Shown here piece after piece: positions 1 to 36,377 of a DNA stretch of 36,377 nucleotides. The stretch is taken from IMG/VR virus record IMGVR_UViG_3300025137_000114, positions 1 through 36,377 of that record. One strand, 5' to 3'. The position numbers and the translations under genes were made by a program. The notes under the pieces were generated by a model. That model made no database searches. It had not been told where the DNA came from and saw nothing but the letters and a program-made list of their open reading frames with translations. Positions within the stretch are counted from its first letter, which is position 1. Every line of letters starts with the position of its first letter. Source of the stretch: a virus.

Positions 1-264
1 GCTGATGCCCATTGGAAAGCGGTCTGGACAGAGACCGAAGCGTTACTCCAGCAGGTAGCCACGTTGGAGCTACGTGAGAGGCACCGCGCCATACACCATG
101 ATGCGGATATACGGTCACTGCAAAGCAAGCACAAATATCAGATGGAGCAGCTGCTCAAGTTGGTAGAGCTTGCACAGTACGGTTTGTCCGCAGGTAAGAA
201 GTATGTCGTGGACTACCAACTAGACTGCATGAGCGAAGACCTTAACAAAGCAATAATCAAATAG
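1..264 (+). CDS. Unknown protein, 5'-truncated by window edge
   Basis: Frame 1 is open from the first base to the TAA stop at 262-264, so this is the C-terminal 87 residues of a gene that begins outside the window. A TTG at 64 could act as a start, but no convincing ribosome binding site precedes it and the frame is open upstream. The visible part is charged and helical (about residues 22-60), with no motif I recognise. It is followed after 9 bases by the next gene in the same direction, so it is probably the tail of the same early operon. Function unknown. Confidence 0.6.
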   Translation, partial: ADAHWKAVWTETEALLQQVATLELRERHRAIHHDADIRSLQSKHKYQMEQLLKLVELAQYGLSAGKKYVVDYQLDCMSEDLNKAIIK

Positions 265-273
265 GGAGTAACA

Positions 274-477
274 ATGTCAGATACAAGAAAGCTAGTCATA
301 GGCGAGGAGCCATCAGGGTTCTGGACGCTACGAGAGAACGGAGAGCTTGCCGCCGCCAGCGAGTCCTACAATGAAGTATGTAAGGCCGTCAACACCTTCG
401 CACGTTTTTACGAAGAGCGTGGCATCACGTTCACAGTCGCAATCAAAGCCGAGGTAGCAATCAATGAGATTCAATAA
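274..477 (+). CDS. Small hypothetical early protein (67 aa)
   Basis: ATG at 274 follows a good ribosome binding site (AGGGAG, 265-270). The 67-residue product is soluble and mixed alpha/beta in look, with one aromatic-rich segment (about residues 42-48), no cysteines apart from one, and no signal peptide or membrane segment. It overlaps the next gene by 14 bases, which suggests translational coupling. Not recognised; its place among small early genes of a phage suggests an accessory or host-modulating role, but that is only positional. Confidence 0.6.
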   Translation: MSDTRKLVIGEEPSGFWTLRENGELAAASESYNEVCKAVNTFARFYEERGITFTVAIKAEVAINEIQ

Positions 478-667
478 ATTCGATGCCGCAATGACCGTAC
501 CGAGTGCCCCTGCCGAAACCTCTATGTACGCGTGGAGAAGGCAGCAACAACTTAGCAATACTGCGTGGCAGCATTGGAAGCAAGCTCGTGAAGATCTTAG
601 TGTGACCAACACTAAAACCCTGACCGATGACGACTACTACATAAACTTTGATGGAGAACAGAAATAA
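464..667 (+). CDS. Small hypothetical early protein (67 aa)
   Basis: ATG at 464 lies inside the end of the preceding gene and the stop TAA shares its last base with the ATG of the following gene (TAATG at 665-669). The product is hydrophilic, with a Gln/Trp-rich middle (about residues 24-43) and an acidic C-terminus. No family recognised. The end of its coding sequence contains the first TAGTGT-N5-ACACTA dyad (598-614), so the DNA here may serve two purposes. The tight coupling to both neighbours supports it being a real gene. Confidence 0.5.
   Translation: MRFNKFDAAMTVPSAPAETSMYAWRRQQQLSNTAWQHWKQAREDLSVTNTKTLTDDDYYINFDGEQK
597..615. promoter_or_regulatory. Dyad site 1, TAGTGT-N5-ACACTA
   Basis: Core 598-614 reads TAGTGT GACCA ACACTA; one more base pair on each side (T597, A615) extends the inverted repeat to 7+5+7. 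It is the first of five exact copies in the window. It lies 53 bases before the ATG of the HAD phosphatase gene, inside the end of the preceding small gene. Half-site centres are about 11 bp apart, as expected for a dimeric helix-turn-helix protein bound to one DNA face. An RNA hairpin with a 5-nt loop is the alternative. Confidence 0.7.
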
Positions 668-1254
668 TGGAAATGCAAACCGACCCAAACATCATGGGTA
701 ACTTAAACACACACCAGCTAGAGAACATACCGACGGTCATCTTTGACATCGACGGCACACTGGCTGACATCGAACACCGCAGACACTTTGTAGAGGGTAA
801 GAAGAAAGACTTCGATGCCTTTAACGCAGCGATGGTCAATGACACACCCAACACGCCGATAGTAGATCTACTACACATGTACCTAAGCCGTTTCGAGCCG
901 ACCCAAGTCATTTTCTGCACTGGGCGTATGGAGCAGTACCGTGAGGTTACACGTAACTTCTTACTGGATGCTTGCGAGGTAGAAGAATTTTTGAGTCTGG
1001 TAATGGACTACCACCGTCACGAACCCAAGTACCGCCGCATGGTGGAGCACGATCTCGACACATACTTACTTATGCGTCCCGACGAACGTAGGCATGACCC
1101 TGACTACCAGATCAAGCAGGAGATGCTCGATTATATACTCAAGACGGTGGACAAGAAGAATATCTTGTGCGCAGTCGATGACCGGAAACGTGTCGTTGAT
1201 ATGTGGAGAGCGAATGGAATTACCTGCTTGCAGGTAGCTGAAGGTAACTTTTAA
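667..1254 (+). CDS. HAD-family phosphatase, PseT/Pnkp 3'-phosphatase-like
   Basis: The 195-residue protein has the HAD signature: nucleophile motif FDIDGT (D27, D29), a CTGR motif II in the middle, and a C-terminal VDDRKRVVDMW motif with the metal-binding Asp pair. The C-terminus, with WRANGITCLQV, closely follows the pattern of the 3'-phosphatase domain of T4 polynucleotide kinase. That enzyme removes 3'-phosphates so nicked nucleic acid can be religated. The kinase domain with its P-loop is missing, so only end-cleaning is expected. The ATG overlaps the previous stop; ATGs at 673 and 694 are possible alternatives, and residues 1-22 precede the conserved core. Expected to be cytoplasmic. Family assignment is strong; the exact substrate is inferred. 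Confidence 0.85.
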   Translation: MEMQTDPNIMGNLNTHQLENIPTVIFDIDGTLADIEHRRHFVEGKKKDFDAFNAAMVNDTPNTPIVDLLHMYLSRFEPTQVIFCTGRMEQYREVTRNFLLDACEVEEFLSLVMDYHRHEPKYRRMVEHDLDTYLLMRPDERRHDPDYQIKQEMLDYILKTVDKKNILCAVDDRKRVVDMWRANGITCLQVAEGNF

Positions 1255-1264
1255 GGAGAACGTA

Positions 1265-2479
1265 ATGGAATTTAAAGATCTTATAACTGAGGAGCCAGCA
1301 ATGGACAAAGAGATAGAAATGCAACGCATCAATGAAGAAGTTAGTACGTCCGTACAGGAAGACGCAACCGCAGGTGTGCAGAACACAGCAGTAGGTGACG
1401 CACACTTGCAAGTGGAAATACCTACGACCATGTTTCACACACCAGTAGTTACGAACCACACCCAAGTCTTTCAAGATGTTAAAGATATTAGTGTAGACAA
1501 CACTAAAGAGCAGGCGAAGACAACACCACAGACTACAACAATGCCGGTGTCGGAGCTAAATCATATTAGCGAATCCACTATGTCTGCCCCCAAGCTGCAA
1601 GGCGCAGCTGCACTGATAAAGTTTCATTGTAGTTTGTGGAACAACCAACGCAGGGACAACAAGGCAGCGCGTCAGGTCAAAGATGTTAACGGGCTTAAGA
1701 ACGCTGGCGTGGAGGTGAGTAAGAAGCTACTACCCAATTGCAGATCACTCCAAAATATATACAAGCTGGGAGGGCAAGGACGCACCGCGCATTACAAGGA
1801 CAGCTACCCTTGGTCGAAAGATGGCGGCAGGGTGATACCCAATGAAGATGTTATTGAGTACATCAAAAAGTTCTCTGGTATCAAAAACGAGTTCGACAAA
1901 GAAGTCATTCAATTCATTGAACATGACTACGATAACGCAGTGATCGACGAACAGGCTCGGTTGCAGGGGGACAACGATACGTTGTTTAACAGGAGCGACT
2001 ACCCCGACAAAGAAGAACTACGCAAGTTGTTTAGCTTAAGCATCGAAGTAGAGCAGTTGCACTCTGACTGGCGCACCGACATCGAAGATGAAGGGCACGA
2101 GGTGGTGAGTGACTTTTACAGAGACCAACACAAGGAGCGCATGAAGAAGTTCACCGATGAGGTCTTAAAAGATACCGTCACGCACATTACGAAGCTGGCA
2201 GAAAGTCTGGACTATCGTGGAGAGAGCACTACCACAAACCCAGATTACAAGTCGTGGCAAGCGTCTGCGTTTGAACATGTTGAACGCATGATTACGGTAC
2301 TAGACCGATTCAACTTAGATGGTAACAGCGAGATGCAAGTCGCGCGTAACAAATTGCACGCTCAGATTTCGGGGCGTGGAATCACAGCAGGGATGCTCAA
2401 GAGCAGCGAGAGCTTGAGAGTAGAAACTAAGCAAACCATTGACGAGGTGCTTGCCGCACTACCGTCACTAAACCAATAA
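1265..2479 (+). CDS. DUF3150-like protein preceding AAA ATPase
   Basis: ATG at 1265 has a strong ribosome binding site (AAGGAGAAC). Residues 1-110 are low-complexity, rich in Thr, Glu and Val, and probably disordered. From about 110 onward the protein resembles, as I recall the family, DUF3150: a conserved SLWNNQRRD-like segment, an aromatic YPWSKDGGRVIP segment, then long helices (FDKEVIQFIEHDYD, a DYP element, and helices to the end). DUF3150 proteins are often found next to MoxR-type ATPase and VWA genes, which is exactly the context here, so it is likely a partner or substrate adaptor of that pair. A TAGTGT dyad (1489-1505) lies inside the disordered-region codons; an in-frame ATG at 1541 could give a shorter product. 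Biochemical function unknown. Confidence 0.7.
   Translation: MEFKDLITEEPAMDKEIEMQRINEEVSTSVQEDATAGVQNTAVGDAHLQVEIPTTMFHTPVVTNHTQVFQDVKDISVDNTKEQAKTTPQTTTMPVSELNHISESTMSAPKLQGAAALIKFHCSLWNNQRRDNKAARQVKDVNGLKNAGVEVSKKLLPNCRSLQNIYKLGGQGRTAHYKDSYPWSKDGGRVIPNEDVIEYIKKFSGIKNEFDKEVIQFIEHDYDNAVIDEQARLQGDNDTLFNRSDYPDKEELRKLFSLSIEVEQLHSDWRTDIEDEGHEVVSDFYRDQHKERMKKFTDEVLKDTVTHITKLAESLDYRGESTTTNPDYKSWQASAFEHVERMITVLDRFNLDGNSEMQVARNKLHAQISGRGITAGMLKSSESLRVETKQTIDEVLAALPSLNQ
1488..1506. promoter_or_regulatory. Dyad site 2, TAGTGT-N5-ACACTA
   Basis: Core 1489-1505 reads TAGTGT AGACA ACACTA, with an added T/A pair outside (1488, 1506). It lies within the coding sequence of the DUF3150-like gene, in the part encoding its low-complexity N-terminus, 36 bases before an in-frame ATG at 1541. 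The spacer keeps the CA before the right half-site seen in sites 1 and 4. Confidence 0.65.
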
Positions 2480-2499
2480 AATAAAGTTAGGAGAACCAC

Positions 2500-3597
2500 A
2501 TGAACGCAGAACAAATGTACGCAGTAAACTTTGAAGAGCTAGCAGATACGATAGCTGACATCGGGCCGAAGATCACAGTGTTAGCTGAAGGTGATATGGG
2601 CATCGGTAAGACCACAGTTCTTAAGATGTTGGCGAAGAAGCTGGGTGGTGAGTACACCCCATGCTACTTCGATTGCACGACCAAGGACTTGGGTGACGTT
2701 ACGATACCCAACATTGCCAAGCTGGACGATGGCACTGGGTTTGTTAGGTACTTAACAAACGAGGAATTGGGTGCGCACTTGAATAAGCCCATCATTCTGA
2801 TGATCGACGAGTACGGTAAAGCCAACAGAGCAGTCAAGAACGCGCTACTGCGACCAATGCTTGAGCGAAAGATCGGAAGCTACACTATGCACCCAAAGTC
2901 AATCGTGTTCGCAACCACCAACAAAGGTGCTGAGAACGTGGGTGACTCCTTGGAAGCTCACCAACGCAACCGTATCGCAGTGATGCGGGTACGCAAGCCA
3001 ACAGCAGAAGAATGGATCGTTAACTTCGCATTACCTAATGCACTGCACACTGCGGTGGTGGGTTTCGTTAACGAGTTCCAACAGGTACTGCAATCGTACG
3101 AAGATGTTAAGAATCCAGCAGATAACCAATACATCTTCCACCCACAACAGGAACGAGCGGCCTTCATTACGCCGAGGTCACTTGAAGCCGCGTCAATAAT
3201 ATTGCAGGACGGTATCAACATGAGTGACAACGCGAAGTACAGCGCATTGATCGGTGCCATTGGTCGGGCCGGTGCGTTGGACTTGATGGCGTTTGTTCAG
3301 CTGGCTAATGAACTACCGAGGCTAGATGACATCCGCAACTCCCCCGAGACCGCGATAGTGCCACAGGGTTCAAGTGCGTGCGTCATGACAGTTTCTAAGA
3401 TCATAGGCTCTATGGACAAACAGCTGGTCGGCCCCGCAATGACTTACTTGCCACGGCTACGCACTGAGGCTCAAGCCATGTTCATACAAACAGTGATCAA
3501 GCAGGACTACGCATTCAAGCGAGAGATAACTACTCACGCGTCATTTGGCAAGTGGGCTAGAGACAATCAATTCTTATTCACAGCAGACAAGATCTAA
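2500..3597 (+). CDS. MoxR/CobS-like AAA+ ATPase
   Basis: The 365-residue protein has Walker A GDMGIGKT (31-38), Walker B IILMIDEYGKA (98-108), a sensor-1 FATTN (138-141) and arginines R156 and R158 in the region where the arginine finger is expected. The ATP-binding core is near the N-terminus, as in the MoxR and CobS group. These ATPases form rings that use ATP to remodel partner proteins or insert metal, commonly with a VWA-domain protein. Here the next gene is a VWA protein and the previous one is DUF3150-like, supporting a three-part machine. Ribosome binding site TAGGAGAACC at 2487-2496. There is no cobalamin synthesis gene nearby, so a true cobaltochelatase role is unlikely. Confidence 0.85.
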   Translation: MNAEQMYAVNFEELADTIADIGPKITVLAEGDMGIGKTTVLKMLAKKLGGEYTPCYFDCTTKDLGDVTIPNIAKLDDGTGFVRYLTNEELGAHLNKPIILMIDEYGKANRAVKNALLRPMLERKIGSYTMHPKSIVFATTNKGAENVGDSLEAHQRNRIAVMRVRKPTAEEWIVNFALPNALHTAVVGFVNEFQQVLQSYEDVKNPADNQYIFHPQQERAAFITPRSLEAASIILQDGINMSDNAKYSALIGAIGRAGALDLMAFVQLANELPRLDDIRNSPETAIVPQGSSACVMTVSKIIGSMDKQLVGPAMTYLPRLRTEAQAMFIQTVIKQDYAFKREITTHASFGKWARDNQFLFTADKI

Positions 3598-3607
3598 GGA
3601 GATAGAT

Positions 3608-4984
3608 ATGAATATGTTAGGAGAAATTACCGAGGAACAGCGACTACAAAAAGGTGTGGTAGCTGTGTTCGGAGACAAAAGATACAGGGCATCCGGTGGG
3701 GTGCTGTTAATTGGTGAACGTAGTGTAAGCGACACTATGACCACAGCTTGCACTAATGGCAGGGACGAGTGGTACTCACGAGAGATGATTAAGAACTTAA
3801 CCGACGCGCAGCTGCGTTACATAATCATCCACGAACTAAAGCACAAGATGTACAAGCACCTAGTTATATGGGAGCCGCTTATGCATCAGGACGCGCAGTT
3901 GGCTAACCGCGCTATGGACTACGTTATTAACTTAGAGATCAACGAAGAGTGTAGTCACGACGGCTTTGCTGTTATGCCAGACGGGGACTACACAGGCTGG
4001 GTTGACGACAGGTTCGCAGGCATGACGACCCTACAGGTCTTTAACATCTTAGCGGGAGAGGGAGGTAACACCGACACACCCGGCACCGGGAACCCCCTAG
4101 ACAACGACAAGCCTAGTGAAGATCCTAGTGAGGGTGAAGATGAAGGTGAGGGCGAGGGCGAGGGCGACGGCGAAGGTGAGGGCGACGGCGAAGGTGAAGG
4201 TATGGGAACTCCTAGGAAGGGCAAAGGTGAGAGCGAAAGTGGAGGTATGGGAACTCCCAATGGGTTTGATGAACACGACTGGGAAGGGGCTAGTGAACTA
4301 ACCGACCAAGAAATTAAAGAACTTGAGAGGGAAGTTGACCAAGCCTTACGGCAGGGTGTGCTTGCAGCGGGTAAGGACAAGACTGGTGGTGGCTCATTGG
4401 ACTTGAACGAGTTACTCAATCCGCAGATTGATTGGACTGAGCCGCTTAGACAGTTCTGGCAGAAAGCCTGTTCGGGTAACGACTACTCAACATTCAACAG
4501 ACCTAATCGTAGGTACATGCACACCGACGTGTATATGCCCAGCGGTGTAAGCGAGACAGTAGAAGAGATGCTGATAGCGTGCGACACGTCAGGCTCCTGC
4601 ATGAATAAAGCGCAGCTGACTAGGTTTCTTTCCGAGATAGCTGGAATCTGCAAGGTAGCCAAGCCTGATCGGTTGCGGGTTATCTACTGGGGTACGCAAG
4701 TGGTTCACGAAGAACTTTACGAGCGTGACGATATAGAGAACGTCGCTAAGTCTACTAAGCCTGTGTCTGGCGGAGGCACAGAGATCGAGTGTGTACCAGC
4801 ATACTGTAAAGATAAGGGTATAACCCCCGATGCAGTTATTGTCTTGACCGATGGGGAATTCTGGGGAGGTTGGGGAGACTGGGCTTTCGCTAATAACAAA
4901 GTCCTTTGGTGTATCCAAGACAACCCCAGAGCGATGCCTCCGGTTGGTACCGTGGTACACATAAAATCAGAACACTTAGTGTAG
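3608..4984 (+). CDS. Metallopeptidase-like plus VWA domain protein (DUF2201/CobT-like)
   Basis: The start is the ATG at 3608, 6 bases after AAGGAGATAG; the frame is open further upstream but that part overlaps the ATPase gene. The product is 458 residues. N-terminal domain: HELKH (75-79, zinc HExxH form) with a downstream H84 and an AMDYVINLEIN helix, the pattern of the DUF2201 putative metallopeptidase domain. Middle: a flexible Glu/Gly/Asp linker (about 169-199) coded by a short tandem repeat. C-terminal domain: VWA-like with MIDAS residues DTSGS (326-330) and a later LTDGEF (413-418). The ATPase directly upstream is the expected partner. Whether the HExxH site cuts protein is untested. The stop TAG lies within dyad site 4; dyad site 3 lies near the start. 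Confidence 0.85.
   Translation: MNMLGEITEEQRLQKGVVAVFGDKRYRASGGVLLIGERSVSDTMTTACTNGRDEWYSREMIKNLTDAQLRYIIIHELKHKMYKHLVIWEPLMHQDAQLANRAMDYVINLEINEECSHDGFAVMPDGDYTGWVDDRFAGMTTLQVFNILAGEGGNTDTPGTGNPLDNDKPSEDPSEGEDEGEGEGEGDGEGEGDGEGEGMGTPRKGKGESESGGMGTPNGFDEHDWEGASELTDQEIKELEREVDQALRQGVLAAGKDKTGGGSLDLNELLNPQIDWTEPLRQFWQKACSGNDYSTFNRPNRRYMHTDVYMPSGVSETVEEMLIACDTSGSCMNKAQLTRFLSEIAGICKVAKPDRLRVIYWGTQVVHEELYERDDIENVAKSTKPVSGGGTEIECVPAYCKDKGITPDAVIVLTDGEFWGGWGDWAFANNKVLWCIQDNPRAMPPVGTVVHIKSEHLV
3721..3737. promoter_or_regulatory. Dyad site 3, TAGTGT-N5-ACACTA
   Basis: Core reads TAGTGT AAGCG ACACTA. It is inside the VWA gene, 113 bases after its start codon. The flanks do not extend the dyad on both sides, unlike sites 1, 2 and 4. 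It encodes part of a segment just before the metallopeptidase-like motif, so coding constraint alone could explain a single copy but not its match to the other four. Confidence 0.65.
4130..4204 (+). repeat. Short tandem repeat coding a Gly/Glu linker
   Basis: Imperfect 6-base units (GGTGAG, GGCGAG, GGCGAC, GGCGAA variants) run through this stretch and encode alternating Gly-Glu with some Asp. The repeat separates the metallopeptidase-like and VWA domains of the host gene. Repeats of this kind change length by slippage, so linker length is likely to vary between relatives. A second short motif, GGTATGGGAACTCC, occurs twice (4198-4211 and 4243-4256), each coding for Gly-Met-Gly-Thr-Pro. Confidence 0.75.
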
Positions 4985-4994
4985 CCAACACTAA
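4976..4994. promoter_or_regulatory. Dyad site 4, TAGTGT-N5-ACACTA
   Basis: Core 4977-4993 reads TAGTGT AGCCA ACACTA, extended by one pair outside. It spans the stop codon of the VWA gene (TAG at 4982-4984) and lies 43 bases before the ATG at 5037 of the next gene. An AT-rich stretch (4993-5010) follows it directly, where a promoter -10 region could sit. This is one of three sites placed just ahead of a gene start. Confidence 0.7.
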
Positions 4995-5036
4995 AATTAA
5001 TAAATCAATGCCGCGCAAGCGGCTAAGAAAACTAGG

Positions 5037-5942
5037 ATGACAATTATGAAAGTACGTGAATTACGAAGAGTTAAAGAAGTAAAACGATCCGCTAACAGAA
5101 GATACGGAGAGCGAGCCGCAGAAGCAGCACCAGTTGGTACTCAGGCGGGGGATCTCCAACGCTTTATAGACGATGCCACACCGTTCTCGTGGGTTTACGC
5201 AAGCAACCCTAATGACTACGGGACTCGCGGTATTGACCTACATATATGTATGCCCAACGAAGTGTATACACGCGGGAAGGTAGGTTGGGGTAATTACTTT
5301 GACGACTGGAGTTCAGATGACCCCTACCGCTTTATGGTCAGGAGCAAGGACATAACGAACCGTAGGTACAACAGCAGCAGTCCTCAGTATCATATGAAGA
5401 TGTCCAAAAATATAACGGGGTGTAAGAAAGCAATACTAGAGTCACTGTCCCCGATAACCGTGGGTGACTTAGCCAAGGGTTTCAAGCACGACGTACAAAT
5501 ACATGTACATCATATTGTGAATGATGCTGATTCGAGTATTCGGGATGCCGTAAATGGGTTTTTGGAGCGGGGCTACTATGAAATTAAAAGATCTCCAAAG
5601 TTTGCGGAGGAACTAAAGCATATGTTTAAGTCTCCAACGTACACTTTCCTACACCCAGAAATTAAGACCGCGTTAGGTGTGTGGATAGACACCATCAAGA
5701 AGCACGCAGAGGTTCGCACCAACTACCCAGAAACTTGGGTGTTCTTTGAGGGTGGACAATTTAAATGTCTTAACGAATCAACAATCCACCCCGAGGGGAA
5801 CTTACGTAAGACTTTTACATCGCATGAAGAACTACCGCAGGAGATACACGAGAAGTTGGCTACACTGAATGTGTTCGGTACTGGACACTTCGCGGAAGAG
5901 ATTGGTGTGAAGCTCACAGAGGAGTTGTTTTGTGTCTATTAA
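5037..5942 (+). CDS. Unknown 301-aa protein downstream of the AAA/VWA cassette
   Basis: Two in-frame ATGs are possible, 5037 and 5046; the AGGA at 5034-5037 favours 5046. The N-terminus is strongly basic (about residues 5-30, many Lys and Arg). The rest is soluble, with an aromatic-rich region (50-110) and a histidine cluster IHVHH (about 150-154). No catalytic signature is clear to me. It follows dyad site 4 by 43 bases and overlaps the next gene by 11 bases, so the two are probably translated together. Its position suggests a link to the AAA/VWA cassette, as substrate or effector, but that is inference from context only. Confidence 0.65.
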   Translation: MTIMKVRELRRVKEVKRSANRRYGERAAEAAPVGTQAGDLQRFIDDATPFSWVYASNPNDYGTRGIDLHICMPNEVYTRGKVGWGNYFDDWSSDDPYRFMVRSKDITNRRYNSSSPQYHMKMSKNITGCKKAILESLSPITVGDLAKGFKHDVQIHVHHIVNDADSSIRDAVNGFLERGYYEIKRSPKFAEELKHMFKSPTYTFLHPEIKTALGVWIDTIKKHAEVRTNYPETWVFFEGGQFKCLNESTIHPEGNLRKTFTSHEELPQEIHEKLATLNVFGTGHFAEEIGVKLTEELFCVY

Positions 5943-6291
5943 AATACGTAAGGGGCGTTCATCCCAGCAGGTGAGGGAGGATGCGCCTATAGAAGTTGGT
6001 AAACATGTTAAAAGCGAGAAGGTACCTTTTAAACATACAAGCTACTTTGTAACTATCAACAAGGGCATGGGAGAACTACAAATCGCTTGTGTTGGTATGG
6101 GATGTGTTGACAGTGCAGTAGAAGGCACGTATGCTTCGTTTGAAGAGTTACCCAAATGGCTGGCAGATAAGGTTTTTATCTTACAAGCGGCTTGCTGGGG
6201 TAGTAATCAATCGTTTGCTGGTAAAGTGGACGGGGTGGGACTTAAGCTCCAGACCAATAACGGGTTTGAGGTTTACCACATAGAAGGTTGA
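5932..6291 (+). CDS. Unknown 119-aa protein, GTG start
   Basis: GTG at 5932 lies within the end of the preceding gene, with GAGGAG (5919-5924) as ribosome binding site. The basic N-terminus (about residues 1-35) is followed by a compact domain with three cysteines (about 53, 58 and 87) and Gly-rich turns. No family recognised. It is the last gene before a terminator-like hairpin at 6307-6336, so it probably ends the first early transcription unit. Confidence 0.6.
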   Translation: MSIKIRKGRSSQQVREDAPIEVGKHVKSEKVPFKHTSYFVTINKGMGELQIACVGMGCVDSAVEGTYASFEELPKWLADKVFILQAACWGSNQSFAGKVDGVGLKLQTNNGFEVYHIEG

Positions 6292-6306
6292 TGAGTAGGT
6301 AGCAAG

Positions 6307-6336
6307 GACGGGGGAGCGGTGGCCTCCGTCTGTTTT
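6307..6336 (+). terminator. Probable intrinsic terminator after first early unit
   Basis: GACGGGGG (6307-6314) pairs with CCTCCGTC (6323-6330), 8 bp with one G-U, around an 8-nt loop, followed by TGTTTT (6331-6336). It sits 15 bases after the stop of the 119-aa gene. The U-tract is interrupted by one G, so strength is uncertain. A GGTGGC in the loop could instead pair, with a bulge, with GCC..ACC just downstream, which would compete with it. Confidence 0.5.
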
Positions 6337-6367
6337 CGCCCCACCAGAACTCGGGGTTTAAATAACG

Positions 6368-6434
6368 GTTACGATGAAGCACTCACCTACGCTTTGGGAT
6401 GTGTACCCCAAAGTTTCATGGGGTCAATCGTAAC
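6368..6434 (+). other. Nested hairpin leader structure
   Basis: GTTACGAT (6368-6375) can pair with ATCGTAAC (6427-6434), enclosing a second perfect stem CTTTGGG (6392-6398) with CCCAAAG (6407-6413) and an 8-nt loop. A short GAA/TTC pairing can extend between them. The gap 6292-6512 has no convincing gene: an open frame from 6399 lacks a ribosome binding site, and the real start is 6513. The structure lies between the terminator-like hairpin and dyad site 5, in the leader of the next unit. Function unknown. Confidence 0.45.
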
Positions 6435-6459
6435 AACCACCGCATCCAGATTTTACGCG

Positions 6460-6484
6460 AATCTAGTGTAGGCTACACTAGATT
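6460..6484. promoter_or_regulatory. Dyad site 5, the longest copy (12+1+12)
   Basis: The 17-bp core TAGTGT AGGCT ACACTA (6464-6480) is embedded in a longer perfect inverted repeat, 12 bp on each side of a single central G (6472). It lies 28 bases before the ATG at 6513, in a non-coding leader, so coding constraint cannot explain it. This is the best candidate for the highest-affinity operator of the set. Confidence 0.75.
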
Positions 6485-6512
6485 TGATGCCAGTGAATTT
6501 TTAGGGGTACGT

Positions 6513-6746
6513 ATGGCGAAGATAACGTTAGAGATGGAAATTGATGACGATACGATGCAGGAGATGATGGACAGCATTAAGTCTATATCTACTCTGACTC
6601 GGGCTACTGATGACCTATGCCAAGACTTTGCGTACTTGGGTAAGGCTATCGAAACAAACCAGCGCGAGATTAAGAAGTTAACAGTAAGCGTTACCAAACT
6701 TTTAAAGGAGACAAAGGATGGCAAGAACACCGGAAGCGAAGGTTAA
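6513..6746 (+). CDS. Small coiled-coil protein (77 aa)
   Basis: The start is the ATG at 6513, preceded by TTAGGGGT; the longer frame from 6399 runs through the structured leader and dyad and is not favoured. The product is acidic at its N-terminus (MEIDDDT) and then largely helical with heptad-like spacing (about residues 15-68), suggesting a coiled coil. It overlaps the VRR-NUC gene by 29 bases. No function recognised; it may be a small partner of the nuclease. Confidence 0.6.
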   Translation: MAKITLEMEIDDDTMQEMMDSIKSISTLTRATDDLCQDFAYLGKAIETNQREIKKLTVSVTKLLKETKDGKNTGSEG

Positions 6747-7023
6747 GAAGGTAGTTGCGGATCAGCTTAAGGGCTTAGGCGCATACTATTTTTATCCGGC
6801 TACGGGGGGTTATGGGAAGAGTGGCGTGCCTGACATTGTTGGGTGCTACCAAGGAAAATTTTTTGGGTTTGAATGTAAAGCAGGGGGCAACAAGGTCACT
6901 GCGTTACAGGAAAAGAACTTAAAAGACATCGACGAAGCAAGGGGACTTGCGTTAGTCATTAACGAAGAGAACATGCACGATATAGGTTATTTATTAATAG
7001 ATAGCCGCATTTGTGTGGATTAA
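6718..7023 (+). CDS. VRR-NUC domain nuclease
   Basis: A compact 101-residue protein with the VRR-NUC form of the PD-(D/E)XK nuclease fold: VPD39, the E52-C-K54 pair, and Q64 in a following helix. A GGYGKSGVPDI segment precedes the active site, typical of phage members. The family cuts branched or structured DNA, often during recombination or repair. Length matches the stand-alone phage form. Ribosome binding site AAAGGAGACAAAGG. It sits in the replication module, consistent with processing of replication intermediates. Confidence 0.85.
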   Translation: MARTPEAKVKKVVADQLKGLGAYYFYPATGGYGKSGVPDIVGCYQGKFFGFECKAGGNKVTALQEKNLKDIDEARGLALVINEENMHDIGYLLIDSRICVD

Positions 7024-7045
7024 GCCAAAAGATAGGAGAATCGAA

Positions 7046-7921
7046 ATGGCACGTTTGGAAAATAATAAGCGTAGTGAGTATAAGATGTTCAGCAAAGGCC
7101 CAAGCAAAAGCCTTAAATGCCTAAGATATTTTTTACGTAATCCCGATGCCACAGCTAGGCAGGGTGCTGATGCGTGTGACGCAAGCTATAATGTTGCATG
7201 GGCAACGATAACAGATATTAAGAATGCCACTATCGCTGGCACTAGAGACGAACTAGTGGAGGCTGCTGGCGTAAGTGCGGAGCGGTGGAACCCATCGCAA
7301 CAAGAGTTTGATTTGCTAGACGCGATAACGAGTCCAAAGCTAGACGCACCGGCGGTAGCTAAAATACTTAACGACAACACTGACTTGGTAGATGAGTTAC
7401 TCGCAAATGATAAGGTTCTTGAGGCGCTTCAAAGGCGCACCGTACTTGCCGAGCTTAACTACAGACAAAAGAATGAGCTGTCCGACCCAATCCCACGTAT
7501 AAGATCTAAAGATTATATTCCAGACCAATGGGACACCAAGGCAAGCAGGGAATTGCGGAGCCGAAAACTGGAAATGCAGGAACGAGTATTGCGGGGCCGA
7601 AAAGAAATGGATGACGCAGCGGGGGATCTAAAGGCGGCACTACAAGATGTTGAGCACGACTGGAAAGAAGAGGTTGTCTCTAAGGTTGTTGGCGAGGGGG
7701 TCAGTGACGGTAGCACCGCGTCTTACTATGTATTACCTAAAGGCGCGACGCAGTTACAAGACCTTATATCTCACAAGAACATGAACGCGCAGGTCGGTGA
7801 GATCTTCCGAGCGTGCTATCGGTACGGGCAGTCGTCTCACAGCGACGAGCTTCGCGATGCCAAGAAGATCCTGTTCTATATTGAGGCTGAACTCCGACGG
7901 CTAGGGGGCTGGGATCTGTAA
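7046..7921 (+). CDS. Unknown 291-aa protein with possible HTH
   Basis: ATG at 7046 follows TAGGAGAATC; the upstream extension to 7013 lacks a site. Residues 25-58 look like a helix-turn-helix (ATARQGADACDASYNVAWAT), after a basic N-terminus. The middle (about 150-210) is very charged and helical, and the C-terminus (about 245-290) is another helical domain. No catalytic motif recognised. The gene lies between the nuclease and the polymerase, so a role in replication or transcription control is plausible but unproven. Confidence 0.6.
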   Translation: MARLENNKRSEYKMFSKGPSKSLKCLRYFLRNPDATARQGADACDASYNVAWATITDIKNATIAGTRDELVEAAGVSAERWNPSQQEFDLLDAITSPKLDAPAVAKILNDNTDLVDELLANDKVLEALQRRTVLAELNYRQKNELSDPIPRIRSKDYIPDQWDTKASRELRSRKLEMQERVLRGRKEMDDAAGDLKAALQDVEHDWKEEVVSKVVGEGVSDGSTASYYVLPKGATQLQDLISHKNMNAQVGEIFRACYRYGQSSHSDELRDAKKILFYIEAELRRLGGWDL

Positions 7922-7933
7922 GGAGGAGTAGAT

Positions 7934-8107
7934 ATGCCAAAGTTTGAAGTTACATTTACTACCTTAGTCGAGACTAGCGTGGTGGTCACAGCTAAGAACG
8001 CACAAGAGGCTGGGTTTGCTGTAGAAGATGGCGAAGGAATAATTCTTCGCATTCCCAGTTCTTCGGACTTTAATCTTAAAAAGATCAAACAACGGGAGCC
8101 GGAATAG
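7934..8107 (+). CDS. Small hypothetical protein (57 aa) before PolA
   Basis: ATG at 7934 has an excellent ribosome binding site (AAGGAGGAG, 7920-7928). The product starts MPKFEVTFTTLVETS and ends KKIKQREPE; it looks like a small beta-alpha-beta fold with a basic tail. The TAG stop (8105-8107) shares its last base with the GTG start of the polymerase gene, indicating translational coupling. No family recognised. Confidence 0.7.
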   Translation: MPKFEVTFTTLVETSVVVTAKNAQEAGFAVEDGEGIILRIPSSSDFNLKKIKQREPE

Positions 8108-9933
8108 TGGATTTGATTACACTAGACTTCGAGACTTACTATGATAAGGACTACTCTCTAAAGAAGTTAACCATAGAAGAGTATGTACGTGACCCGCGCT
8201 TTGAAGTAATTGGCGTGGGTGTGAAGGTTAACAACGGATCAACAGAATGGGCATCGGGCACACATGAAGAACTTAAAGACTACCTTGCTGAATTCGATTG
8301 GGAAAACAGCATGGTACTGGCTCATAACACTATGTTCGACGGGGCTATACTGTGTTGGGTATTTGATGTTCTTACTTCTGTTTGGGCTGATACTCTGTGC
8401 GTTGCCCGTGCTTTACACGGCATTGAAGTTGGTGGAAGTCTCGCGGCGTTGGCAGAACGATATGGAATTGGAGAAAAGGGAACTGAAGTCGTCAACGCGT
8501 TGGGCAAAAGACGTAGAGGTTTTACCGAAGAAGAACTAGACGCGTACGGGGACTACTGTATTAACGATGTTGAACTTACCTACAAGTTGTTTAACATCTT
8601 TATGGAGCACTTCCCTAAACAAGAGCTTAAGGTTATTGACTGCACGTTGAATATGTTTATTAACCCGCTGCTGGAACTAGATCTTGGGCTGCTTGAGCAG
8701 CATTTAGTAGCGGTTTGTGACCGGAAAGACCAACTCTTAGTTGGGGCTGGGGTGAAGAAAGAAGATCTAATGAGTAATCCGAAGTTTGCGGTGCTTTTAG
8801 AGAACCTTGGTGTAGTGCCGCCAACAAAGATAAGCGCAACAACAGGCAAAGAAGCCTACGCGTTTGCTAAGACCGACGAAGGGTTTAAATCTTTACTGAC
8901 TCACAAGAACGTAGACGTGCAAGTTTTGGTAGCAGCGAGGCTCGGCATAAAAAGCACGTTGGAAGAGACGCGGACACAGCGGTTTATTGATATAGCTAAA
9001 CGGGGGCCGTTACCAATACCTATAAGGTATTACGCTGCACACACAGGTAGGTGGGGCGGCGACGATAAAATCAATATCCAAAACCTGCCAAGCCGTGGGC
9101 CTAATGGTAAGGTCTTAAAACGTAGTATGAAAGCTGGTGAAGGGTTCATGTTGGTTGACTGCGACTCTTCTCAAATTGAAGCGCGTGTGTTGGCGTGGTT
9201 GGCGGGGCAAGATGATCTGGTCGAAGCGTTTACTAACAAAGAAGATGTTTACGTTAAGATGGCGGCTAAGATTTATAATGTCTTAGAAGAAGAAGTGACT
9301 AAGGAGCAGCGGTTTGTAGGTAAGACCACCGTTCTTGGTGCAGGGTATGGCATGGGCGCGATGCGGTTTCAAGACCAATTGCAGTCGTATGGTGTAGCTA
9401 TATCTACCAAAGATGCGCGGCACATTATAAAAGTATACCGCGCTGCTAGCCCGAACATCTGTAAGTTATGGCGCGATGCTGGCACTATGCTGCATGAGTT
9501 GAGTCACAATAAAGCGGTACCAATTGGAGCGCACCCAGTACTTCAACCTCTAGGAGCAACCCAGTCAGTTTTACTACCGTCAAATCTAATGATGCGGTAC
9601 GACGGACTGAAGGGCACTCAAAATGATGGGCGCGTCGAGTATACTTATGAAACGCGGCGGGGGCCGACTCGTATATACGGGGGTAAGTTTGTGGAGAACG
9701 CTTGCCAAGCACTCGCGCGTTGCATAATCGCAGAGCAGATGCTGCTAATAAACAACGAGTACCCGCCGGTACTAACCGTACATGACTCTATCGTCGTGTG
9801 CGTCCCTGAGAATGAGGTAGATGAAGCGCAAGCATTTATAGAGCAGTGTATGCGTCACGTACCAGAGTGGGCTAAAGGACTACCGCTTGATTGTGAAAGC
9901 GGGGCAGCAAAAACGTACGGGGATTGTGAATGA
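8107..9933 (+). CDS. polA: Family A DNA polymerase with 3'-5' exonuclease
   Basis: The 608-residue protein has exonuclease motifs in order: DFET (D7, E9), NTMFD (D78) and YCIND (Y150, D154). The polymerase palm has motif A DCDSSQIEAR (D351), motif B R402-x3-K406-x7-Y414 and motif C VHDS (H559, D560). The residue matching Phe762 of E. coli Pol I is L410, the Leu form common in environmental phages. There is no 5'-3' exonuclease domain, as usual in phages. It is the likely replicative polymerase. GTG start overlaps the previous stop by one base; the stop overlaps the next gene in ATGA. Confidence 0.95.
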   Translation: MDLITLDFETYYDKDYSLKKLTIEEYVRDPRFEVIGVGVKVNNGSTEWASGTHEELKDYLAEFDWENSMVLAHNTMFDGAILCWVFDVLTSVWADTLCVARALHGIEVGGSLAALAERYGIGEKGTEVVNALGKRRRGFTEEELDAYGDYCINDVELTYKLFNIFMEHFPKQELKVIDCTLNMFINPLLELDLGLLEQHLVAVCDRKDQLLVGAGVKKEDLMSNPKFAVLLENLGVVPPTKISATTGKEAYAFAKTDEGFKSLLTHKNVDVQVLVAARLGIKSTLEETRTQRFIDIAKRGPLPIPIRYYAAHTGRWGGDDKINIQNLPSRGPNGKVLKRSMKAGEGFMLVDCDSSQIEARVLAWLAGQDDLVEAFTNKEDVYVKMAAKIYNVLEEEVTKEQRFVGKTTVLGAGYGMGAMRFQDQLQSYGVAISTKDARHIIKVYRAASPNICKLWRDAGTMLHELSHNKAVPIGAHPVLQPLGATQSVLLPSNLMMRYDGLKGTQNDGRVEYTYETRRGPTRIYGGKFVENACQALARCIIAEQMLLINNEYPPVLTVHDSIVVCVPENEVDEAQAFIEQCMRHVPEWAKGLPLDCESGAAKTYGDCE

Positions 9934-10604
9934 TGAGTATAGCTCCGTGGAGTTTCAGCAAGATCAAGGCGTTTCAGCAATGCCCTAAGCAGTTCTACCA
10001 TGAGAAGGTACTTAAGCAGTATCCGTTCAAGGAGTCTGAGGCCACGTTGTACGGGACGGCCTTTCACGAAGCTGCGGAGATATACATCCGCGATGGTGGT
10101 GAACTAGACCCACGGTTCAGCTATGCACAGGGTATGTTAGACGCACTAGACGCTAAGAAAGGCGAGAAGTTGTGCGAGATCAAGATGGGACTGACTGAGA
10201 ACTTAGAGGCATGTAGCTTTTTTGGTAGCGACGTGTGGTTCCGTGGTATAGCTGATTTAGTTATACTTAACAGAGAAGATAATCTAGCTTGGGTCATCGA
10301 CTACAAGACCGGCAAGTCAGCGCGGTATGCGGACAAAGGGCAGTTAGAGCTTATGGCTTTGGCTACCTTTAAGCATTACCCCGAAGTAAAGACTGTTCGG
10401 GCAGCGTTGTTGTTTGTGGTGAGTGAAGATCTTATTAAAGACCGATACACCATAGAAGACGAAGAAAGGCTATGGGGTGAGTGGTTAAACAAATATAATG
10501 ATATGGAACTATCTTTTAACAACGACACATGGAACCCAAAACCGAATGGGCTATGCAGGGCTTGGTGCCCAGTCCTAGAGTGTGCTCATAACGGGAGAAA
10601 CTAA
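9930..10604 (+). CDS. RecB/Cas4-like PD-(D/E)XK nuclease
   Basis: The 224-residue protein has the classical order: SKIKAFQQCPKQF at the N-terminus, TAFHEAAE (H46), GIAD (D109), VIDYKTG (D124, K126) and Q138 in GQLELM. Four cysteines, C18, C209, C213 and C218, sit where Cas4 and AddB-type nucleases bind a 4Fe-4S cluster. Such enzymes resect DNA ends. No CRISPR array or cas1/cas2 is present, so a replication or recombination role is favoured. Translation is coupled to PolA through a 4-base overlap; a second ATG lies at 9933. Confidence 0.85.
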   Translation: MMSIAPWSFSKIKAFQQCPKQFYHEKVLKQYPFKESEATLYGTAFHEAAEIYIRDGGELDPRFSYAQGMLDALDAKKGEKLCEIKMGLTENLEACSFFGSDVWFRGIADLVILNREDNLAWVIDYKTGKSARYADKGQLELMALATFKHYPEVKTVRAALLFVVSEDLIKDRYTIEDEERLWGEWLNKYNDMELSFNNDTWNPKPNGLCRAWCPVLECAHNGRN

Positions 10605-10858
10605 TGCGTAGACGCTACAAGCGCCCGTACAAAAAAGAATACCAACAGCAATTAGCACGCGGTGAACACGCTAATCGTATGGAAAGACAGAAGGCTAGGC
10701 GTGCGTTAGACGCTAAAGGCGTTGATCGTAGTGGTAAAGATGTTAGCCATAATAAGATGTTGAGCAAAGGTGGTACTAACGCTGATGGGTATAAGTTAGA
10801 AGCCCCCAGCAAGAACAGAAGCCGTAACGGCGAGAAGCCACGCACCCGTACCACATAG
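10604..10858 (+). CDS. Small basic HNH-like protein (84 aa)
   Basis: A very basic protein: residues 1-45 are mostly Arg, Lys and Gln. The C-terminal half has VSHNKMLSKGG followed by an Asn and SKNRS, resembling the His-Asn core of HNH endonucleases, where the usual wording is DH..PLSKGG...N....NR. Zinc-binding cysteine pairs are absent. It may be a minimal HNH nuclease or a degenerate DNA-binding derivative. It starts at the last base of the preceding stop (TAATG) and is the final gene before a structured 250-base gap. Confidence 0.5.
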   Translation: MRRRYKRPYKKEYQQQLARGEHANRMERQKARRALDAKGVDRSGKDVSHNKMLSKGGTNADGYKLEAPSKNRSRNGEKPRTRTT

Positions 10859-10881
10859 CGTACGTAAGAAGTTCAGACCGA

Positions 10882-10905
10882 GGGGGAGTTCCACCTAGCT
10901 CCTCC
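10882..10905 (+). other. Hairpin at start of SNF2 leader
   Basis: GGGGGAG (10882-10888) pairs with CTCCTCC (10899-10905), 7 bp with one G-U, around a 10-nt loop. No U-tract follows, so it is not an obvious terminator. It opens the structured gap 10859-11110, which has no convincing gene. Confidence 0.4.
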
Positions 10906-10911
10906 TATTAT

Positions 10912-10944
10912 CCACGTTCCCGTCCGTGGGGTCGAGTAGGCGGG
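10912..10944 (+). promoter_or_regulatory. Pseudoknot element A in SNF2 leader
   Basis: Stem 1 is CCACG (10912-10916) with CGTGG (10925-10929). The 8-nt loop TTCCCGTC contains CCCGTC (10919-10924), which can pair with GGCGGG (10939-10944) as stem 2 (6 bp, one G-U). Connecting loops of 2, 0 and 9 nt fit a standard H-type pseudoknot. A second copy follows 108 bases later with a different but still paired stem 1. Together they suggest a regulatory RNA ahead of the helicase gene. An alternative stem, GTTCC (10916-10920) with GGAAC (10955-10959), competes with this fold. Confidence 0.55.
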
Positions 10945-11019
10945 GCTATTTGAAGGAACCTGTTTTTCTTAGAAGTTTAATCTTCGCGTGTGGCAAAACG
11001 TAGAGAAACAGGGCTGCAA

Positions 11020-11051
11020 CACCGTTCCCGTCCGGTGATCCTAGAGGCGGG
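11020..11051 (+). promoter_or_regulatory. Pseudoknot element B in SNF2 leader
   Basis: Stem 1 is CACCG (11020-11024) with CGGTG (11033-11037), differing from copy A at paired positions while keeping base pairing. The loop TTCCCGTC is identical, and CCCGTC (11027-11032) can pair with GGCGGG (11046-11051). Loops are 2, 0 and 8 nt. The GGGGT at 11049-11053 could instead pair with ACCCC (11078-11082) in the downstream terminator-like hairpin, giving a possible switch. Confidence 0.55.
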
Positions 11052-11064
11052 GTTGATTCATTTT

Positions 11065-11096
11065 GCGTGTTGGGGACACCCCCTTCACGCCTTTTT
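11065..11096 (+). terminator. Terminator-like hairpin just before SNF2 start (attenuator candidate)
   Basis: GCGTG (11065-11069) pairs with CACGC (11086-11090) and GGGG (11072-11075) with CCCC (11079-11082) around ACA, followed by CTTTTT (11091-11096). The helicase ATG is only 15 bases after the T-tract. A terminator that close to a start codon is typical of attenuation, and element B can compete for the same C-run. Confidence 0.5.
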
Positions 11097-11110
11097 GCGT
11101 GGGAGCGTTA

Positions 11111-12646
11111 ATGCAAATTTTAAAGAACCGAGCAGTATTACTTAAGCTACGTGACCCGGAGAGGGTGACTAGTTTGATACCTAAAAGTAAAGAACTTACA
11201 GGAAACAAAGTAATAGTTAATTGGGGTGTAGATGAGGCGCATGTTCTTAAGAACTTAAATATTAAAATACCTTCTCCCATTGAGGGGCGTTACAAATGGA
11301 CAGGTAAGCACGCCCCATTTGAACACCAGAAAACAACTTCGGGGTTCCTTACCCTCAACAAAAAAGCTTTCTGCTTTAACGAGCAAGGGACGGGTAAGAC
11401 TGCTAGCGCGATCTGGGCAGCGGACTTTCTTATGAATGAGGGGCGTGTAAACCGCGTGCTAGTCATATGCCCACTCTCGATTATGGAATCCGCATGGCGC
11501 GACGATCTGTTTACTTTTGCTATGCACCGCACAGTAGATGTCGCTTACGGGGCAGCGGAGAAACGCCGCAAGATAATAGGCGGCGGGGCTGAATTCGTAA
11601 TAATAAACTACGATGGGGTGGAGATAGTCGCGGATGCCATAGCCAACGGAGGGTTTGACTTAATCATCATAGATGAGGCTACTCACTACAAAAACCCACA
11701 AACAAAGCGGTGGAAAGTTCTTAACAAGTTAATGACTCCGCAAACGTGGCTCTGGATGATGACCGGCACCCCTGCTGCACAAAGCCCATTAGACGCGTTT
11801 GGGCTGGCTAAACTTGTTAACCCCGACTCTGTTCCTAAATTCCAAGGTTCGTTTAGGGATCAAGTCATGCACAAGATCACCAACTTTAAGTGGGTACCCA
11901 AAGAGTCTGCCACAGATACGGTCTATCAAGCGTTGCAGCCAGCGATAAGATTTACTAAAGACGAGTGCTTAGACCTACCAGACATGGTTTATGTCAAACG
12001 AGAAGTAGAACTTACCCGCCAACAAAAGAAATATTATAAAGAACTTAAAGACAAGATGGTCATGCAAGCGGGTGGGGAGCAGATAACTGCGGCAAACGCA
12101 GCGGTAAACATGAACAAGCTGCTACAAATATCTGCTGGGGCGGTGTACACCGATGATGGAGACTCTTTGGCGTTTGATATTAGGCATAGGTACAAGGTAC
12201 TTCGGGAAGTTATAGACGAGTCTAGCAAGAAGGTTTTGATATTTGTGCCCTTTAAACATGTTATTGATCTACTCACTGAGAAGCTAATCCAAGATGGTAT
12301 ACCTACCGAAGTAATACGTGGGGACGTAAGCGCACCCAAGAGGACTGAGATATTTAAACGGTTTCAAACAACGAACTTACCGCAAGTATTAGTTATACAA
12401 CCGCAAGCTGCGGCTCACGGAGTCACCCTTACCGCTGCGAACACGGTGGTGTGGTGGGGGCCAACAAGCTCTTTAGAAATTTACGCTCAAGCCAACGCTC
12501 GCGTACACAGATCAGGCCAAGACCATAAATGCACGGTGGTACAGTTGCAGGGTTCGTTTGCAGAAAAACGCGTGTACGCACTACTAGACAATAGAATCGA
12601 CACCCACACAAAGATGATTGATTTATACAAAGAAGTGCTTGATTAG
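11111..12646 (+). CDS. SNF2-family SF2 helicase/ATPase
   Basis: ATG at 11111 (after GGGAG) is preferred to 11063, which lies in the terminator hairpin; the product is 511 residues. Motif I EQGTGKT (91-97), motif II DEATHYKN (188-195), motif III MTGTPA, and in the second RecA domain VLIFVPF, an AHGVTLTAAN motif V and QANARVHRSGQ motif VI show a complete SNF2-type core. The fourth motif II residue is Thr rather than the usual His. Phage members are thought to act in replication or recombination, as DNA translocases. No accessory DNA-binding domain is visible. Confidence 0.9.
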   Translation: MQILKNRAVLLKLRDPERVTSLIPKSKELTGNKVIVNWGVDEAHVLKNLNIKIPSPIEGRYKWTGKHAPFEHQKTTSGFLTLNKKAFCFNEQGTGKTASAIWAADFLMNEGRVNRVLVICPLSIMESAWRDDLFTFAMHRTVDVAYGAAEKRRKIIGGGAEFVIINYDGVEIVADAIANGGFDLIIIDEATHYKNPQTKRWKVLNKLMTPQTWLWMMTGTPAAQSPLDAFGLAKLVNPDSVPKFQGSFRDQVMHKITNFKWVPKESATDTVYQALQPAIRFTKDECLDLPDMVYVKREVELTRQQKKYYKELKDKMVMQAGGEQITAANAAVNMNKLLQISAGAVYTDDGDSLAFDIRHRYKVLREVIDESSKKVLIFVPFKHVIDLLTEKLIQDGIPTEVIRGDVSAPKRTEIFKRFQTTNLPQVLVIQPQAAAHGVTLTAANTVVWWGPTSSLEIYAQANARVHRSGQDHKCTVVQLQGSFAEKRVYALLDNRIDTHTKMIDLYKEVLD

Positions 12647-12694
12647 GTAACTACATGGCATTATAGTTCACTACACGGTATAAGGAGAACCAAT

Positions 12695-13096
12695 ATGAGT
12701 GACGAGACTGCGTTCGACGCGGAAAAACTTACTAGAGTCTATTTGAAGATTAAGGCTAAACGTAGCGAGATAAAAGCCGCGTTTACCGAAGAAGATGAAA
12801 AGCTCTCAAGTAGTTTAGATCTCATCAAAAAAGAAATGCTTTCTCACCTACAAGCGACAGGCAGTACAAGTGTTAGCAGTGAAGCCGGTATGTTTTACCG
12901 TAGTACAAAGGCTAAGTACTGGACTAACGACTGGGAAGAAATGCACAAGTTTATAGTAAAAGAGAACGTACCTGCGTTTTTTGCTAAGACTTTAAATCAG
13001 GGGGTAGTTAAAGAGTACTTGGAGGAGCACCCAGAAAAACTACCAAAAGGGCTGAATGTAAATTCAGAATACACAATAACTGTAAGGAAGAAATGA
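12695..13096 (+). CDS. Conserved phage replication-module protein (133 aa)
   Basis: Start ATG at 12695 after TAAGGAGAACC. The N-terminal half is helical and charged (KIKAKRSEIKAAF, about residues 18-30), the middle has a STKAKYWTNDWEEMHKF element, and the end has a QGVVKEYLEEHPEKLPKGLN segment followed by a short beta strand. I have the impression of similar proteins beside helicase and SSB genes in other phages, but know no assigned function. Stop overlaps the next gene in ATGA. Confidence 0.65.
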   Translation: MSDETAFDAEKLTRVYLKIKAKRSEIKAAFTEEDEKLSSSLDLIKKEMLSHLQATGSTSVSSEAGMFYRSTKAKYWTNDWEEMHKFIVKENVPAFFAKTLNQGVVKEYLEEHPEKLPKGLNVNSEYTITVRKK

Positions 13097-13317
13097 TGGC
13101 GCAGCCATTTGTAGAGATCGGGGAAGTAGCCAGTCACTTTAAGGTGTCAGTAAGCACTGTACGCGCTTGGGTCAGACAGGGACAAATACCCCCAAATACC
13201 TACCTAAAGCTTGGTAAGACGTTTAGATTTCAGCTTGATGCCGTGGCAGAGGCACTGCTTAACAGTAGCACTGGGACTGAACCAGAGCCAGAAACTGAAA
13301 TAGACGAAGATCTATAG
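13093..13317 (+). CDS. Excisionase/MerR-like HTH DNA-binding protein (74 aa)
   Basis: The pattern IGEVASHFKVSVSTVRAWVRQGQIP (about residues 8-33), then LGKTFRFQLDAVAEAL, is the winged helix-turn-helix of the excisionase-like DNA-binding family (HTH_17). The C-terminus is a short acidic Glu/Pro tail. These small proteins act as excisionases or transcription regulators; no integrase is visible in the window, so regulation is the safer guess. It is one candidate to bind the TAGTGT dyads. ATG at 13096 has better spacing from the AAGGA than 13093. Confidence 0.75.
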   Translation: MMAQPFVEIGEVASHFKVSVSTVRAWVRQGQIPPNTYLKLGKTFRFQLDAVAEALLNSSTGTEPEPETEIDEDL

Positions 13318-13319
13318 CG

Positions 13320-14000
13320 ATGACGGTTAAGCGTATTAGTATACGGGACGGTAGGTTCCGCAAACTCGTAGAGGGTAGGGAGGTCTTACTAGACTCTGAT
13401 ACCTTAGATGTGGTTATACTTAATGCTGCCAGCATATCTAGACTGCACTATGGTTTAGAGTACGACCCCACGAAAGGGAACCACCCCCGTTGCTGGTCGT
13501 CCGATACTCAAGTCCCTGATAGAAGTGTACCTGCGGATCAGTTGCAAGCTGCAAGCTGCATAACTTGTGAGCAGAACATAAAAGGGTCGGGCGTAGGTAA
13601 CTCGCGTGCGTGTAAGTTCTTACAAAGGATAGCCGTAGCTATTATTGACGAAGACAACTTATACGACGTTTACCAACTACAGTTACCGGCAACTAGTTTG
13701 TTTGGTACCGCAGAACGCGGGTGGTTGTCGATGCAGAACTATGCAAAACACTTAGCTCGGCATGACACCCCCGCAATAGCTGTCGTAACTAGGATTTGTT
13801 TTGAACAAAACAGTTACGCACCAAGGTTACGTTTTAGGCCCATGCGGGTTCTAGACGCAACCGAACTAAAAGAAGTAGCGGAGTTAGAGCATCACCCTGA
13901 CACGCTAAAGGCGATAACTATGAGTGTACCGGAAGCACGGAGCATCGCAGTATCACCGTTTAGTGAAGTAGAAGGGTTTGTAGCTAGTAAAGCTATTTAA
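13320..14000 (+). CDS. Cysteine-cluster protein of replication module (226 aa)
   Basis: Residues C58, C80, C83 and C98 form a HPRCW...CITC...SRACKF arrangement that could bind one zinc. Around it are CEQNIKGSGVGNSRAC and a following hydrophobic strand. The rest looks mostly beta with a helical end. Its position between the HTH gene and the SSB-like gene suggests a single-stranded DNA or replication-fork role; I do not know a named family. It starts 2 bases after the previous stop. Confidence 0.6.
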   Translation: MTVKRISIRDGRFRKLVEGREVLLDSDTLDVVILNAASISRLHYGLEYDPTKGNHPRCWSSDTQVPDRSVPADQLQAASCITCEQNIKGSGVGNSRACKFLQRIAVAIIDEDNLYDVYQLQLPATSLFGTAERGWLSMQNYAKHLARHDTPAIAVVTRICFEQNSYAPRLRFRPMRVLDATELKEVAELEHHPDTLKAITMSVPEARSIAVSPFSEVEGFVASKAI

Positions 14001-14027
14001 TTAATAAGATATTTAGGAGAACACAAG

Positions 14028-14762
14028 ATGGCTGAAGGAAAATCAGAAGGGTATTTCATTAACGGCGTAGAAGCTAAGTACCCACATCTAGATAAAACTT
14101 ACAACTGGGACGATTCTGAAGGGCGTAGTATGCCGTGCAAGCCGCTTGCAGCTAATGCAGCGTACGATACTAATTTTATTATGTCTGAAGACACCGCAGA
14201 CGCGCTGTGGAAAGAGATGCGTGCAGCATACAAAGAGCGGCAGAAAGCCGAATCTAAGTGGCCTGTGAAGTTTGACAAGCCGTTTACTGAAGAAGACGAC
14301 GGTAGACTTACTTTCAAAGCCAGTTTGAAGGGCGCTTATAATGGCGAACCTACTGCGGCACCAAGGCAGGTTGACTCTAGTAACGTAACGCTCGCAGAGG
14401 ATTTTCAGTTAACGTCAGGTAGCACTGTGAACCTGTATGTAACTTTTGTGCCTTACCACATGAAAACTGGTACAGGGGTTTCCTTACGACTAAGAGCAGT
14501 GCAAGTCACTAACTACGTACCTAGGAAAGAGACTTCTCCGTTTGGTGCAGTAGAAGGTGGTTTTGTTGCTGCTGCAAGTGATGACGAGAGTCCTTTTGGC
14601 GCTCAAGCAACCACTGCAAAGGTAAGTGACGACGACGATTGGGGTGACGAAGACGAGGCTTCAGTTAAAGAACCTAAGAAAGTAGTCAAGAAGACGGTTG
14701 CCCCCAAAGAAGAGAAGGCTGAGATAGCTGCGGTTATTGATGATTGGGACGACAACGACTAG
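14028..14762 (+). CDS. Probable single-stranded DNA-binding protein (DUF2815-like)
   Basis: The 244-residue protein has a beta-rich N-terminal two-thirds, including a FKASLKGAYNGEP segment and TVNLYVTFVPYHMKTGTGVSLRLRA, reminiscent of the OB-fold of DUF2815-type phage SSBs. The C-terminus (about 187-244) is low-complexity and ends in DDWDDND, an acidic tail like those of T7 gp2.5 and bacterial SSB, which recruit replication partners. Start ATG after TAGGAGAACAC. Its location before the primase-helicase supports the assignment. Sequence alone cannot prove ssDNA binding. Confidence 0.7.
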   Translation: MAEGKSEGYFINGVEAKYPHLDKTYNWDDSEGRSMPCKPLAANAAYDTNFIMSEDTADALWKEMRAAYKERQKAESKWPVKFDKPFTEEDDGRLTFKASLKGAYNGEPTAAPRQVDSSNVTLAEDFQLTSGSTVNLYVTFVPYHMKTGTGVSLRLRAVQVTNYVPRKETSPFGAVEGGFVAAASDDESPFGAQATTAKVSDDDDWGDEDEASVKEPKKVVKKTVAPKEEKAEIAAVIDDWDDND

Positions 14763-14777
14763 TCCCCAATAACCCTT

Positions 14778-14826
14778 ACTGTGGCTAGGATTTCCGAAGA
14801 GGGTGTACCGACACCCCTGCCACAGT
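14778..14826 (+). other. Nested hairpin in primase-helicase leader
   Basis: ACTGTGGC (14778-14785) pairs perfectly with GCCACAGT (14819-14826), enclosing GGGTGT (14801-14806) paired with ACACCC (14811-14816) and a 4-nt ACCG loop. The 5' side has a 15-nt single-stranded arm, the 3' side only 2 nt. It lies in the 89-base gap between the SSB-like stop and the primase-helicase ATG at 14852. No long U-tract follows. It may be a processing site, a translation control element or a weak terminator. Confidence 0.5.
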
Positions 14827-14851
14827 GTCTCTCGGTTTTGGGTGAAACGTC

Positions 14852-17668
14852 ATGGAAACAAAAGAATTTCTAAGCGAGGTGCTTAGTGACAGTGGTTGGT
14901 ACTGCCTGTTTGGTAACGACACTGAGAAAGACCGTAGGACGCAGAAGTTCTACGCTACAATTAATGAACTAGTAGATGAGTCATACATCCTAGACCAGCA
15001 GGGGTATGACGTTTATTTTGCCTTAGCTACATTTAGGGAGAAAGGTTCTCGTAAAGTAGAGAACGTACAGAATTTAAAGTCCTTATTTTTAGATTTGGAC
15101 TGTGGGCCTAGTAAAGATTTTACAACGCAAAAAGAAGCCATAGACAAACTACGTAAGTTTGTTCGTGACTTGAAATTACCTAAGCCTTTAATGGTAAGTT
15201 CTGGGCGTGGGGTACATGTATATTGGATACTAGAAGAAGCCGTCCCGCTAGAGGAGTGGTTGCCGGTAGCGGAACAACTTAAAGTCCGTTGCGCTAAACA
15301 TAAGTTCTTAGCTGATCCAGCTGTTACCGCCGATGCTGCGCGGGTACTTCGCCCGTTAGGTACGCACAACCACAAGACCTCACCACCTACGGAAGTATTT
15401 AAGTACGGTGTGGAGCTACCCCCGCCCGTTAATTTTGATGTGTTGTCTGAGTTGCTTGGCAAGAACTTGATGCCAGTGGTTACAAAGATTGAAAACCGTA
15501 CCCCCAACGCAACGCTACAAGCACTGATGGGTAACGTAGAAAACAAATTTGGTACTATCGTAAAGAAGATAAACGCAGGTACTGGGTGTAAGCAGCTTGA
15601 ATTAATCGCAACAGATAAAGAAACTACTACAGAGCCTATGTGGCGAGCTGGACTGTCTATAGCAAAATTCTGCTCTGACGGAGAGAAAGCCGCACAATAT
15701 ATATCTAAAGGGCACGAGGGTTACTCGGAAGAAGCTACGGCAGCGAAAGTACAGCAGATAAAAGGGCCGTACCTGTGCGTTAAGTTTGATGAGTTTAACC
15801 CCGATGTGTGCCCTCAGTGCCAGCATTGGAACAAGATAAAATCGCCCATTATTTTAGGCAAGAACGTAATCGCGGCAGAGGGCGAAGATAACATAGTAGA
15901 AGCCCCATCAGCTACGCTACCGAACGCTCCAGTGCAGACATACACTATTCCAGACTACCCAAGCCCTTACTTTCGGGGGGCCAACGGAGGTATATACATA
16001 AGGGCACGGAATGTTGATGGGGAAGCAGAGGAACGTCTTATATACCACAATGATTTTTATGTAGTTAAGCGTGTGGTTGATGTGGAGATTGGTGAGGCTA
16101 TAGTGATGCGGCTTCACCTACCAAAAGACGGGGTGCGAGAGTTTACTGTGCCACTAACTGCTGTTACGTCCCGAGAGGAGTTTCGTAAGAACATGAGTAT
16201 GCAAGGCGTGGCGGTAAACAAGATGGATGAACTTATGCAATATACAACTACTTGGGTAAACGAACTACAAGCTATGGCTACAGCGGACGTGGCTCACCGG
16301 CAGTTTGGCTGGACTAGCGATGCGATGGAGTCTTTTGTACTCGGTAATCAAGAGATATTTGCTGACCGTATAGAGTTCAACCCGCCAGCCTCCAATACTG
16401 TAGCTATGTTCCCAGCGTTTGACGCAAAAGGTTCTTTGTCGGGCTGGAAAGATATGGCTGCTTTCTTGAACGAGAAGGGGCAAGAACCCTACCAATATAT
16501 TATGGGGGCTTCGTTCGGCTCTGCACTCATGCAGCTAATGCCCGTTGCGTGTTCTGTGTTGCACGTACACAGTGACGATTCCGGTTTTGGTAAGACCACC
16601 GCTCAGTTTGCGGGGCTAGGCGTGTGGGGGAACCCAGAAGAACTTATATTAGAGAAAGAAGATACCTACAACACTAAGATGAACAGGGCAGAGGTGTACC
16701 ACAGTGTCCCGCTATTCTTAGATGAGCTTACTAACATGGCCCCAAAAGAACTTAGCGACCTAGCATACCAGTACTATGCTGGTAGGCAGAAACGTAGGCT
16801 AACCAGCGGGGCTAACGTAGAACGGTACAACGGCCCTGCGTGGAGTTTTATGGCGGTGTCCACAGGTAACGCCAGCTTGATAGAAAAGATAATGCTGTAT
16901 AAGAAAGCGCCCAAGGCCGAATCTCAGCGTATTCTTGAGTATAAAATAAGCAAACACTTCAAAGATGCCCAGACCAAAACCCTCACTGATGAGTTTCAGT
17001 CTAACGTGTTGAAGCATTACGGTCATGCAGGAGTGCCGTTTGTACAGTATGTTATTAACAACTTAGAGGAGGTGACTAGCCTACTTAAAAGGGTTCAAGT
17101 AAAAATAGACACCGAGGCTGGACTAGCAGCAGAAAACCGATTCTGGTCAGCTGGTGCAGCGTGTACCCTGTCCGCGTTGATTATATGCAGGAACTTGGGG
17201 CTACTACCCTACAAAAGTAAGCCAGTATATAAGTGGATACTTGAAGTACTTAGAACCAATAAAAAAGGGATAGAGGACATGACCCACTCGGCGGAGCAAA
17301 CGCTTAATGACTACATGAATGATCATTATGGCAATGTTCTGTGGATTAGAAGCACCGATGACCTACGTAAACAGAACGGGAACGGGTTAGACACGCTAGT
17401 CATACCAGACGTTAACCCAAGGGCTAGGCTGGTAGCTAGGTACGAGACGGACTTAAAACGCGCTTACCTAGTACCTAAGCCCCTACGTGAGTGGTGTGGT
17501 AAACAGCAAATAAACTACGCAGCTTTTATTGAATCCCTTACAGAAAAGATGGGGGCTAAAAAATCTAAAATGCGTCTGAGCAAAGGCACTCACATGAACT
17601 TACCCCCTACTGACGTGATCATAGTGAACTGCCTTGTAGAACAAACACAAGAGGACAATGATGAGTAA
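14852..17668 (+). CDS. Primase-helicase (AEP-like primase plus DUF927-like ATPase)
   Basis: The 938-residue protein is a fusion. The N-terminal part (about 1-200) has the primase-polymerase pattern: FLDLDCG (D81, D83), SSGRGVHVYW (H122) and DAARVLRPLGTHNHK (161-175). A linker has C309, C320 and C323 (CPQC), a possible zinc site. The C-terminal half is a DUF927-like helicase domain: Walker A DDSGFGKT (575-582), Walker B PLFLDELT (620-627) and an arginine-rich KRRLTSG sensor region. It would unwind DNA and prime synthesis for PolA. Its stop overlaps the next gene start. Confidence 0.85.
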   Translation: METKEFLSEVLSDSGWYCLFGNDTEKDRRTQKFYATINELVDESYILDQQGYDVYFALATFREKGSRKVENVQNLKSLFLDLDCGPSKDFTTQKEAIDKLRKFVRDLKLPKPLMVSSGRGVHVYWILEEAVPLEEWLPVAEQLKVRCAKHKFLADPAVTADAARVLRPLGTHNHKTSPPTEVFKYGVELPPPVNFDVLSELLGKNLMPVVTKIENRTPNATLQALMGNVENKFGTIVKKINAGTGCKQLELIATDKETTTEPMWRAGLSIAKFCSDGEKAAQYISKGHEGYSEEATAAKVQQIKGPYLCVKFDEFNPDVCPQCQHWNKIKSPIILGKNVIAAEGEDNIVEAPSATLPNAPVQTYTIPDYPSPYFRGANGGIYIRARNVDGEAEERLIYHNDFYVVKRVVDVEIGEAIVMRLHLPKDGVREFTVPLTAVTSREEFRKNMSMQGVAVNKMDELMQYTTTWVNELQAMATADVAHRQFGWTSDAMESFVLGNQEIFADRIEFNPPASNTVAMFPAFDAKGSLSGWKDMAAFLNEKGQEPYQYIMGASFGSALMQLMPVACSVLHVHSDDSGFGKTTAQFAGLGVWGNPEELILEKEDTYNTKMNRAEVYHSVPLFLDELTNMAPKELSDLAYQYYAGRQKRRLTSGANVERYNGPAWSFMAVSTGNASLIEKIMLYKKAPKAESQRILEYKISKHFKDAQTKTLTDEFQSNVLKHYGHAGVPFVQYVINNLEEVTSLLKRVQVKIDTEAGLAAENRFWSAGAACTLSALIICRNLGLLPYKSKPVYKWILEVLRTNKKGIEDMTHSAEQTLNDYMNDHYGNVLWIRSTDDLRKQNGNGLDTLVIPDVNPRARLVARYETDLKRAYLVPKPLREWCGKQQINYAAFIESLTEKMGAKKSKMRLSKGTHMNLPPTDVIIVNCLVEQTQEDNDE

Positions 17669-17954
17669 GAAATTCTTAGCGGCTATCCGCGCCCAAAACA
17701 CAGCACTAGAAGTGGGCAAAGAACGGGGGAAGAGACTGCACACAGACCCTATAGAGCGTGCAGAACAAGGTAAGTTTAGGCGTAATTTAAAACCAGAAGA
17801 GATTATGTCGGTGTTAAACGCGCAAGCGGAAGGTATACCAAGGGCTAAGATAGCCCAGCAGACTGGGTTAGCCCCCGCTGCGGTGTACAATATATCTTAC
17901 AGGTATGAGTTAACTCGTGTTGGGGGGTACAAAGTTTTAGGTAGAGGTAATTAG
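17658..17954 (+). CDS. Small HTH protein (98 aa)
   Basis: The ATGs at 17658 and 17661 lie within the end of the primase-helicase gene. The N-terminal half is very basic. Residues 46-83 hold EEIMSVLNAQ and IPRAKIAQQTGLAPAAVYNI, a convincing helix-turn-helix of the type used by small resolvase-like or regulatory proteins. It probably binds DNA and may regulate the plus-strand operon or the switch to late genes. The TAG stop shares a base with the next GTG start. Confidence 0.65.
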   Translation: MMSKKFLAAIRAQNTALEVGKERGKRLHTDPIERAEQGKFRRNLKPEEIMSVLNAQAEGIPRAKIAQQTGLAPAAVYNISYRYELTRVGGYKVLGRGN

Positions 17955-18193
17955 TGCCTAAGACTGTAGACAACGGTGTGCTTAAGCTAGACGACCTCGC
18001 GCCAGACGGGGTACGAGTAGTAGTCAATTGGGATAAGATGTTAGTAGGGATGTCCGTTTTTGTACCATGTATAAACACAGAAGCTGCGCGTACACAGGCA
18101 CAGGTTATAATGCACCGTAAAGAATGGGGTATGGAGCACAGAGTGCGGACAGAGAGTGGTAAACTAGGTGTACGGGTTTGGCGGACTGTATGA
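17954..18193 (+). CDS. Last plus-strand gene, hypothetical (79 aa)
   Basis: GTG at 17954 overlaps the preceding stop by one base. The product has a segment of alternating beta strands (VRVVVNW, MSVFVPC) and a C-terminus with RVRTESGKLGVRVWRTV, a small mixed fold that may be a nucleic-acid-binding or partner protein of the HTH product. No family recognised. It ends 44 bases before the convergent terminator. Confidence 0.6.
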   Translation: MPKTVDNGVLKLDDLAPDGVRVVVNWDKMLVGMSVFVPCINTEAARTQAQVIMHRKEWGMEHRVRTESGKLGVRVWRTV

Positions 18194-18237
18194 TACCATA
18201 TGAGACGTAGCGCAATGCTACTAGGTTCTCCGACCGG

Positions 18238-18271
18238 CTTACCCCCTTCCTCTCGGTGGGGGGTAAGTTTT
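18238..18271 (+). terminator. Intrinsic terminator ending the plus-strand genes
   Basis: CTTACCCCC (18238-18246) pairs perfectly with GGGGGTAAG (18259-18267), 9 bp with a 12-nt loop, then TTTT (18268-18271). The T-tract includes the stop codon of the converging minus-strand gene. On the minus strand the same stem is not followed by a T-tract, so it ends mainly plus-strand transcripts. A weaker hairpin GTAGC/GCTAC lies at 18207-18221. Confidence 0.8.
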
Positions 18272-21200
18272 AGAAAAACCCTTCTGACTCTACTGCCGAC
18301 TTCATAGCGGAAGATAACAGCACACCGTTGTGCATCAGTAGTGTGGTTCTTTGGTGAGATTTAAGCGACCGCCTTATTGTCTTATTGTTTATGAAAAGTT
18401 TAGCGTTCGCTTTAGCAGCGCTAGAGCTATTAAACTTCATCATATCATCCATAGCTTCTTTTACTGCTTCGCTGTCACCAAAACGCATGGCTACATAGAA
18501 TCTTTTAAGTAGTTTAGATCGTTTACTAAAAGCCGCGTCGTCCATACGTTTGGCTTTAGACGACTCTTCCATGCGGTTCATATATTCCGTAGGCGGGAAT
18601 CCTAAGAACTGAGCAAACAGTTCACCAGACGATACGTCTTCATACATGGCATCCCCGCGCCGAGTTAGCATACCGTCGTCTCTTGGGTAGCGGTACAACG
18701 CTCTGTACGCATTACGAAAGGCTCCGGGTAATATACTTTCAAACCCACGCTCACCATCGCCGTCGGCGCTAAAGATCTCGCCAAACCCTTCGTAGACTCT
18801 AATTCCTACGCTAGTAGCAGGGCCACCGAAGTAGTGAGCAATAGTTTCTTCTGGGGAGGGGTCAGCATTAAACCTATCTGCCTCGACCAACAAGTTGGTA
18901 AGTGCCACACGTTTGGACACATCTAACCCAGTTATTTCAGACAACGCACCCTTATACAACGTGTTGCTGTTAAGCGCCTTACGTACATAGGTTTCAAAAT
19001 CTTCTTCGTCATCGTCTGTAAAGAAGGTATCTACAATCGAACTAATTAAACCAAACAGCGGCATACCTTGCACACCAGCAAGCAGTAATACTGAAACATG
19101 GATTCCAGCAAGTTGTTTAAAGGCAACCCTAGCTTCTTTGGTATCACCGTTGTACTGAGCCTTCGCCCCCTGCCACGCGGTCTTAAGCATTTTGTAGTAC
19201 ATTGTAATGCCGTAGTTCTTATACATAAGAATTACACGCCCAATTCCCGAACGGGCAAATCTAGGCCCAGTCTCTAAGTTGGCACCACCGTTTATCTGTG
19301 TTGTCTCAAACACGGCTTCTTCTGCCGCTGCCGCTTCTGCCGCTGCACGTTCTGTAGGGCTTACCGTACCCTTACCTTTTAGAGCCTTATTTAAAGCTAG
19401 GTTGTACGCCGCCATTAAAGTTACTTGGCGGTTCATAACTTCCGCGTTATGAAACATAAGCGCAGACTGGTTTGTAATCCAATCCATTTTGCTTATGTTT
19501 CGCCCCGAAGAATCCACGCTTAGTGTTTCCGCTATAAAAGACGTACCCAACTGCCCACGTCTAGCCGATAACTCAACTAAAGGTTTAATACTGTTCAGTT
19601 GTGTAATCTGGTCTTTTGATAAGTTTAAATCTTCGCGGACTGTGTAAAGACGTTTACCATTACTAGATCGAGTTACCGTGTAGTAGTTATCAAGCGATGG
19701 TTGTGCCTTGTCTTGGAGTGCTGTTAGCGCGTCTTTAAGCTTGTTATTTCCTTTTAGAGCGGCCCTTACAGAGCGAGGAGCACGCGCATCCCCAAAGATT
19801 GTTTGCTGTGTTTGACTAAACGGAGTGTTAACAAACAAAATTGCAGCGTCTTTAAATGCAGCGTTCGCCTCTTTATACCCGTACCTACCTGCCAACATCG
19901 GATAAGCAAAGAGCGGTATCTGCGACAGGTTAACCAACGCAGAGGAAGCGTTAAATCCAATGGTAAAAAGAAACGCTGCGCGGTTTGCCATCTTAGCGTA
20001 GTTATCCACTGGCGGATTTATTGAAAACTGCCCTCGATCAACAACCTCATCAACAAGAACTTGGTCGTACTTACCAATCTTAGCGTTTGCTTTAAACGTC
20101 TCTATGTACGACCCAATCAACGCACTGTTTTTTATTCTGACGGTCTGTCTGGCTAAATCGTAACCTTTTGTCCTTACTGCCTCAAAAGCATCTTTATCAA
20201 ATCCTTCAGTCTTCTTACGTCTTTGCAGTCCTTTTGCAAAAGAAGACTCAGGCAGTGCTTGAATAAACAAACGCGTAATCTGTTCTTTTGTTTCTGCGTC
20301 TACATTTGGCTGCTGGTTTAATATATCTAGCACCTCACTGACAAAAGCAGGGGGCACCGAATCTCCGTTATAATTAGATTTATCATTCGGATCAAATATA
20401 TCTACTTCCAACCCCTCGCCATCGAAGAATTCCATTGCCTCTTGTCGCTCACCATTACTCTCATAGGAAAATACTGCGGAGTTGCGACCCCCCTTTTTTT
20501 CTTTAACCGCTAAGAAATAGGTACCTTTACGGGTAAGCGGGAAGTAAGGTTCCAGCTTCGATGCTTCTAACATCTTAGCAAGTAGCTCATTCTTTAAGTT
20601 CTTTCTTACGCTTTCGTCTACAGACAGACTATCAATCCTACCCTCTAATACTTTTAGTAGCTCCGCGTATTGGTTCTTATAGAAGTCCCGTAGCTTTACA
20701 TACGTCTCTTGGCCTTCCTTGTCTAGCTTATTGTATTCGTTCCGTAACCTTGTCCACTCTTTAAGTTTTTTGCCTGTGTACTCTGATGCGTCTTTAGTTG
20801 GATCTACTTCTGCTATGGTGCTGTCGTATACAATATTGTTAAACCTATCACTCATAGTTTTTGTAGCTTTATTGGCCCACTCTAATATGGGCAGTAAAGT
20901 TTTTCTGGTAGATGCTTCAGCCGCAGTAAGATCCCCCCGTTGAACATCAATTTGGTCTAGTATTTCTTGAGCGCCGTTCATTTGGTCGGATTTGGCGTAA
21001 TCAGCAATACTGGCGTTAGGCAAAAACCTAAAAAATATTTTTTTAGCTTTGGTCAAAGCAGGGTTTCCCGGCCCAGAAAATGCGCCTTTTATGTCCCGTA
21101 TTAGAGTGCTTCTTTTTTTAGATCCAGCAGCAGCTTCTGCGGCCTCCCTTACCGCTTTACCTACAGCGTTGGCGGTCATATAGTTAAACGACCCTGCGCC

Positions 21201-24200
21201 TATAGACTGAGGTGCTGGCGCTAACAACTGCTCAATTAACACGTCTAATTCTTTAGAGGCGTTTCCTTTTAGAGGTGGGCGCTTAAACAAAGCACGGATC
21301 CCATTAACAAACCGTTGCATAACATTAAGGCGTTCGCCTTTTATGCTAAACCTAGATAGTTCTTTGTGGAATGCAAGATTACCAAAAGCTTCTGCTACAA
21401 ATTCTTCTACATCTGTAGCGCCGTACTGCCCTTTCAGTTGTCCTTTTACATCTTTAAACAACTTAATAATCTGTGTAGCAGCCGCCCCCTTAGTGGGATT
21501 TCGTAGGGCTTGTATGGTAGCCGCGTGAGTCATCTCGTGCAGTAAAGTATGCACACTCATGGCTGCGGGTATGTCTTCGTTTATGACAATTGTATTGTCT
21601 AGATCTATCTCACCAAATTGACCTCTAGAATAGAAGCCATACACTGGATACCCATCAACACTTTTAGATACCCTTTTAGCAATAAGTTTTTCTGCTTCTG
21701 TAGCGTTCTCTGGTAAGTTTTTAGTTGTCCTAGAAAGTAGTACCTTAGTATCGCCCACCATCTTTGACAGCAAGTTAGCAATCAGTTTTATACGTGGGTT
21801 GGTAGAATTTTTAGCAACATCTTGTAGTGCCGCCTTTAGATCCCCCGCTCTTAGTGCAGCTAGGGTGGTTTCCGTAAGGGGTGCGGTCACTCCTTTGACG
21901 GGTATACCTAAAAGATTATTCTGGGTGGGGTCAATATTTATACCCGCGTTTCTTCCTAATACTTGATTTTCTGCATATTCTATAGCAACGTCTTTAGCGG
22001 CCCCTAGTTTTCTTGCTTCTAATATAAGCCTCGCTTTAGTAGCTCGCTCGCCCCCCTCCATCATTTCCCTTGCGTGGGTTATGGCTTCCTTCTCGGTGTA
22101 ACTTGAAGCAGCCGCATCCGTAGACTGTTTGTTCTTACCAACATCAATAGCCTCGCTAAAATACTTAAATAGGGTCGGGACTAATTTATTAGCTTTGCGT
22201 GAGGCGTTAAGCTCTTTCCGTTCGCTTGGTGTTATTTTTTCGGGGTCTAAATCACGATCTGCCTCTACAGCTTTAGCGTCTTTAGCAAGTTCTTTTTCCC
22301 TAGTAATGTTTACGCCGTCTACTACCTCATCCATAGATTTTTGTGGTGTGGTATCTGTATCTTTTGCGTTTAGTGATTTTCCTGTAATCATTGCTTTAGC
22401 AGCTTGAGATTCTTGCGAAACTCTTGCTTGCCTAGCCTGTAGTTTCTTAGCGGCTTCTTTTGGGGTAAAGGCTTTAAATTCTTCTTCCGGAACACCGTCT
22501 ATAAGTATTTCGTTACCTTTCATTACACCTTTGTACTCTGTACCGTCTTCAAACTTAAACGTGTACTCGGGGTAATCACCATCTGTATTCGTTTCAATTG
22601 TTGGTGCTGGCACTCCTTGCGCAGGAGTAATTCTGGCGGCAGCTTTTTTGTCAGCAGCAGCTCTTTTGGCGGCAGCAGCTTTTATTCTTTTTTGTGTTGC
22701 ACCGGGTCTAAGCTTAAGAATTTTTCGCTCGGATGTCGGATCTGTCACGGTTTCGGCGGCGGTTTCGGTGGCGGCAGTAGTATTAGCAGCAGGAGGAGGA
22801 AGAGCAGCAGGAGGAGCAGGAGGAGTACCGGCCCTACGCTCTTTTAATTTCTGTATCGCTTCGGTTCTATTTTTGCCGAGATACCCACCCGTAGGACCGC
22901 CAAGGTCGTTTCGGTCATACCACTCTGGTTTATTAGGTTCTTTAAATATTTCGTAAGAATCTGTACCAAACTCAACAAGTTGGTAAGGATCACCAGCATC
23001 AGTTTTCTTTCTTGTAATTACAGGTTCGGCATCAACCTCAGTGGTGTCATCGGAAGTAGTTTCTGCAACAGTTTCAGTAGCCTCAGAAGTAGTTTCTGCA
23101 ACAGCTTCAGTAGCCTCGGCATCAACCTCAACAGGTTTGGCACCAACCTCAATAGCATCGGAAGTAGTGGTATCATCGGAAGTAGTTTCTGCAACAGCAT
23201 CAGTAGCCTCAGAAGTAGTGGTAGCCTCAGTAACTTGACCTCTGTCAGCCGCAAGCTTGGCTTGTTGCCTTTCGTCTTGCGCTTTTATTTTATTTTTAGC
23301 TGCTTGTTTTTGTTCTTCAGTACTCGTTTCCGTAGTCGCAATAAACGCATTAACATCGTCAACATCTTCGTCAGTAAACCCTTTTTGGCCTGTAATGTCT
23401 TCTATACGCTCTACTTTATTTTTACGCTTGCGTTTTTTACTGGTAGCTTTTGCTCCTTTTTTCGGCCCCTTTTTTATGTTTATACCATCTATATAATCGT
23501 CTACTTGTTCTTCTGTTATTTCTTTTGGGGCTACGTTGTTTGCTTTCGCCAACGCAAGGCGTACATTGACCCTATTTTTTTCAGACTCTTTATCTATTAA
23601 ACCTAACTTGGGTGCCGTTGCGGTAGGTTCTTCAGCGGTAATTTCGGCTTGTTCTTCAGCAAGGATGCTTTGTGCTTCGGCGGAGCGCCTGTCCTGCGAG
23701 GATATTCTTTCTTGTTCTTTTTCTTTTTCTATCGCAGCAAGCCCCTCGGGGGTGCGGTCAAAGTCTCTTGCTCGCCTACTACCACCAAGGAACAAGTCAA
23801 GAAGACCACCAGCTATGCTGCCATACGTAAACGCTTCTTCAGCGCCAGCAAAGGTTTCAACAGTTGCGTCGTATTCTTTCTGGTTAAGGTTCTGTAAAGC
23901 TTCTGATGCTATTTCTTGTGCGCCTTCATACCCACCCGTAATCCCCGCGCTGTAGATTTTTTCACCGATGGTTTCGACTTTCTCTGGGCCTAGCTTATCT
24001 ACTAATTTATTCAGTAACGGTAGGTCTACAGATTTAACAAAACGGGCAATAGGTAGGATTTCTAGCAAGCCGATTGGAGCGCCACGTAGGGTAGCTGCGC
24101 CACGTTCTTCTTCAGTAGCGCCCGATTCACGGGCACGTTCACTTGCTTCACCAGCAGAGGCACCTACACCCAGTAATCCAGCAATACCTGTGGCGGCGAG

Positions 24201-24635
24201 AGTAGGAGCACCAGCAACCCCAGCAATAGCAGCGGGGGCGGCAATACCGGCAATGGAGCCAAACGCTTGACCTAACCCATAACTAAAGGACTCAGGGTCG
24301 CCCCCTTCGGGACGTATGTAATCCGCTGCGGCTTTAATTTTCTCACGCGCGGCTAGTTCGGCCTCTTCGTCCAAGATTGCGACTGCACCAAGGCTAGCCA
24401 TTTCACCAACATTAACCGCACCTGCACCGAAACCTGATGTTAAGTCTTCAAATACGCCGGTTTCTTTAGGCGCAGCATATCGGACTTGATTCTGCGCAAA
24501 GATTTCTCCGAGGTCTGGCTCTTCAGTCCTACGTCGCCTTACTTCCGCAGCAAGCACGGTGGCAGCTTCAGTGTCTCCCGCGTTATGCGCCTGCATAAAC
24601 GCATCTTCAAGTCTGGCTAAATCTACTTGAGCCAC
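18270..24635 (-). CDS. Giant virion protein with metallopeptidase-like motif (2121 aa)
   Basis: GTG start at 24635 overlaps the upstream TAG. The N-terminus (about 68-162) is rich in Gly and Ala with hydrophobic stretches. Residues 440-740 are low-complexity (Thr, Ala, Glu, Pro) and include a 33-bp repeat. HEMTH at 1033-1037, followed by an EEFVAEAF helix, fits a gluzincin-type zinc site (HExxH plus a later Glu), as in the MPTase-PolyVal domains of phage polyvalent proteins. The C-terminal third is helical, with a hydrophobic segment near 1850-1875. It is last in the late operon. A likely role is an internal protein ejected with DNA, possibly with proteolytic activity. Particle presence is inferred. 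Confidence 0.7.
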   Translation of the reverse strand: MAQVDLARLEDAFMQAHNAGDTEAATVLAAEVRRRRTEEPDLGEIFAQNQVRYAAPKETGVFEDLTSGFGAGAVNVGEMASLGAVAILDEEAELAAREKIKAAADYIRPEGGDPESFSYGLGQAFGSIAGIAAPAAIAGVAGAPTLAATGIAGLLGVGASAGEASERARESGATEEERGAATLRGAPIGLLEILPIARFVKSVDLPLLNKLVDKLGPEKVETIGEKIYSAGITGGYEGAQEIASEALQNLNQKEYDATVETFAGAEEAFTYGSIAGGLLDLFLGGSRRARDFDRTPEGLAAIEKEKEQERISSQDRRSAEAQSILAEEQAEITAEEPTATAPKLGLIDKESEKNRVNVRLALAKANNVAPKEITEEQVDDYIDGINIKKGPKKGAKATSKKRKRKNKVERIEDITGQKGFTDEDVDDVNAFIATTETSTEEQKQAAKNKIKAQDERQQAKLAADRGQVTEATTTSEATDAVAETTSDDTTTSDAIEVGAKPVEVDAEATEAVAETTSEATETVAETTSDDTTEVDAEPVITRKKTDAGDPYQLVEFGTDSYEIFKEPNKPEWYDRNDLGGPTGGYLGKNRTEAIQKLKERRAGTPPAPPAALPPPAANTTAATETAAETVTDPTSERKILKLRPGATQKRIKAAAAKRAAADKKAAARITPAQGVPAPTIETNTDGDYPEYTFKFEDGTEYKGVMKGNEILIDGVPEEEFKAFTPKEAAKKLQARQARVSQESQAAKAMITGKSLNAKDTDTTPQKSMDEVVDGVNITREKELAKDAKAVEADRDLDPEKITPSERKELNASRKANKLVPTLFKYFSEAIDVGKNKQSTDAAASSYTEKEAITHAREMMEGGERATKARLILEARKLGAAKDVAIEYAENQVLGRNAGINIDPTQNNLLGIPVKGVTAPLTETTLAALRAGDLKAALQDVAKNSTNPRIKLIANLLSKMVGDTKVLLSRTTKNLPENATEAEKLIAKRVSKSVDGYPVYGFYSRGQFGEIDLDNTIVINEDIPAAMSVHTLLHEMTHAATIQALRNPTKGAAATQIIKLFKDVKGQLKGQYGATDVEEFVAEAFGNLAFHKELSRFSIKGERLNVMQRFVNGIRALFKRPPLKGNASKELDVLIEQLLAPAPQSIGAGSFNYMTANAVGKAVREAAEAAAGSKKRSTLIRDIKGAFSGPGNPALTKAKKIFFRFLPNASIADYAKSDQMNGAQEILDQIDVQRGDLTAAEASTRKTLLPILEWANKATKTMSDRFNNIVYDSTIAEVDPTKDASEYTGKKLKEWTRLRNEYNKLDKEGQETYVKLRDFYKNQYAELLKVLEGRIDSLSVDESVRKNLKNELLAKMLEASKLEPYFPLTRKGTYFLAVKEKKGGRNSAVFSYESNGERQEAMEFFDGEGLEVDIFDPNDKSNYNGDSVPPAFVSEVLDILNQQPNVDAETKEQITRLFIQALPESSFAKGLQRRKKTEGFDKDAFEAVRTKGYDLARQTVRIKNSALIGSYIETFKANAKIGKYDQVLVDEVVDRGQFSINPPVDNYAKMANRAAFLFTIGFNASSALVNLSQIPLFAYPMLAGRYGYKEANAAFKDAAILFVNTPFSQTQQTIFGDARAPRSVRAALKGNNKLKDALTALQDKAQPSLDNYYTVTRSSNGKRLYTVREDLNLSKDQITQLNSIKPLVELSARRGQLGTSFIAETLSVDSSGRNISKMDWITNQSALMFHNAEVMNRQVTLMAAYNLALNKALKGKGTVSPTERAAAEAAAAEEAVFETTQINGGANLETGPRFARSGIGRVILMYKNYGITMYYKMLKTAWQGAKAQYNGDTKEARVAFKQLAGIHVSVLLLAGVQGMPLFGLISSIVDTFFTDDDEEDFETYVRKALNSNTLYKGALSEITGLDVSKRVALTNLLVEADRFNADPSPEETIAHYFGGPATSVGIRVYEGFGEIFSADGDGERGFESILPGAFRNAYRALYRYPRDDGMLTRRGDAMYEDVSSGELFAQFLGFPPTEYMNRMEESSKAKRMDDAAFSKRSKLLKRFYVAMRFGDSEAVKEAMDDMMKFNSSSAAKANAKLFINNKTIRRSLKSHQRTTLLMHNGVLLSSAMKSAVESEGFF
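23053..23211. repeat. 33-bp minisatellite-like repeat inside the 2121-aa gene
   Basis: Three near-identical 33-base units begin at 23053, 23086 and 23179, with the plus-strand pattern GAAGTAGTTTCTGCAACAG and a shared CAGTAGCCTC end. Partial units fill the space between units 2 and 3 and continue beyond. They encode variations of a Ser/Thr-Glu-Ala-Val-Ala-Glu-Thr-Thr motif on the minus strand, in a disordered region. The 33-base length keeps the frame, so copy number can change without breaking the gene. Confidence 0.75.
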
Positions 24636-26431
24636 TAATCGTCCTTGGCGGGGTATTGGCCTAGCGCGGCATCAAGGGCAGTATTTGATGTGGCGGCGCT
24701 GCCCTTCTTAGTACCGTCAGGTACTTTTATACCTAATAACTCATACAATTGTGCTTCTACTGTTTCAAGTAAGTCACCCGTTCCAGCTAGTTCGCGCAGT
24801 TGGAAGTGCTCAATTATTTTAGCGTTAATTGCATTTTTGTAAGTCTCTACATTTTCTTCCGAGGGATCGGCGGTCATCGCGAGTTTTAATTGCATAATAG
24901 ACGTATCCTCATCTATAGACTTACTAAGCTGCACACTACTTTCTTGAGTAATTTTATTTACGGCACTAAGTAGCGCGGCCATTTGTTGTCCTTCCTGCGC
25001 CCCTGCCGCTATGTCTTTTTGGACTTCCAGCGTCAAAACTTTTAACTGGTTTGCAATTTCACTCTTGTTTGACTCAAACTTTTGATTAGCACTGGCTATA
25101 GCTTTGTTGGCTATTGATGTTTCTGTACTGTTGTACATATCAGCCAACACAGTCCTTTCTTGGGTAAGGTAGCCCAGAGCCTTGTCTCCAGATTCAAGAC
25201 CTTTACTAGCTACATCTAGGTCTAAGCTTAAGAACTTGTTTTGTATATCAAACTTCTTGTGCAACGCGTCCCTTTCAGCAATACCTTGCGCCTCTTGTTC
25301 GTTCATTATACCCGTGCCCACTGCGGCAAAACCTCCTCCCCCTGATGCAGCCATTAGGCCGCGCATTAAGGCGTTCTTCCTAAGCTGGGCTGGGTCTTGT
25401 TGGCGTTCAGTCAGCTTCCTTAGTTCTTCTTCTTGATTTTCGCCCGCCTTTTTAGCACCCGCCCTGTCAAGATAGAGATCAGACGACGCGCGTGCGTCGG
25501 TAACAACCTTATCTCTGTCTTGTAACGACCCTAACCCTGTAGCAGCAAGTTTTTTCTGTAGTTCTGCTGCGGGGTCGTAATCAATTTCAGCTGTTTCGGG
25601 ACGCATATTATTTTTATTAAGCCCCAACCCTGCTAGTGGGTCGGCGTTTGCCGCTGCTTCTGCTTTTGCTTTCTCTTCCGCCGCTACTTTCTCTCCAGCT
25701 TCTTTTTTATTTAACGCTATGTTAGCGTCAGCTAAAGAGTCTACCGCAGCTGCGCCGGGTACCTCGGCATCGGGGGTAGGAACAACAGGATCAGTAGGAA
25801 CAGCAGGTAGTCCACTCGCCCTAGATTTTTTAGCTGCGGCGTACTTTTCTTGCATGTCAGCAATAGTACCTTCTAATGCTTCGCCTCTGGTTGGGTTTAA
25901 CTCCGCGTAGTCCGTATTCACCTTTGTTATATCTTTTATAGCTAGGTCTCTATTGCGAGCATTGTCAGGTAGGTTATATTTAGCTAGATATCTTGCAATT
26001 TGTGCATCGGTAACTTTACCGCCTTTATCAAACCCAGCAATGCCGCCGCCACTTCTAAACCCAACAATACCGCCTTGAGCAGCATTCATTTGTGGTCGTG
26101 CCGCACCGGCTTGATTAGGAGGCATTGGATTTTGGCGTTGTTTGTTTGCTAACGTCCCACTAGTATTTTTAGCAACTTCAGCAAGCCCCTGCCCCATAAG
26201 CTCTTTCTGGTTTTCTACGGCTTCTTTTTCCATAGAATCATACACAGTACCTTGTGAGTCAGGCATCCCCTGTGCCAATGCTGCTTTTGCTTCTTTTTGT
26301 TTAGTTGTTACTATGTTCAAAGCAAGCATGTCAAAAATATCTTTAGACTCGCCAGCCCTCTTCATAAGCGCAGGGACGTTATTTTGGTAAGCGGCTGCTA
26401 AATCACCTACTTTTTTATCTATATTTACCAT
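24635..26431 (-). CDS. Virion structural protein with Gly-rich motif (598 aa)
   Basis: ATG at 26431 follows AAGGAGCAGGTTAAAA. Residues 100-140 hold a Gly-rich element with AQGGI (118-122), GFRSGG (124-129) and GFDKGG (133-138). The middle (about 210-260) is Ala/Glu-rich, and 290-500 is predicted coiled coil. The same short GFxxGG or AQGGI motifs recur in three neighbouring virion genes. It is probably an internal or tail-associated protein of a podovirus-like particle. No enzymatic domain seen. Confidence 0.65.
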   Translation of the reverse strand: MVNIDKKVGDLAAAYQNNVPALMKRAGESKDIFDMLALNIVTTKQKEAKAALAQGMPDSQGTVYDSMEKEAVENQKELMGQGLAEVAKNTSGTLANKQRQNPMPPNQAGAARPQMNAAQGGIVGFRSGGGIAGFDKGGKVTDAQIARYLAKYNLPDNARNRDLAIKDITKVNTDYAELNPTRGEALEGTIADMQEKYAAAKKSRASGLPAVPTDPVVPTPDAEVPGAAAVDSLADANIALNKKEAGEKVAAEEKAKAEAAANADPLAGLGLNKNNMRPETAEIDYDPAAELQKKLAATGLGSLQDRDKVVTDARASSDLYLDRAGAKKAGENQEEELRKLTERQQDPAQLRKNALMRGLMAASGGGGFAAVGTGIMNEQEAQGIAERDALHKKFDIQNKFLSLDLDVASKGLESGDKALGYLTQERTVLADMYNSTETSIANKAIASANQKFESNKSEIANQLKVLTLEVQKDIAAGAQEGQQMAALLSAVNKITQESSVQLSKSIDEDTSIMQLKLAMTADPSEENVETYKNAINAKIIEHFQLRELAGTGDLLETVEAQLYELLGIKVPDGTKKGSAATSNTALDAALGQYPAKDD

Positions 26432-26445
26432 TTTTAACCTGCTCC

Positions 26446-27474
26446 TTATACCAAGATGGGTGCGTCGTCGGCGTCGTCGTCGTCGGCTGCACTACCACCG
26501 CTGCCAGAACCCCCACCATCACCGCTGCCAGAACCCCCACCAAGCCCACCAAGGCTTTTTAAGAGCGCCATAATTCCACCGGAATCGCCTAATAACTTGC
26601 TTAGGTTACTTGGCTGCGAATAGCTCGTTGTCTGTGCTTCTAGTGGAAGTCCTTGTAATAAAGACTGCTGGTACTGTACTTGTTTGTACGGAAAATCTCG
26701 TTCTTCTTCAAACTGCGCCCTGTCTGCGGCTATGCCTTCAGCGGTAATGCCCCTCTGCGTAGCACCGGCTCCTGTCTGTGCAGCAAGTGCCTCTAGTCCG
26801 TAACGGTTGCTAGCGTCTTGAGCAGTCTGTTGTCTACCCTGCTCAGTATTAAATTGGTTAAGAGCTTTATCATAAGCGTCGCTGTACCCTTGACCTGTAA
26901 TAGCAGCAAGATTTTGCCCTAAGTTACGATTACCTTCAGACTCCATAATAGCCTGTCGAGTACCACCAAAAGCACCGGCTTGAGTTAACCTACCAGCGTC
27001 AGCTAAACGACTAATATTAGATTGGCGGCGTGCTTCATCGAGTTGCGGATTTAACGCAGCTTGTAAGTAAGGATTCATATACTGCGAGGCTACGTCACCT
27101 CCCATGCCTCCCGCCGGTACATTCATTGCCATACCTGCCGAGTCGTACTGCGGTACAGGAGCACCAGCACCAGTAAAGGAACTAGGTGTAAACGCGCCCA
27201 TGTTAGTAGGTACAGTTAAGTTCCCAATACCTTGGAACGCTGTGTTTTGTATATCTGACTGTCCCGCAGAAAGAGGGCCGGTGTAAGCTTCATATCCTTG
27301 ATTAGCAAGGGCTTGCCCTCTACCTAGCATGTCAGTTACGTAATCACCCGCCCACGAAGATAGCGAAGATTCTTTGCCTACTGGTTGTCCTACATTAGGG
27401 TCTGTAGGAACTGGTATATTTGTACCTGTACCTGTCCCTGTTGTCCCACCTTCATTAAATCCAAATATACTCAT
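26446..27474 (-). CDS. Virion protein, internal-core-like (342 aa)
   Basis: The N-terminus reads MSIFGFNEGG, containing the GFxxGG motif. The middle has a YMNPYLQAALNPQLDEARR segment followed by LTQAGAFGGTRQAIMESE, a pattern I associate with conserved internal virion proteins of podoviruses. Residues 190-270 are helical and Gln-rich. The C-terminus is Gly/Ser-rich and ends in an acidic DDDDADDA stretch, encoded partly by a short duplicated segment (26497-26542). Likely an internal or ejected virion protein. Three bases separate its start from the upstream stop. Confidence 0.65.
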   Translation of the reverse strand: MSIFGFNEGGTTGTGTGTNIPVPTDPNVGQPVGKESSLSSWAGDYVTDMLGRGQALANQGYEAYTGPLSAGQSDIQNTAFQGIGNLTVPTNMGAFTPSSFTGAGAPVPQYDSAGMAMNVPAGGMGGDVASQYMNPYLQAALNPQLDEARRQSNISRLADAGRLTQAGAFGGTRQAIMESEGNRNLGQNLAAITGQGYSDAYDKALNQFNTEQGRQQTAQDASNRYGLEALAAQTGAGATQRGITAEGIAADRAQFEEERDFPYKQVQYQQSLLQGLPLEAQTTSYSQPSNLSKLLGDSGGIMALLKSLGGLGGGSGSGDGGGSGSGGSAADDDDADDAPILV

Positions 27475-27477
27475 AAA

Positions 27478-28194
27478 TTACGCCGGTAACATTTTTTTAG
27501 GGTTAATTTCTTTACCTTGTTTTTTATTGCCTGTACGTTCTTTACGTACTCGATCCATCATAGCGTGTAACGCCTTAGCACCTGCATCAGAGTTACCGTT
27601 ACCTAAATGACTTACCACATCAGCAGGTATAACAAACTCACCATCGCTTAATCTAGCTTCTTGCCCACTGTCAATTCTAGCAGGTACTTTATCAGCCATA
27701 CCATCGCTACTACCATTTAAATAACGTCCCTCACGCATGGCAAGAATACCCCCTTGGGCCATCGTTACTTTTTTAATATCTTTTGGAGGCCGCGAGTCTG
27801 TTAGTTCTTGTTTGTTTATTCCCGCTAGCCCCATCGCTTGTTGTTTGGCTTTTGCACGAGCGGCTTGCGCGGACATGGGCTGCGCCTCTCCCTTTTCTGC
27901 AAATATAGTGTCACTAAAGTAGCGCCTCCCTTGCTCTCCGGGCCGTCTATTTGGATCTGCACCTTCTTGAGGTGCCGCTTTACGTGCAGGCATTGCCACA
28001 CGATCACGTACCGCTTCATACTCAGGTATCTTACCTTGGTACCCTACTTGAGGTATTTTGGTTTCGTTAAGCCCACTGTTGTTTACTAATGCAGACAACC
28101 CTAAAGCACCTACAGGGCTATTTAAAAGATCCATAACCCCAGAGCCAAGATCTGACCCCGTAAATTTGCTTGTTAAATCTGAAAACCAACTCAT
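27478..28194 (-). CDS. Virion-associated protein (238 aa)
   Basis: The N-terminal 40 residues are amphipathic with a hydrophobic patch. A middle AQGGI motif (146-150) and a segment with SDGMADKVPARIDSGQEARL and then LSDGEFVIPADVVSHLGNGN form a conserved-looking core of the type often seen in environmental phage virion operons. The C-terminus is very basic (RKERTGNKKQGK). It starts by a TAATG overlap with the upstream gene, so production is coupled. Structural role inferred from position and the shared motif. Confidence 0.65.
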   Translation of the reverse strand: MSWFSDLTSKFTGSDLGSGVMDLLNSPVGALGLSALVNNSGLNETKIPQVGYQGKIPEYEAVRDRVAMPARKAAPQEGADPNRRPGEQGRRYFSDTIFAEKGEAQPMSAQAARAKAKQQAMGLAGINKQELTDSRPPKDIKKVTMAQGGILAMREGRYLNGSSDGMADKVPARIDSGQEARLSDGEFVIPADVVSHLGNGNSDAGAKALHAMMDRVRKERTGNKKQGKEINPKKMLPA

Positions 28195-31100
28195 TATCTA
28201 TCTCCAATAAGCCGTAGTAGCTCTTCGTTTACATCTAATACCCCACCTTTAGCGAAACCAAAAGGTTTTCGCGGGGCTTGCCTGTTAGGTTGGCTGGGTT
28301 GACTAGGCTGACCAGCTTGTCTATTTACAGTAGGGCCGTAAGGAGAAGCAAACAGATTCTCCTGTTGAGGATTAGCAAACACACTATTAAAATCGTATAA
28401 GTAGTCTATCTTAGCAAGTTCGCCGGGTCTTGTTGTTACTGTTTGCCCTTGAAGATCCTCTGCTCCCATCAACATATTTAAAAAAGCGTTGTTTTTGTTC
28501 TGCTCTGTTTGTTTTTGGAAGTTCATTTCGATCTGCTGCTGCATGGCTAAGTCGCGCTGCTGCTGCAATTCTCGTTCTTGTTGTAGCTCTTGTTGTAGTT
28601 CTTGTTGGGTTTTAAACAACCCTGTAGCAGCAAATTTATTATCAAACGCCGTGTCTAGTGTTTGATCTCCTGCCATAACCCCCTGCAAAAGTTGCTGGTC
28701 TTGTATGTTAACAACGCCGTCACCGTTAACATCGTACCCCAGTTGTTCTTCTGTAAGTTCAAACGTGGCTGGGTCAGCAAGAGCTTCTTGTTGCGCTATT
28801 AAATCAGTAACAAAATCTACATCTACATCGGTCACTTCTGACGGAGGTTTACCGATTATTGCCGCTATGGTGTCAATCTCTCCAGACAGCCCTGTTTCCG
28901 TTTCACCTATCGCCGCAAGTAAATCTTCTTCGGTTTGTCCTATAGTGCCAAGCAGTTCTTCTTTTGTTAAACCTAGCTCTTTGGCGAGATCGTCTACAGA
29001 GTTACTTACATCCGCTACATCATCTTTTATTGCCGCAATTGCGTCTGTCTCTGCTTTAACTTTTGCCTCGGCATCTCTAATTTCTTGCGCCTCGTCTGCG
29101 GCTTGCTTTGCATCGGCTCTTGTCTTAGCTAAATATTCTTCGTAGGCGAGCTTATCGTCGGCTCTGACTTTGGCTTCGTTATCTTTCGCCGTGTCGTATG
29201 CACCTTTTGCGTTGCTAAGTTTAATTTTAGCTGCCGCTGCTCTAGCCCCTTCAACTTCTTTTAGCCTTCTAAGTTCCGCAACTACAGCGCGAAAACGAGG
29301 GCTATTATAGTTTAAAGTTTTTAATTCCGCTTCATACGCGGCTACAGTGTCGGTGTATTCTTTCGGTGTCTTTATAGCGTCTTGAGCGTCTTTGTAATTT
29401 TGCTCTGCGGTATTTGTAGCCGCTTTAGTTTCTACTAATGTGTCTGATTCCGTGTATGGGTCAGCTTCTACCTCTGACTCTACCTCTACCTTTGTTTCCG
29501 TTTTAACTTCTGTCTCTGCGGCTTCAACTGTTTCTTCTGGAGTACCTGCATCATCAGACCCGTAAGACTCCATTATTTTATCTATAACAAGATCGGCATT
29601 AACTGAGGTTTGCCTAACGTACTGCTCGGCTTCTTCTTGGGTTATGCTAATACCTGCTTCCGCTGCGGCATCCATAACTTCTTGAGAATCTATGTAACGA
29701 CTATCTACGTACGCATCTACTTGTGTATTTAATTCAGCATCAGGGTTATTACCTGTGTACTTGTTTAGATCAGCTTCGGTGGGTTCATAACCGGGATTAG
29801 CTTCTTGGAACGCATCTAAGGCTTCAGAATAGGTAGTGTACTGGTCGTTGAACGCATCATTTAATAAGCTAGTTTCCAGACCAGCAAAAGAGTCGCTATC
29901 TATGCCGAATTGAGACAGCGTTTGCCTAAGCTCTGCGTCGGTCATTGCCCCATTTTTAGCGCCTTCTATTGCTGCGCGTATTGTGGGAGACGTGTTTTTG
30001 ACTACGTTAGACAATACATCTGCGACCTGTATGCCAGTACCAAGACCCGCTCCAACAGAGCTACCAACTATGCCAGCTAAAATAGCAGAGGTGGCAATAT
30101 TAGCGTCAACAGGGCGAGTAGGATCTACTTCGTATAAAGCCACCTCAATTACTGCTTGTACAGCCCCTTCTTCAAGGAATTCTGCTCCGCCTTCCGTTGC
30201 AGTACCTACACCTATTTTAGACACACGTTCTATAAAACTATCTATGAATTTGGTAGACATAGATGTAACTTTGTCCCCAAACAAACCCTGCGCTAGTTCT
30301 TCTCCACCAAGAACTTTATCGCCTATAATGGATGTTATAAAACCAGTGATTCCTGCCTTACGAGCTACTGAAGTAGCGAACTCTTCAGCTTCTTTTATTT
30401 GTGTTTCTGATAATGGTATAGACCCAACCCCCGTAGCTTCCGCTATGCGAGCATTACGTTTTTCAAACTGAGTTATTTTAGCGTTGTAACTTTCTTCGTA
30501 GCCGCTTCTTGCTGCATCGCCCGTTGCTTCTGCACTGTCGCTAAGTGTTGTAACGTTTACAGCGACCATTGAAGGGTCTAGATTTTTTGCAAAGTTATTA
30601 GCTATCTCGTCACCAAATTTTCTAGCTACGTTTGCGGTTATTTTAGCTCCAGCAAAAGCAACGCCACCTGTACCAATTGCTATTAGCTCTGATGCTGCTT
30701 CCTTAACAATATAATCAAGACCAAACTCTATGGGATTTTCCGAAGCCGCACCTATAATAGCTTCACCGACCAATAACCAACTGTCTTTTGTACCCAGACC
30801 TTGCCTCTTAGCTTTGTCCCTAGCGCCTTGCAGTCGTTTTTCTATGTCTTTAAGACCTTTCTTGTAGTCTTCTGGTTTACTAGAACCTGTCATGTCAGTA
30901 ATAGCTTTTAACGTCTTACCAAGTTCGGTAGATCCGGGGTCTATACCACCTAGAGCAGCAAGCCCTAAAAATGAATTGGCTACATCAGCGCCAGCTTCAA
31001 TAGCAATAGCAGTACCTATAATCCAGTCATCGTCGCCTGTTTCTTCAGCAGCAGTTACAGCGCGTTTTGCTAAATCATATAACCCAAAAGCATCTTCAAC

Positions 31101-33593
31101 GCCGGTTTTATATAGAGTGTCTTCGTGGTATCTACCTGTAGTTTCGTCTACCGTACCTAATGCGCGTAGGTATGCTTCGCGGTCATCTCCAGCACGTAAT
31201 TCGTCAAGGGCAACGGTATCTAACGCACGTACTGCATCTAGCACGCGACCAGACGTATCCATACCTAGCTCTTCCATTACTCGTAGGTGTGAGTACCCGT
31301 CATCTCTAAGTTCTTGGTAGGCGTTAATTGCCTCGGCTCTAAAATCATCTGCCCCAGCGGAGTCTCCACCACTTTCTACATCCTCTCGGTGCATAGCTTC
31401 AGCAATCTGATCTATGGTGTTACCGACTAGGTACGCTCTATCATCTTTAGATAACCCAGATACTTCTGCCGAGGTGCCAGATTTATAATCAACACCTAAT
31501 CCTATATTTGAATCAAAGTCTGCGAGTCCAAAATCTTCTAATTCTTGTTTTACAGTTCCGTTATTAATAGCTGCAATGTAAGAATTGTAGTCTCCCCCCA
31601 TAAGTGTCCACCCTAAAGGCGGTTCTGGTACTACTGTAGAGGCTTTTAATTCTGTTAATGAAGGTTTACCTAGAAACGGTTCTAGGTTGTTTAGCGCTGT
31701 TTCTATTTGTTCAGAGCCAAGATCAAAATTGTCGGTTACGCCGTCCATTTCTAGTTTTAGTAGTAACGCAACACCTTCTGGGTTTATTGTGGGGTCTATT
31801 GTAGTTTGCGAAACACTGTCATATATAGACCCGTCTGACTGCACTGTCCAAATAGCGCTGCCATCTTCAAGAAAGGTTTTTTCTAAACCTGAGTTCACTG
31901 CGTTATTACGGTAATCTACAAAAGCACCATTACCAGAACTTTCAAAGTTATACGAATTAAACAATTCATTATTACTAAGTGAAGCAACAGCATCATCCGG
32001 TATCTCTGTACCACCAAACATGTTACCTAGACCATCTCTTGTACTACGTAACACGCTACCCATAGCCTTTAAGAAACTGTCTTTGTTGTACCCTGCTATA
32101 CCCCCACCAGATACCACATACTGTCCAAGACCCGTAGCCATAGCGGTTTCAAAGTCTAACCCTCGCGCTAGACCTTGTTGAGTTTTAACTAAACCACCTA
32201 CAAGAAGTTCTTGGTCTACACCTGCGCGACTAAGGAATTCAGAGGTAAGCCCTACTTTATCAAGAGCGGTTGAAGTAAGAGCAGGGCCAAACGCTGCTAG
32301 GAACCCTGCACCTACATTTCCAGTTAACGCACCTATACCTATCTGAGTAGCGGCGTATGCGGCTTGCCCTACTTTGTAGTTATTTGCAGCGGTGGTAGCA
32401 GCGATAGCGGCTTTACTACCTGCTTTTGCTCCTTTGGCGGCTTTAGCAGTTGTAGACGCTTCTGTAGCTAGATTTGCTAATATCTCAGAAGCAGCAGCAC
32501 CCGCCCCAGCAACGCCCATATTTAGAAGAACGTCTTTAAAGTCTCCACCTTGCACTGCGGTAGTAGCTCCAGCAACAGCAGCAGCAGCAGCGGCAGTTTG
32601 AGCCACACTATATCCAGTAGTAGCAGCGGTAGTAGCGGTAGCAGCAACAGCGGTGGTAGGAGCACCAAACACTCCTGCTTTTAACAACATTTGCGGAGCA
32701 TAAATTGCCGCAGCAACAGTAGCAATTATCTTTAATGCGCTACCTAGATCGTTGTCTTTTACTTCGTTGGTACGTATTTCACCATACGAAAAAGGGTCAT
32801 AGAGGTACGTAGACCCGTCTTTGGTCTGCCGCATAGGACTTACTTCGTACTTTGCATACAACGCCTGTAACATTGGGTCTGTGTTAAACGTCTTTACTAG
32901 AGCATCTTCATAACTAATGCCTTGCGTAGTCTGTAAATAGGCTACTTGTTCTGTAAGAATAGGCTCAATAAACGAATGAAATTCTTCCGATTTAATAGGT
33001 TTGCTTTTATCTGACCCACCAAACCTACCAAGTTTTTGTGCGGTTGGAGTAAAGTCATACCCGTAATACCCACCAAGTATTGTTGCTATTTCTTCTGGAG
33101 AGTCGGCAACATTCAATACCGCATAAGCGGATTGAGCTTCGTTTTCGTCTCTAGGTTTACCGCTGTATATATCTGTTAAATACTCAGGAGCGCCAGTAGC
33201 GTCCATGTATTGGTCTGAGCTTATAAGAGTGGATATGTTTGAGTTGGTATAACTACTAGCGCCTTCTCCACCTATTAGATCCATATAAGCAATCATGTCC
33301 GAATCGGAGAATGCTTTGTTAAACGCAGTGCTGTAATAGCCCGCTAACTTATCTCCATCGTTTACTTTCCAATAGTCCGCGCCTTTAGCTAAATCTTTTT
33401 TATACTGGTCAATAAACTTCTTTGTTGACGCAGCATCGTAGAAAGGATTAAACGCGGTAGCAGCACTTCTAGAATCAATTTTATCTTTAGGCTTAGGTTT
33501 TGAAACGCTTGTTACGGGGGCGTTATAGCGGTCTGCATTAGCTATAAAATCAGCTAAGTCTTCTTCAGATGGCTCATTAAAAGACGACTCCAT
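28194..33593 (-). CDS. Giant virion protein with dockerin-like calcium loop (1799 aa)
   Basis: Residues about 285-375 are Ala/Gly-rich and hydrophobic. Further amphipathic helices run to about 1150. Residues 1290-1570 are highly charged and coiled-coil-like. A DVNGDGVVNIQD loop (1621-1632) matches the calcium-binding consensus of dockerins and EF-hands. It is followed by a Gln/Glu-rich segment and a C-terminus with GFAKGG (1779-1784). It is probably an internal core, ejected or tape-measure-like protein. The start overlaps the upstream stop in TAATG. Confidence 0.65.
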   Translation of the reverse strand: MESSFNEPSEEDLADFIANADRYNAPVTSVSKPKPKDKIDSRSAATAFNPFYDAASTKKFIDQYKKDLAKGADYWKVNDGDKLAGYYSTAFNKAFSDSDMIAYMDLIGGEGASSYTNSNISTLISSDQYMDATGAPEYLTDIYSGKPRDENEAQSAYAVLNVADSPEEIATILGGYYGYDFTPTAQKLGRFGGSDKSKPIKSEEFHSFIEPILTEQVAYLQTTQGISYEDALVKTFNTDPMLQALYAKYEVSPMRQTKDGSTYLYDPFSYGEIRTNEVKDNDLGSALKIIATVAAAIYAPQMLLKAGVFGAPTTAVAATATTAATTGYSVAQTAAAAAAVAGATTAVQGGDFKDVLLNMGVAGAGAAASEILANLATEASTTAKAAKGAKAGSKAAIAATTAANNYKVGQAAYAATQIGIGALTGNVGAGFLAAFGPALTSTALDKVGLTSEFLSRAGVDQELLVGGLVKTQQGLARGLDFETAMATGLGQYVVSGGGIAGYNKDSFLKAMGSVLRSTRDGLGNMFGGTEIPDDAVASLSNNELFNSYNFESSGNGAFVDYRNNAVNSGLEKTFLEDGSAIWTVQSDGSIYDSVSQTTIDPTINPEGVALLLKLEMDGVTDNFDLGSEQIETALNNLEPFLGKPSLTELKASTVVPEPPLGWTLMGGDYNSYIAAINNGTVKQELEDFGLADFDSNIGLGVDYKSGTSAEVSGLSKDDRAYLVGNTIDQIAEAMHREDVESGGDSAGADDFRAEAINAYQELRDDGYSHLRVMEELGMDTSGRVLDAVRALDTVALDELRAGDDREAYLRALGTVDETTGRYHEDTLYKTGVEDAFGLYDLAKRAVTAAEETGDDDWIIGTAIAIEAGADVANSFLGLAALGGIDPGSTELGKTLKAITDMTGSSKPEDYKKGLKDIEKRLQGARDKAKRQGLGTKDSWLLVGEAIIGAASENPIEFGLDYIVKEAASELIAIGTGGVAFAGAKITANVARKFGDEIANNFAKNLDPSMVAVNVTTLSDSAEATGDAARSGYEESYNAKITQFEKRNARIAEATGVGSIPLSETQIKEAEEFATSVARKAGITGFITSIIGDKVLGGEELAQGLFGDKVTSMSTKFIDSFIERVSKIGVGTATEGGAEFLEEGAVQAVIEVALYEVDPTRPVDANIATSAILAGIVGSSVGAGLGTGIQVADVLSNVVKNTSPTIRAAIEGAKNGAMTDAELRQTLSQFGIDSDSFAGLETSLLNDAFNDQYTTYSEALDAFQEANPGYEPTEADLNKYTGNNPDAELNTQVDAYVDSRYIDSQEVMDAAAEAGISITQEEAEQYVRQTSVNADLVIDKIMESYGSDDAGTPEETVEAAETEVKTETKVEVESEVEADPYTESDTLVETKAATNTAEQNYKDAQDAIKTPKEYTDTVAAYEAELKTLNYNSPRFRAVVAELRRLKEVEGARAAAAKIKLSNAKGAYDTAKDNEAKVRADDKLAYEEYLAKTRADAKQAADEAQEIRDAEAKVKAETDAIAAIKDDVADVSNSVDDLAKELGLTKEELLGTIGQTEEDLLAAIGETETGLSGEIDTIAAIIGKPPSEVTDVDVDFVTDLIAQQEALADPATFELTEEQLGYDVNGDGVVNIQDQQLLQGVMAGDQTLDTAFDNKFAATGLFKTQQELQQELQQERELQQQRDLAMQQQIEMNFQKQTEQNKNNAFLNMLMGAEDLQGQTVTTRPGELAKIDYLYDFNSVFANPQQENLFASPYGPTVNRQAGQPSQPSQPNRQAPRKPFGFAKGGVLDVNEELLRLIGDR

Positions 33594-33916
33594 TATGACA
33601 CCTCTAATAAACTAGCTACAACGTGTAGCCTGTTAGCAGTCGCGGCGGTAACTTTAACAATTTCTGATTCTTCTACTACCAATGCTTCGGTAAGTAACTC
33701 TACAGTAGTGTTAGCGGCTACAGCTTTAACTTTAAACACGCTAAAAACCGCAGCAGCGGCATCTGTAATAGTTACCGTTAAAGTGTCAGCGGTGCCTGTA
33801 TCTTCTGATACAAGAATAGACTTTATAATAGCTGTGGTCGCAGTGGGGCACGTATACAACACAGTTGCATTAGTGGTGGTAAGGTCTACCTTTGCATTTT
33901 TATAGTTATGCGCCAT
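33593..33916 (-). CDS. Small beta-rich virion protein (107 aa)
   Basis: Almost entirely short, alternating Val/Thr/Ala strands (VDLTTTNATVLYTCP, ADTLTVTITDAAAAVFSV, AANTTVELLTEALVVEES), the look of a small beta-sandwich such as a head decoration, tail or neck accessory protein. One cysteine at about residue 23. TAATG overlaps on both sides place it in the late operon between the hub-associated genes and the 1799-aa gene. Specific role unknown. Confidence 0.7.
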   Translation of the reverse strand: MAHNYKNAKVDLTTTNATVLYTCPTATTAIIKSILVSEDTGTADTLTVTITDAAAAVFSVFKVKAVAANTTVELLTEALVVEESEIVKVTAATANRLHVVASLLEVS

Positions 33917-34110
33917 TAGCTAAAGAACCACCCTGCGGTTTCGGCCTGCGGTGACAAAGACGCTGTTCGTATTCCTTGATCTAATTGGTCAAAATACACT
34001 CGCAGCACGTTGTTAAACAACTCAAAATCTAGCTGGCTATACTGCGCTGGCGCATTCGGTAAGGTTGGGGCAACAAAATCTATGTTGTATCTTGTAGTAT
34101 CTACAGTCAT
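33916..34110 (-). CDS. Small virion-operon protein (64 aa)
   Basis: The true start is probably ATG at 34110, which shares a base with the upstream TAA; the longer frame from 34161 would overlap the hub gene by 52 bases. The product has a YSQLDFELFNNVLRVYFDQLDQGIR segment that is helical and amphipathic, with Pro-rich and aromatic flanks. No family recognised. Its size and position between tail genes suggest a small tail or connector component. Confidence 0.65.
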   Translation of the reverse strand: MTVDTTRYNIDFVAPTLPNAPAQYSQLDFELFNNVLRVYFDQLDQGIRTASLSPQAETAGWFFS

Positions 34111-35960
34111 TACCGTCTCCCATCTGGTCGCATATCTATGCGTGGAGAGCCTAACTGCCAAGCTACCCCTGTATCGGTAGACTGTATCTTTATAGCCATC
34201 TGCCTACCCCGCACGCGAGTGTTTATCTGTGTTGTAAATACTTCTACAGGAGAAGAGGCGCTGCGAGTTACTGTACCACTACCTGACCCACCCTCAGAAA
34301 TAGGGTTGTTGTACCCAGACCCAGAAGATTGTAGCGGTAAGAACTCCATAGTGACACTAGGACTATCAGCGGTTGACCCGTCGAAAGATATGTCTGGTAT
34401 GACACGATGCACAAAAGCAAACTGATGCCCGTCTTCTAAGTCAAACTGCGCGGAAGATATAAAAGAATCTATAGCTGTTACTGAGCTAGTAGCATTATCG
34501 TCTATACCTTCTTCGTGGTTAACTAGATTATTGTTATATGTTGCTGCTATAGGAAATTCTCGTGTGCCAGAGTCTACCCATGCGGTACGTGCTAGAGTGC
34601 CGTAGTACCAAATATCTTGGTCGTAGTTGTATATGACGTACTTATCTACCGAAGTAGAACTACCGGAACAGTAGAACCACCAGATCTCACCAAAACTTTC
34701 GTTTGCACCGGCAAACACCTGTGCGTATTGCTCGGCGTTTAAATCGTTAAATATGTACTTTTTAAGGTCACAGCGTAGGGTTTGAACTCGCCCATCGTAC
34801 TTGTAGAAGTTACCTACACCCATCCAATAAGCTACACCGTTAACGTACATAGGAGAGTTTCTAGACGCTATAGATATGTTATCTCCTAGTAGCTGCGCTC
34901 CCCACACAATAGGTGCGCCTACATATTTCATCGCGTATACGGCGCTATCCGTCCATATAAGAACTTCTTGGCGTGCCTGCACCCCTGTAATTATTTCAGA
35001 GCCACGAGACAATCTAAGACTACCCGATTGGTTTGTAGCAGATGGTGTCCAGTTAATTGCGCTCTCTTGGTCTGACCACCTAACAAGCATAGGATCTAAA
35101 GTTGTAGTGCCGAAGGCATTGGCACCAAGACAAAACACAAACCTATTTATGTCTGATACCAAAATAGAATTTTGTACTACGGGGGGATTAGACGCATTGG
35201 TTACTGTAGACAGGGCTACTGCACGGGTAGTTAGCCCATCTTCTGATTGATCCCATAAGAAGATACCCGCTCCGTGGGGGCCAAATAAAAGATCTTCCCC
35301 AAAATTATCTTGGCTCCAAGAACGAAAAGAGTCAGTAGAAGTTCCGCCTGTACCCCATACCCCATCACCCCATACGGAAGCACCCCAACCTGCTAATGGC
35401 GCTTCTGTCTCAGGGCCGGTATTAATTTGGTATTTGGCTGTTACAGTTCCGCCACCCGTAGCAGAAGAAGATGCAGCAGAGGTAAATTCTATGGTGTACG
35501 TGTTAAGAGAGGTGTTTTTACTTATTTGAAACTCCCCTACTACAGTAATACCGCCTACCGCAGCACCCCCACTAAACGTAACAAAGTCTCCATCAATGTA
35601 CCCACCGTTAGCATCCGCAACGGTCACGGTAGAAGACCCAGATACGGTAGTAAACGGGTTGGTCAAAGTGACAGTTGCACGTTCTGGGGTTACGTCGTAA
35701 TACGCACCACCATTTTCTATATAAAATTTAAGGTTAGTACCTATACCTAGGAGTTTGTTACCCCCTAACGTAACCCACGAAGACAACGACCTAGCTACTC
35801 CAAGAAACGTATCGGAAGACAACCGCGTCCACCCACCTATTTTTTCGGGCGTACCTTGCCTAAACCGCACTTTATCGCATTCATACCACCCACCCTCGCT
35901 GGTATACACAGTGTTTTCTCGGTTAACTCCGGGTTTAAGCTGTAATTTCTTTAGCGGCAT
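34110..35960 (-). CDS. Tail hub/nozzle beta-propeller protein, P22 gp10-like
   Basis: The N-terminus (QLKPGVNRENTVYTSEGGWY, then CDKVRFRQGTPEKIGGW) is the hallmark of phage DNA-stabilisation or tail-hub proteins related to P22 gp10, and of functionally similar podovirus nozzle proteins such as T7 gp12. Repeated Trp/Gly beta-strands (GWGASVWGDGVWG, WSDQESAINWTP, YYGTLARTAWVD) support a beta-propeller. The 616 residues are longer than P22 gp10 (about 470), with an inserted beta-rich region at about 95-185. It supports a short-tailed podovirus-like virion. Start overlaps the lysozyme stop. Confidence 0.75.
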   Translation of the reverse strand: MPLKKLQLKPGVNRENTVYTSEGGWYECDKVRFRQGTPEKIGGWTRLSSDTFLGVARSLSSWVTLGGNKLLGIGTNLKFYIENGGAYYDVTPERATVTLTNPFTTVSGSSTVTVADANGGYIDGDFVTFSGGAAVGGITVVGEFQISKNTSLNTYTIEFTSAASSSATGGGTVTAKYQINTGPETEAPLAGWGASVWGDGVWGTGGTSTDSFRSWSQDNFGEDLLFGPHGAGIFLWDQSEDGLTTRAVALSTVTNASNPPVVQNSILVSDINRFVFCLGANAFGTTTLDPMLVRWSDQESAINWTPSATNQSGSLRLSRGSEIITGVQARQEVLIWTDSAVYAMKYVGAPIVWGAQLLGDNISIASRNSPMYVNGVAYWMGVGNFYKYDGRVQTLRCDLKKYIFNDLNAEQYAQVFAGANESFGEIWWFYCSGSSTSVDKYVIYNYDQDIWYYGTLARTAWVDSGTREFPIAATYNNNLVNHEEGIDDNATSSVTAIDSFISSAQFDLEDGHQFAFVHRVIPDISFDGSTADSPSVTMEFLPLQSSGSGYNNPISEGGSGSGTVTRSASSPVEVFTTQINTRVRGRQMAIKIQSTDTGVAWQLGSPRIDMRPDGRR

Positions 35961-36377
35961 TACCGATACTCACCTGTGCGAATCATTTCAGTAACTTCAA
36001 CAGCGCGATTGCCCACCTGCTGACTCCACTTGCTGTCCATGAATTCATCAGCAGCAACGTCAAATTGCTCACGGGACATGGCCTCTAGCGCCTTAACAAA
36101 GCCACGCAAACGAGTCTGGCCCAGATTAAATGAGATGTCCACCAAGGCATCTTGTCGCGCTTCGTTCATTGCAGGGAACCAGAAATAGCTATCTGTAAGT
36201 TCTTCTTTTACCCGCTTGATGTCATTGTTTAGCAGGTAGTCAATCTCATCATCAGACAGGCCAAGACCGGACTCGCTAATATTTCTACCCACCGCAATTG
36301 TTTCATAATTTGCGGAGCACATATAAACTTTAGACCGCACACCTTCGTGGCGTTTAAGCATCTTAATTAAATCGCTC
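35960..36377 (-). CDS. T4-type lysozyme (GH24 endolysin), 5' end outside window
   Basis: From the Met encoded at 36361, residues read LKRHEGVRSKVYMCSANYET, the T4 lysozyme active-site region. E6 matches catalytic E11, C15 matches D20 and T21 matches T26, giving the E-8-C-5-T variant; Cys at the second position is known to allow activity. The frame stays open upstream to 36377 with SDLIK before that Met, as expected in this family, so the gene probably starts outside the window. The C-terminus has the NLGQTRLRGF and helical lobe of GH24. It cuts peptidoglycan for lysis or entry. It lies in the tail gene operon, without a visible holin. Confidence 0.85.
   Translation of the reverse strand, partial: SDLIKMLKRHEGVRSKVYMCSANYETIAVGRNISESGLGLSDDEIDYLLNNDIKRVKEELTDSYFWFPAMNEARQDALVDISFNLGQTRLRGFVKALEAMSREQFDVAADEFMDSKWSQQVGNRAVEVTEMIRTGEYR

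Follow-up and report, generated by a model that had tools for sequence, protein, structure and literature searches.

A two-unit array of candidate three-way-junction pseudoknot RNAs upstream of a SNF2-type helicase gene in a metagenomic phage

Background

Few structured RNAs have been described from phages that are represented by metagenome data only. Among described motifs, STAXI (RF01728) consists of tandem pseudoknots, usually two to three, found near genes for DNA-binding or DNA-processing proteins; its function is not known, and it may act as RNA or as single-stranded DNA (PMC2864571). STAXI is the closest known analogue of the RNA reported here, with which it shares the tandem pseudoknots and the neighbouring DNA-handling genes. 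The ssNA-helicase motif, reportedly described by Weinberg et al. 2017, is, going by its name, a structured nucleic acid linked to helicase genes.

The xrRNAs of flaviviruses, which often occur in duplicate, offer a parallel of a different kind. Each forms a three-way junction, pairs a hairpin loop with a strand located 3′ to the helix closing the junction (PK2, L3-S4), and shows directional resistance to Xrn1 and to the bacterial RNase J1 (PMC7603331).

Results and discussion

Location and predicted architecture of the two units

The window, that is, the whole stretch of 36,377 bases of an IMG/VR virus record that was analysed, carries two RNA units (A and B) in about 180 bases preceding a gene for a SNF2-type DNA helicase, which itself lies outside the RNA (Table 1). 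The protein encoded upstream is rich in lysine and arginine and is conserved at this position in SNF2-type phages. Each unit is a sense-strand three-way junction of about 65–100 nt: an outer helix, P0, encloses two hairpins, and the loop of the second pairs with GGCGGG just past P0, so that the junction is latched by a pseudoknot.

Table 1. Features of the array and its flanks in the window (alignment A1 and model R1 are described in the text)
Feature	Position	Strand	Evidence or detail
Gene for 84-aa basic protein, function unknown (upstream neighbour)	10604–10858	+	phrog_4590, E 2.3e-7
Element A, complete three-way-junction pseudoknot unit	10873–10947	+	R1 59.8 bits, E 4.1e-13
A, P0 5′ strand GACC (partner GGTC, 10930–10933)	10876–10879	+	P0 partner-swap control; 4/4 pairs doubly changed
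A, first hairpin GGGGGAG ... CTCCTCC, within P0	10882–10905	+	Sequence; weakest of the four A1 helices, 77.8% of cells paired
A, pseudoknot hairpin CCACG-TTCCCGTC-CGTGG	10912–10929	+	Stem 10912–10916/10925–10929, loop 10917–10924; sequence, covariation
A, P0 3′ strand GGTC	10930–10933	+	Sequence, covariation
A, pseudoknot 3′ strand GGCGGG (partner loop CCCGTC, 10919–10924)	10939–10944	+	Pseudoknot helix covariation; RNAalifold
Element B, second unit, first hairpin longer	~10953–11054	+	R1 31.4 bits, E 4.1e-6
B, probable P0 5′ strand AGGA (partner TCCT, 11039–11042)	10954–10957	+	Sequence; by analogy with A
B, first hairpin (arms CCTGTTTTTCT, 10959–10969, and AGAGAAACAGG, 11002–11012)	10959–11012	+	Inverted repeat; folding prediction
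B, pseudoknot hairpin CACCG-TTCCCGTC-CGGTG	11020–11037	+	Stem 11020–11024/11033–11037, loop 11025–11032; sequence, R1
B, pseudoknot 3′ strand GGCGGG (partner loop CCCGTC, 11027–11032)	11046–11051	+	Sequence
Separate conserved hairpin before the SNF2 ribosome-binding site	11065–11090	+	z −2.67; covarying stems in relatives
Shine-Dalgarno-like GGGAG (SNF2 ATG at 11111)	11101–11105	+	Sequence
SNF2-type DNA helicase gene (downstream neighbour)	11111–12646	+	phrog_62, E 2.4e-108

A preliminary description of this DNA had proposed tandem pseudoknots with covarying stems, a proposal that is strongly supported by the data below, but it had overlooked P0 and the additional hairpin that each unit holds. 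Direct reading of the sequence confirmed that the two loops are identical and lie 108 bases apart on 5-bp stems differing at paired positions, and that CCCGTC of the loop can pair with the downstream GGCGGG in both elements, a pairing that covaries in relatives. The case for P0 is weaker in B than in A: the model R1 leaves the 5′ strand of this helix unaligned and reports B as 10969–11054 or 10983–11054. The nested-folding energies of A and B were not unusual (z = −0.07 and −0.69, respectively), so that the evidence for the fold is covariation and not energy.

Another IMG/VR contig (L425, positions 9040–9175) has the hairpin and pseudoknot cores of both elements, identical in sequence and spacing. 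The array therefore did not arise through faulty assembly of the window record.

Relatives in viral and cellular sequences

Relatives were collected by two routes. For the first, 80 SNF2 relatives (75–83% identity) were taken from IMG/VR and their leaders were compared. These fall into three classes: some have the window-type pseudoknot (L152, L155 and L175), some a larger RNA designated type-1 (L126, L146, L197 and others), and in others there is no RNA and the genes abut. The leader of L123 shows the window type in a compensatory variant (CGCCGTC and GACGGC). For the second route, the pattern GTTCCCGTCC-N7-16-GGCGGGRCT was scanned over viral contigs and 257 Gb of cellular genomes, and was found in at least 119 viral stretches and in 111 stretches of the cellular genomes. 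Among the matches listed, the hairpin stem was present in 141 of 144 at viral loci versus 10 of 112 cellular ones, which places the element far beyond chance. A broad scan with a 14-base pattern returned mostly chance matches, but was the source of the first true relatives.

In total, at least some 70–110 non-redundant relatives were collected from IMG/VR, all of them metagenomic, and the true numbers are higher than those counted in the scans. Searching cultured phages by blastn with the window or the element gave no significant match for either the window-type or the type-1 RNA, and the element is absent before the helicase gene in the cultured phages with the nearest SNF2 helicases. Two of the ten stem-bearing cellular matches form a tandem pair in one contig (L453, JAAXIF010000089.1), which was binned as a Sphingobacteriales MAG. 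This contig is probably phage sequence; its bin might hint at the host, or the contig might have been mis-binned.

Covariation of the helices

In 85 distinct viral elements among the matches listed, the stem positions left free by the search pattern are paired in 94–99%, versus 36–46% in cellular matches, and A-T, G-C, C-G and T-A pairs are all used. P0 forms four perfect pairs in 74 of these 85 elements; combining each element with the partner strand of another gave 37.7 on average and 48 at most. The variants of P0 include GACC/GGTC, GGTC/GACC, GGCC/GGCC, GGGC/GCCC and TGGC/GCCA, among more. The pseudoknot helix changes as well: neighbouring units found by structure carry CCCAGC/GCTGGG, CTCGTC/GACGAG, GCCGTC/GACGGC and CCAGTT/AACTGG. 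Among elements selected without reference to the pseudoknot, all six of its positions are paired in 45 of 48, CCCAGC/GCTGGG and CCAGTT/AACTGG included.

An alignment of 50 elements (A1, with A as its first row) has 92.3% of its helix cells paired and double changes at 15 of 18 pairs, in a shuffle test that is not tree-aware. None of 500 shuffles reached any of the measures, and sliding the partners by one column reduced pairing to 47–48%. Double changes occur at all four pairs of P0 and at four of six pairs of the pseudoknot helix, 99.0% of whose cells are paired. RNAalifold selected the pseudoknot helix unprompted and reported no other, because the helices cross. The A1 elements were partly picked for having P0 and the pseudoknot, and the fairest tests are thus the selection made without the pseudoknot and the stem and P0 test on 85 elements. 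The bases flanking P0, UUA on its 5′ side and GAA beyond it, show conservation and no covariation, and an extension of P0 by these bases was rejected.

Homologues without compensatory changes would have spoken against the structure first proposed; instead, the stem, P0 and the pseudoknot helix were all found to covary. Comparative data of this kind make it almost certain that the element is a conserved structured RNA, and the covariation fixes its structure well enough for direct tests on short, defined sequences.

Organisation of the arrays

A covariance model (R1) was built from A1, with A in the training set and B outside it. The preliminary description had called for a covariance-model search of marine phage and metagenome data; in the window R1 recovers both A and B (Table 1) and has no other significant match. 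Over 100 array-bearing loci (100 sources, 0.83 Mb), R1 finds 180 elements. Many of these loci are near-identical, and collapsing them by simple identity alone left 66 distinct arrays, with one unit in 24, two in 31, three in nine and four in two. Consecutive units are arranged head-to-tail with gaps of mostly 1–6 nt, most commonly 2 nt. When 30 longer records were searched, 19 were positive, each with a single array, and no array of the R1 kind was found in the type-1 phages among the 30.

Comparison with known RNAs

No Rfam 15 family matched the window, the type-1 loci or the array loci, weak thresholds included, and the lone match, to a snoRNA model at E 8.3, is due to chance. As in H-type pseudoknots, the partner of the hairpin loop lies downstream, and both helices covary.

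Like STAXI, the units are often tandem (two to four in 42 of the 66 distinct arrays) and adjoin genes for DNA-handling proteins, namely SNF2 helicase, PDDEXK exonuclease, ERF, methyltransferase and HTH proteins, several of which were named by eye. In STAXI, however, an upstream strand pairs into an internal loop of the hairpin, and it carries CCAAUG, CUGAGAG and loops of UUCG type, whereas the present unit has P0 as an outer helix and pairs its hairpin loop with a strand lying downstream. RF01728 gave no match at E ≤ 10 in the window and nine related records; as a positive control, the same model matched 24 genomes in a set of 119 from one bacterial family, chosen around an Enterobacter record, with 18 above the cut-off. 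Membership of STAXI was rejected, since there is no RF01728 match and both topology and sequence differ from those of the true STAXI copies aligned. The ssNA-helicase motif was compared by name only, the scans of the window and its relatives with the whole of Rfam having given no family match.

With flaviviral xrRNAs the unit shares the topology, made up of P0, the pseudoknot hairpin and the pseudoknot helix. It differs in having no sequence similarity to them and no Rfam match, and in its place in the mRNA of a DNA phage and not in the 3′ UTR of an RNA virus; xrRNAs also have a pseudoknot at the 5′ end (PK1), of which no counterpart was identified here. This is a likeness of plan and by itself no evidence of a shared function.

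Judged by sequence comparison, the window carries a two-unit array of an undescribed phage RNA family. This adds a well-supported RNA of complex fold to those of metagenome-only phages. Together with STAXI and the type-1 RNA, it suggests that mobile elements repeatedly make use of tandem pseudoknots close to genes for DNA processing.

A possible sister design at the SNF2 site

In several related phages (L126, L146, L197, L205, L215 and others), the array before the SNF2 gene is replaced by the type-1 RNA, which contains two different pseudoknots and is present as two tandem copies in L215. It has the SNF2 site in common with the window unit, as well as P0, a hairpin, a pseudoknot hairpin and a GAAG linker. 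It differs in having the loop CTAGCCCTA in place of TTCCCGTC, and an extra upstream pseudoknot (GACGC-loop-GCGTC with ATCGAGT). The model R1 fails to detect this RNA. P0 of type-1 covaries (GTCC/GGAC, GTTC/GAAC, GCTC/GAGC, GCTA/TAGC); over 14 strand combinations, 98% of its positions are paired, against a mean of 80% and a maximum of 91% in shuffled sets. The upstream pseudoknot has 93% of positions paired over 25 distinct loop/partner combinations (shuffled mean 79%, maximum 86%). Type-1 looks like a sister design of the window-type unit, in plan if not necessarily in descent.

Coding strand and genomic context

The helices contain 78 G-U pairs versus only four A-C mismatches, which correspond to G-T on the other strand, and 43 of the 50 A1 elements have U-G at one and the same pseudoknot position. 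The genes preceding the array are co-directional with it in 47 of 48 loci. The G-U bias and these co-directional genes point to an RNA of the sense strand. They also speak against the array being a structure in single-stranded DNA, such as a replication origin or a primosome site, as considered for STAXI. One array per positive record, a place in the replication module, tandem repeats and DNA-handling neighbours would all suit such an element, but a wobble is the commonest pair at the pseudoknot position just mentioned, and the GC skew of the window tracks the coding strand alone and is unbroken at the array. The DNA reading is disfavoured and, in our estimate, quite unlikely.

The arrays sit between genes of replication or early operons. 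The gene that follows differs between phages, encoding a SNF2 helicase, an HTH-like protein of about 100 aa, a PDDEXK-type exonuclease, an ERF-like protein, a Dcm-like methyltransferase or a terminase-like protein, several of these names having been read by eye from the sequence and not obtained by HMM. At one locus (L333) the array meets the end of a convergent gene, and at another (L393) no sense gene is evident directly after it. With such varied downstream genes, and with these two loci, purely gene-specific control is unlikely. The array of L393 is immediately followed by a very A+T-rich stretch.

Pseudoknots before start codons commonly control translation, and a ligand- or protein-responsive pseudoknot before the ribosome-binding site could here control how the next gene is translated (or transcribed), and tandem copies would make the response sharper. 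Many arrays end 12–34 nt before a start preceded by a Shine-Dalgarno sequence, and the loop and pseudoknot sequences are highly conserved. On the other hand, the downstream genes are unrelated between phages, some arrays have a convergent gene, or no sense gene, immediately after them, and at SNF2 loci a second conserved hairpin lies between the array and the start. Such cis-regulation is a possibility that we regard as real, if doubtful.

The hairpin preceding the SNF2 gene

The second hairpin (GCGTG-TT-GGGG-ACA-CCCC..CACGC, followed by CTTTTT at 11091–11096) is significantly stable (Table 1), and relatives at SNF2 loci keep it with compensatory changes (GTGG/CCAC, GGGG/CCCC, AAACGG/CCGTTT). 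A hairpin of the type GTGG-ACAC-CCAC, or AAACGG-ACA-CCGTTT, precedes the SNF2 ribosome-binding site in most relatives (L137, L146, L155, L164 and others). In the sequences inspected, arrays before other genes have no such hairpin directly after them. The hairpin may be a regulatory site of its own.

The preliminary description had seen in it a terminator-like hairpin, and in the whole an RNA switch of the attenuator kind, in which the G-run of B has two alternative partners, its own loop and the C-run of the terminator. The hairpin, its T-tract and the SNF2 start at 11111 are indeed present, and the alternative pairing is possible in the window, where five T follow the hairpin. However, the terminator scan of the window did not list the hairpin, which falls short of the criteria of that scan, and the T-tract is not conserved: among 25 SNF2 loci compared (in two rows of which, L152 and L175, the wrong hairpin was picked) the T-run is mostly 0–3 and the C-rich strand is CCAC or similar. 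A C-run able to compete for the G-run of the pseudoknot is absent from the SNF2-locus relatives, and arrays also precede other genes. A conserved terminator with a U-tract and a conserved alternative pairing was thus found neither by the terminator scan nor in the relatives. The attenuator reading is largely refuted by these sequence comparisons, and we consider it highly improbable.

Possible function

We tentatively favour a role in cis, in which the array would act as a roadblock or stabiliser in early mRNA. The units would form compact roadblocks between genes and shield processed RNA ends from exonucleases; this end protection would set the levels of the genes before and after the array, and repeated units would add blocking strength. 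We prefer this mechanism because neither the genes before the arrays nor those after them are constant, some arrays lack a gene immediately downstream, and compact latched repeats suit additive blocking. The topology shared with xrRNAs, which themselves block RNase J1 (PMC7603331), was also counted in its favour.

Several observations count against it. CCCGUC/GGCGGG varies less than a pure roadblock would need, though most elements came from searches that fix this sequence, and its conservation could mean recognition by a protein or a ligand. An ORF start preceded by a Shine-Dalgarno sequence lies within 140 nt of 55 of the 66 arrays, a raw count with no chance control, which fits translational control as well. 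No equivalent of the second xrRNA pseudoknot was identified, and the conserved UUA/GAA flank does not covary. With many arrays close to a start codon and the loop sequence conserved, translational control by a ligand or protein appears nearly as likely as the roadblock.

An RNA acting in trans as a scaffold, decoy or guide, cut from the early transcript or made within it, is unlikely in our view. Its modules would be compact and self-contained, as observed, and the single array per positive record between flanking genes that vary on both sides would fit, but no promoter or terminator of its own was found around the array, which is always embedded in a co-directional gene block, and copy number and unit spacing vary.

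Returning to the roadblock, a bolder form of it would be that DNA phages carry tandem exoribonuclease-resistant RNAs, whose xrRNA-like latched rings would stop a host exonuclease (RNase J or a 3′-5′ enzyme) and so shape the early transcriptome, in convergence with flaviviral xrRNAs. This proposal, drawn by analogy, is a long shot.

Other genes of the window

On the strand opposite to that of the early genes, the window contains a gene for a 2121-aa protein (18270–24635, minus strand) with a match to a DarB-like antirestriction protein (phrog_10089). A second giant gene (28194–33593, 1799 aa) lies near it.
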